Shown one piece after another: positions 1-64,000 of a stretch of 64,000 bases of DNA (the stretch's first letter is position 1; every line of letters starts with the position of its first letter). A model generated the notes under the pieces. The model was not told the DNA's origin, searched no databases, and was given only the letters and a program-made list of their open reading frames with translations. The position numbers were made by a program, and so were the translations under genes. Source of the DNA: Phycisphaerae bacterium (lineage in GTDB: Bacteria > Planctomycetota > Phycisphaerae > Phycisphaerales > UBA1924); contig BJHL01000001.1 in the NCBI GenBank assembly GCA_014192545.1, forward strand, positions 544,380 through 608,379. The letters run 5' to 3'.

Positions 1-306
1 CCCCAGCCCCTTCACCAAATCGCCATACGCATCCCGCACTTCCACATGCAGCACCAAACTCGTCTCGCCGCGCTCGCCCGCCGCCGGCGCATCAATATGC
101 GTCAGCGGATGCACCCGCATGGCCACCGGCCCAAACGGCCCCTCACATGCCCCACTACTCGCATCACCACTTGACCCGCCACCAGTCGCCGCGCCCGGCA
201 CCTGCCCGCGCTGCACCACCACAGGCCGATCCACCGCGCAGCCAGCAAGCATCCCAGCAGTCGCCAGAAAGATCACCCCCCACAACGCGCAAATTCGATT
301 CACCAT
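1..306 (-). CDS. Lipoprotein, 3' end outside window
   Basis: The minus-strand frame opening with ATG at 306 is open to the window edge (102 codons seen). It starts MVNRICALWGVIFLATAGML and reaches a clear lipobox (LAGC, Cys near residue 23), so the product should be lipidated and sent to the envelope. A low-complexity Gly/Ser linker follows, then a segment reading MRVHPLTHIDAPAAGERGET and a beta-rich part (LVLHVEVRDAYGDL). A GGGG stretch just upstream can serve as ribosome binding site. I do not recognise the family; the job is unknown. It is divergent from the FIST gene. Confidence 0.7.
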   Translation of the reverse strand, partial: MVNRICALWGVIFLATAGMLAGCAVDRPVVVQRGQVPGAATGGGSSGDASSGACEGPFGPVAMRVHPLTHIDAPAAGERGETSLVLHVEVRDAYGDLVKGLG

Positions 307-407
307 TCCCCAGTCTAATCCACCAGAAGTACCCAAATAACTTGGCCCGCCTCAACACCCGGGCTTTTCCTGTCGATGCGAATTCCAATCTTTTTCCGGA
401 GTTCGCC

Positions 408-1559
408 ATGCCCACTACCACCACCGCCCCCATCACCCTCCAATTCTGCGCCTCCACCGGCTGGTCCGCACCCTTCCCGACTCTCGACAGCCCACGCACT
501 CTCGTCCTCGTCTTCGGCGGCCAACCTCTCACCACCAACAGCAAAGCGCTGCACGACCTTCACGCCGCTTTCCCCACATCACATCTCGTGGGCTGCTCAA
601 CCTCCGGCGAAATCTTCGGCACAAACGTGAACGATGACACGCTCAGCGTCGCCGTCATGAAGTTTGAACATTCAGACCTCGCCACCGCCTACACCCCCGT
701 GCGCACCGCTGCCGACAGCTTCAATGCTGGTGCCGCCCTCGCCCACCAACTCGCTCGCCCGCGCCTCCGCGCCGTCTTCGTTCTCTCCGACGGCCTAAGC
801 GTCAACGGCACCGATCTCGCCAAAGGCCTGAGCACCAACCTGCCCGCAGATGTCGTCGTGACCGGCGGCCTCGCAGGCGATGCCATCGCATTCAAATCGA
901 CCGCCATCCTTCACAACGGCATCCCAACGTCCAACATGATCTGCGCCGTCGGCATCTACGGCGATCGCGTGCAAATCTCGCACGGCTCCAAAGGCGGCTG
1001 GACGCCCTTTGGCCCCGAACGTGCCATCACCAAAAGTTCCGGCAACGTCCTGCTCGAACTCGACAGCAAACCCGCCCTCGATCTCTACAAGAAGTATCTG
1101 GGCGATCGTGCTGCCGAACTTCCCGCAAGTGGCTTGCTCTTCCCACTCGCCATCCGCGAAACGCGCGGCAACACGCGTTCACTCGTGCGCACCATCCTCG
1201 CCGTCGATGAAACGTCGCACTCCATGACCTTCGCAGGCGACATTCCCCAAGGCTGGACCGCCCAGCTCATGCGGGCCAACTTCGACTGGATCATCAGCGC
1301 CGCCGGCGAATCAGCAACTTCCGCCGTGACACCCACAGACTCCGCGAACATGCTCACCATCGCCGTGAGCTGCGTCGGTCGTCGCATCGTGCTGGGCGAG
1401 CGAACCGCCGACGAACTTGATGCGGTCGCAAACTCGCTGCCACAAGGCTCGCCGCTCATCGGCTTCTATTCCTACGGCGAACTGGCACCACAATCTCGTG
1501 GAGCCTGCTGCGATCTGCACAACCAAACTATGACCATCACCACCATCCGCGAATACTGA
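408..1559 (+). CDS. FIST domain sensor protein
   Basis: This 383-residue protein has FIST N followed by FIST C. The N part has the typical [15 protein letters not shown] and LSDGL motifs in the first 150 residues; the C part ends with the characteristic [10 protein letters not shown] near residue 360. FIST domains are predicted small-ligand (probably amino-acid-like) sensors and are often fused or linked to signalling enzymes. The start is placed at ATG 408 because GGAG lies just upstream and the family begins here; the longer open frame back to 147 is low-complexity. It is followed after 10 bases by a hybrid histidine kinase, so the two very likely form a sensor-kinase pair. The ligand is unknown. 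Confidence 0.9.
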
Positions 1560-1569
1560 ACCAGCCTCC

Positions 1570-3054
1570 ATGCACCCACTGCTCGCCCGCCATCTCGCGA
1601 AGCTCAAGCTCTCCCCCGCCGCGCCGCCCACGTCGCCTGAGGATTGGGGCAAGCTGCTTGCCGCGCTGAGCGCAAGCTTCACGCAGACCGACGCCGATCG
1701 TCAATTGCAAGAAAGCACGATGGCAATCGCGTCCGACGAAATGGCCGAACTGCACGCCACGCTCGCCGCGAAAAACGACAACCTCGAAGCCCAGGTGTTC
1801 GACCGCACCGCAGAACTCACCGCCGCACTGCTCGAATCAGAATCAATGAACGCCAGCCTCCGCGCCGCACGCGAAGCCGCTGAAACTGCCAACAAAGTCA
1901 AAACCGAATTCCTCGCCAACATGAGCCACGAAATCCGCACGCCGCTCACCGCGATACTTGGCTTTACTGACTTGCTCGCCGATGAAATCGACGTCGTACA
2001 CACCCGCACCGAGCGCATCGACACCATCCGCCGCGCCGGCAAACACCTGCTCACGATCATCAACGACATCCTGGACCTGAGCAAAATCGAAGCCGGTCGT
2101 ATGTCAGTTGAAAACGTACCCACGCCGCTCATCAAGATCGTGCACGAAGTCATCAGCCTGATTCGCCCGCGTGCCGCAGGCAAGGGCGTCACGCTCGCCG
2201 CGCATTTGCTCACGCCCGTTCCCGAATCCATCATCGCTGACCCAACACGCCTGCGGCAACTCCTGATGAACATCATCGGCAACGCCGCCAAGTTCACCGA
2301 GCACGGCAGCGTCACCATCAACATCTCCGCAAGCAACAATCGCCTGCTCATCGATGTCGAAGACACCGGCCCAGGCATGACGCCCCAGCAGCAAACCCGC
2401 CTCTTCGCCGCCTTCTCGCAAGCCGACACCAGCATGACCCGCACTTACGGCGGCACCGGCCTTGGCCTCATCATCAGCCGCCGCTTCGCGCAGCTCATGC
2501 AAGGCGACGTCACCCTCACGCACTCAACACCCGGCGAAGGCTCCTGCTTCCGCATCGACTTGCCATTGCTCGCCGCACCGGGAGCCGAGTTTGCAACATC
2601 GTTCCAAGTCGTCGCAGAAGCGACCAAAGCTCCGACCGTTGCGCAAACTGCCAAACTCGCCGCTCGACTGCTACTAGCCGAAGACGGCTCCGACAACCAG
2701 CGCCTGATCTGCTTCCACCTGCGAAAAGCAGGCGCAACCGTCGATGTCGCCGACAACGGCGCAGTCGCTCTACAAATGATCGACGCCGCCAACGCGCGAG
2801 GCGAGCCGTACGACGTGCTCTTCACCGACATGCAAATGCCCGAGATGGACGGCTACACGCTCGCTCGCACACTGCGCGAGCGCAACAGCCCCATGCCCAT
2901 TGTCGCCTTGACCGCCCACGCCATGCACGAAGACCAGACCCGCTGCCTGAACGCCGGCTGCGACGATTACGCCACCAAGCCCATCGACCGCGCACTGCTG
3001 CTGGAAACCTGCGTCAAGTGGATCCAAGTCGTCCGTCAGCGCAAAGCCGCCTAA
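1570..3054 (+). CDS. Hybrid sensor histidine kinase with receiver domain
   Basis: This 494-residue soluble kinase has an N-terminal helical/coiled-coil part (to about residue 110), a HisKA domain with phosphoacceptor His near 120 ([10 protein letters not shown]), a HATPase with DTGPGM and GGTGLGL boxes, and a C-terminal receiver (phosphoacceptor Asp about 420 in [11 protein letters not shown], Lys in YATKPID). There is no membrane segment or own sensor domain, which fits input from the FIST protein encoded 10 bases upstream. The output is not obvious: no separate response regulator or Hpt gene is adjacent, so the receiver may pass phosphate to a distant partner. The gene converges with the phage-like module. 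Confidence 0.95.
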
Positions 3055-3347
3055 CCCGCGCGCCGCTCACTCTCCCCACGAACCCGCACGCGCTCGACAC
3101 CCATCGCCACCATCGTGTCGCGCAAGCCGCGCTGCGCTTCTGCAATCTGCTCCAGCACGCGCGTGTTCTCGCGAACCGCACCGAGCACGGCCTCCAGGCT
3201 CGTCTTCTCGTGAACAATGCGCTCGTGCGCTTCGCGCAGATGCTTCACGCCCGTCGCCGCTTCGCGCCGCTCGGTCAGCCACATCCAACCAATCAACCCC
3301 GCCGTGCCAAACTGCACGAGCGATCCCGCCGTATCAACGTCAAGCAT
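3051..3347 (-). CDS. Small membrane-anchored coiled-coil protein of phage-like module
   Basis: This protein of about 98 residues has one N-terminal hydrophobic segment ([16 protein letters not shown]) followed by a long heptad-rich helix (about residues 25-90). I take ATG 3347 rather than the longer frame to 3374, because a perfect AGGAGG lies six bases upstream. It is the last gene of the minus-strand capsid module and overlaps the 3' end of the histidine kinase by four bases. The topology resembles small phage holin or XhlA-type proteins, but no sequence motif proves this. Confidence 0.6.
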
Positions 3348-3370
3348 GCTGCACCTCCTGTTCATTGAGC

Positions 3371-3745
3371 TCAACTTCCCAGCTTGCGAAACTGCGCCTC
3401 ATACCGCATCGAGAACTTGCGCCCAAGGTCCCGCCGCCCCGCTTCGCGATAGCCAATCAGCGCCATGCCCGTCCAGCTTCGCCCCGCCGTGTCAATCAAC
3501 GTTCCCAGCCCAGGCGTACCACTGATCTGCGAACGAATCGCATTGCGCAGCGTCCAAAGCGAACTCTCGCTTTCTGCCACCAGTCGTCCGCGAATGAAAA
3601 TGTCCAGATCAAGCACGCCTTGCGACGTCGATCCGCCGCCAGTCCCGCCATTGAAGAAGTTCAACGTCATCAGGTAGCCCTGCCGCCCAAACGCCGTGCG
3701 ATGCGGCCCGGATCCAAACAAATCTTGTGCCTTGAATGAGCTCAC
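3371..3745 (-). CDS. Phage tail-like structural protein
   Basis: This 124-residue soluble protein starts at GTG 3745 with a purine-rich GGGGCAGG just upstream. The sequence is beta-rich and Gly-rich in the first half (LNFFNGGTGGGSTSQGVLDL) and basic at the end. Position (downstream of portal, capsid and two connector-sized genes) and size fit a small tail or baseplate-adaptor protein, but I cannot name the family. It is part of the 3-8.4 kb module and is spaced 41 bases from the next gene upstream. Confidence 0.5.
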   Translation of the reverse strand: MSSFKAQDLFGSGPHRTAFGRQGYLMTLNFFNGGTGGGSTSQGVLDLDIFIRGRLVAESESSLWTLRNAIRSQISGTPGLGTLIDTAGRSWTGMALIGYREAGRRDLGRKFSMRYEAQFRKLGS

Positions 3746-3786
3746 AACCTGCCCCTTTCCTCAGTTTACACCCTACTTCGAGCCGC

Positions 3787-4245
3787 TTACTTCAAGTTGT
3801 TCACATCCGTCAACACCACCGGATCAAGCTGCGTGTTGACCGACGTAGCCACTATCGTGATCGTGCGCGTTGCGCTCATGCCCATGGCACTCAGCGCGCC
3901 GCCAAATCGCGTACCGCCGCCAGCGCGCCCAAGGTCATACGTCACGCCCGTCACGATGCCATTGACCGTGCAGCGTTTGCGCCCGGCATCCGCCGCAGTG
4001 GGCGCCGTCGTGAACGAAAGCAATCCTTCCGAGCCCAGCGCCGGCGCACTCAGATCGCCACGCGTGATGTTCTGCACAACCCGCACCGTCACCATGCGCT
4101 CAGGCACATCCGCAAATCGCACGAACGGCCCCGTGTCATCCCACTCTCGCACCACCCGCGAGGCCGCACGATCCACCACGACCGCAGACACATCAACCCA
4201 CGTCTGCGATGCAAACGTCACTTCCTTCGGCTGCAAAAACAGCAT
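3787..4245 (-). CDS. Phage tail-tube-like protein (putative)
   Basis: This 152-residue protein is rich in beta-strand and small residues, with segments such as SFTTAPTAADAGRKRCTVNG and FGGALSAMGMSATRTITIVA. This pattern, its length and its position after the capsid and a connector-like gene resemble small tail-tube or neck proteins. This is inference from context; no diagnostic motif is visible. The start at 4245 (MLFLQPKEV) is preceded by GGTGAAAT, a modest ribosome binding site. Confidence 0.5.
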   Translation of the reverse strand: MLFLQPKEVTFASQTWVDVSAVVVDRAASRVVREWDDTGPFVRFADVPERMVTVRVVQNITRGDLSAPALGSEGLLSFTTAPTAADAGRKRCTVNGIVTGVTYDLGRAGGGTRFGGALSAMGMSATRTITIVATSVNTQLDPVVLTDVNNLK

Positions 4246-4269
4246 ATTTCACCTCATTTTCCAACGCGC

Positions 4270-4932
4270 TCATCGCACCAACTGCCCAACGTTGAACCGC
4301 CGAATCACATCCGCTGCCCCATCACCATCCGTATCAATGCGTGCCGCCACACGCTGACGTTCATCCTGAAACGCCCTCCGCCACTGCGATGCTTTCGCCA
4401 ACATCTGCGGAGCCGCGCTCGACAAGCCCGCCGCTGCCGAATACACCAGTTGCAGCGCGCCATACACCTCAAGCCGCACAAGCTCATCCGGGTTCTTGAC
4501 GCACGACTCCGGCAGCCGCGTCACATCGTCGACAGTCTCACGCCGCAGCCCCAGCATTTCCAGCAGTTGCCCATGCACCCACTCCACCTGCGGCGTGAAC
4601 GTCGCAATCACAAACGGCAGTGGCGGCGAAATCTGTTCCGGCGCAACCAGTTCCGGCCCGGATGCCAAGTCGCGAATCCGCGAAATACGCATCATGTTCG
4701 CGCCATCCACACCCGTGATTTCATATGTTGCTCCCAGCGACCCAGACACATGCACCACGTTGCCAGGGGAGACGGGGCCCTCAATAAAGTCAGGCGAGGG
4801 AACACCCGACGCCTCCAGCGTGGTGCCGTAAACAACACAGTCGCCGCGCGTAATGACCTGCCCCATCCAAATCAGATCACGAAACACCGTCGGTTCAATC
4901 ACTGCAATATCACGATCTTTCGCAAACGCCAT
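4270..4932 (-). CDS. Phage head-tail connector-like protein (putative)
   Basis: This 220-residue protein has a beta-rich N-terminal half (to about residue 110) that looks like a small barrel with repeated GxVxxxS turns, and a helical C-terminal half. Near the C terminus is DTDGDGAADV, which matches an EF-hand-like calcium loop. It sits directly downstream of the major capsid protein gene, where adaptor or head-completion proteins are usual. GGAGCAAGCC precedes the start. I infer a connector or capsid-decorating role; the family is not recognised. Confidence 0.5.
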   Translation of the reverse strand: MAFAKDRDIAVIEPTVFRDLIWMGQVITRGDCVVYGTTLEASGVPSPDFIEGPVSPGNVVHVSGSLGATYEITGVDGANMMRISRIRDLASGPELVAPEQISPPLPFVIATFTPQVEWVHGQLLEMLGLRRETVDDVTRLPESCVKNPDELVRLEVYGALQLVYSAAAGLSSAAPQMLAKASQWRRAFQDERQRVAARIDTDGDGAADVIRRFNVGQLVR

Positions 4933-5022
4933 GGCTTGCTCCTTTCAGTTCAATCAGTCCAATGCGGGGCCCGCAGCGTTCCCGCCGCGCCCCCACACCC
5001 GCACCCCACCCACTCACATCAC

Positions 5023-6195
5023 TTACGTGCTCGTCAAACCGCGAATCAGCGCGTGCGCATTCTCATTGCGAAACTCGAGCGTGTACTCACCCAGCACCTG
5101 CCCCGCCATCGCGTCGCCGGTCTGCGCCAGCGGCTTGAACTGAAAGCTGCGGCCCGAAAGCGGCAGCACTTCCACGCGCGAACTGTCAAGCAGCAGCACG
5201 GTGTCACTAGGCATCCAGCGCGTCAGAATGACCTTGCACACGCCGTAGTCGCTCTCATAGATGCTCACGATGTCGCTGAGCTTCCGCGAGTCACCCATGT
5301 AGTTGCGCGATGAAGTCGGAATGAACTGATTGATGCGCCGCTTCTGCGCGCTATTCACCACAATCGTGTCGATCCGGCCACTGCTCTGCTCCCACGCCAT
5401 GCGCATCGCCGTGTTGATCAGATTCTCGTTCAAGTCTGTGCCGGCACCGCCGCCCGCCGGAAAGTTGCCCACGCCCGGCACAAACTGGTTCGTACCGATC
5501 TGCCGAATAAGCCCGTTCATCGAGCGCCGCGTGCTGGCGTTGCCAATCTGCGCCGCCGACGGAGCCGTGCCGTTGATGACGCAGTTCTCCAGGTCACGCA
5601 GCAACTCACGCAGTCGCTCCTGCTTCTGGTAATCAAGCTCGTCTGCAATGCCGTGCTGCCGCACCGCCTGCATTGTGCCCGTCACTTCCACAGTCGAAGC
5701 GAAAATCTGCGTGTAGTTGGCCTTGCGCACGCGATTCGTAAATCGCGCAGGTGCCGCATCCGCACCTTCCAGCGACGCGTTGCCCAGAATCGTCACTCGC
5801 AGCGTGTTGGTCAGCGTCGAAGCGGTCGTGCCGCCGTACCCACGCACCGCCGTCAACACGTTGCCCGCCACGCTGGTCACCTGCATCACTTCCGACGCAT
5901 TGCCAGGTCGCACGAGGTCACCAGCTTGAAAGCGCACGCCGTTGGTCACCGTAATCGCCGTCGCAGTCGTCGCTGAAGGCGTAAAGGTGGTCTGATTGAT
6001 CACGTCGGTGTTGGGCATCAGCGTGTCCTCAACCCACTCGTGCACTGTGCTGAATGCCGGCCGCTTGCCGTCGCCCAAGTGCGCCAAGAGCGGCGTCTCG
6101 AACGGGCTCACCAGCCCGATGATGTCACTGACATCTTCCGCAATCTCCGGAAGATCCACGCCCGCGCCGTACGTTGCCTTGCCACTAAAACTCAT
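5023..6195 (-). CDS. Major capsid protein, SU10-like (DUF5309 type)
   Basis: This 390-residue protein begins MSFSGKATYGAGVDLPEIAE and carries the features of SU10-type HK97-fold capsid proteins: an N-terminal SPFETPLLAHLGDG region, the VHEWVEDTL segment, the FTNRVRKANYTQIFASTVEV strand region, a spine helix (ELDYQKQERLRELLRDLENC), and a C-terminal LGEYTLEFRNENAHALI. In the family this protein builds the icosahedral head around a portal and scaffold. The neighbours are consistent: a scaffold-like gene and a portal gene lie just upstream. A purine-rich AGGAAAGGGG precedes ATG 6195. Confidence 0.85.
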   Translation of the reverse strand: MSFSGKATYGAGVDLPEIAEDVSDIIGLVSPFETPLLAHLGDGKRPAFSTVHEWVEDTLMPNTDVINQTTFTPSATTATAITVTNGVRFQAGDLVRPGNASEVMQVTSVAGNVLTAVRGYGGTTASTLTNTLRVTILGNASLEGADAAPARFTNRVRKANYTQIFASTVEVTGTMQAVRQHGIADELDYQKQERLRELLRDLENCVINGTAPSAAQIGNASTRRSMNGLIRQIGTNQFVPGVGNFPAGGGAGTDLNENLINTAMRMAWEQSSGRIDTIVVNSAQKRRINQFIPTSSRNYMGDSRKLSDIVSIYESDYGVCKVILTRWMPSDTVLLLDSSRVEVLPLSGRSFQFKPLAQTGDAMAGQVLGEYTLEFRNENAHALIRGLTST

Positions 6196-6306
6196 ATCAA
6201 GCCCCTTTCCTTTCTTTCAACTTGCGTCGAGTCTGCAAACAACTCCGGTCGCTTCATCGCTCGACGCCCGCGTGCTCTTCGCACGACAATCCCGCTGCCT
6301 ATTCAC

Positions 6307-6738
6307 TCACGACCCGCGCCGCAGCTTCAAGTACCGCAGCAGCGCACGCCGATCTCCCGAATCCCTTGCCTCTTCCGCCGCCTGTGCCGCTGCCTGCACA
6401 CCCGCTCGCGTGCTTCTCGCCGCGCCCGTTGCCCCACTGGGCGGCGGGCCACCCGCTCGCCCACCCGCGCCAAACAACACCGCCTTGGTCTTCTTGATTT
6501 CCGCCACCAAACCCCGCAAATCAACATCCTTGCCCACGCTCTTGGCTTCTCGCACGCGCTCTCGCACCAGCGCGCCCGCCGCATCGGCTTCGGTCGCGCC
6601 CGCGCGCCTCAGTTCGGCCTCAATCTGCCGCGTCAATCGCTCGTTCTCCAGCTCGGCCTTGGTCGCCGCCAACTCCTGTTCCAACTCCTGCGCCCGATTC
6701 GCGCCAGCATCACCCGCGTCATTCACATTCGATTGCAT
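6307..6738 (-). CDS. Phage scaffold-like coiled-coil protein
   Basis: This 143-residue, highly charged protein has a long Glu/Arg-rich coiled coil (about residues 15-50), an Ala/Gly-rich middle, and a basic C terminus ending RRALLRYLKLRRGS. Short, helical, charged proteins between portal and capsid genes are typically assembly scaffolds, whose basic C-terminal helix binds the capsid shell. The role is inferred from position and composition, not from family motifs. Confidence 0.6.
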   Translation of the reverse strand: MQSNVNDAGDAGANRAQELEQELAATKAELENERLTRQIEAELRRAGATEADAAGALVRERVREAKSVGKDVDLRGLVAEIKKTKAVLFGAGGRAGGPPPSGATGAARSTRAGVQAAAQAAEEARDSGDRRALLRYLKLRRGS

Positions 6739-6797
6739 GTTGCCTCCCTTGCGCCATCATGGCGCGTTCGTCACTTCACCACTCAGTGCCAACTCGA

Positions 6798-8348
6798 TCA
6801 AGCAATACCCATGTCGCCGCTGCCGTACCCAAGCTCGCCCAACACGCGCTCACTGGGCACACCCAGCCGCAGCTTCGTTTCCGCCGCGCGGATCATCGCG
6901 TCCTGGTCTTCCGGTAGCGGATCAGGCCAATGCAGCGCAACGCCGCGTTCGTTCCCTTCTGTCACCAGCACACCCGCGTTACTTAGCGCGGTCAGTGCAA
7001 GCTCGCACATCTGCTCCATCGCCCGCCCATACGCCACGCGCTTGCGCTGCGTCTTTGCAAGCAGCCCCATCAACGTAATTCGCAGCGCATTCGCGCTCGT
7101 GAGATTCCCGATGCGTCCCTGCACCACCCCACCACTCAAGGGCGGCACACCCGAAATCTTGTCCATCGCCTCACGAATCTCGCGAATGTGCTCATGCTCG
7201 CTCGGACTGTTCGCATCGCCGCCGAACGCCTCGACACTTGCGTTCATGTTGTCGGTGTACCACACCTGCCCCGGCCCCACCGCTACTTTCTCAAATCCTT
7301 CGACACCCTTCGCGAGATACATCTTGAAACTCTGCATCGTCACACGATGCGCCCGGTCGCTCAGTCTCGCGTTCAGCTCATCTTGCAGCGGAATCAGCGG
7401 CTCAACTTCACTCACGCCGGTGTAAGAAAACGGCTGGCTGATATTCTGCACATGCGCCACCGGCAGCTTGCCATCCGTCAACGCGTGCGTGCTCTGCCAC
7501 ACCAGTTCACCATCGTCATACACGTGCCAAGCATCGCTGGTGATGATCTCCAGCAGCTCGCCGCTTTCCCGCTGCGCATGCGCACTTCGCGTTCCCACCA
7601 CCGCTCGCGCAATATCACCCAACCACCCCGCAAACCCGCTCGCTTTGTCGCCAGACGAGCGATCCACACTCGCCCGAATCACATACGCCTTCATCGTGCG
7701 ATAGTCGCGCTCATCCAGCACCGGCGCGCCACGCGTCGGCTCCACCACCTCAACTCGCATCGCAGCAACCGCCCGCAGAATCGCATCAACAACTTCACCC
7801 GCTTCACTGCCGCGCAAGCTCTCGCCCGCCTGCACCAACTGCTTGTCATCCATGCGAAGCACCAGATCAACGTGCCCATACACATGCCCCAGCGTCGCGA
7901 AATCCTGCAACAACGCAATACCCCCGCTGTTCTCCCACAGCCGATCCAGCACACTCTCAATCACCTTGCGCTTCGCTTGATCCTCCGCCGTACTGCGAAT
8001 CAGCACCGGCTTACCAAACACAAAATCCACCATCGCCTGCACGCGCCAACCAATGTCGTTCTCAATCACCACTTCGCGCACCGCTCGCGGCTCAAGCAAC
8101 CCCTCCACCGGACGCGGCCCAAATCGAACAGGCAATCCCGCTTCCTGCGCCTGCCCATACCACCGCCCACTCCCAACCATCTGCCCCGTCCCACCCGCCG
8201 CCGACATCACTCGCATCGGCGCCAGCGGATTGCGGTAATACGCCCACAGCCGATCAAACAGCGGCCGCCAGCGATCCGTCATCGCCATCGCCGTCGTCAG
8301 CACGCCCTCGTCCACCACACCCTCAAACGCGTCCAGTTGATACGCCAC
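6798..8348 (-). CDS. Phage portal protein
   Basis: This 516-residue protein has portal features of the SPP1 gp6/phi29-like superfamily: an N-terminal wing with WRVQAMVDFVFGKPV, a central stretch LPVAHVQNISQPFSYTGVSE followed by the VEPLIPLQDELNARLSDRAH stem region, and a C-terminal helical clip region with MDKISGVPP. It forms the dodecameric vertex through which DNA enters the capsid. The start is GTG 8348, with GGAAGGAG about nine bases upstream. It is the first recognisable gene of the module; the large terminase usually found directly upstream is missing. Confidence 0.85.
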   Translation of the reverse strand: MAYQLDAFEGVVDEGVLTTAMAMTDRWRPLFDRLWAYYRNPLAPMRVMSAAGGTGQMVGSGRWYGQAQEAGLPVRFGPRPVEGLLEPRAVREVVIENDIGWRVQAMVDFVFGKPVLIRSTAEDQAKRKVIESVLDRLWENSGGIALLQDFATLGHVYGHVDLVLRMDDKQLVQAGESLRGSEAGEVVDAILRAVAAMRVEVVEPTRGAPVLDERDYRTMKAYVIRASVDRSSGDKASGFAGWLGDIARAVVGTRSAHAQRESGELLEIITSDAWHVYDDGELVWQSTHALTDGKLPVAHVQNISQPFSYTGVSEVEPLIPLQDELNARLSDRAHRVTMQSFKMYLAKGVEGFEKVAVGPGQVWYTDNMNASVEAFGGDANSPSEHEHIREIREAMDKISGVPPLSGGVVQGRIGNLTSANALRITLMGLLAKTQRKRVAYGRAMEQMCELALTALSNAGVLVTEGNERGVALHWPDPLPEDQDAMIRAAETKLRLGVPSERVLGELGYGSGDMGIA

Positions 8349-8759
8349 GTTCAGCTCCTTCCTTCACTTCGATCACGCAGTCGGTCGGCCCCGCGCTGAT
8401 TGCCGCACAGTTGTGTCGGCCCGCGCAACCTCGCCCACCGCTTCGGCGTCCACCATCGCCGACGAGCCGCGCACCCATCCCACAACGCGGCCCACTGCAC
8501 TTGTTCCTTCGAAGACTCGCAGTCATGCGGTCCCCACACCCAATCCCCCGCTGTACCTGTTGCGCGCGCACACTTTCGCACACGAGGCCAAAAATCCGCA
8601 CGCAAGTGCTTGCCCTACAGGCAACTAAAATTCTGCAAAAATCCCCGTTGCTTCGCCTTTCGCGTGCAATTGCGCGCGCACACAACCGCACATGCGCCCC
8701 GTGTGCGCGCATACGTTGTCACTCGATCTCACTTTCAACCTCCCACCTGGAGAACCCCC
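8349..8759. other. Divergent intergenic region with a bipartite repeat and weak small ORFs
   Basis: This 411-base space separates the phage-like module (minus) from ybaB (plus). An 84-codon minus-strand frame (8351-8605) ends two bases before the portal start, and another frame overlaps it, but neither shows a known domain or the codon pattern of the neighbours; I leave them unannotated. The right half holds the GC-alternating hairpin element described at 8562-8711. No tRNA or terminase remnant was recognised. Confidence 0.4.
8562..8711. repeat. Bipartite repeat element, copy 1 (GCGCGCGCACA arms plus AAATTCTGC box)
   Basis: The segment contains GCGCGCGCACA at 8562, the box AAATTCTGCAAAAATCCCCG at 8628, a second GCGCGCGCACA at 8672 and its inverted form GTGTGCGCGCA at 8701. 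The last two can fold into a hairpin. The same ordered parts recur at 25128-25280. Both copies lie in divergent promoter regions. Function unknown; it may be a regulator binding region, a small RNA, or a mobile palindrome. Confidence 0.6.
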
Positions 8760-9110
8760 ATGCTCGACCAAATGAAAATGCTCGGCGCCCTCGGCAACCT
8801 GATGAAGAACAAAGACAAAATCGCCGGCAACATCAAGAACAAAGTGGGCGCCATCGAAGTCACGGGCGAAGCTGGCAACGGTGCTGTCAAAGCCACCGTC
8901 AGCGGCGAACTCAAAGTCCTCAGCATCGCCATCAGCCCCGCCGCCAAGGGCCGCGATGACCTGGGCCAACTGATCGCCGACGCCGTCAACCACGGCCTCA
9001 ACGCCGCGCAACTGCGCGTGAAGCAAGCGATGGACGATGAATTCAAAGCCGCTGGCCTCCCCAACGGCATCGGCGACATGGGCGGCTTCGGCGGCCTGCT
9101 GGGACGGTAA
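8760..9110 (+). CDS. ybaB: YbaB/EbfC family nucleoid-associated protein
   Basis: This 116-residue protein begins MLDQMKMLGALGNLMKNKDK and has the YbaB core: N-terminal helix, GEAGNGAVKATVSGEL strands, then DLGQLIADAVNHGLNAAQLR and a Gly-rich tail. Members are dimeric DNA-binding proteins of the nucleoid and are often found beside dnaX and recR, which are not present here. ATG 8760 is chosen because CCTGGAGAA lies immediately upstream; the longer open frame is low-complexity. Confidence 0.9.
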   Translation: MLDQMKMLGALGNLMKNKDKIAGNIKNKVGAIEVTGEAGNGAVKATVSGELKVLSIAISPAAKGRDDLGQLIADAVNHGLNAAQLRVKQAMDDEFKAAGLPNGIGDMGGFGGLLGR

Positions 9111-9332
9111 AGACAGTTTCACCGCAAAGACGCAAAGATCGCAAAGAAAGACAGAATGCAGTGTGATTGCCAAGATCACAACGCACGCACAAACAAGCCA
9201 GAGCGCAACAGAAACAACCTCCACGTCACTCCACACCCCACTCCCTCTCTGTGCCCTCCGTGCCCTCTGTGTTGAACCTGTCTTCTTGCCTTCCTCCGCT
9301 CCCTTCGCGGTGAACACGCCTTCCCTTGAATC
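9111..9332. repeat. Degenerate dispersed repeat of the ACCGCAAAGACGCAAAG / CTCTGTG type
   Basis: Between ybaB and the Nudix-like gene are fragments reading TTCACCGCAAAGACGCAAAG (9118) and a C/T-rich partner with CTCTCTGTGCCCTCCGTGCC (9245), then CCCTTCGCGGTGAA near 9300. The two halves are roughly inverted with respect to each other. A similar stretch, CTCTGTGCCTCTGCGCCTCT, occurs at 53589. I see no gene in this interval. Confidence 0.5.
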
Positions 9333-10073
9333 ATGTCTTCCTGCCTCTCCATCCCGCAGATGGAAGCCTTCGCGTTCGCGAGCCCCGCTCCCGTGCGTGT
9401 GGTTGTCTCTTCGCAAGAACCACCCGCCAACTCCGCCGCCATCGACGCAGCGTGGGCCAAGTTGCTCGCAGCCAATCCTCGCTATTTCGACGGCCCCATG
9501 CTCAGCGTGCTGCACATCGACCGCGAAACCAGCACCATCCACACCCGCCGCGATCGCTTCTCGCGCCTCGCCGTGCAGCCCCCGCTCAACACAGGCGTGC
9601 GCATCTGCTCCGTCACCGCCGTCCTCACCGCGCGCGACGGCGCTGGCTCGCTCCACGTGCTCCTCGGCAAACGCAGCCCGCAAACTCGCATCTACGCCGA
9701 CATGTGGGAACTAGGCCCAAGCGGCGGCCTCTCCGTCCCGCCCCCCGCCCTCAGCGAACTTGATCAAGCCGCGATCTTCTCACACCTGCAAGACGAAGTC
9801 AGCGAAGAAGTAGGCCTGCACATCGCAACCGGCACCGCCTGGGGCATCACACGCGACGACATCGCCAAAAGCGACGACATCGTTTTCATCTGCGACTGCG
9901 GCGATTTGTTAGCCGCCCGCGAACACACCAGCGCGGCCAACTGGGAATACACCGCCGTGCAATGGCTCGCGATTCGCGACATCGCTGCGTTCGACGCGCA
10001 GCACGCAGCCGCCATCATCGGCCCATCACGCGCGCTCTTCCGCGCACTCGGTTGGATGAGTGATGTTGAATGA
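9333..10073 (+). CDS. Nudix-like hydrolase with degenerate Nudix box
   Basis: This 246-residue protein has a central Nudix-type fold: strand TGVRICSVTAVLTARDGA, then LLGKRSP, and a Nudix-box-like region with GPSGGL followed after an insertion by LQDEVSEEVGL (about residues 150-165). The canonical REUXEEXGU reads DEVSEEVGL, so the Arg is replaced and the Gly-to-Glu spacing is enlarged; activity is uncertain. The fold and context do not identify a substrate. Start ATG 9333 has no strong ribosome binding site; ATG 9360 is an alternative. Confidence 0.65.
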   Translation: MSSCLSIPQMEAFAFASPAPVRVVVSSQEPPANSAAIDAAWAKLLAANPRYFDGPMLSVLHIDRETSTIHTRRDRFSRLAVQPPLNTGVRICSVTAVLTARDGAGSLHVLLGKRSPQTRIYADMWELGPSGGLSVPPPALSELDQAAIFSHLQDEVSEEVGLHIATGTAWGITRDDIAKSDDIVFICDCGDLLAAREHTSAANWEYTAVQWLAIRDIAAFDAQHAAAIIGPSRALFRALGWMSDVE

Positions 10074-10111
10074 GTCAGTAACAAGCCGCGCCGCAAGCAC
10101 CGCGCGAACCC

Positions 10112-10768
10112 TCAACCCTTCAGCCGCTCTTCAAGCTCATTCTCCACCCGAATCCGCTCGCGCATAATCAAATCGCGCCACGTCGGGTCCGTCTCAATCA
10201 TCTGCGCCCGCTTGAGCATGTCCAGCGTGATCGCATCCGTCTTCTTCAGCAGCTTCACTGACGCCGACGCGCCGCGCAAACTGTCAATGTCATTGGGCGC
10301 AATCAAAAGCGCATCTTCAAAGTGCTTGAGGGCCTCAGCCTCAAACCCGCGCTGCTGATACAAAATTCCCAGGTTTCGCAGCGGTTTTGGATCAGTCGGC
10401 ATCAAGCTCGCCGCACGCTGCAGAGCCTGCCCGGCCTTCATGTAATCATCATCCACGCCCCGCTTCATATGCGCCAAGCCCAACTCGTGCCAGCTCGCGC
10501 CGAAATCCGGCGCCGCTTGAATGCTCTGCGTGAACAACTCAATCGCCTTGGTGTATTCACCCGCCTTCATCGCCGATTGCCCGCGGTTCGCCAGCGTCAC
10601 CGCTTCCCCCAGCGAGCGCTGGCGATCTTCCGCCGGATTACTCCGCGGCCTGTTGCTGCAGCCGCTCATCGCACCACCCGCCAGCAGCACAATCACCGCG
10701 CCCACACGCGCCATCGCTGCAACTGCGTTCCTGCGTCCGTCACTCATGTGCATCATGCCAAGCTTCAT
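10112..10768 (-). CDS. TPR lipoprotein at the end of the type II secretion operon
   Basis: This 218-residue protein has a signal peptide with lipobox (MSGC) near residue 37, then three or four TPR units (GEYTKAIELFTQSIQAAPDF, DPKPLRNLGILYQQRGFEAE, ALKHFEDALLIAPND), and a charged C terminus. Its ATG overlaps the stop of the gspM-like gene (ATGA), so it is translationally coupled to the secretion operon. By analogy with PilF/PilW pilotins, it could help assemble the outer-membrane secretin; this is inferred from context, as gspD itself is not in the window. Confidence 0.8.
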   Translation of the reverse strand: MKLGMMHMSDGRRNAVAAMARVGAVIVLLAGGAMSGCSNRPRSNPAEDRQRSLGEAVTLANRGQSAMKAGEYTKAIELFTQSIQAAPDFGASWHELGLAHMKRGVDDDYMKAGQALQRAASLMPTDPKPLRNLGILYQQRGFEAEALKHFEDALLIAPNDIDSLRGASASVKLLKKTDAITLDMLKRAQMIETDPTWRDLIMRERIRVENELEERLKG

Positions 10769-11370
10769 GTCGCCGAACCCTCCGCCTTGCGTTCAAACCG
10801 CACGAACGTCACCGTCATTCGCCACTCGCTGGCTTCCGGCACGATCGACACCGCCGAAACTTCAACATCGCTGATGTCTTGCTTCACAATCTCGATCCAT
10901 CGCAGCAAGGATTCCAGCGATTCCTCTCGCAGCGTGTACGCATATCGCACCTGCATCCACTTTTCATCGCTCGTGCGCGTCGTGTTCTGTGATCCCACAC
11001 CCACGGCCTTCTTCAAACCGGCCCGCGTGCCCGCCGTCTCAATCGTGCTGCGAATATTCGCCGGCGCAACCGCCGCCGCCGTATTCGCGCTCGCGGCTGA
11101 AAATGCCTGCAACTTCGCAACCGCTTCCATCGCTTGCCGTGCCTGCCCGCGCGCGGTGTCAGCCTTCTCGTTCGCTTCCGATGCGCCCGACCACTTCACA
11201 AACGTCCATACACCAGCCCCTACCAGCACCAGCACCCCCAAAATCACCAAAATCTGCGGCTGATTGCGCCGCTGCGTCCGCGCCGCCGCCAGCGACAACG
11301 CCGCCGCCGCGTCATCCGCGCTCTCCGCGCCGCGCATCGCGTTCGAAGATGATGTATCTATCTGGCTCAT
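10765..11370 (-). CDS. GspM/PilO-like inner-membrane protein
   Basis: This protein of about 201 residues has a cytoplasmic N terminus, a single membrane segment (ILVILGVLVLVGAGVWTFV, about residues 40-58), a coiled-coil stretch, then a ferredoxin-like periplasmic domain ending in VTFVRFERK. This matches the topology of GspM or PilO, which pair with GspL/PilN in the inner-membrane platform. ATG 11370 begins one base after the gspL-like stop; the longer frame to 11445 overlaps gspL. Sequence identity to known GspM is not obvious, so the name rests on topology and gene order. Confidence 0.75.
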   Translation of the reverse strand: MSQIDTSSSNAMRGAESADDAAAALSLAAARTQRRNQPQILVILGVLVLVGAGVWTFVKWSGASEANEKADTARGQARQAMEAVAKLQAFSAASANTAAAVAPANIRSTIETAGTRAGLKKAVGVGSQNTTRTSDEKWMQVRYAYTLREESLESLLRWIEIVKQDISDVEVSAVSIVPEASEWRMTVTFVRFERKAEGSAT

Positions 11371-11371
11371 C

Positions 11372-13051
11372 TCAGCGCTCCGCCCGTTTGTCATCAGGCC
11401 ACTTGCTCTCAAACGTCGCGCGACGCTCGCCCGTGCCCGAAACATCCTGCATCGACATCGTCCAGTTCGTCAACACCCCGCCCGACACTCGCCGCAAACC
11501 CTCAAGCAACAACTCCGCATCGCGCGTCGTCGGCACCACCACCATCACCCGCGGCACGCTCCCCGAATCCAGAACAATGTTCTCTACCTTCACATTCGGC
11601 GCACTCAGCACCAGCGAAATCTTCTCAAGCTCCGCCATCACCGGCTTGATATCACTCGCAATCGTCGGCTTGCTCATCGCATCTTCGCGACGCTTGACCT
11701 CATCCGTCAACTTCGCAAGTGGCGACAACCCCTTCTGAAATCCTGCATCAAACGCCTGCGGATAAATGTCCTTCGCCGGCTTCTGCCACGCCGCACGATA
11801 CCCCATCGCACGCTCCTCCGCATTCGCCGCCTGCCGCTGGAACATCCACCCAAGCGCGCCAACTGCACCTGCAATCGCAAAGAGCGCCGCCGCGCCCCAC
11901 ACATACAGCCGCCGCGTCTGCACATTGGGCCGGTTCGAAAGCGTGAGTAGCGCCTGCCCCGGTTGCAGCGTCGCGCTCGCGGGCGTCGCTTCCAGCACAT
12001 TCACCATGCGCTTGAGCGTCGCCGCAATCGGGTCATCATGCACCACCGCATCCACGCTCGCCATCGCCCACTTGCTCGCGAATGCCTCGCCAAACTCGCC
12101 CGCACGCATCACCGGCGAATCATCTGGCTGCACATCGCCCATGCTCTCAGGCAAGACGCACACCACGCGCGTCGGCCCGCGCGAAAGCTGCATGCTCCAA
12201 CCCAGCCACTCGTTTACCAATCGCCCCACGTCTCCCGCGTCGCAAGCAATCACAGCTGCCGCGTCTTCATCCCCGCCGCCAACCGTCACCGCTCGCAACG
12301 TGCGCAGCCGCATCGAACCACTCGCAAGCAATTCGCCCTCATGCGCCCAGCACCACAGCAATTGCCCATCAGGATCAATCAGCACCACGCCCACAATCGC
12401 GTCGCCACTGCTTGTCGCCACGCTCTCGCGCGACGACGCACCCTTCACTGGATTGCCCGGAGAATTCGCCGTCGTGCCCCACGCACTCGCCATCGCGTGC
12501 CAAATCGTGCACACATGCCCCACCCGCACACCCAGCCGATCAAGCTCATCCACCAACACGCGCCCCGGCACATCACTCGTCGCCAAAACCGCCACCCGCT
12601 GCGGCACCGGCGCATCCTTCGACTTGCGCGACTTCAAAAACGTGTGCTTGCTCTCGGACTTTATCTCTACGCCCAGTGGCTGCACCGACGAATCCATGTC
12701 GCTGGGTGCAAAAAACTCCACCGGACTTGTCGACGATCCGCCTGACTCATCATCCGCCACGCCCGCGCCGCGCGCCGCCGCTCCAACCGTGCTCAAGTCC
12801 GTACTCGTACACGTCAGCCACGAACACGCCGCTCCGTTCGCATCCAGCACCAATGTCTCAAGTGCATCGCGCGACCTTGGCCCTTCCAGCGTCTGCTTGA
12901 TCCACTTCGCAGCATCCACAAACGCGCTGGCTTCCTGCTCGCTCCCCGCTCGAGGCTGCCACGATGCCTCGCCCGTTGCGCCAACCAGCCGCAACCCGCC
13001 AAGCAACCCGCCGCGCCGTACGCGCCGCATGTAAGCAACACGCACACTCAC
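11372..13051 (-). CDS. GspL-like (PilM/PilN-type) platform protein
   Basis: This 559-residue protein has a long cytoplasmic part (about residues 1-390) with an actin-like flavour (VGVVLIDPDGQLLW, SRGPTRVVCVLPES), one membrane segment (LYVWGAAALFAIAGAVGALG, about 400-420), and a C-terminal PilN-like domain with VKVENIVLDSG and VMVVVPTTRDAELLLEGL. That order matches GspL, which links the secretion ATPase to the pseudopilus platform. The GTG start overlaps the upstream stop (GTGA). It is longer than typical GspL (about 400 residues) owing to acidic and Ser-rich linkers. Confidence 0.75.
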   Translation of the reverse strand: MSVRVAYMRRVRRGGLLGGLRLVGATGEASWQPRAGSEQEASAFVDAAKWIKQTLEGPRSRDALETLVLDANGAACSWLTCTSTDLSTVGAAARGAGVADDESGGSSTSPVEFFAPSDMDSSVQPLGVEIKSESKHTFLKSRKSKDAPVPQRVAVLATSDVPGRVLVDELDRLGVRVGHVCTIWHAMASAWGTTANSPGNPVKGASSRESVATSSGDAIVGVVLIDPDGQLLWCWAHEGELLASGSMRLRTLRAVTVGGGDEDAAAVIACDAGDVGRLVNEWLGWSMQLSRGPTRVVCVLPESMGDVQPDDSPVMRAGEFGEAFASKWAMASVDAVVHDDPIAATLKRMVNVLEATPASATLQPGQALLTLSNRPNVQTRRLYVWGAAALFAIAGAVGALGWMFQRQAANAEERAMGYRAAWQKPAKDIYPQAFDAGFQKGLSPLAKLTDEVKRREDAMSKPTIASDIKPVMAELEKISLVLSAPNVKVENIVLDSGSVPRVMVVVPTTRDAELLLEGLRRVSGGVLTNWTMSMQDVSGTGERRATFESKWPDDKRAER

Positions 13052-13938
13052 TTGGGCGATCCTCCCTGACGAAGAATCAGATGCTTGCTCTCGAGTTGCT
13101 GCTCTTCGGGCGACATCTCCACAGGCAGCCCCTTCGCGGCCCGATCCTGCATCTCCTGCCGATCTTGTTCCATCAGCTTGGTCGCAATCTCATTGGGGTC
13201 ACCTTGCCCCGCATACTGCGAATCAGCAAGCACCTTCGCCCGGACCTTGCGGAACAGCACAATGTCATCATCGGCGATGTACTCGGGCACATCCTTCGCC
13301 ACGCGCCCAGGCTGCCCGCTAAACATCGACGGCTTCAAGCCCCGACGCATCATCTCCATCTGCCGCTCTCGCATCTGGTCGCTCGGGTCCATCGCCACCT
13401 GCGGCGTCGAACTCACCGTGCCCAGCGTCACACTCCCGCCCGCCCGTGCTGCCAAGTCAATCCGCCGACCAGGTTCCGCTGCCCCCACGCGAATAAACGC
13501 CGCGTCAATCTCGATCGCCTTCTCGTCACCCGAGACCACAGCACCAAGACTCACAAACTTCTGCTTCCCGTTCACCCGCACCAGCCCCAGCGGCTTGGCC
13601 CCGATGTTCGCCAGCCCGTGATACGTCAGCGACTCTTGCACAACCGGCTGCACCTGCGGCTGCGTCTCAGCCGCCGGCACCACCACCGGCTTGGGACTAT
13701 TCCCCACGCGCGCAAACCGACTCGCCGTCCCGCCACTATCAACCCTCACCGCTGGCGTCTTGCTGCCCGGACTTGCCCCCTCAGGCATCTTCACTTCCGG
13801 CACCACAATCTCACTGGCCGGGTCCGCCGGCGGCTGCACCTTCACGCCCGCAAAGATCACCCCGCCCAGCGCAAGCGCGCCAACACCCAACCCAGTTTGG
13901 GCCAAGAGCGTCATCTTGCCAGCACTTGCTCGATCCAT
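13048..13938 (-). CDS. GspC-like inner-membrane protein
   Basis: This 296-residue protein has one membrane anchor near the N terminus (GLGVGALALGGVIFAGV), a Pro-rich periplasmic linker, then a domain with LGLVRVNGKQKFVSLGAVVS that resembles the small beta homology region of GspC/PilP proteins, which contact the secretin. The C-terminal third is charged and helical. Operon position between K-like and L-like genes supports a platform role; the assignment to GspC is tentative because sequence similarity is weak. Confidence 0.55.
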   Translation of the reverse strand: MDRASAGKMTLLAQTGLGVGALALGGVIFAGVKVQPPADPASEIVVPEVKMPEGASPGSKTPAVRVDSGGTASRFARVGNSPKPVVVPAAETQPQVQPVVQESLTYHGLANIGAKPLGLVRVNGKQKFVSLGAVVSGDEKAIEIDAAFIRVGAAEPGRRIDLAARAGGSVTLGTVSSTPQVAMDPSDQMRERQMEMMRRGLKPSMFSGQPGRVAKDVPEYIADDDIVLFRKVRAKVLADSQYAGQGDPNEIATKLMEQDRQEMQDRAAKGLPVEMSPEEQQLESKHLILRQGGSPK

Positions 13939-14075
13939 AAATAGCTTCCAACCAGAGCCGAAGCGTACACGTCGTATATGTCATCATCCGCCGATGAGCC
14001 ATCGGCGTTCACCACGCTGTTGCTACAAACCAAAGCCCGAAAAGTACGGGTCTGCGGGTCGCTCTTCACCCCGGC

Positions 14076-14939
14076 TCACCGCTCATCAGCAGCACGATCC
14101 CGCTGCCAATCCATCACCACCATGGGCCGCGTCACCCCGCCCGACAACCTTGCCCGGTTCGACCCCGATGGAATCAGCACGTTAAACGTGTAGCGAATCA
14201 CGCCCCCTCCCTGCCGGGGCGCTTCGGCAACGCCGCGGTACAGCGTCGGCTCTGTCACCAGCATCTGCATCAGCTTCACCCGCTCTTCGCCTTCAACCGC
14301 CGCCTTCGTAAACGCCTCCGCCATCGTCGCGATCGTGAACTCCGGATCGTTGCGCACGCGCAGCAACTCCGAAACCACCCGCGACACCCGCGAACTATCA
14401 CAGCACGCCCGCGCAACCGCGCTCAGCACGCGCTCATCCGCCGCTTGCACGCTCACCGCCAAGGGCCCTTCGCGCCGAATCAGTTGCCGAGCTTCGTTGC
14501 CGCTCGATTTCCGCAACTGATCCAACACTTCCGCCGACGTCGCGAGTTCTTCCGTCGAAAGCCCCGCGAATTCCGCCAACGCCGTCCCCTGACCATCTTG
14601 CAGATAAATAGTGATGCGTTGCCCATCAAGTTCCAAGTCAAACGCCTTGCCCGCCTCACCCAGCGACTTCTTCAAGCTCTGCGTCTGCGTGTCAACGCTA
14701 TTGACCCACGCCTGCATCGCTTCTTGCAATCCGCGCGCGATGTGATGATCGCGATACTGGTCAAGCTGCCGCTGCGCAAACACCTGCTGCCCACCAAATC
14801 GGTCCAGCATCGCTGCGAGAATGATCCCCGCAATCACCGTTAGCAACACCACCAAAGGCAACGCAAACCCACGCCGAGCTAGGTCGCCCCTCCGGGGCGG
14901 CAGCCGTCCAACATCGCCCAATCGCACACGCCTCAACAT
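14076..14939 (-). CDS. GspK-like minor pseudopilin
   Basis: This protein of 287 residues has a prepilin-type N terminus (LARRGFALPLVVLLTVIAGI) in which Phe follows the Gly cleavage site, then a long globular domain with a helical saposin-like middle (SSGNEARQL, AVARACCDSSR), as in GspK. Instead of Glu at position +5 it has Pro/Leu, and loss of this Glu is characteristic of GspK, the pseudopilus tip. The ATG at 14939 overlaps the upstream stop (TGATG). The leader is extended by a REP palindrome at 14883-14901 that encodes GRLPPRRGD. Confidence 0.75.
   Translation of the reverse strand: MLRRVRLGDVGRLPPRRGDLARRGFALPLVVLLTVIAGIILAAMLDRFGGQQVFAQRQLDQYRDHHIARGLQEAMQAWVNSVDTQTQSLKKSLGEAGKAFDLELDGQRITIYLQDGQGTALAEFAGLSTEELATSAEVLDQLRKSSGNEARQLIRREGPLAVSVQAADERVLSAVARACCDSSRVSRVVSELLRVRNDPEFTIATMAEAFTKAAVEGEERVKLMQMLVTEPTLYRGVAEAPRQGGGVIRYTFNVLIPSGSNRARLSGGVTRPMVVMDWQRDRAADER
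14883..14901. repeat. TCC-loop REP palindrome within the gspK-like leader
   Basis: The arms are GTCGCCCC and GGGGCGGC around a TCC loop (one G-T wobble). The element lies in frame inside the N-terminal leader of the gspK-like gene, just ahead of the prepilin signal. It belongs to the same family as copies at 23504, 23637, 24532, 54619, 55611 and 56258. Confidence 0.75.
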
Positions 14940-16243
14940 CACTTACCGCCCCCCTTCCCACTTGTCTTCCCACTGTTTTTCCCACTCTCGCCTTTCCCGC
15001 CCGTCCCAGTCTGCCCGCGCCCCGTCCCAACCTCGCTGCCCTGTCCCTTCCCACCTTGCGCCCCACCCTCCGTGCCGCCTGGCGTCCCACCCTGAGCACC
15101 CGCCGCATCCGCCCCAGGAACCGGCCGATTCACCTTGCTCGCATCTCGTTCCGCACTCGTCTCCGGACCAATCGCCCACCCAATCTCAAACAGCCACTGG
15201 TGCCGAATCCCCGCCGTCGTCTCGGCTTCAAACTCCGCATACGCCGGTAACTGGTTGTACTGCGTCGCTTCGTACTCCGTGCGCTTCGCCCGATCATCAA
15301 ACATCCGCCAGCGCGCAAACGTCAGTCCACTCGCCAGCTTCATGGGCTTGCCCAGCCTCGCCGTTTCAACCACGCGCTCCCCGCGCGACATCGCCGTCCA
15401 TTCACGCGCTGTCTTGGGTGAAGCCACAGGCCGCCACCAAAGCTCATAAATCGGCTTCTGCCGCACACTCTCCCGAAGCTGCTCGCGCTGCGCAACCGTC
15501 AACTGCTGAGGCAGCAATTCAAACACCCCGCGAATCGCGCGCACCCCCAAATCACCATCTTCAACCGCATTTTCTTCTGCCGCCGCTTCGCCAGTTGCTC
15601 CCCCAGTCGCCGCCGGTTCATCGGTCGCCGCCGGATCAGTCCCCACCGCTTCATCACCAGCCGCATCCGCCGGTTCACTCACCGATTTCTGCCGCCGTGC
15701 TTCGCGCTTTGCAACCCTCGCCAGCACAAACGGATCAACATTGCTCGCGCTCGGCACAGGCGAATCCAGCAGCACAATCTCCAGCCGCTGCGGAGCCTGC
15801 GTCACCACGCTGCCATCAGCATCGCGCCGCTCCATCACGCCCGCCGTATTGCTATCAAGTTCCAGCACCACCCGCGGAGCCTGCATGCGCTCCGGCACCG
15901 GCGGCGGCGCAGCTTCACCTTCAGCCGTCGCCTGCGCAACCGCCGGCCCACGATTCTGATTCTGCAAAGGCTGCGCCGCAAGTATCGAGTTGAACGCGCG
16001 ATTCATCACCAGCCGCACCGTCTGCATGTCGGCCGTCTGCTCCGTCCTCGCACTAATCATGCTGTTGCTTCGCTCAATAGATGTCAGCAGCGCAATTGCC
16101 AGCACCACCACCATCGAGCCCACGAGCACCGCCAACATCAACTCAAGCAACGTAAATCCGCGCCGCGCCATGACGCGAGTGTCCGTGCACACTGGCACGC
16201 CCGCATGCATCACTCGCCCACACTTGTACTTCGCCCGCTTCAT
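14939..16243 (-). CDS. GspJ-like minor pseudopilin with long C-terminal tail
   Basis: This 434-residue protein has a prepilin signal MARRGFTLLELMLAVLVGSM with Glu+5, then a beta-rich domain (VVLELDSNTAGVM, LEIVLLDSPV) and a very long Gly/Lys/Thr-rich tail (about residues 375-434). GspJ of model systems is about 200 residues, so this one is roughly doubled; an acidic Glu/Ala-rich insert lies near residues 190-225. ATG 16243 overlaps the preceding stop (ATGA) but gives a leader of 28 residues; ATG 16171 would give the usual short prepilin leader and may be the true start. Confidence 0.75.
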   Translation of the reverse strand: MKRAKYKCGRVMHAGVPVCTDTRVMARRGFTLLELMLAVLVGSMVVVLAIALLTSIERSNSMISARTEQTADMQTVRLVMNRAFNSILAAQPLQNQNRGPAVAQATAEGEAAPPPVPERMQAPRVVLELDSNTAGVMERRDADGSVVTQAPQRLEIVLLDSPVPSASNVDPFVLARVAKREARRQKSVSEPADAAGDEAVGTDPAATDEPAATGGATGEAAAEENAVEDGDLGVRAIRGVFELLPQQLTVAQREQLRESVRQKPIYELWWRPVASPKTAREWTAMSRGERVVETARLGKPMKLASGLTFARWRMFDDRAKRTEYEATQYNQLPAYAEFEAETTAGIRHQWLFEIGWAIGPETSAERDASKVNRPVPGADAAGAQGGTPGGTEGGAQGGKGQGSEVGTGRGQTGTGGKGESGKNSGKTSGKGGGK

Positions 16244-17010
16244 CCGCCCTTCCGTCCCGGCGCCGTCCCGCTGTCACGCCGCACGCCATCGCCCTTCACC
16301 CCTTCACCACCACCCGGACGAATCGGCTTCGCTGGCGAAACTCGGCTTGGCTTCACCGGCTCACTTCGCGTCTTCTCATCGCGCCCGTCTTTGCTGTTTT
16401 CCGCTGGCTTCCCACCCGTCGCAGGCCGACCATTGCCGCGCCCGCCATCCCCATCTCGCCGATTGATAAACCCGCCCTGCTCCACGCCCGTAAACATCTC
16501 CTGAAACTCGCGCATGCGCTGCGGGTTCTTGATCATGTTGTCCAGACTGTCAGGATTCCGAAACACGTACGTCGGATCAACCACGCGCGTGAGCGCGTAG
16601 TTGGGCACGCCCGCCATGCCAAACACCTGCGCGCCGCCCGACTCTTCGCTCAGCCAAACTCGAATCGTCACCGTCCCCAGTCGATCCAAACTCAGCCCGC
16701 CCCGCTGATTGTCAACCTTCACCGCAGGCGTCAACCTCGCCGCACTCTTCGCAAGCTGCCAGCGATACTTCGCTCCGTCATAAGCAACCGGCAAACCCTC
16801 CGCCGGCATGGTCTGCGGATCATCCAAATACTGCAACATCAACCGATTCGCAATCTCACCCGCCCCCAGCCGCTGCAACTGCCGCGACTGCGCCTTGATC
16901 ATGCCCGACAGCGACGACAAAACCGTGGCGGCCAAAATCGAAAGCAACGTAATCGCCGCCACCGCCTCAATAAGCGTCAACCCATCGCGATTGGACCGCC
17001 TCCGCCGCAT
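16240..17010 (-). CDS. GspI/GspH-like minor pseudopilin
   Basis: The protein starts MRRRRSNRDGLTLIEAVAAI: short basic leader, Gly cleavage site, and Glu+5 of type IV pilin-like proteins. I prefer ATG 17010 (256 residues, AGGCGGG upstream) over ATG 17049, which lies inside the 13-bp repeats. The C-terminal third (from about residue 175) is low-complexity, rich in Arg/Gly/Asp/Lys. In T2SS the I-J-K minor pseudopilins form the tip complex, in agreement with the downstream J-like and K-like genes. I versus H cannot be decided by eye. Confidence 0.75.
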   Translation of the reverse strand: MRRRRSNRDGLTLIEAVAAITLLSILAATVLSSLSGMIKAQSRQLQRLGAGEIANRLMLQYLDDPQTMPAEGLPVAYDGAKYRWQLAKSAARLTPAVKVDNQRGGLSLDRLGTVTIRVWLSEESGGAQVFGMAGVPNYALTRVVDPTYVFRNPDSLDNMIKNPQRMREFQEMFTGVEQGGFINRRDGDGGRGNGRPATGGKPAENSKDGRDEKTRSEPVKPSRVSPAKPIRPGGGEGVKGDGVRRDSGTAPGRKGG

Positions 17011-17030
17011 GCCCGCCTTTCGTTCGCGCC

Positions 17031-17082
17031 TTTCATTTGCGCTTTTCATTTGCGCTTTTCATTTGCGCTTTTCATTTGCGCT
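17031..17082. repeat. Four tandem copies of a 13-bp repeat between gspG and the gspI-like gene
   Basis: The unit TTTCATTTGCGCT is repeated four times with a partial fifth. Read on the coding (minus) strand, each unit contains an ATG, so potential start codons recur every 13 bases in rotating frames just ahead of the pilin-like start. Copy-number change by slippage would alter leader length and competing starts. Confidence 0.9.
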
Positions 17083-17105
17083 TTTCACTTTACCGCTTTA
17101 TCGCT

Positions 17106-17486
17106 TTACTTGATATCCCACACATTCACATCGTCTTCGTCACCCAAAATCTTGTTGGCCCCGCTCGAAGTCAGGATGAACGGTTGATCAGCATTGCGCC
17201 CACGTGGGTCGTAGTTCAACTCGGTATCCCACCCGTCCTTGGTTTTGTTTGCTTCAATCAACTTCTCAGCAACCAATGCGGAAAGCTCCGGCGGGAAGGC
17301 ATTTTTTTCGAGTTGATACTGCTGGAGATATTTCTTGATCTCCTGCAGCTTGATTTCAGTTGCTTTGCGCTTGGCCCTTCCGCCCTGCCCCGACACATTC
17401 ACCGCCACCACCGCCACCAAAATCCCCATGATGACCACCACCAGCGAAAGCTCCAGCAAGCTAAAGCCGCCACGCCGACGAGCCAT
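17106..17486 (-). CDS. gspG: Major pseudopilin GspG
   Basis: This protein of about 126 residues has a textbook prepilin N terminus, MARRRGGFSLLELSLVVVIM, with Glu+5, followed by KATEIKLQEIKKYLQQYQLE and the GspG-specific DGWDTELNYDPRGR segment with FILTSSGANKILGDEDDV at the C terminus, which in the family binds calcium. It forms the shaft of the type II secretion pseudopilus after processing by prepilin peptidase. ATG 17486 has GTGAGGC directly upstream; longer frames add an unlikely leader. Confidence 0.9.
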   Translation of the reverse strand: MARRRGGFSLLELSLVVVIMGILVAVVAVNVSGQGGRAKRKATEIKLQEIKKYLQQYQLEKNAFPPELSALVAEKLIEANKTKDGWDTELNYDPRGRNADQPFILTSSGANKILGDEDDVNVWDIK

Positions 17487-17627
17487 CGCCTCACGCTGCT
17501 TGATCAAATCAGACTGCACCTGACCCATGACCACCGTGTTGTTCTGCCGCATCTGCATGACTCATACTCCACAAAGCCCACAAACGGGCCGAAACACCAC
17601 GCGAACACCCCATTCTTCCCCGCCCAC

Positions 17628-17706
17628 CGTTCTGCGTTCTGCGTTCTCTGTTCTCTGTTCTCTGTTCTCTGCCTTCCCCAATGCCCAGTCCCCAATCCCC
17701 AATGCC
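17628..17706. repeat. Heptamer repeats (GTTCTCT x4, then CCCCAAT/CCCAGT units)
   Basis: Four exact tandem GTTCTCT units occupy 17643-17670 and are followed by CCCCAATGCCCAGTCCCCAA-type degenerate heptamers. The second part resembles the CCCCA(A/G)T heptamers known as STRRs in cyanobacteria and recurs at 33.7, 33.8 and 57.3 kb. It lies between gspF and gspG in the operon. Confidence 0.75.
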
Positions 17707-17712
17707 TTCCGC

Positions 17713-18921
17713 TCACCCCCCAATCTGCCCCGTAATCGTCAACATCGGAATCATGATCGACAAAATCAATCCGCCGATCAGCACCGCCATCACCACAATC
17801 AGCCCAGGCTCCAAAATCGCCAAGAGCCGCGACGTCCGCCGATCAAGCTCGTCTTCCATGTCCTTGCCGAGCGTCTCAAACGCCTGCTGCAAATCGCCCG
17901 AGCGTTCCGCCGCAATCATCAATCGCCGCGTCCCAACCGGCAGCGCCGACACCTTGTCAATCAACTGCCGCAGCACGCCCCCTTCAATCAGCCGCGTCCG
18001 CAAATGCATCAACTGCTGCCGCAACTGCGTGTGCTGCACACTCGGAATCGCCACCCCCAGCGAATCCGCCAGCGGAATCCCCGTTCGGCTCATCGCGCTC
18101 ATCACCGTAAAGAACCGCGCCGACTCCTGCGCCAGCACCACATCCTTCATCACCGGCAATCGCCGCAAACCAGCCTGCGCCAGCAGCAACAACTTCGCGC
18201 GAAACGCAATCGCCGCGACAATCGCCACCACCGTCGCCAGCAAAACCCACATCCAGTTATCGCGAATGAAAATCCCCACCGCCATCAGCACGCGCGTATA
18301 CAGCGGCAATTGCCCGCCCTGACTCGCAAGCTGCTCCTGCAGCGTCAAACCAACCTTGGGCACCACATACGTCAGCAGCACCAAGCTCGAAGCAATACTG
18401 ATCATCAGCACCATCGCCGGATACGCCAAAAGCGTCCCAACTTTGCCGCGAATCGCCAGTTGCCGCCGCACGCTCTGATTCAATTGACCCGCCGCGCCGC
18501 CCAAGTCGCCCGTCTTCTCCGCCGCGCTATACACCGCAACCGTCACATCATCAAACAGCTTGGTCTGAAAACAGGCGTTGGAAAACGCCGACCCCGCCGA
18601 CACCATCTCGCGCACCTTCGTCACCTTGGGCTGCGCCGTCGCCGACACCGACTGCTCCACAACCTCAAGCGCCTCCACCAAAGGCACGCCACGCGTGAGC
18701 AACTGCGCCAACTGCTGGTGAATCTCCCCCTGATCCTTCAGCGCAACCTTCCCCGTCCCCGCCGCCCACTTGGGAATCTCCACCGTCCGAACCGGCACCA
18801 ACCGCTGCTTGCGCAACTGCGCCACCGCATGCCGCTCATCCTTGCCTTGCACCGTCCCCATGCGATACCCGCCCTCAGGCCGGGTCGCAAGATACAAAAA
18901 GCTGGAAGCCGCCGTTGCCAT
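17713..18921 (-). CDS. gspF: Type II secretion inner-membrane protein GspF
   Basis: This 402-residue protein has the two T2SSF domains of GspF/PilC: the first with LAQLLTRGVPLVEALEVVEQ and AEKTGDLGGAAGQL, the second with SAMSRTGIPLADSLGVAIPS and AERSGDLQQAFETLG. Three membrane segments are visible (about residues 170-195, 215-240, 375-395). GspF organises the platform and couples the ATPase to pseudopilus assembly. It leads the operon F-G-I-J-K-C-L-M-TPR; gspE and gspD are not nearby. Three 11-bp direct repeats abut its start codon. Confidence 0.92.
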   Translation of the reverse strand: MATAASSFLYLATRPEGGYRMGTVQGKDERHAVAQLRKQRLVPVRTVEIPKWAAGTGKVALKDQGEIHQQLAQLLTRGVPLVEALEVVEQSVSATAQPKVTKVREMVSAGSAFSNACFQTKLFDDVTVAVYSAAEKTGDLGGAAGQLNQSVRRQLAIRGKVGTLLAYPAMVLMISIASSLVLLTYVVPKVGLTLQEQLASQGGQLPLYTRVLMAVGIFIRDNWMWVLLATVVAIVAAIAFRAKLLLLAQAGLRRLPVMKDVVLAQESARFFTVMSAMSRTGIPLADSLGVAIPSVQHTQLRQQLMHLRTRLIEGGVLRQLIDKVSALPVGTRRLMIAAERSGDLQQAFETLGKDMEDELDRRTSRLLAILEPGLIVVMAVLIGGLILSIMIPMLTITGQIGG

Positions 18922-18922
18922 G

Positions 18923-18955
18923 TATTACCCAAGTATTACCCAAGTATTACCCAAA
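18923..18955. promoter_or_regulatory. Three 11-bp direct repeats immediately upstream of gspF
   Basis: TATTACCCAAG is repeated three times (the last unit ends AAA), one base before the gspF start codon on the coding strand, where it reads CTTGGGTAATA. The 11-base period is close to one helical turn, which suits cooperative protein binding. It also contributes the sequence around the ribosome binding site, so the repeats may control translation. Confidence 0.6.
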
Positions 18956-18958
18956 AAA

Positions 18959-18991
18959 CCGACGCCGGACCTGAGGCTCTGCGAAGGTCGG
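18959..18991. repeat. Intergenic palindrome family B, copy 1
   Basis: The element starts CCGACGCCGGACCTGAGGCT and ends GCGAAGGTCGG, so that GGACCT and AGGTC can pair. Copies in the opposite orientation occur at 28546-28578 and 32941-32973. It lies between gspF and the tdh-like gene. Confidence 0.75.
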
Positions 18992-19254
18992 GATCTGCGA
19001 ATGTCCGGATCAACCGCCCATTGCACCCAAAGCCCGAACATCCAACCGTATTCCGCCGCTCGCCATGCCGCGCTCCCAGTCTCGGCACCGAATACCTCCC
19101 TCCTCAAGAACACGATCCTGCCTCAATTTTTCGCCCCTCGCGTGTCCGCGAAACACGTCTACGCTTTTGCGTTCTTCGGCCCCACTCCAGCACCACCATG
19201 ACAACCCTCGCCGCTCGCCCCATCGAAGTTTCGGCCCCTCACCGCCCCACCACC

Positions 19255-20289
19255 ATGCGCGCCCTCATCAAGCACCACGCCGGCACCGAACTCCAATTCG
19301 TCTCCAATCGCCCCGTCCCCACGCCCGGCCCGCGCGACGTCCTCATCCGCGTCAAAAAGGTCGGCATCTGCGGCACCGATCGTCACATCTGGGAATGGGA
19401 CGCGTGGGCCGCGGGCCGCATCCCCGTCGGCATCGTCACAGGCCACGAATTCGTCGGCACCATCGAACAAGTCGGCAGCGCAGTGACCAACTACAAGCCC
19501 GGCCAACGCGTCAGTGCCGAAGGCCACATCACCGCGTGGAAAGACTACAACAGCCGCACCGGCAACGCCCACATCGCCAGCGACACCAAAATCATCGGCA
19601 TCGACCGCGATGGCTGCTTCGCTGAATACGTCTGCGTCCCCGAAGAAAACGTCTGGCCCGTTCACGCCAGTATCCCCGACAAAATCGCCGCCGTGCTCGA
19701 CCCCCTCGGCAACGCCGTGCACACCGTCATGGCCGCCAACGTCAGCGCCAAAAGCGTGCTGGTCACAGGCACAGGCATCATCGGCCTCATGAGCATCACC
19801 GTCGCCAAAGCCGCCGGCGCCAGCCGCATCTTCGCGACCGACCTTGACCCCAAACGCCGCGCCCTCGCCAAGAAACTGGGCGCGACTGAAGCCTTCGACC
19901 CGCGCGACGATCAATGGATCGCCGACATCCGCAAACACTGCCGAGGCGAAGGCGTTGACGTCCTCCTCGAAATGTCCGGCGCAAGCACCGCCCTCACCCA
20001 AGGCTTCGAAGCCCTCCGCAACGGCGGCACCGCCGCCCTGCTGGGCCTCTTCGGCAAGCCCGTCACCTTCGACATCAACAAACTCGTCATCTTCAAAGGC
20101 TGCACAGTCCTGGGCATCAACGGCCGCAAAATGTTCGAAACCTGGTACCAGATGGAAGAACTGCTCCTCTCAGGCCGCCTCGAACTCGAAGACATCGTGA
20201 CACATGAGTTCCCGCTGGAACAGTTCAAAAAGGCCCACGAAACCATGATCTCAGGCGAAGGCATCAAGGTCGTGATGGCGGTGAACTGA
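19255..20289 (+). CDS. Zinc-type L-threonine 3-dehydrogenase-like enzyme
   Basis: This medium-chain dehydrogenase (344 residues) aligns along its whole length with E. coli Tdh: catalytic zinc ligand Cys and neighbours in KVGICGTDRHI, VTGHEFVG with the second ligand His/Glu, the NAD site VTGTGIIGLM, and the Tdh signatures LDPLGNAVHT, GINGRKMFETWYQM and THEFPLEQF. Tdh oxidises threonine to 2-amino-3-ketobutyrate. Unusually, all four structural-zinc cysteines are gone: the lobe reads GHITAWKDYNSRTGNAHIAS. The start MRALIKHHAG (19255) matches the family; ATG 19198 is possible. Confidence 0.88.
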   Translation: MRALIKHHAGTELQFVSNRPVPTPGPRDVLIRVKKVGICGTDRHIWEWDAWAAGRIPVGIVTGHEFVGTIEQVGSAVTNYKPGQRVSAEGHITAWKDYNSRTGNAHIASDTKIIGIDRDGCFAEYVCVPEENVWPVHASIPDKIAAVLDPLGNAVHTVMAANVSAKSVLVTGTGIIGLMSITVAKAAGASRIFATDLDPKRRALAKKLGATEAFDPRDDQWIADIRKHCRGEGVDVLLEMSGASTALTQGFEALRNGGTAALLGLFGKPVTFDINKLVIFKGCTVLGINGRKMFETWYQMEELLLSGRLELEDIVTHEFPLEQFKKAHETMISGEGIKVVMAVN

Positions 20290-20302
20290 CCAAATTGATT
20301 CG

Positions 20303-20331
20303 GAATTGTAAATTTTAGGAATTGACAATTC
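20303..20331. promoter_or_regulatory. Inverted repeat overlapping the fic promoter (operator candidate)
   Basis: GAATTGT at 20303-20309 and ACAATTC at 20325-20331 form a perfect 7-bp inverted repeat with a 15-base AT-rich centre. The right arm overlaps the -35 box, a position suited to repression. The C-terminal winged-helix-like part of the Fic protein could bind it. Confidence 0.5.
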
Positions 20332-20350
20332 ACTTACAGTCGATCATACT
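20322..20350 (+). promoter_or_regulatory. Sigma70-type promoter of fic, likely leaderless transcript
   Basis: TTGACA (20322-20327), a 17-base spacer and CATACT (20345-20350) fit the sigma70 consensus well. Transcription would begin near 20357, the GTG start codon itself, and no ribosome binding site is present in the few bases between. The message is therefore probably leaderless. Confidence 0.55.
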
Positions 20351-20356
20351 GTCGCC

Positions 20357-21718
20357 GTGAACAGAGATCGACCGCCAGCAATCTCGCCCGCTTTGACGCC
20401 CATCGCACCAGACGCCCTCAAACGTCTCGTCGACGATTACCGTCCTTGGCGAAAGTTCCGCTATCTTGCGAATGAACTCAAAGTCGACCCGGAATTGGCA
20501 TGGAGTGCGGTTAAGCAGCAGCGCGGCTTGCTCTGGCAAGCGATACCTGTTAGGCAGGTTGATGGGACACCCTTCGGCTTTACGCAATCGCCGCAATTGG
20601 GCCGTGTGCTTTACTTGATCGACCGGTCAAGTGGCGACGAGCTCCTTCGCACTGTTGGTGCCGGCCAAGCCACTCTTCCACTCCGCAAACGCCTGCACGC
20701 GTTGTTTAGCAAAGGTGAGTACGTTCCTTCACGCCTGATGGCTCGAACGATCATGGGTGAGGCTGCGGAATCATCCATCATGGAAGGAGCTAATACAACG
20801 CGTGCGCACGCGATCGAGATGCTGCGAGAGGGTAGAGCGCCGCGTTCGCCCGGCGAGCGCATGATCGTGAACAACTATCAAGCGATGCAGTTCATCAAGC
20901 AGAACCTCACCCGTCCGCTCACGCTTTCCACGTTGCTCGAACTCCACACGATACTGACCGAAGGCACCCTCGACTCTGCACGCGACAGCGGACGTCTCCG
21001 CGATGAAACCGACAACATTCGAATCACAGATAGCCGCGACGATACCGTGATCTTCGTCCCACCACCCGCATCCACCGTGCGAGAGCGGCTCGACGAAGTG
21101 CTCGCATTCGCTAACTCAGACCTGCTCAATCCGTTCATGCATCCCGTACTTGCGGCCTCGGCACTGCACTTTTTTCTGGGATACGTCCACCCTTTTGTTG
21201 ATGGAAATGGTCGAACAGCACGCATGCTGTTCTACTGGCAGACGTTGCGTCACGGTTACGGAATATTCGAGTATCTCTCCATTTCAGAGCACATCCGTAA
21301 AGGCTTCGCTCGCTACCCGCAGGCGTACGTAGACACGGAGTTGGATGGCGGCGATCTGACATACTTCCTTTTGTACAAACTCGACATCATCGAGCAATGT
21401 CTCGCGAGTCTGTCGACCCATCTCAAGCAGGAAGAAGAGCAGGCAAAAAACGTGCAAAGCCTGGGCTCGCTGACACGTGATCTGCATGATCGACAGTCCT
21501 CGCTCTTGGTGCTCTGTGCGAACAAGCCCGACGTTCGAATCACCGTCAAGTCACACGCGAACTCCAACGGCGTGTCGTTGCCAACCGCCCGTGCCGACCT
21601 CGAAGATTTGGTTAGCCGAAAGCACTTTGCGAAATTGGCGAGAGGGAAGGAAGTGATCTATCAGCCGACTCCTTCGCTACTCCGAAAACTCGCACGCGCT
21701 CAACGCGACAAACCCTGA
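20357..21718 (+). CDS. Fic family protein adenylyltransferase
   Basis: This 453-residue protein has a Fic N-terminal domain, a Fic core with the full motif HPFVDGNGRTAR (His about residue 278), and a C-terminal winged-helix-like domain (KPDVRITVKSHANSNGVSLP to RGKEVIYQPT). Fic enzymes transfer AMP to hydroxyl side chains of target proteins. An inhibitory motif of the (S/T)xxxE(G/N) type, SSIMEG with Glu about 143, precedes the core, so this is a self-inhibited class II enzyme. Codon use is noticeably less GC-biased than in neighbours, suggesting transfer. The GTG start is fixed by the promoter geometry and lack of alternatives. Confidence 0.93.
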   Translation: MNRDRPPAISPALTPIAPDALKRLVDDYRPWRKFRYLANELKVDPELAWSAVKQQRGLLWQAIPVRQVDGTPFGFTQSPQLGRVLYLIDRSSGDELLRTVGAGQATLPLRKRLHALFSKGEYVPSRLMARTIMGEAAESSIMEGANTTRAHAIEMLREGRAPRSPGERMIVNNYQAMQFIKQNLTRPLTLSTLLELHTILTEGTLDSARDSGRLRDETDNIRITDSRDDTVIFVPPPASTVRERLDEVLAFANSDLLNPFMHPVLAASALHFFLGYVHPFVDGNGRTARMLFYWQTLRHGYGIFEYLSISEHIRKGFARYPQAYVDTELDGGDLTYFLLYKLDIIEQCLASLSTHLKQEEEQAKNVQSLGSLTRDLHDRQSSLLVLCANKPDVRITVKSHANSNGVSLPTARADLEDLVSRKHFAKLARGKEVIYQPTPSLLRKLARAQRDKP

Positions 21719-21721
21719 CCC

Positions 21722-22096
21722 TCACCCCACAAACCTCGGCACCCCCGTCGACCGCTCATACCGCCCCACGCTCTTGTCCACTTGCAGCGACCACAAGTCA
21801 ATTCCACCCGCCACGCTCATCACTTTGCCGTGGCCCAGCGCACGCAGCGCGTATGCCGCTTTCAGTGATCGCACGCCGTGGTGGCACATGACCGCAACCG
21901 TTTGCCCCGCCGCGGGCTCAACTTCATCATGCCGCGACTCAACCTGATCAAGCGGCAGGAGCTGTGCCCCCGCCACATGCACCAACTCAAACTCCGCCGG
22001 TGTGCGGCAGTCAATCAGCAGCAGCTTTCCCTCGCTCATCAACTGCTTCGCCTGCTGCGGCGAAAGTTCCATCTCCGGATTGATCGGCTGCGACAC
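21722..22096 (-). CDS. Rhodanese-like sulfurtransferase
   Basis: This 124-residue single-domain rhodanese has LLLIDCRTPAEFELVHVAGA, the active-site loop VMCHHGVRS with the catalytic Cys near residue 90, and the GGIDLW end motif. Such proteins carry persulfide sulfur for various pathways; the loop sequence CHHGVRS is common in GlpE-like or MoeB-associated single domains. It lies 25 bases upstream of nothing functional on the same strand except the lipoprotein gene at its 5' side, with which it may form a transcript. Confidence 0.9.
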   Translation of the reverse strand: MSQPINPEMELSPQQAKQLMSEGKLLLIDCRTPAEFELVHVAGAQLLPLDQVESRHDEVEPAAGQTVAVMCHHGVRSLKAAYALRALGHGKVMSVAGGIDLWSLQVDKSVGRYERSTGVPRFVG

Positions 22097-22120
22097 GCTT
22101 GACTCCTTGCTTTCACCTTC

Positions 22121-22720
22121 TCACTGTCCCGCTGGCTCAGCCGCATCCGTCTTGGGCTCGGCAAATCGCGCCACATCTTCGCTCGTAATCCGCTGCGTCA
22201 TCGCCGGAGCCATCCAATATCGCTGGGCCTCATGCCGGGTCTGTTCCCAAGGCTGCACAAAGAAAAATCGCGGCACCACCAGCAACGCCTGCGCGAACGA
22301 ATCGAGCGGCGCGAACAGCACCTCGTCACGCCGAGCTTCCAGCGAATCGCCACCTAGCTCAAGCGCGTTCGCAGGCGTTGGAAAATCCCCGCGTTGGCGA
22401 GCCGTTGCATCCGCAAACTGCCGCTGCCGGCTGTACGTCGGCAGGCCATCCACGCCATCAACCGGCACCACGAAGGCCGTGGGCGCCCAGTTGGCACGGC
22501 TCAATCGTGAGTTTGGACCCGTCAAACTCGCCGTGTCGCCGCGCGGCCCTGTGTCAGGCCGCGAGTTGTTATCCGCAAGGCCCGGCAGTTGCACTGCATC
22601 GAGCGAAGGCGACAAGTCTTGCTTGCGACCCAGCGTGTTGCTGTCATTGCCCGGCGCAACGCAACCACTCAGCAGTGCACAGCACGCCACCATCGTCACG
22701 CCGCAGATTGCATTACGCAT
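22121..22720 (-). CDS. Lipoprotein of unknown function
   Basis: This 199-residue protein begins MRNAICGVTMVACCALLSGC, a clear signal peptide with lipobox. The mature part is polar with no recognised domain; the last 80 residues are more conserved-looking (LDSFAQALLVVPRFFFVQPW, then RYWMAPAMTQRITSEDVARF). ATG 22720 has CACGGAG upstream, better than the longer frame to 22765. Family unknown. Confidence 0.7.
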   Translation of the reverse strand: MRNAICGVTMVACCALLSGCVAPGNDSNTLGRKQDLSPSLDAVQLPGLADNNSRPDTGPRGDTASLTGPNSRLSRANWAPTAFVVPVDGVDGLPTYSRQRQFADATARQRGDFPTPANALELGGDSLEARRDEVLFAPLDSFAQALLVVPRFFFVQPWEQTRHEAQRYWMAPAMTQRITSEDVARFAEPKTDAAEPAGQ

Positions 22721-22775
22721 TTTCACTCCGTGCCTTCGCTGTCTTGCATTGCGCACTCTATCCATCGCGGCGAGT

Positions 22776-24215
22776 TCATCCCCGCGCGGGCGTCAGCAAC
22801 GAGTCTGGATCCTGCAACAACTTGATCACTTCCGCCAGCGCCAGTGCCGCCGTCGCGCCGTCAACAACGCGGTGGTCACACGCCAAGCTCAGCGGCAGCA
22901 GCAGCCCCACGCGGAAGCTGCCCTTGTTCACAACCATCCCTTCGCGACCGCGGCCAACCGCCAGAATCGCGACTTCAGGATAGTTGATGATGGGCGTCGC
23001 GAATCGGCCCGCGTGGCTGCCCACGTTGCTGATCGTAAACGTGCTGCCCATGAGCTGCTCGCGCGTCGCGGTGCGATTGCGTGCCGCATCCGCCACGTTG
23101 CCAATCGCTCGGCTGAGTTCCAGCACGCCCAGTCGATCCGCATCGCGAATCACCGGCACCATCAAACCGTTTTCCGTATCCGCCGCGATGCCCAGGTGCA
23201 CGCTGCGATGTTGATTAATGCTCGCTTCGTAGTTTGCATCGCCAGGCTTTTCGTCTACCGTCGCGTTGAGCGCGCGGAACTGGCTCTGCCCCAGCACGCG
23301 TGCCACCGCACTGGCGACAAACGGCAGGAAGCTCACCTTTTCGCCGCTTGCGGCGGCAAGTTTGCGACGCATGCTGTCGAGGGCCGTCACGTCAGCTTCA
23401 TCCATCACCGTGAAGTGCACGGCTTGGTTCACGCTCTCGCGCAGGCGATTGGCGATCGTGCGGCGCACGCCGCGGAAGGGCACGCGCGTGACTTCATCGG
23501 TAGGCCGCCCCTCCGGGGCGGCAGCGCGACTTGGTGCTGCGGGTGCCGCAGGCTTCGCAACGGGCGCACTGCGAGCGGGCTCAACGAAGGCCGCGGGTTT
23601 GGTAACTGCGGGTTGTTGCTTGGCTGCTGGCGTGCTGCCGCCCCGGAGGGACGGCCCACCGGCAGCTCGCACATCTTTCTCGAGCACGCGGCCACCGATG
23701 CCGCTGCCAGCGATCGCGTCGATATCAACGCCAAGGTCCTTGGCGAGTCGGCGAACGGCGGGCGTAGCGAGGGCTTTGCCGGGAGCAGCGTTGAGTCCAG
23801 GCGTGTCGGCACTCATCTGGCCGACGACGGTGCCAGCGTCTTCGGTGCGCTCTTCAGGCTCGGGCACGTGTTCCATCACGTTGCGCGGGGGCTGAGGCGA
23901 GGACTTGGTTTCGCTCTTGTCGTGCTTGCCGTTGGTGGTGGGCTTGCTCGCCGCTCCGCCGACGTAGGTCACGAGGGCATTGCCGACGTGCAGAATTTCG
24001 CCTTCGCTGCCGTGCAACTGGGCAATCGTGCCATCGCGCGGGCTGGGCACTTCCACCACGGCCTTGTCGGTTTCCATGTCGGCCAGGACATCATGCTCCT
24101 TGACGGCATCGCCCACCTTGACGCGCCACTTGATCAATTCAGCTTCGTGCACGCCTTCGCCCAGATCGGGAAGGATGAAGACGTTGGGATCAGTGGACTT
24201 GCCGGGATGGGCCAT
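22776..24215 (-). CDS. 2-oxoacid dehydrogenase E2 (dihydrolipoamide acyltransferase)
   Basis: This 479-residue protein has an N-terminal lipoyl domain (LPDLGEGVHEAELIKW; lipoyl Lys about 51 in METDKAVVEV), a peripheral-subunit binding domain (ATPAVRRLAKDLGVDIDAIA, about 140-175), an Ala/Pro linker, and a catalytic domain ending in DHRVVDGATAALAL (His about 448, Asp about 452). It forms the core of a pyruvate or branched-chain complex; E1 and E3 are not adjacent. GAGG six bases upstream supports ATG 24215. Two REP palindromes lie within the linker (AAPEGRP and GGPSLRGGST). The reading frame remains open upstream into a second ORF. Confidence 0.92.
   Translation of the reverse strand: MAHPGKSTDPNVFILPDLGEGVHEAELIKWRVKVGDAVKEHDVLADMETDKAVVEVPSPRDGTIAQLHGSEGEILHVGNALVTYVGGAASKPTTNGKHDKSETKSSPQPPRNVMEHVPEPEERTEDAGTVVGQMSADTPGLNAAPGKALATPAVRRLAKDLGVDIDAIAGSGIGGRVLEKDVRAAGGPSLRGGSTPAAKQQPAVTKPAAFVEPARSAPVAKPAAPAAPSRAAAPEGRPTDEVTRVPFRGVRRTIANRLRESVNQAVHFTVMDEADVTALDSMRRKLAAASGEKVSFLPFVASAVARVLGQSQFRALNATVDEKPGDANYEASINQHRSVHLGIAADTENGLMVPVIRDADRLGVLELSRAIGNVADAARNRTATREQLMGSTFTISNVGSHAGRFATPIINYPEVAILAVGRGREGMVVNKGSFRVGLLLPLSLACDHRVVDGATAALALAEVIKLLQDPDSLLTPARG
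23504..23522. repeat. TCC-loop REP palindrome in the E2 linker, copy 1
   Basis: GCCGCCCC, TCC loop, GGGGCGGC: a perfect 8-bp stem. It encodes the peptide AAPEGRP in the E2 linker without breaking the frame. Confidence 0.85.
23637..23655. repeat. TCC-loop REP palindrome in the E2 linker, copy 2 (inverted)
   Basis: GCCGCCCC, GGA loop, GGGACGGC: the same palindrome in opposite orientation with one stem mismatch, 115 bases from copy 1. The two head-to-head copies bracket the Ala/Pro-rich linker segment, a REP-doublet (REPIN-like) arrangement. Confidence 0.8.
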
Positions 24216-24950
24216 GGTGAACCTCGGGGAAGAGTCAATTGAACCGGAGAACATCGATTGCTGCCGACGCAAGGCGCGGCACAAACGTGAAAGGGATTGT
24301 TGGCAGGGTTGGCCGACTTGCCCACGCGTGAGGGGCGTGATTGGTAGATTGGTGAATGTGTGGCTTGCGGGTGCAGGACCACTTGACACGCGTGCGGGCG
24401 CGGGTGGGGTGAGGGTGAGACAGGCAGCGGCGATGAGGGAGGTGAGGAGGGGGTTTCGGGGTTGTGATGAGGGCGCGGGTGTAGTCGCGCGGTTCGTGGT
24501 CGTGGATGGTGGAGTTGGTTGCTCAATTGCAGCCGCTCCGGAGGGGCGGCCTGCCAGATAACAGTCTTGGTGTATTTTGTTGTGGATGAGGCAGACGGCA
24601 ATGTGGGGCTGAGCGGCCCACATTTGCAGTTCGGCGAGGGTTGAGCCGGAGACGCGCGGGGCGAGGTCGAAGAGGTTTTTGTTGAGCTCGTAGAGCCAGA
24701 AGATGCGGCGGAGGTCGAGCGGCGTGAGGTTGACGAGGTAGGCGGGGGTGAGGCAGTCGTGGATGTGCGTGTAGTCGTGTGCCGCGCACTTTGCGAGCAA
24801 ATGTTCTTGGGTTGTTGGAACAAATTCGAGGTGAGGATCGATGAACGGCTGCTTGCGGCTGCGTTCTTCGGTGAAGTAGGGTTGGTCGGGATGCGCGTGG
24901 ATGGGCGCGATGGTGTGGGCGAGAGGATGATCGAACGAGATGATGGCCAT
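24216..24950 (-). CDS. Unknown ORF that reads in frame into E2 without a stop
   Basis: The frame opens at ATG 24950 (MAIISFDHPLAHTIAPIHAH) with AAAGGGG upstream. The first 135 or so residues look like a real His-rich, soluble protein (HDYTHIHDCLTPAYLVNLTP, LRRIFWLYELNKNLFDLAPR). At CYLAGRPSGAAA the sequence enters a REP palindrome and then about 100 low-complexity codons without a stop, running into the E2 start. I infer that REP insertion removed the original C terminus and stop. Whether a fused 725-residue protein is made is unknown; E2 has its own ribosome binding site. Family not recognised. Confidence 0.45.
24532..24550. repeat. TCC-loop REP palindrome at the ORF/E2 junction
   Basis: GCCGCTCC, GGA loop, GGGGCGGC: 8-bp stem with one G-T wobble. 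It coincides with the point where the upstream ORF changes from protein-like to low-complexity sequence. Confidence 0.8.
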
Positions 24951-25067
24951 TGGAAACCCCTTTGCGCGTTGATGCGCGGATGACTGGCGGCAATACGTGC
25001 TGACATGCGGACGACAAGTCGTGAAGTACGCGTTCACGAATGGGTATCGCTGGTTGCTCGCACCGAC

Positions 25068-25097
25068 CATCGCAGAGCCGATGGTCGGTGGCACGTG
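25068..25097. repeat. Isolated hairpin with 12-bp stem
   Basis: CACCGACCATCG and CGATGGTCGGTG are perfectly complementary around the loop CAGAGC. The size is REP-like, but the loop and stem differ from the other families in the window. It might instead be a strong transcript-ending hairpin, although no T-run follows. Confidence 0.6.
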
Positions 25098-25127
25098 CCC
25101 TCCGTATACACGGGCGGTGGACGTGGT

Positions 25128-25280
25128 GCGCGCGCACAGATTTGAAGGGGTGGTGAGATTTTGCGTTGTAAGTGATTGTGGCCAATGGAGAAGAAATTCT
25201 GCGAAAATCCCCGTGGATCACGTGTTTGCGTTTCAAAGCGCGCGCACAAAGGGGCATGTGTGGGTTTTGTGCGCGCGCGT
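25128..25280. repeat. Bipartite repeat element, copy 2
   Basis: GCGCGCGCACA at 25128, the box AAATTCTGCGAAAATCCCCG at 25194, another GCGCGCGCACA at 25238 and the inverse TGTGCGCGCGC at 25268 repeat the order of copy 1 at 8562-8711. The AAATTCTGC box differs by one base in 20; the spacers are not conserved, but the hairpin arms are. Confidence 0.65.
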
Positions 25281-25523
25281 GGGGTTGGTGTGGGATCGGG
25301 GGTGCGTTGTGATGTGGGGTTGCCGAGCTCGGGTGTTGGGTAAGCGGCGTGGACCATCACTGGTTGGTCGGGCATCAGGCTGCAGAGCTTGCCTGCGAAG
25401 AAAAAGGGCGAGTCCAATTCCTTCGGTGGCGTACAGGTTCGCATTGGCAATGGGCCTGGCGATGATGAGGAATGACGGCAGCAGTTGCCGCAAGCGTCGG
25501 GCTCGGCCTTCTACGCTTGCGGC

Positions 25524-26441
25524 ATGGCTAAACCATTTCCTCTGCATCGCGAGCGCTCGGGCACTTTTGCAAACATCGCCACGATTTTTCTGGAGCAGTC
25601 GCCCAAGCCCGTGGTCGTGCTCGATCATGACTTGATTCGTCGGCTGGATGCAACGCTGACTGCGCTGCCGGGTGATTTGCGAGGATTGGTTTTGGCGAGC
25701 AGCGCGCCGCGAGCATTTGTGGCGGGAGCGGATCTCAAGAGCATTCAGGAGATGGATGACGATCATCTGCATCGCTACTTGGCGTATGCGAGCAGTGTGT
25801 ACATCAAGCTGAGCCGCGTGCCTTACCCCACTGTTGCGGCCATCAACGGTGCAGCACTGGGCGGCGGGCTTGAACTCGCGATGCATTGCGATGGGCTTGT
25901 CGCGGCGCCGGCGCCGAAGGTTGATGGCGTGAGTAAGCCTTATTTCGTTGGGCTGCCTGAAGCGGGGCTGGCGATTTGTCCGGGTTGGGGCGGCACCACG
26001 CTGCTGGCGGCGAGGATTGATCCGGCGACGGCGATTCGTGCGACGGCGGCGGGCAAGCCCATGATGCTGGATGATGCGGTGAAGGCGGGGCTGTTTGATA
26101 TTGTCGCGGCGGATGCCGAAGGGTTGCTGCCTGCGGCGAAAAAGTGGCTTATTGAGCAGGCGCTGAGAGGCCGGGCGGGCAACCGAACGGTGCGTGATGG
26201 TGCGCCGCTCAAGCACAGTGGGCGCAGTGCGATTGCGCAGCGCGTGATTCCGGCGATTGATGCGGCGCGTGACGAAGTGGGCAAGACTGACGCGGGTAAG
26301 GCGGTGCTGATGGCGCTTGATGCGGGCGTGACCAAGGGCTTTGCCGCGTGCTTGCGCGTGGAGCAGGAGCAGCTTGTGCGGCTGCGGAACTTGCCGGCGG
26401 CGAAGGAAGCGATTGCGAATTTCTTCGCGAAGAAGAAGTAG
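25524..26441 (+). CDS. Enoyl-CoA hydratase/isomerase family protein
   Basis: This 305-residue crotonase-fold protein has the oxyanion-hole motifs ASSAPRAFVAGADLKSIQEM and NGAALGGGLELAMHCD, with the characteristic acidic residue in FVGLPEAGLAICPGWGG (about residue 140-155). It likely acts on acyl-CoA in fatty-acid or amino-acid breakdown; the window also has an HMG-CoA lyase, consistent with leucine catabolism, though not adjacent. The C-terminal helical part is longer than in minimal hydratases (about 260). ATG 25524 begins MAKPFPLHRE. Confidence 0.88.
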   Translation: MAKPFPLHRERSGTFANIATIFLEQSPKPVVVLDHDLIRRLDATLTALPGDLRGLVLASSAPRAFVAGADLKSIQEMDDDHLHRYLAYASSVYIKLSRVPYPTVAAINGAALGGGLELAMHCDGLVAAPAPKVDGVSKPYFVGLPEAGLAICPGWGGTTLLAARIDPATAIRATAAGKPMMLDDAVKAGLFDIVAADAEGLLPAAKKWLIEQALRGRAGNRTVRDGAPLKHSGRSAIAQRVIPAIDAARDEVGKTDAGKAVLMALDAGVTKGFAACLRVEQEQLVRLRNLPAAKEAIANFFAKKK

Positions 26442-26456
26442 TCGCTGCCGTTGGTG

Positions 26457-26477
26457 GCACGGGCTTTCAGCCCGTGC
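26457..26477. repeat. TTC-loop REP palindrome between hydratase and rluA-like genes
   Basis: GCACGGGCT, TTC loop, AGCCCGTGC: a perfect 9-bp stem followed by GAACC. It lies in the 47-base space between two convergent genes and may double as a bidirectional terminator structure. The stem-TTC-stem plan resembles the other REP families in the window. Confidence 0.8.
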
Positions 26478-26488
26478 GAACCACAAAC

Positions 26489-27142
26489 TCAGAACGGCAC
26501 TGCCGACTGCATCGCCATTTGCTCGCCCGTCACAGGATGTGTGAAAGTAAGTTCAGCCGCATGCAGCAGCATGCGCAGCGCAAGTTCTCGCTGGCCATAC
26601 AGCGGATCGCCGATGATTGCGAGGCCGAGGCCGGACGCGCAGTGGACGCGGAGTTGGTGCGTTCGCCCCGTAATCGGCACGAGTCGCAATCGCGTGCGAC
26701 CAGTCTCGCGCGAGATGACTGTGTAATACGTGGTTGACGGTTTACCGTGCACATAGTCGACAATTTGATGCGGGCGGTTATCAACGTCGGTGCGAATGGG
26801 AATTGAAATCTCGCCTTCGTTTTGTTCGACACGCCCGGCGACGAGCGCGACGTAAGCCTTTTGCGTGAGGCGTTGTTCGAATTGTCGGGAGAGCTCGCGT
26901 TGTGCGTGCTGCGTCAGCCCCACGACCATGAGGCCGCTTGTGTCCATGTCGAGGCGGTGCACAATCAGCGGCCCGGTTGCGGCCGGATACATCGCGCGAA
27001 CGCGTGAGGCGACGCAGTCTTGGTTCGCCTCGCCCTTTCCTGGCACGCTGAGCAGGCCCGCGGGCTTGTTGACGACGACAAGATGTTCGTCGGCGAAGAC
27101 GATCTCGAGCGTGGAGGAAGGTTGTGGGTGTGGGCAGCTCAT
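26489..27142 (-). CDS. RluA family pseudouridine synthase
   Basis: This 217-residue protein has the RluA core: DEHLVVVNKPAGLLSVPG, the catalytic HRLDMDTSGLMVVG with the essential Asp about residue 65, and LVPITGRTHQLRVHCASGLG. There is no S4 domain, and size and motif spacing match RluA itself, which modifies 23S rRNA position 746 and tRNA position 32. The substrate is inferred from this resemblance only. Confidence 0.9.
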   Translation of the reverse strand: MSCPHPQPSSTLEIVFADEHLVVVNKPAGLLSVPGKGEANQDCVASRVRAMYPAATGPLIVHRLDMDTSGLMVVGLTQHAQRELSRQFEQRLTQKAYVALVAGRVEQNEGEISIPIRTDVDNRPHQIVDYVHGKPSTTYYTVISRETGRTRLRLVPITGRTHQLRVHCASGLGLAIIGDPLYGQRELALRMLLHAAELTFTHPVTGEQMAMQSAVPF

Positions 27143-27356
27143 GCGATGATGGAACTGGTTTCTCTTCGCTCACGCGCTTGCTACCAATCCCGCGAGCCAT
27201 CTACTGAAGAGCGTACGAGCGGCGGTTGAAGCAAAATTTGCGTGTTCGGAAGGAGTTTCTGCGCACTTTGCTTGCAAACTCGCGTTTTCGTGGCATCTTT
27301 CCACCATCGTGCGTCGGCGCGAGGTTGCCAACTTCACTTGTGGGAAAGGTCCGATC

Positions 27357-28313
27357 ATGCGTGGTTTCTCCATCAGCGTTGCGACGTTTGTCGCTCTGGC
27401 CGCCAGCACCCCCGCCGCTTTCGCGGATGTTTCGGGTGCGTTTCTGTTCAACTATGTTCCTGCCCAAAGCGGTTTGACGGCGACCGCGAACAACTCAATC
27501 GGCGCATCGGGCACGCTGATTGGCAACTACGACGCCACGACCAACCCCACGGGCACTCGTACCAAGCCGGGCTTTTTCGGTCCGTTCGGCGCGACGGAGA
27601 ACTTGCCGGTCAACGTCAACAACTTTGGTGTCAGCCTCTCGGGCAACATCAACACCGATACATCGGGCAGCTTCCAACTCGCGATTGATACCAACGCGGG
27701 CACGATTTCGATGTCGGGGTATCAGGCCAACTTCGTGAGCAATGGGCCGGCGAGTTTGCCGCTGAACATCAACCTGAGCACGGAAACTTTCCGCACGCGC
27801 AGCCCATCGTTCCTGTATCCGGGCTTGCCGATCAGTTTGCCCATCGGAACGGCGACGATTTCGACGTTTTCGATCACGCAGACTGGCAGCGGCATCGGCA
27901 CACTGACGCAGACTGGTCCCAATACGTACGACTTCGTTGTCGCGCCGCTGGTGAATCTCGAAGTCGGTCTGAGCGTACTAGGCAATGAATTTGCGCTGCC
28001 CGGCCAGGCTCCGCTGCCGTTCGCGCTGCAAGGGTCGCTTGTCATCAATGGCAACAATGCCACCATCACCGGTGTGAATCCCATCAGCTTCACGCAGGGA
28101 ACGCAGCCGAACCAGGCACTTCCGGAGATTCCCCTTGCGTTGCCGACCGGTGGCGACCCGGCGAACGTGTTGCTCAACCTCACGTTGTCTGACTTGAACG
28201 TGGGTTTCACGGGCACGGCCAATACCTTTGCGACAGGCACGCTTATCCCAGCACCGGGATCTTTGCTAGCTGTTGCTGGAGCGGGGTTGCTGGCTGTTCG
28301 TCGCCGCCGCTAA
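27357..28313 (+). CDS. Secreted protein with PEP-CTERM-like sorting tail
   Basis: This 318-residue protein has a signal peptide (MRGFSISVATFVALAASTPA, cut after AFA) and a Thr/Asn/Gly-rich, beta-strand-rich mature part. It ends PAPGSLLAVAGAGLLAVRRR: a Pro-containing motif, hydrophobic helix and Arg cluster like PEP-CTERM tails, where the PEP is PAP. Such tails are processed by exosortase-type enzymes and are frequent in Phycisphaerae. ATG 27357 has GGGAAAGG upstream. The extracellular role is unknown. Confidence 0.85.
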   Translation: MRGFSISVATFVALAASTPAAFADVSGAFLFNYVPAQSGLTATANNSIGASGTLIGNYDATTNPTGTRTKPGFFGPFGATENLPVNVNNFGVSLSGNINTDTSGSFQLAIDTNAGTISMSGYQANFVSNGPASLPLNINLSTETFRTRSPSFLYPGLPISLPIGTATISTFSITQTGSGIGTLTQTGPNTYDFVVAPLVNLEVGLSVLGNEFALPGQAPLPFALQGSLVINGNNATITGVNPISFTQGTQPNQALPEIPLALPTGGDPANVLLNLTLSDLNVGFTGTANTFATGTLIPAPGSLLAVAGAGLLAVRRRR

Positions 28314-28545
28314 GCGCAACACCAGGCGGTATTGCTGATGGTCTGTGTATCACATACACGCTGATTGTGTGTGTTTCATGTGGATAACGGGCAGAATTAT
28401 CGGCTGCTCGCTTGCGTCGAGCGCCCACGTTCGTTTATGTTGGTGTGCATCTCTCACTTTATGGAGGTGTACACATGACTCGTTTTCTCGTGGCGAAGCG
28501 TTTTGTGTGGCGGGCGTGATAGCGTGTGCAACTGGTTGATTGATT
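28314..28545. other. Intergenic space with small inverted repeats and a tiny ORF
   Basis: A GTGTAT/ATACAC inverted repeat (around 28346-28360) lies just downstream of the PEP-CTERM-like gene. A 14-codon frame at 28476-28520 (MTRFLVAKRFVWRA) is preceded by GGAGG at good distance. No longer gene is visible. Confidence 0.35.
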
Positions 28546-28578
28546 CGGACCTTCGCGGAGCCTCAGGTCCGGCGTCGG
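28546..28578. repeat. Intergenic palindrome family B, copy 2
   Basis: It begins CGGACCTTCGCGGAGCC and ends TCAGGTCCGGCGTCGG; CGGACCT pairs with AGGTCCG. Nearly identical to 32941-32973 and inverted relative to 18959-18991. Confidence 0.8.
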
Positions 28579-28585
28579 GAATCGC

Positions 28586-29509
28586 TTAGCGAGGTTTGAT
28601 GGTCACGATCATTTTTGTGCCGATTTTTGGCAGTTTCTTGCCGTCGGCGATCCAGTCGGGCGACATGCGGTCGGTGTCGGGGTGGTACATCGCGCTCCAT
28701 GCGATCGTCTCGCTGCCGAATGCGGTCAGGCCGATGATCGTGCCGTCCATGTCGGCGGCGTAGCCATTTTCGACGAGGCGCGAGCCGGCGAAGACGAACT
28801 TGTCGGGCCGCTGCGTGTCTTTTCGCACGTAGGTCGCGAGCGTGCGGTCACTCGTGACGCTGCTGACAAAATCGGCAATCGGCAGATTCGCACTCGCGGG
28901 CTGTGATGCTTCACGCAGAAAGACATCGAGGACTGGGCCGGTTGGTGCAACTGGCTTGAGGTTGGTTCCGTCAAAGTCCCAGCGCGGCGGCGTGCCGGGC
29001 TGGGCACCGATGAGCAGGAGCATCGCGTGAACCTGCGAAGGCTTGACGTTGGTGACGACCAACGTTTCATGTTCGCGCGAGTTGGGTGTGCATACGAGCA
29101 CTTCGAGATAGACTCGCTCGGCTTGAGCATTGATGGGGACCTCTGCATCAAGCTCGATGATTTTGTTTGCAACATCGACGTGCAACCCGGGGAAAGTTTC
29201 GCGAAAACCAGGTTCTTTGTTGATCGGCTTTGGCTCGCTGGCAGTTGAATACCCAGGTGATTCGCTGGTCGCATCGTGACTCGTTGTGCGTGTTGGTGGT
29301 TCTTCGACGGATGCAGACGATGTTTGTGGGTTGACGGTCGAGGGTTGCGTTGTCGCCTCAATTTGTGAAGTTTGCGGCGTATCAGTGGCGCCGCGTACTG
29401 GCCGCGTCGCACACGCACTCGCTTGCGCCAGCAATGCCGCTGCACAAGTAACTGCGAGCAATCGCCGACCCGACTTCGGAGTGATGAGCTTAGTCTCTCG
29501 CGTGTTCAT
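28586..29509 (-). CDS. YdjY domain lipoprotein
   Basis: This 307-residue protein has a signal peptide ending in a lipobox-like SACA (about residue 33), a Thr/Ser/Pro-rich spacer to about 95, and a YdjY-type domain (FPGLHVDVANKIIELDAEVP, LEVLVCTPNSREHETLVV, VKPSQVHAMLLLIG). The domain is common in planctomycete surface proteins, but its function is unknown. Its ATG overlaps the murD stop (ATGA), so the two are co-translated. Confidence 0.85.
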   Translation of the reverse strand: MNTRETKLITPKSGRRLLAVTCAAALLAQASACATRPVRGATDTPQTSQIEATTQPSTVNPQTSSASVEEPPTRTTSHDATSESPGYSTASEPKPINKEPGFRETFPGLHVDVANKIIELDAEVPINAQAERVYLEVLVCTPNSREHETLVVTNVKPSQVHAMLLLIGAQPGTPPRWDFDGTNLKPVAPTGPVLDVFLREASQPASANLPIADFVSSVTSDRTLATYVRKDTQRPDKFVFAGSRLVENGYAADMDGTIIGLTAFGSETIAWSAMYHPDTDRMSPDWIADGKKLPKIGTKMIVTIKPR

Positions 29510-30819
29510 ACGCCTTCCACCAACTGTTTGAACAACTCGCCGCGTTGCTCGAAGTTTTCAAACTGGCCCCAACTTGCACAGCCGGGGCTGAGCAGTACGA
29601 CATCACCGGGCTTGACGCGCTGTTTGATTTCCACGAACGCGTTTGGCAACGTGCCGCAGTCTTTGGCGATGCCTCCACTGTCGCTTACGATTGCTTGCGC
29701 GGTTTGCCCCACGGCGTAGACGCCAGCGAGTTTGGTTGACAACTCGGCGATGTCACGCAGACTGATTTTCTTGTCGTATCCGCCAGCGATGAGGTGCACA
29801 CGCTGCATAGGCACGCTGGGCGCGAGCGCTGCGAGTGCGGTAAGAGTCGCGCCGGGCGTGGTGCTTTTGCTGTCGTTGTAGAACTTGACGCCGTTGACTT
29901 CGCGCACGAATTCGAGGCGATGGGCGAGACCGCGATAGCCGCTCAGTGCGCTAACGACTTGATCCTTGTTGAGCGTCGGGATTGCCGCCATACATGCTGC
30001 GCGTGCGGCTGCTGCATTCGCGCGGTTGTGCTCGCCCGGCAGCAACATTTCAGTCTGAACATCCTGCGTATTCGGCCGTATGACGTGGACGCCGGGTTGC
30101 ACGCTTGCAAGCCAGTCGTCGAGCTCTTTTGCGATGACTGCGGTGTCGCCGCGTCGTTGGTGTCGCAAAATGTGACGCTTGCTTTCGCGATAGTGCGTGA
30201 CGTCGCCATGCCAATCGAGGTGGTTCTCGGCGAAAGCGGTAACGACAGCAATGTGCGGCGAGAAGGGCGTGATGGTTTCAATCCAGTGCAACTGTGCACT
30301 TGACAACTCAAGCACCACCCAAGTTGCCGGTGTAATGGTTGACAATTCGCCAAGCAGTGATCCGCCGAGGTTGCCGCCGACTTTTGCATCGACGCCGCAT
30401 GTGCTGAGCGCGTGTGCGATCATCGCGGTTGTTGTGCTTTTGCCCACGCTGCCGGTTATGGCGATGGTGCGCTGCTCGCGCGTGTGCTTTGGCAACTGCT
30501 CCATCAACAGCGATATCTCGGTGGTCACTTCAATGCTCGCCGCCTGCGCTGCTCGCAAGAAGCGGTTGTTCCATGGTGTGGGCACAGCCGCGTTGGCCAC
30601 GACTAAATCACACGTGGTGAAGTCGCTGACGTTGTGCTCGCCTAATCGCAGCGTGACTTGGCCGCTGCGCGTCAGCGGCTCAAGAGCCGCGAGCGAAGCG
30701 CCGAGCTTTTCGGCTGGCTCCATGTCGGTCACGAGCACTTGTGCGCCGCGCGAGGCCAGCCATTGCGTGACGCCCAATCCGCCACCGAATCGGCCCAGAC
30801 CCATGACCGTGACCCGCAT
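29506..30819 (-). CDS. murD: UDP-N-acetylmuramoylalanine--D-glutamate ligase
   Basis: This 437-residue Mur ligase has an N-terminal Rossmann part (MRVTVMGLGRFGGGLG), central ATPase, and C-terminal ligase domain (FYNDSKSTTPGATLTALAAL, HLIAGGYDKKISL, LLSPGCASWGQFENFEQRGE), all typical of MurD, which adds D-Glu in peptidoglycan precursor synthesis. The ATP loop reads TGSVGKSTTT rather than the near-universal GTNGKST. ATG 30819 is chosen because GGAG precedes it; ATG 30837 has no ribosome binding site. The downstream lipoprotein gene overlaps by four bases. Confidence 0.92.
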   Translation of the reverse strand: MRVTVMGLGRFGGGLGVTQWLASRGAQVLVTDMEPAEKLGASLAALEPLTRSGQVTLRLGEHNVSDFTTCDLVVANAAVPTPWNNRFLRAAQAASIEVTTEISLLMEQLPKHTREQRTIAITGSVGKSTTTAMIAHALSTCGVDAKVGGNLGGSLLGELSTITPATWVVLELSSAQLHWIETITPFSPHIAVVTAFAENHLDWHGDVTHYRESKRHILRHQRRGDTAVIAKELDDWLASVQPGVHVIRPNTQDVQTEMLLPGEHNRANAAAARAACMAAIPTLNKDQVVSALSGYRGLAHRLEFVREVNGVKFYNDSKSTTPGATLTALAALAPSVPMQRVHLIAGGYDKKISLRDIAELSTKLAGVYAVGQTAQAIVSDSGGIAKDCGTLPNAFVEIKQRVKPGDVVLLSPGCASWGQFENFEQRGELFKQLVEGV

Positions 30820-31001
30820 GTTCTCCAGCGTTCGCATGCAGGAATGTAGCGGTGGGCAAGCGTTCACATTTCGCTCGCACGCCGTGCTTGATAACTGGAT
30901 TCTGCACAATCGCAACTTCGCTTGAAACCAGAAAAGACCGCCCTGCATTTCACCTCTAGACACGATTCAACCAGTTTCTCGATCACGAAAGAATCTGCAT
31001 C

Positions 31002-31776
31002 ATGGCACTTTTCAGCGGTATAACTGCGCTTATTACTAGCGGCACCAGCGGCATTGGTCGCGTCACGGCTGTTACCTTCGCTCGCGAGGGCGGCAATGTC
31101 GTCATCAGCGGCCGTCGGCAGGCTGAGGGCGAGAAGGTCGTCGCTGAAATTCTGGCCGCGGGCCGTGAGCATGGCATCAAGGCTCGGTTTGTGCAAGGCG
31201 ACATCACCAATGAAGCCAGCGTGCAGGCCGCTGTTCAGGCTGCGGTCAATATCTCGGGAACTCTCGACTTTGCATTCAACAATGCAGGCATCGAACTTGC
31301 GGGTGTGTCGCTTGCTGAATAAACGGCGGAGCAGTACAAGCAAGTTTTCAACATCAATGTGCTGGGCGTCATGCTGAGCTTCAAGCACGAGATTCGTGCG
31401 ATGTCGGCGAAGGGTAAAGGCTCCATCGTGAACAACGCAAGCATCGCCGGCAGCATCGGCATGGCGAACACCGGCACGTACATCGCCAGCAAGCACGCGG
31501 TGCTCGGGTACACCAAGTCGGCGGCACTTGAAGTTGCGAAGGCGGGCATTCGCGTGAACACCGTGAGCCCGGGGCGGCATCGATACTGACATGCTCGATC
31601 GCTTTATGGGCGGTCGCAACCCCGAAACGCTGGCGTGGATGAACAGCATGCACCCCATCGGGCGCATGGGCAAGCCGGAAGAAATCGCGAAGGCCGTGCT
31701 CTTCCTGTTTAGCGACGACGCGAGCTTTGTGACAGGCCATGATGTGAAAGTTGACGGCGGCTTCACGGAGCAGTGA
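31002..31776 (+). pseudogene. Short-chain dehydrogenase/reductase, disrupted
   Basis: The three parts of an SDR are collinear: ITSGTSGIGRVTAVTFAREG and NNAGIELAGVSLAE, then a TAA stop at 31320; the same frame resumes with TAEQYKQVFNINVLGVMLSF and carries the catalytic YIASKHAVLGYTKSAALEVA; near 31575 a one-base excess in CCCGGGGCGG shifts the frame, after which [20 protein letters not shown] to [15 protein letters not shown] completes the family. Two independent lesions argue for a pseudogene, or sequencing error. The original was probably an NAD(P)-dependent oxidoreductase of about 257 residues. Confidence 0.9.
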
Positions 31777-31937
31777 GCGAATCCGACTCTGAACTCTCTA
31801 ACCCCCCTCCCCGGCCCGTGTTGTGGCGACGGACAATGTCACGCAACAGAGGCTATTTTGTCGATACTCCTCACTCGGCGATGCTTGGGCAATGGGCTAT
31901 GCCCTGCGCAACGCGTGCTGAGTGAGGTGTGTGCTCT

Positions 31938-32891
31938 ATGGGTCGCAAGGAATCCGGCGCAGAGCCGTTCAAATGGTCTTCGTTCTTCACCGCTCTTACC
32001 AGCTTTGGGTTGGTGGTGCTGGTGCTGGGTGCGGGCGCTGGCATTGTGCTGGGCATGCGGCCGCTGGAGAAGCGGGCGAGCCAGTTGCCGGGTACACGCG
32101 CGACGGTGGTTGATATTCGCTGGCCCACGGTGCAAACCACCAGCGGCGAACGCGTGACGTGGGTGCCCAAGGCCGAGCGCGAAGCGCTGACCGAAGTCGC
32201 GACGGCGGCCCTTGCGGGCGACAACGAACGCTTTACGGGCGAGAGCCTGCAGCGCGTGGGCAAGGCCATGACCAGCAGCGGCTGGTTTACGAACACGCCC
32301 AAGATTCAGCGCGTGGTTGGCGGCAAGATTCAGATCGACGGCGCATGGCGAGCTCCGGCGGCAGTTGTGCGGCGCGATGGCGTGGACCAACTCATCAGTT
32401 GGGATGGCTTTCCGATGCCCGTGACCGCCAACGTCGGTACGACACAGTTTCCGGTGATTGACTCGCCCGCGCTGCCTGCGCCCAAACTTGCGGGCGGCGC
32501 AACGGTTGACTTCAACACGGCATGGCAAGGCGAAGACATCGCGGCGAGCCTTGAATTGCTCGCGGTTTTGCTGCGCCAGCCTTGGGGCAGCCAAATTGGC
32601 GGCATTGATGCGCGAGATTTTTCCAGCACGCGCGCCATGATCGTGAGCACCACGTTTGGCACGCGCATTTACTGGGGCGGCCGGTACAACAAACCGGCCC
32701 TGGGTGAGGTGAACAGCGAGCAGAAGATCGGGCATCTGACCGAGTTGTACAACAAGCACAACCGCATCGATGCGGGGTATCCGATGATCTACGTCAACAA
32801 CACCAAGTTGCAGTTCAACATCAGTGCGACGGCGGAGGCGCTGGCGCTTCGGATTGAGGCGATGCGGGAGGAGCCGGTGAAGGGTGAGTGA
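31938..32891 (+). CDS. Single-pass membrane protein, FtsQ-like by topology
   Basis: This 317-residue protein has a short cytoplasmic start, one membrane segment (LTSFGLVVLVLGAGAGIVLG, about 20-40), and a large extracytoplasmic domain with a POTRA-like pattern (RVGKAMTSSGWFTNTPKIQR, WRAPAAVVRRDGVDQLISWD). The plan, and a C-terminal region with RIYWGGRYNKPALGEVNSEQ where FtsQ has its beta domain, resembles FtsQ/DivIB, which is often linked to mur genes. This remains a topology-based suggestion. ATG 31938 begins MGRKESG. Confidence 0.6.
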   Translation: MGRKESGAEPFKWSSFFTALTSFGLVVLVLGAGAGIVLGMRPLEKRASQLPGTRATVVDIRWPTVQTTSGERVTWVPKAEREALTEVATAALAGDNERFTGESLQRVGKAMTSSGWFTNTPKIQRVVGGKIQIDGAWRAPAAVVRRDGVDQLISWDGFPMPVTANVGTTQFPVIDSPALPAPKLAGGATVDFNTAWQGEDIAASLELLAVLLRQPWGSQIGGIDARDFSSTRAMIVSTTFGTRIYWGGRYNKPALGEVNSEQKIGHLTELYNKHNRIDAGYPMIYVNNTKLQFNISATAEALALRIEAMREEPVKGE

Positions 32892-32940
32892 GTGGGTCGC
32901 GGGTGGGTTGTGCGTTTGGGGTCACGTGGGGTGGCTCATC

Positions 32941-32973
32941 CGGGCCTTCGCGGAGCCTCAGGCCCGGCGTCGG
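32941..32973. repeat. Intergenic palindrome family B, copy 3
   Basis: It begins CGGGCCTTCGCGGAGCC and ends TCAGGCCCGGCGTCGG. Compared with copy 2, an A-to-G change in the left arm is matched by T-to-C in the right arm, so pairing is preserved. Confidence 0.85.
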
Positions 32974-32995
32974 GGTGAGTAACTAGAAGAATGAA

Positions 32996-33021
32996 AAAAC
33001 CGCCAGATGTCTGGCGGTTTT
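32996..33021. terminator. Bidirectional terminator between FtsQ-like gene and clpP
   Basis: CCGCCAGA and TCTGGCGG form an 8-bp stem with a TG loop, flanked by A-run and T-run so that it can end transcripts from both sides. It lies between convergent genes. Confidence 0.85.
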
Positions 33022-33057
33022 GTTGCTTACTCAGGCGAGTTCTTGATTACTCGTGCA

Positions 33058-33687
33058 TCACTCGTCGTCGCCCTTGTTCTTGCGAGCCACGGTGGGCATG
33101 CGGTCAAGCACGCTGTCGATGAGGCCGTACTCGAGCATTTCTTTTTCGTCGAGCCACTTGTTGCGGTCGCAGTCTTTGGCGATGCGGTCAACGCTTTGGC
33201 CGGTCGCTTCGCTGTAGATTGCGTACAGCCGCTCGCGGATGCGGAGCATTTCGCGGGCTTCGATTTCGATGTCGGTGGCCTGGCCTTCCATCACGCCGCC
33301 CAACAGGGGTTGGTGCATCAGGTTGCGGGCGTTTTGCAGGCTGTAGCGCTTGCCTTTGGTGCCGCTGACGCTGATGAGGCTGCCCATGCTCGCGGCTTGG
33401 CCGATGATGTAGGTTGCGACATCGCAGTTGATGAACTTCATCGTGTCGATGATGCCCAAGCCTGCGCTGACGCTGCCGCCCGGCGAGTTGACGTACAGGT
33501 GGATGTCTTGCTTGGGATCTTCGTTCGCGAGGAAGAGCATCTGCGCGACGATGAGGTTGGCGATGTCGTCGTTGACAGGGCCGCCCAGGAAGATGATGCG
33601 ATCCTTGAGCAAGCGCGAGTAGATGTCGTACGAACGCTCGCCGCGGGAGGTTTTTTCGATGACGATGGGGACGAGGTAGCCGCTCAT
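33058..33687 (-). CDS. clpP: ATP-dependent Clp protease proteolytic subunit (first copy)
   Basis: This 209-residue ClpP has the catalytic Ser in [11 protein letters not shown], His in [13 protein letters not shown] and Asp in [12 protein letters not shown], with the Gly-rich [16 protein letters not shown]. It forms barrel protease rings with ClpX or ClpA partners. All triad residues are present. It lies downstream of a second clpP in the same orientation, separated by about 158 bases with heptamer repeats, so they may be co-transcribed. ATG 33687 starts [11 protein letters not shown]. Confidence 0.95.
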
Positions 33688-33697
33688 GGTGGAAGGC

Positions 33698-33842
33698 ACT
33701 AGGGACTGGGGATTAGGCATTAGGGTCAATGCCTTTTCGATCGAGCGTCCTTTGTGCCTGACTCCTTCGTTTGATGTGCGAGTGGAATTGCTTTGGTCGT
33801 TGGTTCTGCACTAGTGCCCAGTGCCCAGTCCCTAGTGCCTTC
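33698..33842. repeat. Degenerate heptamer repeats between the two clpP genes
   Basis: Blocks ACTAGGGACTGGGGATTAGG (33700) and CCCAGTGCCCAGTCCCTAGT (33818) flank the inter-clpP space in opposite orientations. They resemble the CCCCAGT heptamers at 17.7 and 57.3 kb. Confidence 0.6.
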
Positions 33843-33845
33843 TGT

Positions 33846-34421
33846 TTACTTCACCGGGGTTTTCAGCACTTCATCCGCCAGGCCATAGGCCACGGCTTCT
33901 TCAGCACTGAAGTACTTGTCGCGTTCGCCGTCGCGTTGGATTTCGTCGACGTTGCGACCGGTGCAATCTGCGAGAATCTTGTTGAGTTCGCGCTTCATTT
34001 TTATGATCTGTTCAGCCTGAATGCGAATGTCTTCGGCCTGACCCGTGATGCCGCCGTAAGGCTGGTGGATCATGACTTTGGCGTGGGGCAGCATGAAGCG
34101 CTTGCCTTTTTGGCCCGCCGCCATGAGCACTGCGCCGCCGCTGTAGGCCCGGCCGATGCAATACGTGTTGACCGGACTGGTCATGAAACGCATGGTGTCG
34201 TAGAGAGCGAGGGTGTCATCAACAGCGCCGCCTGGGCTGTTGATATAGAAGTTGATGTCTTTGCCGCGCCCGGTGTTTTCCAGGTACAACATCTGCATCA
34301 TGACGCGCGCCGCCGAGGCCTGATTGATTTCGCCAATCAGGAAGACGACCCTGTTCTCGAGCAACAGCTCGTCAATTGTCATCTCGCGTGTGCGCTGATA
34401 GGTAACGCCTGCTGAGGCCAT
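33846..34421 (-). CDS. ClpP-like protease subunit (second copy)
   Basis: This 191-residue ClpP paralogue has catalytic Ser in the altered loop IGRAYSGGAVLMAA, His in LPHAKVMIHQPYGG and Asp in DGERDKYFSAEEAV, so the triad is intact, but the usual QAASM around Ser is changed. Two tandem, diverged ClpPs may form a hetero-oligomeric protease as in some actinobacteria and cyanobacteria. ATG 34421 (MASAGVTYQRTREM) has CACGGAG upstream; the longer frame is low-complexity. Confidence 0.9.
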   Translation of the reverse strand: MASAGVTYQRTREMTIDELLLENRVVFLIGEINQASAARVMMQMLYLENTGRGKDINFYINSPGGAVDDTLALYDTMRFMTSPVNTYCIGRAYSGGAVLMAAGQKGKRFMLPHAKVMIHQPYGGITGQAEDIRIQAEQIIKMKRELNKILADCTGRNVDEIQRDGERDKYFSAEEAVAYGLADEVLKTPVK

Positions 34422-34727
34422 GTTCACACTCCGTGGAGGTTTGCGTGTCGGTTTGCTCTTGCGAGCCACACCGCCGCGAGAGTTTAGATGTTGCTCGGCT
34501 CGCGGCGTCGCACCATATGTGTGCAATAGCCGTGCCGATTCGATTCAACTTCTGACGCTAGCAATATCGACCAATCCCGACCCAAACGTGCGAACATCCG
34601 CCGCAGAACGTCAGTTCTTCTTCATTATTCGCGCAAATCATTGCAAAATCGCCGGTTGGCTCGCCGTTGCATGCGCCAGCCCGGCGATCTGCCGACTGCC
34701 ATTCTGTCAGCCTCGTTACACTTGTAG
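34422..34727. other. Divergent intergenic region, nothing recognised
   Basis: The 306 bases separate the second clpP (minus) from the zinc-ribbon membrane protein (plus). It is less GC-rich than its surroundings and should hold promoters for both, but I see no clear box, repeat or RNA. Confidence 0.4.
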
Positions 34728-36218
34728 ATGCTGCCTGCCGTCGCCATCAAGCCGGAACACATCTTTTCGATTCCGGGTGATCCCACGATCGCAGATGCAA
34801 TTTTTTCGCTCGATGGATCGGCAGTTTACATCCTGACGTATTACGACACGCTGGATATTGGCGAAGTTTTGGACGTCACGCTTCCCGCTTGGCTGGGCGT
34901 CATCTGCCTGATCTTCGTCATCATCGGCGTGGTGAAGGTCATCGCCGCAATCCGCAGGCCGCGTGAAGCCAGTAAACGCTACTGCCCGAGCTGCAACTAC
35001 TGCGTGAACCACGAAAGCGGCACGATGACTACCTGCGCCGAATGCGGGTGCGACTTGGCTCGGAACAAACCAGTGCTAGGCAGCAGTTCGCGTCGGCGGG
35101 CGGGGCTTGCGATTGCTCGATTGATTGTGCCAGCTATTGGCGTTTTCGTGCTGGCGCTGATCCTCAGCCAAACTGTCGGCATCTTTCAACACCTTGGAGT
35201 GCGATCAACGCGACTTGCCAAGCTCTTGGAGAACTTTGATCAAAGCACGCAATGGTGGTGGCTCGGTGGGGGACTGAGCCAATCGCTCATGAGGGCTGAC
35301 TTGCAAACCGGACACATCACCCGCATCACGGAGTTGGAGGGAGCCACATTTCGCGGCATAAGCATTCACCCAGTGACTGGCAATGTCTATGTCGAAGGTC
35401 ACGACGCAATGATCTGTGCCGTCGATCCAAGGATGGGAACGGTTACTTCGCGATTGGAGATTGAAGAAAGCCAGCCGTCCGACGACAGTATTCTGACACT
35501 CGATCACACCGATGATTCTGCAGCAGCGTTTGTGCAGTGGACGCCTTGGGGACCAGGACGAGACACCACAACACTCGGGCTTTGGCCACTTGACGCACAA
35601 ACCGCCAAGCCGCTTGTCACGATTAAAGCCGATGAATCTGCACCGACGAATACATGGGCCCGTCGATTCATCACATTTGGTGATGACGCCAACCGTTCTG
35701 TCTACGCGATTCCATCCTTTTCGGAAATCTACAACGGTGGCAAGTACCTCGTGCATGTTTACAACAAGACTGAGCAAGGCATACTTGTGAAGTCACATGT
35801 GGTGGACCTTGGTCCCAACGTCGATGCGATGAGTAAACCGCTTGTCAGTCTGCGAGACGGGGTATTCATCACGATGCGAAAATACTCGACTGCGATTGAC
35901 GCATATTCGCTTAAAGCACTAAGCAACGGCACCGCAGAAATCGTCTGGAGCATCAACCTTACCGATTCTGCTCGTGATAGTTTTGCGCTTTCACCTGACG
36001 AACGCTTTTTGTATGTCGCCACCAGCGGCGGCCTTGCCGAGCTTGATCTGACTATTCACGGTACTTCGCGAGTATTGCTTAGCGATCGCAGAACTGGAAC
36101 CATCGCGGCCTCTGCCACGCACGTACTCACAGAATCAACACGTCAAGTCGGACCATTTGATGCACAAGGCAACCCGAAACGTTATACCGCCGACATCATC
36201 GTGTGGCGCGTGCGCTGA
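34728..36218 (+). CDS. Membrane protein with zinc ribbon and beta-propeller-like domain
   Basis: This 496-residue protein has a first membrane segment (AWLGVICLIFVIIGVVKVIA, about 54-76), a cytoplasmic zinc ribbon (CPSCNYCVNHESGTMTTCAE, two CxxC-type knuckles, about 85-110), a second membrane segment (LIVPAIGVFVLALILSQTVG), then about 340 residues of WD/YVTN-like repeats (ISIHPVTGNVYVEG, LSPDERFLYVATSGGLAEL). Codon use is less GC-biased than in neighbours. The family is not recognised; a lineage-specific envelope sensor is a guess. Confidence 0.75.
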   Translation: MLPAVAIKPEHIFSIPGDPTIADAIFSLDGSAVYILTYYDTLDIGEVLDVTLPAWLGVICLIFVIIGVVKVIAAIRRPREASKRYCPSCNYCVNHESGTMTTCAECGCDLARNKPVLGSSSRRRAGLAIARLIVPAIGVFVLALILSQTVGIFQHLGVRSTRLAKLLENFDQSTQWWWLGGGLSQSLMRADLQTGHITRITELEGATFRGISIHPVTGNVYVEGHDAMICAVDPRMGTVTSRLEIEESQPSDDSILTLDHTDDSAAAFVQWTPWGPGRDTTTLGLWPLDAQTAKPLVTIKADESAPTNTWARRFITFGDDANRSVYAIPSFSEIYNGGKYLVHVYNKTEQGILVKSHVVDLGPNVDAMSKPLVSLRDGVFITMRKYSTAIDAYSLKALSNGTAEIVWSINLTDSARDSFALSPDERFLYVATSGGLAELDLTIHGTSRVLLSDRRTGTIAASATHVLTESTRQVGPFDAQGNPKRYTADIIVWRVR

Positions 36219-36235
36219 CGCCTGTACACTTTGCC

Positions 36236-37150
36236 ATGCCCAACGTTCGCATCACTGATGTCTCGCCGCGCGATGGCCTGCAAAACGAATCTGCCATGAT
36301 CGCGGCTGCCGACAAGGCCCAACTTGTTCGCCTGCTCTGTGCAGCATGCGTGGACGAAGTTGAGGTTACCAGTTTCGTGAGTCCCAAGTGGGTGCCGCAA
36401 CTGGGTGATGCTGGTGCTGTGCTAGCCGATCTTGCTGCTTCCGCGCCGTCGCCGCTCACCTCGCGTCCGCTTTTCTCTGCGCTGGTTCCAAACGAAAGGG
36501 GCCTCGACAGCGCGCTGACTTTTCTGCAGGGCCCTGCTGCACTGGGCAAGCTCAGCCTCTTCGCCGCCGCCAGTGAGACATTCAGCCAGAAAAATACCAA
36601 CGGCAGCATCTCGCAAGTTCTCGAACGCTTCGTCCCCGTCATGCATCGCATCCGTGCGCTGCCTCATCGCATTCTTGTTCGCGGGTACATCTCTTGCGTT
36701 GTCGCATGTCCCTTCGAAGGCCTTATCGCTCCGGCACAAGTCGTCGATGTCGCCAAGAAACTCATCGCAATGGGCGTTGATGAAATTGACCTCGGCGACA
36801 CCATCGGTGCGGCTACTCGCGAAACAACGCGTGAACTGCTCAACATATACGCCCGAGAAATCGGCCTCGTCACGACCGCCTCGCCGGTCACACTTCACCT
36901 GCACGACACTTTCGGCCATGCCGCCGACTGTGTTCGCGTGGCGCTTGACGCAGGCATCACGAGCTTTGATGGTTCTGTCGCGGGACTTGGAGGCTGCCCC
37001 TACGCCAGCACGCCCACGCGCCGCGCACCCGGCAATATCGATACAGCCCTCTTGGTCAACACGGTGCACGCCGCGGGTTTCACGACGCATGTTGATCTCG
37101 ACGCCCTCGCGTGCGCATCGCAATATGCGCGCAAACTCGTGCAACGATGA
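36236..37150 (+). CDS. mvaB: Hydroxymethylglutaryl-CoA lyase
   Basis: This 304-residue TIM-barrel protein has the HMGL signatures: ITDVSPRDGLQNE at the N terminus, SETFSQKNTNGS, the metal-binding LHLHDTFG, and GLGGCPYA with the catalytic Cys near residue 260. It cleaves HMG-CoA to acetyl-CoA and acetoacetate in leucine catabolism. ATG 36236 (MPNVRITDV) lies 17 bases after the preceding gene; an operon is possible. Confidence 0.93.
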   Translation: MPNVRITDVSPRDGLQNESAMIAAADKAQLVRLLCAACVDEVEVTSFVSPKWVPQLGDAGAVLADLAASAPSPLTSRPLFSALVPNERGLDSALTFLQGPAALGKLSLFAAASETFSQKNTNGSISQVLERFVPVMHRIRALPHRILVRGYISCVVACPFEGLIAPAQVVDVAKKLIAMGVDEIDLGDTIGAATRETTRELLNIYAREIGLVTTASPVTLHLHDTFGHAADCVRVALDAGITSFDGSVAGLGGCPYASTPTRRAPGNIDTALLVNTVHAAGFTTHVDLDALACASQYARKLVQR

Positions 37151-37284
37151 GTTCTTGCTGTGCCCGCTGTTCTAGGGCTTGCAACTACGCGGACGCAAAC
37201 CTTCACATCTGCGCCGCGCGTGCGGGCAACATCGCTTCCCGAGCGTCCCCATACGCAGTTTCGTGTTGACAATCGCCGCTACGA

Positions 37285-38361
37285 ATGTCTGCTGGCCGAT
37301 GCTTCTGCACCTTGTCGCTCTTTCGCACCATCACACGCAGCACCAACTTTCGCCACGGCGGCAGCCTCGTCGCCGCGATGCTTGTTCTGCAAGCGGGTGT
37401 GCTTGGCGTTGGTGGATATCTGACGCTGAGTGCCGCGAAAAGTGGCGTAGAAGCTGGACTGCACGAAAGTGCGACCGGAAATACTGCTTCTGCACATGCA
37501 CTCACGCATGAGACGATCGCGTGGGCTACGGCAAGCGGCGTTGTGCTGCTCGGGCTCTCGCTGCTGGGCACCAGCGTCGTCATTCGCAAATACGACAACG
37601 TCCTCGTCCGCATGAACAAACAACTGGGCCACGAAGTTGAGCGCCGCAGCCGGCAGAGCCTGGTCATTCGCAACGGCCTGATCTTCGGCCTCGCAAAGCT
37701 CGCTGATTATCGCGATACTGATACGGGCCGGCACCTCGAACGCATCTGTCAATATACAGGCTTGCTTGCTGAAGCCTTGCGCGATCAGTTCGCCGAAATC
37801 ACGCCCGCGTGGATCGAGCGTTTGAAACTTGCGGCATCGATGCACGACATAGGCAAGGTGGGCATTCCCGACACCATTCTGCTCAAGCCCGGCAAGTTCA
37901 CACCCGAAGAACGCACGATCATGCAGACCCACCCGGTGATCGGCGCCGACACGCTCATCAGCATTCGCCGACGCGTGGGCGATGACGATCTGATGAACAT
38001 GGGCATTCAAGTGACGTTGAGCCATCATGAACGCTGGGACGGCAAGGGCTATCCGTACGGACTTGTGGCCGACCAGACGCCGCTGAGTGCTCGCATTGTT
38101 GCGCTCGCTGATATGTACGACGCGCTGACCAGCAAGCGCGTGTACAAGCATGCGATGTCGCACGAGCAAGCCAAACAGATCATCCTCGACAATCGCGGCT
38201 CGCACTTTGACGATCGCATCGTCGATGCGTTCTTGTGTGTACACAAGCGATTTGATGAAGTTCGCCACGAATTGGCTTGCGAAACGACTTCGCGCGAGAA
38301 CTTCACGCTGCCTGAGTCGGCCAATGCCGTCGAGGCCGAGCGCACGCGTCTTGCGGCGTGA
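37285..38361 (+). CDS. Membrane HD-GYP phosphodiesterase
   Basis: This 358-residue protein has two N-terminal membrane segments (MLVLQAGVLGVGGYLTLSAA and ASGVVLLGLSLLGTSVVI) with a short periplasmic loop, then an HD-GYP domain: SMHDIGKVGIP, MQTHPVIGADTLI, LSHHERWDGKGYPYGL and ALADMYDALTSKR. All metal-binding and GYP residues are present, so it should hydrolyse cyclic di-GMP. There is no recognised sensor domain between the segments. ATG 37285 begins MSAGRCFC. Confidence 0.92.
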   Translation: MSAGRCFCTLSLFRTITRSTNFRHGGSLVAAMLVLQAGVLGVGGYLTLSAAKSGVEAGLHESATGNTASAHALTHETIAWATASGVVLLGLSLLGTSVVIRKYDNVLVRMNKQLGHEVERRSRQSLVIRNGLIFGLAKLADYRDTDTGRHLERICQYTGLLAEALRDQFAEITPAWIERLKLAASMHDIGKVGIPDTILLKPGKFTPEERTIMQTHPVIGADTLISIRRRVGDDDLMNMGIQVTLSHHERWDGKGYPYGLVADQTPLSARIVALADMYDALTSKRVYKHAMSHEQAKQIILDNRGSHFDDRIVDAFLCVHKRFDEVRHELACETTSRENFTLPESANAVEAERTRLAA

Positions 38362-38399
38362 GGAAGCTTCTCGTCTCGCGCCTGTTCACAAACGCTCCA

Positions 38400-38690
38400 T
38401 CACAAAAACTTCGGCACAGGCTTGCCCGCTGCGACTGCACTGACCGCTTGCGCGAGCAATTTGCTATCGCGTGAATCACAAATCTTCGCGACAATTGGCT
38501 CTTCACCGCCGCACTTGATGAGGTATTCGCGTGCACGTTTCCACAGCGTGTCGAGCTTCTTCGCATCTGTCGCCAGCACGATTTCAGTTGCCAACTCTGC
38601 AAACTTGGTCGCGTAGATCGAGTCCTGATGCTCGTAGTACCGGTTCACGATCTTGCGCTGGTAGTTGGTCAGATCAGGTCGCTTGGCCAT
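38400..38690 (-). CDS. Small conserved-looking protein of unknown function
   Basis: This 96-residue soluble protein begins MAKRPDLTNYQRKIVNRYYE, with a helical charged N terminus and C-terminal helices ending GKPVPKFL. Its codon use matches that of genuine genes. It converges with the HD-GYP gene. The family is not known to me; no catalytic motif is visible. Confidence 0.65.
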   Translation of the reverse strand: MAKRPDLTNYQRKIVNRYYEHQDSIYATKFAELATEIVLATDAKKLDTLWKRAREYLIKCGGEEPIVAKICDSRDSKLLAQAVSAVAAGKPVPKFL

Positions 38691-38803
38691 GGCGCATCGT
38701 ACCAAGCTCGCACGCAGTACCACAAATGACAACAGTCTTGCACACTCGTGCAAGACTGTTGACGCAAACCCTTGTTGTTTTCACGCCGCAAACTTGCAAC
38801 GAC

Positions 38804-40387
38804 TCAGATGCCGTACACCGCCTCGGCTTTCGCCCGCAGGTGCCGCAGCAGCGCATCGGCTGCCAGCGGTTTGCCCGTGACTTTCTCGCACAGTTCGCCC
38901 GCGCGATAGCGACGGCCGTGCTGATGAATGTTCACCCGCAGCCATTCACGCAGTTCCAGCATCTTGCCCTTGGCAATCTGCTTCTGTAGATCAGGCATCG
39001 CGGCGTTGATGGTCTCCCAGAACTGAGCCGCGTAGAGATTACCCAGTGTGTACGTTGGGAAATAACCCAGCAAACCAAAGCTCCAGTGAACATCTTGCAA
39101 GCAGCCCCGGCGATCATCAGGCACGTCCACGCCCAAGTACTCCTTGTACTTCGCGTTCCACAAGCCCGGCAGATCCTTTACCTTGATATCGCCGCTCATG
39201 ATGCCGCGTTCAAGTTCAAACCGCACCATGACGTGCATGTTGTACGTGCCTTCGTCGGCTTCCACGCGAATCAGGCTGGGCGTAACGGTGTTGGTCGCGG
39301 CGTACAGATCATCTGCACCGAACTTCTTGAACTTCTTGCCCCAGTTCTTCTGCATGATGGGCAGTGCCCACTTCCAGAAGTGCTTGCTCCGGCCCACCAT
39401 GTTCTCCCACATGCGGCTTTGGCTCTCGTGAATGCCCAAGCTGATGGCTTCCGAAAGCGGCTGGCCGTACAAGCTCTCACCGGGCTTGCCATCTTTGCCG
39501 ATGGGCGCGAGCTTGGGCAAGCCTTGTTCGTACAGGCCGTGGCCGCCTTCGTGCATGGTGCCGTAGAGCGCGTCGGTGAAGCGTTCGCCGCGGTAGCGCG
39601 TCGTCAGTCGCGTGTCGCCGGGCCCAAAGCCGCTGCAGAAGGGATGCGTGGTGGTATCAAGCCGGCCTGCTTCAAGATCAAAGCCCATGTGCTCGAGCAC
39701 CTTGAGCCCGAAGGCATGCTGCAACGCGGGTTCAACCTTCACATCAAGACACGATGAGTCGATCTTGACCTTCTTGACTTTCTTCTCACCCTTCACGCCG
39801 CCGGTTTTTGCGGCCACGGCTGCGACGAGCGCGGTCAGCTCCTTCCGCAACGGCGTGAACGTCGCTTCGATCTGCTTCGATGTCGCGCCGGGCTCGTACT
39901 CATCCAGCAGCGCGTCGTACAGCTCGCCACCTTTGGGCACGCCCAAGCACTCTGCCTTGCGGCGTTGCAGCTCCATCATCTTTTCCAGCGCGGGCTGGAA
40001 CATCTTGAAGTCACTCTTCTCGCGCGCGTGCTTCCAAATGTCCTGGCTCAGGCTGCCGTGCTTGGCGAGTTCTTCAACCAGTTCGGTGGGCAGCTTGGTC
40101 TCTTTGTCAAAGTCCCGGCGAATCTCGCGCAGGTTCGCTGCGGTCGCGGGGTCGCTCGTCAGGTTCTTGTCGTCTTCGCATGCGTTGATCAGGTCGCCCA
40201 GCTTCCTGCTCGTCGCTCGCTCGTGCATCAGCCCGGCGATCATCGCATATTGCTCGGCGCGCGAGGCCGCCCCCTTGGCGGGCATGTACGTTTCTTGGTC
40301 CCAGCTCAAGAGCGACGAGACCGATTTCAGATTACCAATCTCGCGAAGCTGCGAGCAAAGTTCCGTGTACTGCTTGCTTGGGGGCAT
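38804..40387 (-). CDS. Carboxypeptidase Taq, M32 metallopeptidase
   Basis: This 527-residue protein shows the M32 signatures: SVSSLLSWDQETYMPAKGA near the N terminus, DTRLTTRYRGERFTDALYGT, the zinc site MHEGGHGLYEQG (His about 279 and 283), and HESQSRMWENMVGRS with the third ligand Glu. The C-terminal region IHQHGRRY is also characteristic. It removes C-terminal residues from peptides in the cytoplasm. AGAGAGG precedes ATG 40387. Length is the usual one for the family. Confidence 0.95.
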   Translation of the reverse strand: MPPSKQYTELCSQLREIGNLKSVSSLLSWDQETYMPAKGAASRAEQYAMIAGLMHERATSRKLGDLINACEDDKNLTSDPATAANLREIRRDFDKETKLPTELVEELAKHGSLSQDIWKHAREKSDFKMFQPALEKMMELQRRKAECLGVPKGGELYDALLDEYEPGATSKQIEATFTPLRKELTALVAAVAAKTGGVKGEKKVKKVKIDSSCLDVKVEPALQHAFGLKVLEHMGFDLEAGRLDTTTHPFCSGFGPGDTRLTTRYRGERFTDALYGTMHEGGHGLYEQGLPKLAPIGKDGKPGESLYGQPLSEAISLGIHESQSRMWENMVGRSKHFWKWALPIMQKNWGKKFKKFGADDLYAATNTVTPSLIRVEADEGTYNMHVMVRFELERGIMSGDIKVKDLPGLWNAKYKEYLGVDVPDDRRGCLQDVHWSFGLLGYFPTYTLGNLYAAQFWETINAAMPDLQKQIAKGKMLELREWLRVNIHQHGRRYRAGELCEKVTGKPLAADALLRHLRAKAEAVYGI

Positions 40388-40507
40388 GAAGAACCTCTCT
40401 CAAAGGTGACGCCGATGCGGCGCGGGGGGTGCGTGTGAACTGCTATGGTAGTTTTGTTGCGCAAAGTATGTGTTAAGATGCTCTGCCGACAAGTTTCGCC
40501 AAAAACA

Positions 40508-40531
40508 AACCCCGACGTCGCCGCCGGGGTT
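40508..40531 (-). terminator. Terminator downstream of the TlpA/TPR gene
   Basis: AACCCCG and CGGGGTT form a 7-bp stem. On the minus strand it is followed by TTTGTTTTTGG. It lies 26 bases after the stop at 40557. Confidence 0.75.
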
Positions 40532-40556
40532 CGCTAAGTCTCAATTCAACAAACAC

Positions 40557-41636
40557 TTACTCGCCCTTGAATTCCTTCAACGACTTCTCAAGGTCTTCCT
40601 TGATGTCTTCCGGGGCCAGCTCGACCGCCTTGGTCTGCAGCTCAACCGCCTTGGCCTTGTCGCCCTTCTTAAAGTACACGCGGGCCAGGGTGTCCAGGAC
40701 CTGAGGGTCCTTGTTGCCCGTCAGTTCGTCGGCCCGCTTGGCGGCCGCCAGAGCTGTGTCGAGGTCCACGCCCTTGAGGTCGCGCTGCGGATCAACCATG
40801 CCCCAGGCAATGGCATTGAGCATCATGGCATCGTCCTTAAACGCGCCGCCGATCAGTTCCTTGGACCACGCCGTCGCTTCGGCAACCTTGCCCGCGCCAA
40901 GTTGCTGATCAATCGCGATCATCGCCATGCGGCCAGCTTGCTTGGGAGCCTTCTCCAAGCCCTTCTTCGCCACTGCGACCATCGCGTCAACGTCGCCCGC
41001 GCGGCCAGCCTTCTGGAATTCCTTTGCGAGTTCCTGCACGATGCGTTGCTCTTCGGCGTAGGCCTTTGCATCCCACGAGCCGCCAACCACCTTGTCCAGC
41101 ACTTCGTCCATTTCCATCGGGTGGCCGATCCACTCGATGGTGCCTTGCTTACCGACGATGAACGCCGTCGGAATGCCTTGCTGGCCCGAAGCGGTCATGT
41201 ATGACTCATTCGTTTCGCCTTCGCGGTCCCAAGCCACGACGTAGTCCATCTTGTCGGCTTGCTTGGTTACGAAGTCGGCGACGACCTTCTCTTCGTCTTC
41301 TGACGAGACGCCAATGATCTTCACGTTCTTGTCAGCGTACTTCTTTTGCAGCTCCGTCAGGTGCGGAATGCTCGTACGGCAGGGACCACACCACGTTGCC
41401 CAGAACTCCACCACGTAGATCTTGCCGGTTTCGAACGACTCGACGGGCGAACCTTTGATCCACTTGGCGATGCCCATGGCGGGAGCCTTGTCGCCCACCG
41501 CAAGTTTGGCTTTGGCCTTCGCCGGAGCCTTGGCTGGCGCGTCGGTGCCGCCCATTTGTGCGAATGCGGGCAGAGCCAAACCAGCAACCGCGACGATGCC
41601 AGCAACGACGAAACCAAAACGTGAACGAGCGTTCAT
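40557..41636 (-). CDS. Periplasmic TlpA-like thioredoxin with TPR tail
   Basis: This 359-residue protein has a signal peptide ([20 protein letters not shown], cut after AFA), a Lys/Ala/Pro linker, a TlpA/ResA thioredoxin domain with the active site [10 protein letters not shown] (Cys 83 and 86) and cis-Pro in [11 protein letters not shown], then a C-terminal helical part with a TPR ([20 protein letters not shown]). It probably reduces disulfides in the periplasm, and the TPR part should bind a partner. A terminator follows. Confidence 0.9.
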
Positions 41637-41823
41637 GAGGAATCTCCAAGTAGTTACCCGTGCAACTGGCGCACAGCGCCGGTTGACCCTGAATCATTCT
41701 ACTCGACACCTGCAGGTCCGTTTCTTGAACTATCCGAACACAAAGCTATCAAACCTGTGGTTTCCTGCCGCGAATGTCATTCTGTTAGTCTCCCGCCACC
41801 CCACGCGGTTACGCTCACGACCC

Positions 41824-42741
41824 ATGCGCATCCTCCTGACCAACGACGACGGCATCCGCGCCCCCGGCATCATCGCCCTGCACGACTCCATCATGCACGA
41901 CACGCCGCTGTACCCCGGCGCGCTGGGAGGGCCGAAGTCTGAGTGCCTCGTCGTCGCGCCGCTCACCGTGCAAAGCGCCACTTCCCACGGCATCACCTTC
42001 CACGAACCACTTATGGTTCGCGACGAACGCCTTCGCGGCACAGGTGCCGCGCCCAGCGCGTCGGGCATCGCGGTTGATGGCCGGCCTGCTGACTGCGTCA
42101 AGCTCGCTGTCTCTTCGCTCTGGCCGCAGCGCATGGGTGGCAAGCCCGATGTTGTCATCAGTGGCATGAACGCTGGCGCCAACTGCGGCATCAACGTGAT
42201 TTACTCAGGCACCGTCGCGGCGGCGATTGAAGGTGCATTTCTGGGCATTCCCAGCATCGCCGTCAGTTTGCGGCTTGGTCGCGGCAAGCCGCGATTTGAT
42301 CTTGCCGCTCATCGCGCTCGGCATGTGCTTGAGCAGATTTTTCGCAAGGGTGATTTGGAAGCGGGCGAAATTCTGAGCATCAATATTCCCACGACGGAAG
42401 AAGCCTGGGCCGAAGGCGAGCAGCCCCGCATTGATCGCATTGAGCTTGCGAGCAGCCACAGCAAGCCGCAACTGAGCAATATCGCGCCGCCGCCCACGAC
42501 GATGCCTGCGATTCACGTCGCGCCGATGAACGTGCACGGCTTGATTGACAAGTACGAACAACGCATGAGCCCGCTGGGCGATACGTACTACTGGGCCGCC
42601 GGACACGGCCTTGACTTTCACGCCACCGAAGAAGGCAGCGACGTGGATCTGCTGATGAAGCATCAGATTACGGTGACGCCGCTAAAGTTCGATTTGACGA
42701 GGCATGATCGGATGAGCAAGTGGCGGAGCGTGCTTGGCTAG
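41824..42741 (+). CDS. surE: 5'-nucleotidase SurE
   Basis: This 305-residue SurE starts MRILLTNDDGIRAPGIIAL, with the metal ligands Asp8-Asp9, and has VVAPLTVQSATSHGITF, DGRPADCVKLA and VISGMNAGANCGINVIYSGT. It dephosphorylates nucleoside monophosphates and is linked to stationary-phase survival. It is longer than E. coli SurE (253) owing to insertions near residues 35-45 and 75-85. ATG 41824 matches the family N terminus exactly. Confidence 0.95.
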   Translation: MRILLTNDDGIRAPGIIALHDSIMHDTPLYPGALGGPKSECLVVAPLTVQSATSHGITFHEPLMVRDERLRGTGAAPSASGIAVDGRPADCVKLAVSSLWPQRMGGKPDVVISGMNAGANCGINVIYSGTVAAAIEGAFLGIPSIAVSLRLGRGKPRFDLAAHRARHVLEQIFRKGDLEAGEILSINIPTTEEAWAEGEQPRIDRIELASSHSKPQLSNIAPPPTTMPAIHVAPMNVHGLIDKYEQRMSPLGDTYYWAAGHGLDFHATEEGSDVDLLMKHQITVTPLKFDLTRHDRMSKWRSVLG

Positions 42742-42769
42742 CCGACTGCATGGCTGATTGCAACGGTGG

Positions 42770-43885
42770 CTACTTCTCTTCCCGCATCGCCTGCTCACTA
42801 ATCGTGTCATAGCAGCTCGCAAGCAGCCCCACCAGCGGAAAAGTCGCCTGTCCTGTCCACGGGCTTTGGCCCAGCCTTCGCAGCAGCGGATGGCTCACAG
42901 CGGGCGGTTCCAGCGGCAAATCGAGCTGCTTTGCGCTCTCGCCCATGTCCCAGAATTCACCCAGCGAATCTTCAAGCGGCGCACTTTTCACGTCGCTCAC
43001 GCCGGCGACTCGCTGTTGATAGATTGGCGTTGCACCAAGAGCCGCGCCAACCACCGCTCGGCGTGCACGCAGCCGCTCGACCAGATCGTGATAGTCCAGC
43101 CCTCGCAGCGAGAAGATAAGGAACGGCTCGCTGCCCAAACGATGCGCGAGCAAGTACGCCAGGCAACACGCGTGCTTGCACCAGCCGCTCGTGACGTCAT
43201 TCGTGTCGACGCCGCGCATCGCGTTCACGCCCGCGCTTGCACTCACGCTGCCGCGAGGCCGCTGCGAATGGCCGCACGAGCAACTTACCTTTACATCTTC
43301 CGCACCCGCCGGAAACAGCTTGAGCCCCAGCGGCACAAACACATCTTCAATGCTCGATGGCAATTCACCTGCGAGCAACTTCGCGGCGTACACCGCGTTT
43401 TCGCTCATGGAGCTTACAACTTTGTCCCACTGATCCGGTGCAATGGGCTCAATCGTCAGCCGCAGGTCATAAGGCTTCACGCTGCGACCTTGCACCTGTC
43501 CCTCAATCTTGCCCGGATTGATGAGCCACCGCTTGGTCTGCCCCTCGCGCGAATACTCCAAACCTTCAACCAGGTTTGGACCTGCCGCACACTCTTCCAT
43601 CAGTCGCATCCAGCGCTGGGCTGACCACGACGAAATCGGCGCAACTTCTCCCGAAGGCAGCCGCACACCGCCGCGAACTTTTTTCGGATGCGTCGCCACA
43701 GGCTTGGGCACGGCCGGCGCGTGCGATTCAAATCGCGGCTTCATCGGCACGTACTTGGGCGGAGCGGCCATGGGCGGCGCGTACTTACCTTTGGTTATCA
43801 CCGTGCGCGACGGCACAACAGGCTGCGCCGGCTTGGGCGGCTCGCCAGAAGGATTTTTTGAGTTGGAAGCGGCGTTGTCGGGCAC
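42770..43885 (-). CDS. SWIM zinc finger protein
   Basis: The protein of about 371 residues has a Pro-rich N terminus (to about 65), a central domain (VRGGVRLPSGEVAPISSWSA, YDLRLTIEPIAPDQWDK), then a SWIM motif with CSCGHSQ and, after an insertion, WCKHACCLAYLL (CxC…CxH). The C-terminal part is Leu-rich. SWIM domains bind DNA or proteins and often accompany SNF2 ATPases, absent here. The start is unclear: GTG 43885 leaves room for the divergent promoter, while TTG 43948 is the longest. Confidence 0.75.
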   Translation of the reverse strand: MPDNAASNSKNPSGEPPKPAQPVVPSRTVITKGKYAPPMAAPPKYVPMKPRFESHAPAVPKPVATHPKKVRGGVRLPSGEVAPISSWSAQRWMRLMEECAAGPNLVEGLEYSREGQTKRWLINPGKIEGQVQGRSVKPYDLRLTIEPIAPDQWDKVVSSMSENAVYAAKLLAGELPSSIEDVFVPLGLKLFPAGAEDVKVSCSCGHSQRPRGSVSASAGVNAMRGVDTNDVTSGWCKHACCLAYLLAHRLGSEPFLIFSLRGLDYHDLVERLRARRAVVGAALGATPIYQQRVAGVSDVKSAPLEDSLGEFWDMGESAKQLDLPLEPPAVSHPLLRRLGQSPWTGQATFPLVGLLASCYDTISEQAMREEK

Positions 43886-43986
43886 GGTCCATTCTATGGA
43901 GTTCGCGGCTCGCGTTCTGTGCCTGCAGATTGTCTTTCTAAAACGCAAACCGGCGGTTTCCGTACAATGACGCGAGGAGGTGCCGC

Positions 43987-45009
43987 ATGCTCAGCATTTT
44001 GTCCGCCGTCGCCATCAGTGGTGTCTTGGTCGCCGCAGAACCCCAACCCGTGACGCTAATCCCGTCGCATCGCGTAGGCGACGTCATCCGCTGCGCCATG
44101 CTGACGACGATGAGCATGGACTTGCCCGAGTACGACGAGCCATTCTTGAAGAACTTCATGCAGGATTCGTTGATCGTCAACGCGCAAGACGTCACGTGGA
44201 CCATTTCGCGCGTCGAGCCTGACTTCAGCGTCATTCAGCAGAAGGGTTCTGCGAACAAAAGCGCAGCCGCCCAGCCTCAAACGACCATGACGCGGATCAT
44301 GCTTATGGCGTATGACTCGTTTTCTGAAGGTCTCGATTTCCGCGTGTCGCGTGACGGACAGATCGAAGATGTCTTGAATGCGGGCGAAGTGACAGAGCGA
44401 TTTCAAAAAGTCGCAAACGCCATGAAGAAGGAAATGGCCCCGCAACTTGAAAAAATGGACGCACTTTCGAAGCAAATTGATGGTGAAGCCTCGTCTGCCG
44501 TCGCCCTTGATATAGCTTTCAACTCTCCACAGATGCGTGAAATGGCCATCAACCGATACATTGGTATCGACCTCTTTCCCGGTGCTTGGGTGTGGGGCAA
44601 GACATTCACGCCTGGTGAGCCGCTGACGGAGAACGCGCCGGCTTCGAGCATGGTGGGAATGAGTTCCTTCGTGTCAAGTGTCGGCAACCGCACAGCGACG
44701 CTGTACGTCGTGAACGAGTACGAGGTGCGTGTGACATGGACGACGACGATGACGGTCAAGGCCAAAGAAACGAAACTGCCCGAAGTCGATCTGTCGGCGT
44801 TGCCGCAGAAAGCTCGTGATGAACACAATGCGTCGATGGACAAGATCAAGCAAATGCAGGAGCCGCAATCGTTCGAAGAAATCGGCGATATGCGGCTTGA
44901 TCGTCGCACCGGGTTTCCCATCGCGGGTACCGTCACAACTCGCGGCGGCAACAGCAGCACGCGATTGACGACCAGCGTTGTGTACAGCGCGGCAGCGACT
45001 ACCAAATAA
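43987..45009 (+). CDS. Exported protein of unknown function
   Basis: This 340-residue protein has a short signal peptide (MLSILSAVAISGVLVAAEPQ) and a mature part made of amphipathic strands with a helical middle (RFQKVANAMKKEMAPQLEKM) and a C-terminal DMRLDRRTGFPIAGTVTTRG. Such a plan is seen in uncharacterised planctomycete and bacteroidete exported proteins (DUF6263-like), which I mention with reserve. The ribosome binding site GAGGAGG is strong. A murG gene follows after 67 bases. Confidence 0.7.
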   Translation: MLSILSAVAISGVLVAAEPQPVTLIPSHRVGDVIRCAMLTTMSMDLPEYDEPFLKNFMQDSLIVNAQDVTWTISRVEPDFSVIQQKGSANKSAAAQPQTTMTRIMLMAYDSFSEGLDFRVSRDGQIEDVLNAGEVTERFQKVANAMKKEMAPQLEKMDALSKQIDGEASSAVALDIAFNSPQMREMAINRYIGIDLFPGAWVWGKTFTPGEPLTENAPASSMVGMSSFVSSVGNRTATLYVVNEYEVRVTWTTTMTVKAKETKLPEVDLSALPQKARDEHNASMDKIKQMQEPQSFEEIGDMRLDRRTGFPIAGTVTTRGGNSSTRLTTSVVYSAAATTK

Positions 45010-45076
45010 GTCTTTCAAGTGACGCGATTCACCTTCGCCCGCTTGCTCTTCGCAGTTTACCACGCCACAATCGCCC

Positions 45077-46219
45077 GTGAGCACGGACGCGTCATTCATC
45101 TTCGCAGGCGGCGGCACGGGCGGGCACATCTTCCCCGCGCTCGCTATCGCCGAGCGCATCCTTGCGATTGCTCCCAACTCGCGTTGTCACTTTCTCGTCA
45201 GCCCTCGCCCGCTTGATGCACAGATAATGAGCCGGGCGACGCTGCCTTTGCGAGACGGTTCTGCGCTCGCGGCATTCACGCAAATCGCCGCTCACCCGTT
45301 CATCGCGCGCCCCAAGCCGCTCATTCGGTTTGTGTGGAACTGGGGCCAGGGTGTTCGCGCATCACGCGAAATCTTGCGGCGAGCCAAGTCGCAGGGGCCG
45401 GTGGTGCTGGTGGCAACGGGCGGCTTCGTCGCCGCACCCGCTGCGCAAGCCGCGCGCGTGGAGCGCGTGCCGACGCTGCTGGTCAACCTCGACGCAGTGC
45501 CCGGCAAAGCCAACGTGTGGATCAGCAAACGTGCTACCCGCATCGTGACGGCGGCTCCTGCACAAGGATTTTCGTGGCCCGCCATTCCGCCAATCGTTCG
45601 TGAAGCCGCGCTTGCAACGCAGTCGCCCGAGGCCGCTCGCGAGCGACTGGGGCTTAATGCAAGCAGGCCCACGCTGCTCATCACCGGAGGCAGCCAAGGT
45701 GCCAGCAGCATGAATCAGTTCATGCTCGCGATGCTCGCGCAGCACGCAAGTGCGTTTGCAGGCTGGCAAGTGCTGCATCAAACCGGCAAAGACGCTCCCG
45801 ATGAACAACTCAGCGCCGCGTATGCTGGCGCGAATGTGCCCGCGATCGTCGCGCCGTTTGTCGATGGACTTGGCTCATGGTGGAACGCGGCAACGCTCGC
45901 ACTCGCGCGCAGCGGCGCAGGCAACGTTGCTGAAGTGTGGGCGAATCGCGTGCCGGCGATTTTCATGCCGTATCCATATCACAAAGACCAGCACCAGCGC
46001 ATCAACGCGCAAACGCTGGAACAATCTGGTGGTGCATTCGTGCACACGGATCACATCGACGCCGCGAAGAACATTGCGGACGCGGGCGCGCGTCTGCTCA
46101 CGCTTCTTCGCGAACAGGGCCGCATCGTGATGATGCGAGCATCACTGGATACGCTGGGACCAGCCAACGGCGCGGAACAAACTGCAACTATCGCACTGCA
46201 GCTCGCGCAACACCGTTGA
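45077..46219 (+). CDS. murG: UDP-GlcNAc:lipid I N-acetylglucosaminyltransferase
   Basis: This 380-residue GT28 enzyme has the N-terminal donor loop FAGGGTGGHIFPALAIAERI, VATGGFVAAPAAQAARVERV, the TLLITGGSQGASSMNQFMLA hinge, and RSGAGNVAEVWANRVPAIFM with PYHKDQHQRINA. It makes lipid II on the inner face of the cytoplasmic membrane, so this organism builds peptidoglycan, as murD also shows. The start is GTG 45077. No other mur gene is adjacent. Confidence 0.92.
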   Translation: MSTDASFIFAGGGTGGHIFPALAIAERILAIAPNSRCHFLVSPRPLDAQIMSRATLPLRDGSALAAFTQIAAHPFIARPKPLIRFVWNWGQGVRASREILRRAKSQGPVVLVATGGFVAAPAAQAARVERVPTLLVNLDAVPGKANVWISKRATRIVTAAPAQGFSWPAIPPIVREAALATQSPEAARERLGLNASRPTLLITGGSQGASSMNQFMLAMLAQHASAFAGWQVLHQTGKDAPDEQLSAAYAGANVPAIVAPFVDGLGSWWNAATLALARSGAGNVAEVWANRVPAIFMPYPYHKDQHQRINAQTLEQSGGAFVHTDHIDAAKNIADAGARLLTLLREQGRIVMMRASLDTLGPANGAEQTATIALQLAQHR

Positions 46220-46243
46220 TTTGTTCGATTTTCAACAACGCGT

Positions 46244-47044
46244 TCATCGCGCGGGAGAAACACCCGCCGGGATTCCCGTCGCCTCATTGGGCGGCTGGGG
46301 CACAAACGGAATGTACTCAAACCACCGCTGCCCGCGCGAAAAATTCGGATACGTGTACCCCGCCGAGCTCGCAAGCGGCGACGCATTGCCCTTGTACCAA
46401 CTCTGCCAATCCGCCTGTGACGTGCCAAAGTCCGCACCCGTCAGCGTGCGCAGCGAATCACGCACGCGAAGGTTTACCGGCAAGCTTTCATCGGCCATCG
46501 CCGCAATCAGCCGCTCAACCACGCGCGTCTCGCGATATTGTCCCAGCGCGCTTGCCGCTTCGACGCGAACAGACTGCTCGGCTTCTTTGCCCGCATCCAA
46601 AGCCGTGAACAACTGCGGCACAACCTCCGGATTATGCAGCCGCTGCAACGCGCGAGCGCTTGCGATGCGCACATTCACATCGGTATCTTCCACCAGCAGC
46701 TTCGCGATGGCCGGTGCATCAACCGGTGAGCCGTACGACCCCAGCGCCCGCGCGGCGATGGTCCGCACGCCCGGATCGCGATCGGTCAAGCGATCTTGAA
46801 ACAACTGCAGGTACTGTGCTTCGCCGCCATAGGTGGAACCTGCAACGTAGCTGAGCCCCTGATAGCGTTTGTTCGCATCAAACTCATCGGTCGCGAGCTT
46901 CATCGCTTCTTCGCGCGTCGGCGGCGCGAAGACTTCCAAAATGCTCTGCGCACCCGGGCGAATCTTGGCAACAGGCCCGCACGCGCTCAGCACGCATGCA
47001 GCCACGACAACTCCCAGACCGCACATTGCACGATTCACAGCCAT
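46244..47044 (-). CDS. HEAT-repeat lipoprotein
   Basis: This 266-residue protein has a signal peptide and lipobox (VVVAACVLSAC, about residue 22), then HEAT or PBS-lyase-like repeats (DPGVRTIAARALGSYGSPVD, DVNVRIASARALQRLHNPEV, SVRVEAASALGQYRETRVVE). A small C-terminal domain with WQSWY follows. The final GIPAGVSPAR is encoded by a TTT-loop palindrome (46251-46267). The repeats point to protein binding in the envelope; no partner is evident. Confidence 0.8.
   Translation of the reverse strand: MAVNRAMCGLGVVVAACVLSACGPVAKIRPGAQSILEVFAPPTREEAMKLATDEFDANKRYQGLSYVAGSTYGGEAQYLQLFQDRLTDRDPGVRTIAARALGSYGSPVDAPAIAKLLVEDTDVNVRIASARALQRLHNPEVVPQLFTALDAGKEAEQSVRVEAASALGQYRETRVVERLIAAMADESLPVNLRVRDSLRTLTGADFGTSQADWQSWYKGNASPLASSAGYTYPNFSRGQRWFEYIPFVPQPPNEATGIPAGVSPAR
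46251..46267. repeat. TTT-loop palindrome at the 3' end of the HEAT lipoprotein gene
   Basis: GCGGGAG and CACCCGC pair with one mismatch around AAA/TTT. It encodes most of the last eight residues and resembles the leuS palindrome at 56711. Confidence 0.5.
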
Positions 47045-47116
47045 TGCGGCAGTATATCGACTTGTCACGCCGCAGGTGCGGACGTTAGCAACCGCCTGTG
47101 TCGGATACGCTGTTGC

Positions 47117-47872
47117 ATGCGACCACTCTTCGGGAATGTCGTGCGATCCATCTCGGTGTTCGCCAGTTTGATTTTTTTCGCAGGCTGCGCCACAACGAAT
47201 GGCACCGATATACCCGGTACCGCGAAGGCTGATGCAGCGAACTCACAATCGGCCGCTGTCACCACGCCCACCCTCACCATACCGACAAACACAGTCTACC
47301 CCATCGGCCCATGGACGCGTGAACGCGCCATCACCGTCAATCGCAAGCCGATGACCGAACGCGCCGAGGCTTCGGCACCAAACCCGCAAGGCCAGTGGAC
47401 CGTCCACATTTCCAATCGCGAGAACAAGCCGAGTGCCGCGTGGATCGATATTCAAACCCTCACGCTTTCAAACACGCGCGAAGGCGGCGTGCAACTGCAC
47501 GAACTGACCAACTACTCGCGCCAATCGCGGGCCATCTTCACGCCCGGGCTGATCCTGTGTGGTCCAAGCATCACCAACATCCCGCACGAGTCCAAAGCGG
47601 ATATTCGTAATGTTTCAACGACCGACGAATCTGACACGCGCACCGGCACCGCTCGCGCGACGGCCGTCGCGAACCAGGCGCCCGACGGCGTGACCGCAAC
47701 GCTGACGATCACGATGGAACTCAGCCCCGCAACGATTTCGCGAACCAGCACGATCACTTGGCCTGATATGACTTCGCCGCCTTCGCGAGAAGTCACGCAG
47801 CTTTTGGTCAAAGCCGGCCCCTTCACGATCACACGCGAGACACGCATTTTCGAACAACCCGTAGCGAAGTGA
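47117..47872 (+). CDS. Lipoprotein of unknown function
   Basis: This 251-residue protein has a signal peptide with lipobox FFAGC (about residue 24), a Thr-rich spacer and a beta-sandwich-like domain (WTVHISNRENKPSAAWIDIQ, VTATLTITMELSPATISRTS). No named family is recognised. It is divergent from the HEAT lipoprotein gene across 72 bases, so the two probably share a promoter region. Confidence 0.7.
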   Translation: MRPLFGNVVRSISVFASLIFFAGCATTNGTDIPGTAKADAANSQSAAVTTPTLTIPTNTVYPIGPWTRERAITVNRKPMTERAEASAPNPQGQWTVHISNRENKPSAAWIDIQTLTLSNTREGGVQLHELTNYSRQSRAIFTPGLILCGPSITNIPHESKADIRNVSTTDESDTRTGTARATAVANQAPDGVTATLTITMELSPATISRTSTITWPDMTSPPSREVTQLLVKAGPFTITRETRIFEQPVAK

Positions 47873-48303
47873 AATATCGGGCCTGGCGACTGTGCCTACT
47901 GCCGCCCGCCGCAGCCCGACGTCGTCTCGCTCTCCTGCCAGTCTCATCAGGACGCATACGCAAAAAGTTCGGACGAACTCGCCCCATGTGCGTGACGTCT
48001 TCACTCCTAGCGTGGATCCGCGTGCAGTAACGTGTGAAAAACTGCTTGCAGTTCCCCCGTCTTGCAATCGCGCAATTCTCGCCATCGATCAGTCCATCAA
48101 CACAGCCCCTCGCAAGTTTCCATTTTCCTGCAATTCGCACCCGCGTCTCCCCAACAACGCCTCGGTAACGAGGATGGTTCCCGTTCGTACCAGCCTGCAC
48201 CGTCGTACGCTCGCACCCGCCCCCTCGGTTATTGCTCGCGAAAACGAGTCTTCAACCGCATACCCCAGCCCGGTCGCGCGAGCGACTCATCGGAGATTCT
48301 CTC
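47873..48303 (+). other. Intergenic region upstream of the efflux operon, nothing recognised
   Basis: The 431 bases contain only short, low-quality frames. They should hold the promoter of the efflux operon; I see no clear boxes, repeats or RNA gene. Confidence 0.4.
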
Positions 48304-49620
48304 GTGTGGAAGTGGCTCATCGCCATCGTCGTCGTGCTTGTCGCGCTCATTGCTGGTGCGGCTTGGTTCGCGAAGAGTTCCGGCCTCGCCGACAAGCTCG
48401 AGAAGCAGTTCAACCCCAAGCTCAAGTCGGTTGAAGTTCGCTTTGATTCGCCCACTCGCGGCAAGCTCGTGCGCACCATCAACGCCCCAGGCGAACTGGA
48501 ACCGAAAACGAAAGTTGAAATCAGCGCACAAGTCAGCGCCCGCATCTTGGAGTTGCCTTTCCGCGAAAACCAGACGGTCAAGGAGGGCGAACTGGTCGTT
48601 CGCCTCGACGCCCGCGACCTCAAAGCCTTGCTCGACAGTGCCAACGCACAACTCTTGAGTGAAGAAGCCCGCCTCGAAGGCGCGCGCGCGTCGCTCGCCA
48701 ACGCCGAAGCAGAACTCTCACGCCGACAAAAACTCGTCGCATCAGGTGACATCGCGAAGACCGACCTCGAAACCGCCCAGTTGCAATACGACACGGCTCT
48801 CAGCACGCTCCGCCAGGTTCAACACGGCATCGACATCGCGAAGGCCAACATCACTCGCGCCGAGAAGGACCTCGACAACACGATCATCAAGAGCCCGATG
48901 AATGGCGTCATCACCAAGCTCAACGCCGAAGTTGGCGAGACAGTGGTCGTTGGCACCCTCAACAGTCCGGGCAGTGTCATTCTTGAAATCGCCGATCTTG
49001 ACACCATGCGGCTCATCGCTCGGGTTGACGAAGCCAACATCGCTCGCGTCAAGGATCAACAAACCGCGACTGTTTATGTCAACGCGTTTCCGGATCTCAA
49101 GATTCCCGGCGTTGTCGAAACCATCGGCCTCAAGCGCGAGCAAGACACCAACGGCACTCGCTACTTTGAAACCAAGGTCCTCATTGAGCGCCCGCGCGAT
49201 CTGCTGCTGCGTTCGGGCCTCACGGCGAATGTTGACATCGACGTCGACAGTTACGACGACGTCATGAAGATTCCCAGCCAAGCCGTGCTTGATCGCGCGG
49301 TCGACGATTTGCCTGCCGACATCGTCAAAGACAATCCCAATATCGAGCAAGGTAAGAAGTTCACGCGCATCGTCTTCATCGAAAGGGACGGCAAGGCTCA
49401 CGCTGTTCCCATTACCACTGGCGCCAGCGACAGCACCAGCACCATTGTGAAATCAGGCCTCGAGGCGACCGATCGCATCGTCACCGGTCCCTTCAAGGCT
49501 CTCACTGATCTCACGCACGGCCAGCTCATCGTTGAACAAGGTAAAGGTGACGCCAACAAGCCAACCGCCACGCTCCCCAGCCCCGAAGAAGGCGGCCGCC
49601 GCCGTCGCCCCCCAAGCTAA
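48304..49620 (+). CDS. MacA-like periplasmic adaptor (membrane fusion protein)
   Basis: This 438-residue protein has an N-terminal membrane anchor (LIAIVVVLVALIAGAAWFA), a lipoyl/biotinyl-like hairpin split by a long coiled coil (about 90-180), and beta-barrel parts (IIKSPMNGVITKLNAEVGET, VARVDEANIARV…, LLRSGLTANVDIDVDSYD). This is the plan of MacA/HlyD adaptors linking an inner-membrane ABC transporter to an outer-membrane channel. The GTG start 48304 has CGGAG upstream. The downstream genes are its ATPase, permease and channel. Confidence 0.92.
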   Translation: MWKWLIAIVVVLVALIAGAAWFAKSSGLADKLEKQFNPKLKSVEVRFDSPTRGKLVRTINAPGELEPKTKVEISAQVSARILELPFRENQTVKEGELVVRLDARDLKALLDSANAQLLSEEARLEGARASLANAEAELSRRQKLVASGDIAKTDLETAQLQYDTALSTLRQVQHGIDIAKANITRAEKDLDNTIIKSPMNGVITKLNAEVGETVVVGTLNSPGSVILEIADLDTMRLIARVDEANIARVKDQQTATVYVNAFPDLKIPGVVETIGLKREQDTNGTRYFETKVLIERPRDLLLRSGLTANVDIDVDSYDDVMKIPSQAVLDRAVDDLPADIVKDNPNIEQGKKFTRIVFIERDGKAHAVPITTGASDSTSTIVKSGLEATDRIVTGPFKALTDLTHGQLIVEQGKGDANKPTATLPSPEEGGRRRRPPS

Positions 49621-49686
49621 CCACTTCCTTTCTTCTTTTTCCTTCTTCCTTTCTTCGTCACTCCGTCACTCCGTCACTTTTCTCTC

Positions 49687-50502
49687 ATGTCCATCCGCAT
49701 CCGCAATCTCGCCAAGGTCTACCGCATGGGCACCGAAGAGGTTCACGCTCTTCGCGGCGTTGACCTCGACATAGGCGACAACGAATTCGTCGCCATCATG
49801 GGCGCATCCGGCAGCGGCAAAAGCACGCTCATGAACATCGTGGGCTGCCTTGACCGCCCCACCAGCGGCACATATGAACTGGGCGATATCCGCGTTGAAA
49901 AAATGAGCGCAACCAAACTCGCAAGTGTCCGCAATCGCGAAATTGGTTTCGTCTTCCAAAGCTTCGAACTGCTGGGCAGGGCCACCGCGCTCAAGAACGT
50001 CATGCTTCCGATGCTCTACTCCGCCCAGTGGTGGGGCGCACGCAAACGAGCCAAAGACGCCCTGGCCAGCGTGGGCCTGGCTGAACGCATGGGTCACAAA
50101 CCAAACCAACTCTCCGGCGGCCAAAAGCAACGCGTTGCCATCGCGCGAGCCTTGGTCAACAAGCCCCGCATCCTGCTCGCTGACGAACCCACCGGCGCGC
50201 TCGACAGCAAAACCAGCGAAGACATCATGGCGCTCTTCCGTGAATTGCACAACAAAGGCCAGACCGTGATCCTCGTGACGCATGAAGAAGACATCGCTGG
50301 TTACGCCAATCGCATCATCCGCCTGCGTGACGGCCGCATCGTGAGCGACTATCCGACCGATAAAGACCCCGTACACCAAGATTACATCCAGCGCGCGCTT
50401 GAGCACGCCCAGCGCATGGCCGACGACAACGCACAAACGCAGTCCAAGTCCGCCGCTTCACTCGCCGCCGTTTCAGCATCGCTGGCTGGAGGCGCATCAT
50501 GA
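49687..50502 (+). CDS. MacB/LolD-type ABC transporter ATPase
   Basis: This 271-residue ATPase has Walker [11 protein letters not shown]-loop VFQSFELL, signature [15 protein letters not shown], Walker [14 protein letters not shown] and the switch His in LVTHEED. It belongs to the LolD/MacB cluster that powers tripartite efflux or lipoprotein transport. The C-terminal tail (about 235-271) is Ala/Ser-rich. Its stop overlaps the permease start by four bases. Confidence 0.95.
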
Positions 50503-51740
50503 CGCTGCTTCGCATCCCCGTGCTCACGGTCGGCACCGCCGTGGCTCAAATCTGGGCCAACAAAGTCCGCAGCATGCTCACGACGCTGGGCATCATCATC
50601 GCCGTCGCGAGCGTCATCATCGTCAGCAGCGTTGCCGTGGGCCTCAAGCAATACATGCTTGATCAGTTTGCCAGCTTCGGCGCCAACAAAGTCTGGATCT
50701 TTCCCGATTGGCCCGACGATCAGCCCGAACGCTACACCTGGCGGCAAGTTCGCATCACGCCCGAGCAAGCCCGCGGCCTGCTGGAAAATTGCCCCAGCCT
50801 CAAACGCATCAGTCCCATCATGAACTTGCAGGCTCGCGTGCAGATAGGCGACAAACTCCGCGACTTCGTGAAGGTCGAAGGCATCAGTCCCGACTGGCAC
50901 GAAATCGAACAGCGCTTCGTCACGGTTGGCCGACCATTCAAAAGCATCGACGAAGAAGAGAAAGCCCAAGTCTGCCTCATCAACGACAAAGGCGTCGAAG
51001 AATTGGGCCTGCCCGCCGACCCAACCGGCACTGTTGTTCTGCTCGACAGCCGCCGCTTCACCATCATCGGCGTCGTTGAAACCAAAACCCCTAGCCCACT
51101 TTTCGGCGGCCGCAACGAAACCAAAGTCGAAATGTTCATCCCGTTTTCAACCGGGGAACTCATGCGGCCTGAGCCGGGCATGTACATCGTCGGTCAGACT
51201 CGCGGCGCCGAATTCGTCGATGACGTCAAAGCCGAAGTGCGCTTCTACATGCGCCGCGCCCGGGGCTTGGGTCCGGGCGAACCCAACACCTTCGGCGTTG
51301 AAGCCATCGATCAAGTCATCGGCGAATTCAACAAAATCGCCGCCGCCTTCAGCGTGGGCCTCGCGGGGCTCGTGGGCATCAGCCTCGTCGTCGGTGGCAT
51401 CGGCATCATGAACATCATGCTCGTCAGCGTGAGCGAGCGCACCCACGAAATCGGCTTGCGCAAGGCTGTTGGCGCGCAGCCCGCCGTCATCATGCTGCAG
51501 TTCCTCGTTGAAGCTGTCGTGCTCTGTCTCGTCGGCTGCGCAATCGGCATCGTCTTGGGCGCGGGCGTCATCATGCTGCTCAAACTAGCGCCCGACTCAC
51601 CCGTTGGCAAGAGTGAAATTCCCGTCTGGAGCCTCATCCTCTCCGTCGGCTTCTCAGCTTTCACCGGCGTGGTCTTCGGCATGGGCCCCGCCATCAAAGC
51701 TGCAAGCCTTGATCCCATCGAGGCGTTGAGACATGAGTGA
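50499..51740 (+). CDS. MacB/FtsX-type ABC permease
   Basis: This 413-residue permease has a first membrane segment ([20 protein letters not shown]), a large periplasmic MacB domain (about 60-280), and three C-terminal membrane segments ([20 protein letters not shown], then [20 protein letters not shown], then a last one near 385). The conserved [16 protein letters not shown] loop couples to the ATPase. It ends DPIEALRHE, typical of MacB permeases. It transmits force to the periplasm rather than moving substrate through the inner membrane. Confidence 0.95.
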
Positions 51741-51743
51741 TGC

Positions 51744-51790
51744 GTGTGCGAAGTGCCAGAGTGCAAAGTGCCAGAGTGCGAAGTTTGGAA
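51744..51790. repeat. Short direct repeats between permease and channel genes
   Basis: AAGTGCCAGAGTGC occurs twice in tandem with related flanks. The repeat lies just upstream of the TolC-like start and extends the open frame at its 5' side, but is unlikely to be translated. Confidence 0.55.
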
Positions 51791-51797
51791 AGGGTGT

Positions 51798-53561
51798 ATG
51801 AGGACGTCTGAATCAACCCCATTGTCGCTGCATGTGCAACACGCAACCGCACTCCTTTGCGTCTCGGCGTCACTGAGCCTCTGCCTGCTCGGAGGCTGCT
51901 CGGTCCTGCGAGATCCCTTCGTTCCTCGCGATGACGATTACGCGCGCTCGCTCGCTCTTTCGCGCCTGCGCGAAGTGCCCGCAGCAAACTACACCGACAA
52001 CCGCGCCCCCGCCGTCGATCTCAACAATCGCCAAACCGTCATTGACGCCGTTACCGCCAATCGAATGTCCTATCTCGCCCGCGAACGCGTCGATCTGACC
52101 ATCGAAGATTGCCGCCGCAGTGCAATCGAGAACAACCTCGATCTCAAAGTCTCGCTCATCGACCCGGCAATCGCCCGCGAAACCGTCACCGAAGAAGACA
52201 ACAAGTTCAACAGCCTCTTCTCGCTCGAAGCCAGCTACAACGACAGCCGCCAAAGCACCGGCAGTCGCGTCAGCACGCAAGGCACCAAGCGATTCACCAT
52301 CGAACCCAGCATCCGCATCCCCTCCCGCACCGGCACCACCATCGACGTCGTGCCGCTTCGCCTCGAGCGCACCGAACAACAAAGCGAATTCGCGGAACAG
52401 CCGCAGTTCATTTCGCTGGGTCCCTCGGTCAGCATCAGCCAGCCGCTGCTTCGCGGTGCGGGCCGCCGCGTGAACATGGCCGCGCTTCGCATCGCAGGCT
52501 ACAACGTGCAATCTGCTGAACTGCGTACCAAACTCGAGTTGATTCGCCAACTCAGCGACGTCGACCGCGCGTATTGGCGTCTCTACGCCGCTCGCACAAC
52601 CCTCGACGTGCGCGTGCAACAGTTTGAACTTGCTCAGGCTCAGCTCGAAAAGGCACGCCGCCGCGTGCAAGAGGGCCTGTCGCCACAAGTCGAAGTCGAT
52701 CGCGCCCTCTCAGGCGTCGCCCAGCGGCTCGAAGGCATGCTGCTCGCGCAGAACGATGTCCTCTCGCGCCAGCGCGACCTCAAGCGCATCATCAACAAAC
52801 CCGACCTGCCCATCGACGCCGAAGCCCTCGTCGTCCCCAGCTCACCGCCCGATCCTGTCGAGTATCTCTTTGATCGCACGCAACTGCAAGAGCAAGCCGT
52901 TGCCAATCGCGCCGAACTGCTCGACCTTGAGGTACAACTCGCCGCCGACGCTGCCCGCGTCCTGCTCGAGCGCGACGGCACTCTCCCCGACGTGCGTTTC
53001 CTCGCAAGTTATGGATTTAGTGGCCTCGACGAAAACCCAGGCAGCGCCATCGACAGCATGTTCGATCAGCAAAGCCGCGCATGGAGCATTGGTGCCAGCA
53101 TTAGCACGCCGCTCGACAACGAAGAAGCCCGCGCCCGCCTCCGCCGTGCATTGCTCACGCGCGTGCAGCGCCTTACTAGCAAACAAGCCCGCGAACAAAC
53201 CGTGCGCGTCGAAGTGCTCACGGCTATCGACAACATGACCACTAGCTGGCAACGCATCCTTGCGGCTCGCCAGGCCGCTCTCACCGCCGCCGTCGCCCTC
53301 GACAGCGAACAACGCCAGTTTGATCTCGGCCGCGTCACTTCAACCGACGTGCTCGACCAAGCCAGCGTCGTCGCCGAAGCCCAGCTCGCGGAAGTGAACG
53401 CTCTCGCCGACTACCAAATCGCGCAGATCGATCTCGCCGTCGCCACCGGCACACTGATGGGCGCCACAAAGGTCGATCTCGACCACACGCCGCTGATCAA
53501 CATCAACGACGCCGACCCAACGGAAGAAGTGCCCGGCCAACTCAACACACCACAGCGCTAA
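51798..53561 (+). CDS. TolC-like outer-membrane channel lipoprotein
   Basis: This 587-residue outer-membrane factor has a signal peptide with lipobox LLGGC (about residue 36), and two tandem OEP domains with long coiled coils (QQFELAQAQLEKARRRVQEG, SKQAREQTVRVEVLTAIDNM) and LGPSVSISQPLLRGAGRRVN. Together with the adaptor, ATPase and permease upstream it completes a MacAB-TolC type system in one operon. GGAAAGGG precedes ATG 51798. The cargo is unknown. Confidence 0.92.
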   Translation: MRTSESTPLSLHVQHATALLCVSASLSLCLLGGCSVLRDPFVPRDDDYARSLALSRLREVPAANYTDNRAPAVDLNNRQTVIDAVTANRMSYLARERVDLTIEDCRRSAIENNLDLKVSLIDPAIARETVTEEDNKFNSLFSLEASYNDSRQSTGSRVSTQGTKRFTIEPSIRIPSRTGTTIDVVPLRLERTEQQSEFAEQPQFISLGPSVSISQPLLRGAGRRVNMAALRIAGYNVQSAELRTKLELIRQLSDVDRAYWRLYAARTTLDVRVQQFELAQAQLEKARRRVQEGLSPQVEVDRALSGVAQRLEGMLLAQNDVLSRQRDLKRIINKPDLPIDAEALVVPSSPPDPVEYLFDRTQLQEQAVANRAELLDLEVQLAADAARVLLERDGTLPDVRFLASYGFSGLDENPGSAIDSMFDQQSRAWSIGASISTPLDNEEARARLRRALLTRVQRLTSKQAREQTVRVEVLTAIDNMTTSWQRILAARQAALTAAVALDSEQRQFDLGRVTSTDVLDQASVVAEAQLAEVNALADYQIAQIDLAVATGTLMGATKVDLDHTPLININDADPTEEVPGQLNTPQR

Positions 53562-53574
53562 TTGAGCCAAGCCA

Positions 53575-53625
53575 ATCTATCTCCTGCCTCTCTCTGTGCC
53601 TCTGCGCCTCTGTGGTGAACGAATT
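53575..53625. repeat. Dispersed CTCTGTGCCTCTGCGCCTCT-type repeat
   Basis: This C/T-rich stretch ending in GTGGTGAAC is similar to the one at 9240-9310 and lies between the convergent channel and leuS genes. Confidence 0.45.
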
Positions 53626-53640
53626 GCCCAGCACCCGCGT

Positions 53641-56600
53641 TCACACCACCACATTCACCATCTTCCCCGGCACCGCAATCACCTTCTTCACCGGCTTGCC
53701 CGTCAGCGTCGCAACCACCTCCGCGTGCGCCATCGCAAACGCCTCAAGCTGCTTCGCATCCTTCGCAATGCCAGCGGGCACCACAATCCGCGTCTTCACT
53801 TTGCCGTTCACGCTCACCGGCACTTCAATCTCATCATCCACCAGCATCGCCGCATCAACCTTGGGCCACGCCTGCGTCACGACACTGCCTGTCGCACCGC
53901 TGCGACTCCAAATCTCCTCCGCCAGATGCGGCACAAACGGCCCCAACACAGTCGCAAATCGCCGCATCTGATCGCGCGTCAAACTGCCTTGCCCCTTGTC
54001 CGCGCCAGTGGCCGCGTTGACAAACTCAATCATCGCCGCGATCGCAGTGTTGAACGCCAACCGCTCGATGTCGCTGCCAACTTTCGCAATCAGCCGATGC
54101 AGCAACTTCTCGATCGCGCTCGACGCTTCCGCCGCCGCTTTCACCTCACCCGTGTTTTCATCCACACACACGCGCCACGCCCGCTGCAAGAACCGATAGC
54201 ACCCGCTGATGTCGCGCGGATTCCAAGGCTTGCTCGCATCAAGCGGCCCCATGTACATTTCGTACAGCCGGCACGTGTCGGCACCAAACTCGTTGATCAC
54301 ATCATCAGGATTGATCACGTTCTTGTACCGCTTGCTCATCTTCGTGACAATCGGCATCACCTTCGCGCCCGTCGCGATCTCGACATACTCGCCCTCGCTC
54401 ACTTCCTTCACTTCATCAACCGGCACAATGCTCTTGTCGCTGCGCTGATACGCAAAGCTCGTGATGAGCCCTTGGTGAAACAGTTTGTGGAACGGCTCCT
54501 TGCACGAAACAACGCCCAAATCATGCAGCGCGTTCTGCCAGAATCGCGAGTACAACAAGTGCCCCACCGCATGCTCGCTGCCACCCAGATACAAGTCAAC
54601 GCCTTCGCCTTTGGGTACGTCGCCACTCCGTGGCGACCCCTTCCCTTCCTTCACGGCCTCCGAACCACCACTGATCCCCGATCCCATCCAGTACTTTTCC
54701 GCGTCCGCGCCAACCAGCGCATCCGCATTCTGCGGATCGCAATACCGAATCGCATACCAACTACTCCCCGCACTCCCCGGCATCGTGTTCGTCTCGCGCG
54801 TCACAGGCGTATTCGCGGGCAGCAACGCCGGATCAACTCCCGCCTCGCCCGCCGTCGTCTGCACCCAGTCCTTCGCCTTTGCGAGCAGCGGCTGCGGGTC
54901 ATCGCTCTCCACCGGCGCGTAATCCGCCAGTTCCGGCAACATCACCGGCAAGTGCGAAGCCGAAACCGGATACGCATTCCCCGCCGCGTCGTACACAATG
55001 GGGAATGGCTCGCCCCAGTACCGCTGGCGCGAAAACGTCCAATCACGCAACTTGTAGTTCACACGGCGCTTGCCGATCTTCTTGCCCTCCAGCCATGCGA
55101 TGACCTTCTGCTTGGCTTCAGCAGTGGGGAGGCCGTTCAGCGACACGGTGTCGCTCGCAGAGTTGATTGCGACACCATCGCCACTGAAGCACTCGTTCGC
55201 TTGCTGGACTCCTCGCTCGCTCGTTGCAACTACTTGCACGATCGCCAGTCCGAACTTCTCCGCAAACTCGAAGTCCCGCTCATCATGCCCCGGCACCGCC
55301 ATAATCGCGCCCGTTCCATACCCCATCATCACATAGTCCGCCGCCCACACAGGAATCTGCTTGCCCGTCGCGGAGTTGATCGCATACACGCCCGTGAACG
55401 CGCCAGTCTTCTCCTTGCTTTCCTGCCGCTCCACGTCGCTGCGATTGCGGGCCCACTTCACATACTCAGCCAACTTCGCGCGCGTCGCGTCATCCGCGCT
55501 TCCCGGCGTGTTGACGATCGCGCTGCACAATTCATGCTCCGGCGCAACAACCATGTACGTTGCGCCAAACAACGTGTCGGGCCGCGTGGTGAAAACGCGC
55601 AACGAGGTACGTCGGCTCGCCGAGCCGACCCCTTCCCCTTCTACCACGCCTTCCTTGCGCCAATGACCACCCAAACCAACTTGCTGATCGCTCGGACCCC
55701 TCAACGCCTCCGACACAAACGCCCAGCGATAATCACGCACGCTCGCGCACAACTTCGCCTCGACCGGATTGCGAGCGGTGTATCGTGCAAAAGCTCCAAG
55801 CCATTTCGCGTCGCGAATCACATGGTCGAACGCATCTTCCTGCCACAGCGAGCCCGACATGTTCTCAATCTTGTTAACCTGCGTCGCGCTGAATCGCTTG
55901 ACGCTCGCGACAATGTCGCGCAGTTCGTGTCCGGCACGTGGTCTGATGATCCAGTGCACATGATTGCTCATCACGCACGCCGCAAGCACATCGCAGCGTT
56001 CACCATCAAAGTGCATGAGCGCACGCATAACAATGTCACGCCCCGCGTCATTGAGATGCCATCCGTGCGTGTTCCACGTAACATAATACGTCGCGCCTGG
56101 GACCATCACATGCGGCAAGCTTCGCACTTGCACGATCAATGTGCTCGGGCTTGGTTCACCCGCCGGATACGGATCGCACGGGAGGAAGTCTGCGTATGAG
56201 AGAGGCAATCTCGAGTCGGCATCGAACTGATGCGGAGCGTTGGTAGAAGTGGTAGGAGTCGGCTCGGAGAGCCGACGTACCTCAAACTCAATCTCCGCCC
56301 CCTCACTCCGCCCAATCCACTCCCGCTGCATCGCCTTCGTGCTGCTGGGCCAATCCAATCCCTCCAACTGATCAATCAGCCGATCCGCATACGCCGTAAT
56401 GCGAAACATCCACTGCTTCATCGGCTTGCGCAACACCGCAAATCCGCCGCGTTCGCTCTTGCCATCAATCACTTCGTCATTCGCCAAAACCGTGCCCAGC
56501 TTCGGACACCAGTTCACCGTCGTCTCACTGCGATACGCCAGGCGATAGCTGTCGATGATGCGCCGCTGCGTCGCCGCGTCGATGCTGCCCCACGAAGCAA

Positions 56601-57279
56601 ATACTTGTGCGCGTTCACTCTCGCTTACTTCATCCGCCCGCGGATTGAACCGCACCACGCGCGTGCCGCGCGCAAATGCGTCAACCAGCTCGCTCATAGG
56701 CTTCGCGCAACCAGCCACAGGCGAAACGCCTGTGCTGGTGCCTTCCCCCTCCTTCGCTCCCTCGCTCCTTCGCTCCTTCGCCCCCTCATCAAACCACGCC
56801 CCATACAGCTTCACAAAAATCCACTGCGTCCACTTGTAATACCCATCATCAATCGTGCCAAACTCGCGCGACCAGTCATACGAAAATCCAAATCGCTGCA
56901 ACTGCCGGCGGAAATTGTCAATCGCCGTGCGCGTTGTCTTCGCCGGATGCACGCCCGTCGCTATCGCATACTGCTCCGCCGGCAAGCCAAACGCATCCCA
57001 TCCCATCGGGTGCAGCACGTTGTGCCCCGTCATGCGTTTGTAGCGACAAATGATGTCGGTCGCCGTATACCCCTCCGGATGCCCGATGTGCAACCCAGCC
57101 CCGCTGGGATACGGAAACATGTCCAAGCAGTAATACTTGGGCCGCGACGCATCAAACCCCGCCTGCCCAGGATTCGGCACTTCATACACCTTGGCGTCGC
57201 TCCACACGCGCTGCCACTTGGGCTCCATCGCATTCGCGAACTGAGCGTCATACCGAAATTTGGGAGCATCGTTTGTCAT
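53641..57279 (-). CDS. leuS: Leucyl-tRNA synthetase with in-frame RAYT domain insertion
   Basis: This 1212-residue protein is a class I LeuRS: HIGH motif in PYPSGAGLHIGHPEGYTATD, zinc-less VNWCPKLGTVLANDEVIDG, MQREWIGRSEGAEIEFEV at the start of CP1, editing motifs FTTRPDTLFGATY and GTGAIMAVPGHDERDFEFA, KMSKRYKNVINPDDVI, anticodon and C-terminal domains ending GKMVNVVV. LeuRS is usually 810-950 residues. The surplus is explained mainly by residues about 333-558, a REP-bounded RAYT domain, plus inserts near 165-190 and 875-890 that carry palindromes. The frame is intact throughout, so the gene may be functional. A possible attenuator lies upstream. Confidence 0.95.
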   Translation of the reverse strand: MTNDAPKFRYDAQFANAMEPKWQRVWSDAKVYEVPNPGQAGFDASRPKYYCLDMFPYPSGAGLHIGHPEGYTATDIICRYKRMTGHNVLHPMGWDAFGLPAEQYAIATGVHPAKTTRTAIDNFRRQLQRFGFSYDWSREFGTIDDGYYKWTQWIFVKLYGAWFDEGAKERRSEGAKEGEGTSTGVSPVAGCAKPMSELVDAFARGTRVVRFNPRADEVSESERAQVFASWGSIDAATQRRIIDSYRLAYRSETTVNWCPKLGTVLANDEVIDGKSERGGFAVLRKPMKQWMFRITAYADRLIDQLEGLDWPSSTKAMQREWIGRSEGAEIEFEVRRLSEPTPTTSTNAPHQFDADSRLPLSYADFLPCDPYPAGEPSPSTLIVQVRSLPHVMVPGATYYVTWNTHGWHLNDAGRDIVMRALMHFDGERCDVLAACVMSNHVHWIIRPRAGHELRDIVASVKRFSATQVNKIENMSGSLWQEDAFDHVIRDAKWLGAFARYTARNPVEAKLCASVRDYRWAFVSEALRGPSDQQVGLGGHWRKEGVVEGEGVGSASRRTSLRVFTTRPDTLFGATYMVVAPEHELCSAIVNTPGSADDATRAKLAEYVKWARNRSDVERQESKEKTGAFTGVYAINSATGKQIPVWAADYVMMGYGTGAIMAVPGHDERDFEFAEKFGLAIVQVVATSERGVQQANECFSGDGVAINSASDTVSLNGLPTAEAKQKVIAWLEGKKIGKRRVNYKLRDWTFSRQRYWGEPFPIVYDAAGNAYPVSASHLPVMLPELADYAPVESDDPQPLLAKAKDWVQTTAGEAGVDPALLPANTPVTRETNTMPGSAGSSWYAIRYCDPQNADALVGADAEKYWMGSGISGGSEAVKEGKGSPRSGDVPKGEGVDLYLGGSEHAVGHLLYSRFWQNALHDLGVVSCKEPFHKLFHQGLITSFAYQRSDKSIVPVDEVKEVSEGEYVEIATGAKVMPIVTKMSKRYKNVINPDDVINEFGADTCRLYEMYMGPLDASKPWNPRDISGCYRFLQRAWRVCVDENTGEVKAAAEASSAIEKLLHRLIAKVGSDIERLAFNTAIAAMIEFVNAATGADKGQGSLTRDQMRRFATVLGPFVPHLAEEIWSRSGATGSVVTQAWPKVDAAMLVDDEIEVPVSVNGKVKTRIVVPAGIAKDAKQLEAFAMAHAEVVATLTGKPVKKVIAVPGKMVNVVV
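54619..54637. repeat. TCC-loop REP palindrome within leuS (near residue 885)
   Basis: GTCGCCAC, TCC loop, GTGGCGAC: perfect 8-bp stem, preceded by GGGTAC and followed by CCCCTTCCC as in the RAYT-flanking copies. It encodes part of an extra segment (GSPRSGDVPKGEG) before VDLYLGGSEHA. Confidence 0.85.
55611..55629. repeat. REP palindrome at the downstream end of the RAYT element
   Basis: GTCGGCTC, GCC loop, GAGCCGAC: perfect 8-bp stem, preceded by GAGGTAC and followed by CCCCTTCCCCTT. Confidence 0.9.
56258..56276. repeat. REP palindrome at the upstream end of the RAYT element (inverted)
   Basis: GTCGGCTC, GGA loop, GAGCCGAC, followed by GTACCTC: the inverse of the copy at 55611 with identical stem. 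Confidence 0.9.
56711..56738. repeat. AAA/TTT-loop REP palindrome within leuS (near residue 185)
   Basis: CACAGGCG and CGCCTGTG pair around AAA, extended by CCAGC/GCTGG with one bulge. It encodes STGVSPVAG in the coding sense. Next to it is a tandem CTCCTTCG microrepeat (56750-56785) encoding EGAKERRSEGAKEGEG. Both form an extra segment absent from normal LeuRS. Confidence 0.8.
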
Positions 57280-57300
57280 TGGGGGAATCCAGAAGGCTTT

Positions 57301-57335
57301 GGGGACTGGGGACTGGGGACTGGGGACTGGGCATC
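57301..57335. repeat. Four tandem GGGGACT heptamers upstream of leuS
   Basis: GGGGACT is repeated four times (57301-57328) followed by GGGCATC. It occupies the untranslated leader of leuS. The unit equals the reverse complement of the CCCCAGT-type heptamers elsewhere in the window. Confidence 0.85.
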
Positions 57336-57387
57336 AGGGAAAACCGACCACCGCGTTCGATCACTACTTCGTCACTTCATCACTTCC

Positions 57388-57415
57388 ATAAAAAAAGGCC
57401 CCGCCGAGCGGAGCC
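57388..57415 (-). terminator. Intrinsic terminator between folC and leuS (possible attenuator)
   Basis: On the minus strand GGCTCCGC, loop TCG, GCGGGGCC (one G-T wobble) is followed by seven T. It is 135 bases downstream of folC and 109 bases upstream of leuS, so it may simply end folC transcripts or act as an attenuator for leuS. Confidence 0.8.
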
Positions 57416-57447
57416 TGTTGACACTCATCACCAGTTCGCGCAGAGGG

Positions 57448-57531
57448 CTACCAGCTTCTCACCTGCGTAAGCAGCGAGCGAGGCACCACCAGCCTCATCA
57501 CCAATGCCATGTTGCGTTGCGAACGTTCCAT
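57448..57531 (-). CDS. Possible leader peptide ahead of leuS
   Basis: A 27-codon frame (second in-frame ATG at 57510 gives MALVMRLVVPRSLLTQVRSW) ends 33 bases before the terminator stem. It has four Leu codons among the last 20, two adjacent (Leu-Leu), which would suit leucine-dependent ribosome stalling. No strong ribosome binding site is seen and the frame could be chance. Confidence 0.3.
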   Translation of the reverse strand: MERSQRNMALVMRLVVPRSLLTQVRSW

Positions 57532-57550
57532 GGTGCGAGTATAACCCCGC

Positions 57551-58978
57551 TCACCGCGGCACGCGCCCGGGCGATCCCTTCACCTCAACCCGCGCCGCCT
57601 GCTTCTTCTGGGCCAGCAGCCGCTTGGCTTCGCCAGCCACCGCGAACGACCCCGTCACCAAAATCAAATCCGCCGTCTGAATCATCTTCGCCGCACGATT
57701 CATCGCATCACGCACACACTCTTCCACATGCAGCGGCTTGCCCACCAGTTCCACATATCGCTTGCCCAGCAACTTCGGATCCATCGCCCGCGCGTTGCCC
57801 TCCGCCCGCGTAAAGACCACTTTGTCGGCCCCGCTCGCAAGCGCCGTCAGCATCCCATCCACTTCCTTGTCAATCGCGCACCCAAACACAACCCACAGCG
57901 AGTCATACTTCATGTGCTGCCGCAAAGCCTTGATCGTCTCTCGCAAACTCTCCGGATTGTGCGCCCCATCCACCACAATCCTGGGCTCCAAGTGCACCAC
58001 TTCCAATCGCCCCGCGCGAGGCGTCGCACTCAATCCCGCCGTCATCGGCGCGGGTGGCAGGTCATACCCCTGCCGCACCAACTCATCTGCGATGGACAAC
58101 ACCAATCCGCAGTTAAGCGCCTGATGCTCGCCCTTCAAAGGTACCGTCACGTGCTCCAGGTACAGCACTTGCCCCTTGAAGTTCACCTTGTGATGCGCCC
58201 CAAGCTCCACACTGGCTTCCAATCGCAACGAAAAATCATTCCCCACCCCCACCACCGTCAGCGGCGCATCCACACGCTCGGCTGTCGCGCGAAACACTTC
58301 AGTGACACTCTCACTGCTCTGCGGCAACACCACCGCCGGCACACCCTGCTTGATAATCCCCGCCTTGTGCGCCGCAATCTCTTCCAACGTCGAACCCAGA
58401 AACTGCCTGTGCTCGCCCTGAATCGCCGTGATTGCGCTCACTCGCGGCACAATCACATTCGTCGCATCCAGCAGCCCGCCCATGCCCGTCTCAATCACCG
58501 CAAAGTCCACCGCCTGCTCGGCAAAATACACGAGCGCAAGCGCCGTCACCAACTCAAAGTGCGTACAAGCACCCAGCCCCGCAGGCAACTTGTCTGCCGC
58601 ACCCATCACGCGCCACAGCACATCAGTAAAATCCTCGCTGCTTACCCATTGCCCATTCACCTGCACCCGCTCTCGCAGTTCAATCATGTGCGGACTGGTG
58701 TACAACCCCACCGCATACCCGCACCCGTGCAGCATGCTCGCCGTCATACCGCACACGCTGCCCTTGCCCTTGCTTCCCGCCACGTGTACCGTCGCTACGC
58801 TCTCGTGCGGATTCCCAAGCGCCGCCATCAACGCCCGCATGCGCTCTAACTGAAACGCCGACTTCAGCCCCGCAACATCCGCAGCACCTTGCCGCGACGT
58901 CTCCACATTCAATCGCGCATCCAACGCGGCATAAGCCTGCGCGAGCGTCGTGAACTTGTGTGGCGAGTGAGCAGACAT
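57551..58978 (-). CDS. folC: Folylpolyglutamate/dihydrofolate synthase FolC
   Basis: This 475-residue Mur-like ligase has the FolC P-loop VAGSKGKGSVCGMTASMLH, LYTSPHMIELRERVQVNG, the FAVIETGMGGLLDATNVI motif, and LEPRIVVDGAHNPESLRETI in the C-terminal domain. It adds glutamates to folates and may also make dihydrofolate. ATG 58978 (MSAHSPHKF) is the family-like start; the frame to 59068 adds repeats. Confidence 0.93.
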   Translation of the reverse strand: MSAHSPHKFTTLAQAYAALDARLNVETSRQGAADVAGLKSAFQLERMRALMAALGNPHESVATVHVAGSKGKGSVCGMTASMLHGCGYAVGLYTSPHMIELRERVQVNGQWVSSEDFTDVLWRVMGAADKLPAGLGACTHFELVTALALVYFAEQAVDFAVIETGMGGLLDATNVIVPRVSAITAIQGEHRQFLGSTLEEIAAHKAGIIKQGVPAVVLPQSSESVTEVFRATAERVDAPLTVVGVGNDFSLRLEASVELGAHHKVNFKGQVLYLEHVTVPLKGEHQALNCGLVLSIADELVRQGYDLPPAPMTAGLSATPRAGRLEVVHLEPRIVVDGAHNPESLRETIKALRQHMKYDSLWVVFGCAIDKEVDGMLTALASGADKVVFTRAEGNARAMDPKLLGKRYVELVGKPLHVEECVRDAMNRAAKMIQTADLILVTGSFAVAGEAKRLLAQKKQAARVEVKGSPGRVPR

Positions 58979-59074
58979 ACGTCCATCATAGCAAATCGGC
59001 CAAATTATGCCAGAGAATTTCGCACAGATGCTTCCAGCAACTTGCTTCCACCAACTTGCTTCCACCAACTTGCA

Positions 59075-59632
59075 TCACGGCGTCTTCACAAACGCCGCCA
59101 TGATCAGGTCGTCCAAATACCGATCACCCATCCGCATGTAGTACCTGCGTCGCCCCTCTTGCACAAATCCATGTTTGCGATACAACGCAATGGCCGGCAC
59201 ATTGTCAGCAAACACCTGCAACTCCACCCTCGCGACGCGCGGATGCGCCTTCGCCCACGCAAGCGCCATCCGCATCATCGCATCACCCAGTCCCACCCCT
59301 CGATAATCATGCCGAATCTCCATCCCCAGCTTCGCCACGTGCGCAATGCGTCGAAAATTCTTCGTACCAATCGACAAGTCGCCAATCACATCATCATCGC
59401 CGTCACCGCATCGTGCTATGAGCCGCAACTCGTCTCGATCCGACGCGCCCACTCGCGCCGCTATCGCCTCCGCCTTCGCGTCCATCTCCTCAGGCTCAAA
59501 CAACGTATACCCGCGCTCATCCGCCACGCTTCGCATGAGCTTCACGACGCCCGTGCCATCTCCAGCGTGCGCCGCACGCACCAGCACGCTCCGCCCATCG
59601 CGAAGTATGACCTGCTCTTTCATCGCTCTCAC
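59075..59632 (-). CDS. GNAT family N-acetyltransferase
   Basis: This 185-residue protein has the GNAT core: LGMEIRHDYRGVGLGDAMMR, where the R-G-x-G-x-G pocket for acetyl-CoA is RGVGLGD, then VELQVFADNVPAIALYRKHG and VQEGRRRYYMRMGDRYLDDL. It resembles RimI/YhhY-type enzymes; substrate unknown. The GTG at 59632 overlaps the dinB-like stop, so both are co-translated; ATG 59623 is an alternative. Confidence 0.9.
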   Translation of the reverse strand: MRAMKEQVILRDGRSVLVRAAHAGDGTGVVKLMRSVADERGYTLFEPEEMDAKAEAIAARVGASDRDELRLIARCGDGDDDVIGDLSIGTKNFRRIAHVAKLGMEIRHDYRGVGLGDAMMRMALAWAKAHPRVARVELQVFADNVPAIALYRKHGFVQEGRRRYYMRMGDRYLDDLIMAAFVKTP

Positions 59633-60117
59633 CCGTTGCGTCGCGTAAACGCGATGTGATCCGTGCTTGCCCGCTGCCCGCCCAGCTCGTGCACAATCCT
59701 CGCAATCTGCCCGCGGTGATACGTCGAGTGATTGAACACGTGCGTCAACACGTCACCAACACTGCTCACAAACTTCGATCCATCACTCGCCGTGTATTGC
59801 AATTCCGCCGCCAAATCCGCATCACGCAGCCCAGCCAGAAACTCGCGCCACAATCCATCAACTTCCGCCGCCTGTGCCCGCGTCTGCGCCACGTCCCACG
59901 CCGGAAACCACTCCTTCGGATTTTCGTGAGGCGTCCCCTTGATCCGCATCAGCCACACGCGTCTCGCAATCACATTGTGAGGCACCAACCCACACGCCCG
60001 CGTGAACTTGTCCTCACCACGGTTCGCCGCTGGCACCGTCTCAAGCGAAGCCACGCTCCGTTCATTCGCCCACGACTCATACGCCAGCATCTGTTGGAAG
60101 TGTGCAATCAAACTCAT
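59629..60117 (-). CDS. DinB-like four-helix protein
   Basis: This 162-residue protein has DinB features: an N-terminal helix (LIAHFQQMLAYESWANERSV), a mid His (PHNVIARRVWLM), and the C-terminal metal motif VFNHSTYHRGQIARIVHELG with the His-x3-His pair. DinB/YfiT proteins are metal-dependent thiol-using enzymes of varied substrates. It is coupled to the GNAT gene. Confidence 0.88.
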   Translation of the reverse strand: MSLIAHFQQMLAYESWANERSVASLETVPAANRGEDKFTRACGLVPHNVIARRVWLMRIKGTPHENPKEWFPAWDVAQTRAQAAEVDGLWREFLAGLRDADLAAELQYTASDGSKFVSSVGDVLTHVFNHSTYHRGQIARIVHELGGQRASTDHIAFTRRNG

Positions 60118-60176
60118 GTGCGAACGATAGCTCACCCGCGCAGCTTCATGTCGGCCCGCCCCCAACCCACACACCA

Positions 60177-60974
60177 TCAAACCCCATCACGCCCAAGCAC
60201 CTCTTCAACCTCCGCGCTCACGCCCGCACCCATCGCCTCCAGCATCTCCCGCGTCGCGCCACGCAGCCCGCTAAATACGCTCCGGCTCACAATCGCATGC
60301 CCAATGTGCAACTCCACCACGCCAGGCAGCACCGCAATTGCGCTCACATTCTGATAGTTCAGCGCATGCCCCGCATTGAACCGCATCCCCCGATCAACAA
60401 TCGCCAACCCGGCGTGTATCACGCGTGTCAACGCCTCTCGCAGCATCGGCTCGCGAAAATCCCCGCCGCAGCTCGCAAAGACATCCGCATAAGGCCCCGT
60501 GTGCACTTCGCACACATCAAACCCCGCGTGCAAGCACGCATCAATCTGCCGCTCGTCCGCATCGATAAACGCACTGACCTGCGCCCCGCCATCACGCAGC
60601 CGCCGCACTACCTCGCGCATCCGCTCCAACTGCCCCGCCACATCCAGCCCGCCCTCCGTCGTCACTTCATTGCGCCCCTCAGGCACCAACATCGCGCTAT
60701 GCGGCTTCACCTCGCGTGCAATCGCAATCATCTCATCCGTCGCCGCCATCTCCAAATTAAACTTCACCCGCGTCAGCTCGCGCACCACACGCACATCCCG
60801 ATCAATCACATGCCGACGATCCTCGCGCAAATGTACCGTCACCCCATGCGCCCCGCCCAACTCCACCTCCTGCACCGCCCGCGCAATATCCGGCTCGCCA
60901 TACACCGCACTCTTGCGATACCGCGCCTGCCGCAGCGTGGCGACATGATCGATGTTGACCGAGAGCAGTGCCAT
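60177..60974 (-). CDS. pdxJ: Pyridoxine 5'-phosphate synthase
   Basis: This 265-residue TIM barrel has the PdxJ signatures: LLSVNIDHVATLRQARY, GAHGVTVHLREDRRHVIDRD, VKFNLEMAATDEMIAIA, EVTTEGGLDV, and ELHIGHAIVSRSVFSGL. It condenses 1-deoxyxylulose 5-phosphate with 3-amino-2-oxopropyl phosphate in vitamin B6 synthesis. ATG 60974 matches the family N terminus. Confidence 0.95.
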   Translation of the reverse strand: MALLSVNIDHVATLRQARYRKSAVYGEPDIARAVQEVELGGAHGVTVHLREDRRHVIDRDVRVVRELTRVKFNLEMAATDEMIAIAREVKPHSAMLVPEGRNEVTTEGGLDVAGQLERMREVVRRLRDGGAQVSAFIDADERQIDACLHAGFDVCEVHTGPYADVFASCGGDFREPMLREALTRVIHAGLAIVDRGMRFNAGHALNYQNVSAIAVLPGVVELHIGHAIVSRSVFSGLRGATREMLEAMGAGVSAEVEEVLGRDGV

Positions 60975-61102
60975 GGCGAATGGTAGTTGGGGGGAAGGGA
61001 GGACGGAGAACGGAGAGCAGGGAGTAGAGATCAGGAAAAAGCAAAGTCTCCCTACCCGCTCCCTGTTCCCCGTTCCCCGCGCCCCTCCCTACCCTCCCCC
61101 AC

Positions 61103-62353
61103 ATGCGTTTGCTCCTCCTCCCCGTGGGCTCACACGGCGACATCCACCCCTCTATCGCCATCGCCCACGAACTGGCAAAACGCGGCCACCAAGGCATCAT
61201 CGCGACCAACCCCTACTACGAAAAACTCATCCGCAGCGAGAACCTCCCCTTCGAGCCGCTGGGCGATCACCTCGACCTCGCCCAAGCCGCGCAGACCCCC
61301 GGCGCGATGGACGAACGCATGGGCTCGCTCAAGCTCATGCGCCGGCTCATCATCCCCGCCATCCCCGGTGCAACCAAACAACTGCTCGAAATCTCGCAGC
61401 GCATCAAACCCGACGCCATGCTCATGCACCCGCTCTCGCTGGGCGCGTCCAGCATTTGCGAAAAACTCAACATTCCCTTCGCCTGCTCCAACCTCGCGCC
61501 CGTCGGCTGGATGAACCCCGTCGACCGCCCCATCTTCAACTCCTGGGAAAAAGATGAGCCGCCCCTCTGGATGTCCCATCTCCAAATCTTCATGGGCCGC
61601 ACCGTCATGCGCTTCCTCCTCGACGGCCAGCTCAACCGCATCCGCCGCGACATGGGCCTTCGCCCGCAGCGCAATCACTTCTTCAACCTCTGCCTCGGCG
61701 GCACCATCAACATCGGCCTCTGGTCGCGCCACTTCCGCCCCGCCCTCGCTGGCGATCCGGCAACCGGCCTCATCTGCGGCTTCCCATGGTTTGACCGCGT
61801 CCGCGCCCACGATGCCGAACAAGATCGCCTCCATACCTTCCTGCACGACGACGAACCTCCCATCATCTTCTCACTGGGCACCGCCGCCGTTCACGTTGCA
61901 GGCAAGTTCTACGAAGCCGCCGCCCAAGCCTGCACCCTGCTCAATCGTCGCGGCCTCTTGCTCACCGCAAAGCCCGAATACGCCCCGCGCACGCTGCCGT
62001 CCAACGTCCAAGCATTCAACTACGCCCCCTTCTCGCAAGTCTTCCCGCAATGCGCCGCAATCGTCCACCACGGCGGCATAGGCACCACCGCTCAAAGCCT
62101 GCATGCAGGTCGCCCGGTTCTCGTCACACCCATGAGCCACGACCAATTCGACAACGCCGCCCGCGTCAAGCGCCTGGGCGTTGGCCTTCGCCTGCGGCAC
62201 GCCAGCGTCACGCCACAACGTCTGGTCGATCGCCTCCGCCGCTTGCTCGACGAGCCAGCATTCGCCAATAGCGCCAAAGCCCTCGCGCCAAAAATCGCCG
62301 AAGACAACGGCGCAGCCACCGCCGCCGACGCCCTCATCAAAGCCTTCGCATAA
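61103..62353 (+). CDS. GT1 family glycosyltransferase
   Basis: This 416-residue UGT-like enzyme has the N-terminal acceptor domain start RLLLLPVGSHGDIHPSIAIA and the C-terminal donor motif VHHGGIGTTAQSLHAGRPVL with PMSHDQFDNA. These are typical of family 1 enzymes that glycosylate lipids or small natural products. The C-rich 5' region (61005-61100) contains irregular G/A and C/T repeats. Substrate unknown. Confidence 0.9.
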   Translation: MRLLLLPVGSHGDIHPSIAIAHELAKRGHQGIIATNPYYEKLIRSENLPFEPLGDHLDLAQAAQTPGAMDERMGSLKLMRRLIIPAIPGATKQLLEISQRIKPDAMLMHPLSLGASSICEKLNIPFACSNLAPVGWMNPVDRPIFNSWEKDEPPLWMSHLQIFMGRTVMRFLLDGQLNRIRRDMGLRPQRNHFFNLCLGGTINIGLWSRHFRPALAGDPATGLICGFPWFDRVRAHDAEQDRLHTFLHDDEPPIIFSLGTAAVHVAGKFYEAAAQACTLLNRRGLLLTAKPEYAPRTLPSNVQAFNYAPFSQVFPQCAAIVHHGGIGTTAQSLHAGRPVLVTPMSHDQFDNAARVKRLGVGLRLRHASVTPQRLVDRLRRLLDEPAFANSAKALAPKIAEDNGAATAADALIKAFA

Positions 62354-62374
62354 GCATGCATCGCTCGCGTCTAC

Positions 62375-63319
62375 TCACGCCCGATGCTTAGGCGGCGCGC
62401 CATTCAACACCGCCCACACATCCTTCACCACCCAGCTCATGTTCGCATGCGCCGTCGCCGTCGCCGCCGCCAAGTGCGGACTCACATGCGCATTGGGCAA
62501 CTGCAACAACGGATACGTCGGCCCAAACGGCTCAGGCTCATGCACATCTATCAACGCCGTCGCCTTGTTGTTGTCTCGCAAAAACGCAGCAAGCGCAAAC
62601 TCATCCACGATAAACCCGCGACTGGTGTTCACAAAGATGACTGTGGGCCTCATCTGCCGAAACACATGGGCATTCACAAACCGCCGATTACTCGCCCGCG
62701 TGTCCACGTGCACGCTCACAATGTCCGCCCACCGCAGCAAATCCGTCAGAGGCATAGGCCTTGCCCCAAATCGCTTTTCCTCCGCAATCTCCGCCACGTC
62801 GTAATACCCAACTTCCATATCAAACCCGCGCGCCATCTTCGCCACGCGAGAGCCAATCCGCCCCAGCCCCAAAATCCCCAGCCGCAGCTCGCCCAACTGA
62901 TTCGGCGCCTCCAGCTCCTTGCGAATCGCATTCCACTCGCTGCTCTGAATCGCCTTCTCCAAGAACATGCGAGGCCGCACCGCGTCCATCAACATCACAA
63001 ACACATACTCCGCCACCGCCGCACCATTGGCATCAGGCGTGTGTACCACCACCACACCGCGCTTCGCGCACGCGTCCAAGTCAATCCTGTCCAGCCCCAC
63101 CCCCGCCCGCCCCACCACCTTCAGCTTCGGAGCTTTCTCCAGCAGTTCCTCGCTCACACGCGTGTACGTCCGCACAATCAGCCCATCCGCCCTTGCCAGC
63201 AACTTCTCGAACTCCTCCGTCTGGGTGAAGTGACACGCCGCCACCTCGCAGCTTTCTTCCAGCCACGCCCTCGCCGCCGGGTCCAATTCCTCAGAAATCA
63301 CCACAAAAGGCCTCGCCAT
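62375..63319 (-). CDS. D-2-hydroxyacid dehydrogenase, phosphoglycerate dehydrogenase-like
   Basis: This 314-residue enzyme has VVGRAGVGLDRIDLDACAKR, the NAD site LGILGLGRIGSRVAKMA, and the catalytic residues Arg in NTSRGFIVDEFAL, Glu in DVHEPEPFG and His in VSPHLAAAT. It is like short SerA without ACT domain, so it may act on 3-phosphoglycerate or another 2-hydroxyacid. It converges with the glycosyltransferase. Confidence 0.92.
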   Translation of the reverse strand: MARPFVVISEELDPAARAWLEESCEVAACHFTQTEEFEKLLARADGLIVRTYTRVSEELLEKAPKLKVVGRAGVGLDRIDLDACAKRGVVVVHTPDANGAAVAEYVFVMLMDAVRPRMFLEKAIQSSEWNAIRKELEAPNQLGELRLGILGLGRIGSRVAKMARGFDMEVGYYDVAEIAEEKRFGARPMPLTDLLRWADIVSVHVDTRASNRRFVNAHVFRQMRPTVIFVNTSRGFIVDEFALAAFLRDNNKATALIDVHEPEPFGPTYPLLQLPNAHVSPHLAAATATAHANMSWVVKDVWAVLNGAPPKHRA

Positions 63320-63351
63320 GTCGCAACGCTAGGCCCGTCTACGCTGTCACC

Positions 63352-64000
63352 ATGAACAACCTTGCCGCAATCGTTCTGGCTTGCTCGCTCGTGCTGCCAA
63401 GTGCCCACGCCCAGCCCACCGATGAGCAAATCACCAACCTCGTCACCAAGATGCAAGAAGCCGGCAACGCTGGCCCCGATGGCATCGACGCCGCCGCGCA
63501 AGCCGCGATGGCCAACATGAAACTCGACGAAATCACGCTCGCCCAAATCGCCACCATCGCGCAAACGCGCATGCTCGACTACGCCCCCACGCTCGCCAAG
63601 CCCATCGCCGCCCGCCTCGAAGCCCTCGCCCAAGACAAAACCATCGCCGGTGCCGCAGCCGCTGAACTCAGCCTGCAAACCGCAACCGTGGGCCTCGACA
63701 CCCAAGGCCCCGACGGCGCAACCGTCTACGCCAACGCCATCGCCGCTCGCGTAAACCAAGTCCTCGACCACCCAGCACTCGCAGAACACCTGCGCACGCC
63801 CAAGGCTGGCCGCAATCTCTTCGTCGCAGCGGGCATGATCGCCGACGCCGACGCCGCCACGCTGGCGAAAAACAACACCATCGAAAAACTCAGCGCATTG
63901 ATCACCACCGATCTCAACACCGAAGGCACCGCCGCCCTGGGCGCTCTCATCGATCCCATGGCCTCCGCCGAAGCCGGCGTCTCCCCCGCCCTCCGCCTGC
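63352..64000 (+). CDS. Exported protein, 3' end outside window
   Basis: The frame starting ATG 63352 (MNNLAAIVLACSLVLPSAHA) stays open to the window end (216 codons). A signal peptide is cut after AHA. The mature part is Ala-rich and helical (DEQITNLVTKMQEAGNAGPD, LAQDKTIAGAAAAELSLQTA), in the style of the N-terminal helical domain that precedes a redox or protease domain in planctomycete secreted proteins. The function cannot be told from this part. It is divergent from the dehydrogenase gene across 32 bases. Confidence 0.8.
   Translation, partial: MNNLAAIVLACSLVLPSAHAQPTDEQITNLVTKMQEAGNAGPDGIDAAAQAAMANMKLDEITLAQIATIAQTRMLDYAPTLAKPIAARLEALAQDKTIAGAAAAELSLQTATVGLDTQGPDGATVYANAIAARVNQVLDHPALAEHLRTPKAGRNLFVAAGMIADADAATLAKNNTIEKLSALITTDLNTEGTAALGALIDPMASAEAGVSPALRL

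Follow-up and report, generated by a model that had tools for sequence, protein, structure and literature searches.

An in-frame REP-associated tyrosine transposase within a Phycisphaerae leucyl-tRNA synthetase, with related copies inside other housekeeping genes

The only leucyl-tRNA synthetase (LeuRS) gene found in a Phycisphaerae bacterium holds, in frame, a complete REP-RAYT unit: a REP-associated tyrosine transposase (RAYT) bounded by inverted REP palindromes (Table 1). On sequence evidence, we put the chance at about 80% that this unit is translated together with its host, adding a still competent HUH-nuclease domain to a synthetase that itself likely works. The gene lies in a 64,000-nt stretch of assembly GCA_014192545.1 (contig BJHL01000001.1, positions 544,380-608,379), here called the window; the source genome is labeled G000.

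The leuS protein scores 928.8 bits against the bacterial LeuRS model TIGR00396 (leuS_bact, cut-off 548.4). Together with the best structure matches of a modeled fragment, which are to LeuRS and to the LeuRS editing domain, this identifies a bacterial LeuRS that is complete outside the insert. The same protein passes NF047646, the REP-associated tyrosine transposase model, over residues 390-519 (82.6 bits, cut-off 80), as well as PF01797 Y1_Tnp (25.2 bits, cut-off 23). The preliminary description of this DNA had reported leuS as one open frame of 1212 codons with a Y1/HUH RAYT domain inside it, and both parts stand: the ORF at 53641-57279 (minus) passes LeuRS and RAYT models alike, and the HVH motif and tyrosine are kept.

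Many of the genomes in this work are labeled as metagenome-assembled in their source records, which bears on the alternative that the frame is an assembly or gene-calling artifact, or that this leuS is a second copy in decay. We give that alternative next to no weight. A search for a second leuS, proposed in the preliminary description, was run on the 94%-complete assembly and found no other LeuRS, and the single frame is intact. The database cluster that holds the window's protein has 19 member sequences; this protein and the cluster's representative (P0002) are identical at all but 11 of 1212 residues. Independent genomes show the same arrangement, among them G001, of the same genus. An artifact is very unlikely given the sole leuS, this cluster, and the arrangement in G001; a ValRS case (P0032) moreover comes from a record, Phycisphaeraceae bacterium D3-23, that has no such metagenome label.

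Table 1. The leuS gene of the window, its embedded RAYT element, and its shorter inserts (positions in the window; residues of the leuS protein).
Feature	Position	Strand	Remarks
leuS with embedded RAYT	53641-57279	-	1212 aa, single open frame
REP-RAYT-REP element, 680 bp between outer inverted-repeat ends	55604-56283	-	Inside LeuRS editing domain
RAYT core domain, HUH/Y1 fold, residues 386-522	55714-56124	-	NF047646 match, AF2 model, best PDB match 4er8
RAYT N-terminal extension, residues 352-385	56125-56226	-	DPYPxGEPSP motif, present in several other embedded copies
H-V-H-W motif, residues 440-443	55951-55962	-	HUH metal site by homology
YTARNP motif, residues 500-505	55765-55782	-	Candidate nucleophilic tyrosine
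Inverted repeat arm, coding-strand 5' end	56241-56283	-	GGTAC tag, palindrome 56258-56276, and pyrimidine-rich tail
Inverted repeat arm, other end	55604-55646	+	Opposite orientation, palindrome 55611-55629
In-frame insert of 27 aa, LeuRS site B, residues 866-892	54604-54684	-	REP-type palindrome 54619-54637
In-frame insert, ~residues 168-192, without RAYT	56704-56778	-	Palindrome 56716-56734 and tandem 8-bp repeats

The element is bounded by inverted arms of 43 nt each that are 91% complementary and end exactly at 55604 and 56283, where the preliminary description had placed its ends and inverted REP hairpins. Each arm contains a palindrome with an 8-bp stem and a 3-nt loop, and hairpin folding beats shuffled DNA for both (z of -2.83 for the 56241-56283 arm and -2.27 for the 55604-55646 arm). 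The window's palindrome pattern occurs at seven places in the genome, as does a wider, GTAC-tagged form, and neither has any occurrence in its control (reversed, for the palindrome pattern); two of the seven palindrome places lie at contig ends with an identical 100-base left flank and may be one copy. The tag at the foot of the REP, canonically GTAG, is GTAC in the window, GTAG in G001, and GTGG at many ValRS copies. As to the traits of RAYTs, the window has both the H-hydrophobic-H signature (HVH) with a single tyrosine followed by N-P (YTARNP) and the inverted REPs flanking the gene. The gene is not free-standing, being in frame inside leuS; standing free is typical of the RAYTs described so far and does not define them biochemically. 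No stop codon interrupts the REP palindromes in the frames used, and a weak test at consensus level found no promoter or terminator of the element's own within it.

An AF2 model of the RAYT alone is confident (pLDDT 93.8, pTM 0.87). Its first Foldseek match is 4er8 (E 4.1e-9, TMq 0.76), the crystal structure of E. coli TnpA-REP bound to a REP hairpin, and a profile match to 4er8 (E 7.8e-12) likewise assigns the domain to the TnpA-REP fold. For the fused protein, we modeled a 501-residue fragment (leuS residues 256-756), in which the RAYT blocks mostly reach a pLDDT of 92-98 and most LeuRS blocks at least 70. Values fall below 50 in fragment stretches 82-91 and 291-302, which adjoin the REP-coded junctions, and at the cut C-terminal end (490-501). 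The fragment's pTM is only 0.58, so the mutual placement of the domains is not set by the model. The REP-coded ends are predicted to form flexible linkers that would let host and RAYT fold separately.

The same leuS gene carries two further in-frame inserts (54604-54684 and 56704-56778), which fit the known kind of intragenic REP, or REP-decorated ORF, whereas the RAYT-bearing insert does not. At the first of these, site B, a whole RAYT is found in loci L165 and L235 and in database protein P0007. One and the same LeuRS loop thus carries a short REP in the window and a complete REP-RAYT unit in other genomes. Elsewhere in the window, a REP-type palindrome at 23504-23522 (GTAG tag, 8-bp stem, 3-nt loop) lies within an ORF that looks E2 acyltransferase-like by eye (22776-25094, minus), and another at 26458-26476 (8-bp stem, TTC loop, GGTGG tag) lies just past the end of ORF 25485-26441.

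A first survey of the order used NF047646 on 151 genomes. Among the matches listed, all 17 frames longer than 500 aa belong to one RAYT subfamily, and the frames of other RAYTs reach 492 aa. The subfamily is also set apart by score among the loci then collected (at least 161 bits versus at most 77). A profile of 29 subfamily members (A1), run on 400 genomes of the order with an E threshold of 1e-22, matched 75 genomes in 88 rows, of which 81 are strong (at least 147 bits) and seven weaker; most of the 29 were chosen for long frames, so this survey may favor close kin of embedded copies. Frames of at least 350 aa hold 77 of the 81 strong matches, and 75 of the 81 are embedded in frame in housekeeping genes that could be identified: ValRS (37), RdgB (19), LeuRS (16), MiaA (1), an HscA/Hsp70-like protein (1), and a Kbl-like protein (1). 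Three are free-standing (in G049, G083, and G100), and three have no clear host (G267, with masked bases; G271, at a contig edge; and G390).

The window's own genome has a second embedded RAYT (locus L006, contig C9, 1201-2397), in a gene for an rdgB/HAM1-type XTP/dITP diphosphatase. The host part is best matched by NF011397 (XTP/dITP diphosphatase) in two stretches, under the cut-off, with the RAYT between them (NF047646, 87.3 bits). The genome's two other Y1 matches, in frames of 150 and 231 aa, resemble free-standing transposases of the IS200 type by eye. With this copy in rdgB and most strong matches in identified genes, the leuS case is one instance of a widespread pattern rather than a one-off.

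Hosts were assigned by BLAST of both flanks, by identity with an already matched copy, or by reading; the last applies to the HscA-like locus (L216), the Kbl-like locus (L243), and one ValRS locus at a contig end (L250). Of 87 distinct copies (77 from loci, the window protein, and nine database proteins), 76 have both flanks matching one host in the same frame. Curated models were passed by all four ValRS frames tried, by LeuRS L165, and by MiaA L172. L216 and L243 matched best to the HscA and glycine C-acetyltransferase models, under the cut-offs, and the RdgB examples stayed under the cut-off of their own model, as expected for a split protein. The RAYTs of L216, L172, and L171 are themselves just under the NF047646 cut-off (75.9, 76.1, and 78.2, respectively). 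Among the 76 related loci that were measured (the host being identified for 70, with the three free-standing ones and the three without a clear host added), the inverted-repeat score of the flanks exceeded all eight shuffles in 74. In one genome, G011, the leuS-matched stretch of locus L097 contains a TAA and another N-terminal leuS piece lies on contig C33, which may be a split gene or an assembly problem.

Across 392 genomes of the phylum, strong matches outside the order are mostly free-standing, 11 of the 14 rows of at least 140 bits there being in frames under 300 aa. The phylum survey also found, in long frames, another type of RAYT whose domain contains extra residues; by eye, its flanks resemble AlaRS, PurH, an Eco57I-like enzyme, a DUF1156 methylase, and a monooxygenase-like protein. 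A search for long proteins, which returned only those of 0.55-1.75 times the query length and is silent on the free-standing share, gave 286 matches, 120 of them listed. Hosts assigned by motif among these 120 are ValRS (60), PriA (34), DUF1156 methylase (12), IleRS (4), AlaRS (2), LeuRS (1), and seven others, two of which (P0012 and P0113) carry PF19302, a domain also present in the IleRS matches. At least 40 aa lie on both sides of the RAYT in 118 of the 120. Eight examples were compared with NCBIfam: MetH, AlaRS, PriA, PurH, and IleRS scored above cut-offs, and the DUF1156 methylase P0093, like the HscA-like L216 and Kbl-like L243, had the right best match with a score under the cut-off. 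In MetH P0019 and AlaRS P0043, the RAYT family is matched in two separate stretches each. A search with the MiaA case as query returned four matches: three have a name or Pfam domains of the MiaA type, and the fourth has an aminotransferase domain.

Two groups of hosts among the 120 listed long proteins deserve separate mention. In the 34 PriA rows, which fall within P0086-P0130, the RAYT lies ahead of the helicase part, and source names include Verrucomicrobiota, Limisphaerales, and Acidoferrum; PriA-RAYT is possibly a fixed fusion in this replication-restart enzyme. In P0093 and the other PF06634 rows, the RAYT lies within DUF1156 methylases, with a weak match to an anti-phage-associated DUF1156 model.

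Across the subfamily, the first catalytic histidine is present in 87 of 87 copies, the second in 86 of 87, and the tyrosine in 85 of the 86 that have the position; the exceptions are a leucine for the second histidine in L207 and a serine for the tyrosine in L175. The preliminary description had left the choice between a harmless passenger and a still active domain; near-invariant catalytic residues argue against a decayed passenger, and a probably competent domain is the part that we retain. Between G000 and G001, dN/dS is 0.110 for LeuRS, 0.117 for the RAYT, 0.138 for the RAYT N-terminal extension (34 codons), and 0.90 for the linkers, with dS saturated at about 2. In 16 closer pairs, it spans 0.083-0.223 for the RAYT (14 pairs giving a value), 0.105-0.382 for the host (15 giving a value; for rdgB, the host part reaches somewhat upstream of where the gene truly starts, redone for one pair), and 0.044-0.615 for the linkers. 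The linkers are therefore not always neutral.

A comparison with LeuRS of relatives, of the kind that the preliminary description had also suggested, shows the insertion site of the window's RAYT (site A) occupied in G000 and G001 and empty in G002, all of the same genus. When the insert is left out of the LeuRS tree, 18 of the 47 rows, which were partly chosen for being occupied, have a filled site A, and at least 10 changes are needed. A quick tree gives 12 changes against a shuffled mean of 15.4, a value as low being reached in 22 of 500 shuffles, which indicates slight clustering. Insertion points within site A lie several residues apart, and the REP types are not the same; site-specific homing is accordingly not favored. 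The LeuRS of P0003, P0004, P0005, and P0010 also have an extra lineage-specific insert of ~90-110 residues (two blocks) in the editing domain, without a RAYT; in P0060, the RAYT lies near that place, at a third LeuRS site.

P0001, L096, P0003, and P0004 have RAYTs that form one group (100/97), whereas their four LeuRS are rejected as one clade (p-AU 4.5e-50, using L248 for P0003, its RAYT region being identical). This conflict could also be explained by gene conversion or by transfer of leuS itself. On the RAYT tree, seven labels require 10 changes where the minimum possible is six, suggesting that host genes were switched, with few of the switches on strong branches: starred branches force only two origins for the ValRS label and one each for LeuRS site A and RdgB. 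All 34 embedded copies in this tree form one group (88/88), and free-standing members branch outside it. Between L164 and L212, 6 of 97.5 synonymous sites differ in the RAYT versus 28.5 of 158.2 in the rdgB host (Fisher p 0.008 on rounded counts). The tree conflict, the patchiness, and this pair point to past movement; they are no proof of present activity.

We read these data as reflecting a mobile element that lives as an in-frame domain of host proteins, on the basis of its kept catalytic residues, host-like dN/dS, inverted palindromes, patchy occupancy, and tree conflict. The RAYT likely survives as a passenger, translated within proteins that the cell cannot lose. RAYT molecules would act on single-stranded REP DNA, and the element would occasionally insert, into single-stranded DNA, at a coding loop. 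Insertions that shift the frame or break an essential enzyme would be lost, and in-frame ones in tolerant loops would stay. Once embedded, the RAYT could do without its own promoter, start, and stop codon, and its imprecise loss would kill the host, making the essential gene a refuge. Survival only in tolerant loops, with no imprecise loss, would explain why hosts are mostly housekeeping genes and why the ends form open linkers. The preliminary description had likewise proposed that a REP-RAYT-REP unit inserted at a tolerant leuS loop and was kept as a fused domain; the empty site of a congener, the REP hairpins, and the intact HUH and tyrosine motifs support this, and the confident fold, low-confidence REP-encoded linkers, and host-like purifying selection fit it as well.

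PMC8266576 describes TnpA-REP as cutting single-stranded REP with the cut guided by the GTAG tetranucleotide, and one flexible system in which GTAC moves the cut to GA or GT, and GTGG to CC. With GTAC, GTAG, or GTGG as tags, cuts by this guide rule would be plausible here. More broadly, we lean, by a little over even odds, toward a class of active transposons that are normally at home inside proteins, where they would be translated as in-frame domains of essential enzymes and in this way both endure and spread, intein-like but without splicing, with the genes for ValRS, LeuRS, IleRS, AlaRS, RdgB, MiaA, HscA, PriA, MetH, and PurH as the refuge. The DUF1156 methylase is probably a non-essential host and as such does not fit the refuge idea.

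Host-like purifying selection and near-invariant catalytic residues are also what one would see if the RAYT domain had been domesticated and served its host inside LeuRS, for example by binding DNA or REPs and so coupling translation to genome maintenance, and the similar place of the RAYT in the PriA proteins among the 120 listed may be such a fixed fusion. Yet a fixed function predicts one host and steady inheritance, whereas the same subfamily is hosted by unrelated enzymes, site A changes state repeatedly across the LeuRS tree, and congeners differ; we consider domestication unlikely. We similarly doubt that each host received one ancient insertion that was passed on vertically, repeatedly lost, and is inactive now. 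The single grouping of the embedded copies agrees with such a history, and gaps in occupancy could be losses, but neither the catalytic residues nor dN/dS look relaxed, the RAYT and LeuRS trees conflict, three LeuRS sites and six host genes are in use within the order, and the RAYTs of L164 and L212 are more alike than their host genes.

The 43-nt inverted arms could pair in the mRNA, and the insert might then be skipped or spliced out between its paired ends, or be removed at the protein level in the manner of an intein. Removal from the RNA would make the reading frame irrelevant, yet nearly all strong matches lie in long frames, and in most distinct copies both flanks match one host in that frame. 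The five Pfam matches at E up to 0.001 include no intein family or Hint/splicing domain, and Rfam gave no match at E up to 1 over 53500-57500, so that neither an intein nor a catalogued structured RNA was found. The RAYT is, moreover, predicted confidently both alone and within the fragment. Removal of either kind strikes us as a long shot, and a RAYT translated and retained within its host protein as the preferred reading.

Transposons are thought to break genes; here, a transposase recurs as a clean in-frame domain of needed enzymes with its active site kept. This suggests a new explanation for the long survival of RAYTs, which are single-copy and seldom move, and may point to a route to multidomain proteins. 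The enzyme family is known; nothing in the literature that we searched describes it as living in frame within many different enzymes. That search, which covered few subscription papers, found no description of a RAYT inside a tRNA synthetase or PriA, in line with the preliminary description, whose author knew of no aminoacyl-tRNA synthetase with a built-in transposase. According to a survey of HuH enzymes (PMC6006769), a few unexpectedly long proteins in each subclass were taken as gene fusions or annotation errors and discarded; the long TnpA-Y1 sequences among them resemble the present proteins in their unexpected length, and surveys of this kind can miss this class. Host enzymes can also be mislabeled as transposases: the source name "REP-associated tyrosine transposase" is carried by P0106, which has PurH domains, and by P0023 and P0028, which have tRNA-ligase domains.

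Inteins and homing endonucleases are selfish enzymes hidden in essential proteins, with recurrent sites and patchy occupancy. The RAYT inserts are alike in all three respects. Unlike inteins, they have no splicing domain that we found and are predicted to stay in the protein; unlike homing endonucleases, the enzyme is of the HUH type, and insertion points within a loop vary by several residues. Rickettsia palindromic elements (RPEs) code for no enzyme and are about 30-50 aa long, unlike the RAYT insert. They are alike as mobile palindromic DNA tolerated in frame in housekeeping proteins. A mention of RPEs is found in PMC3733652.

REPs within genes, including those for tRNA synthetases, are already known from the part of PMC3733652 on "REP-decorated" proteins, where GTAG/CGTC palindromes occur in coding genes, repair genes among them. 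The inserts described there are small, with 20-30 aa where the REPs are dimers or grouped repeats and 43-82 aa where they form clusters, in contrast to the whole RAYT here, and that section on intragenic REPs reports no transposase inside a host gene. Among the closest known systems are the RAYT/TnpA-REP REPtrons of E. coli and Stenotrophomonas, which, as described in PMC8266576 and PMC2817692, share the HUH/Y1 core, the tyrosine motif, the 4er8-like fold, and inverted REPs at the ends; the perfect 8-bp stem with a 3-nt loop is as described there for the S. maltophilia REP. The window's tag is GTAC where that of REPtrons is GTAG, and whereas RAYTs are usually described as free-standing genes, the leuS RAYT lacks its own start and stop and forms a domain of LeuRS.
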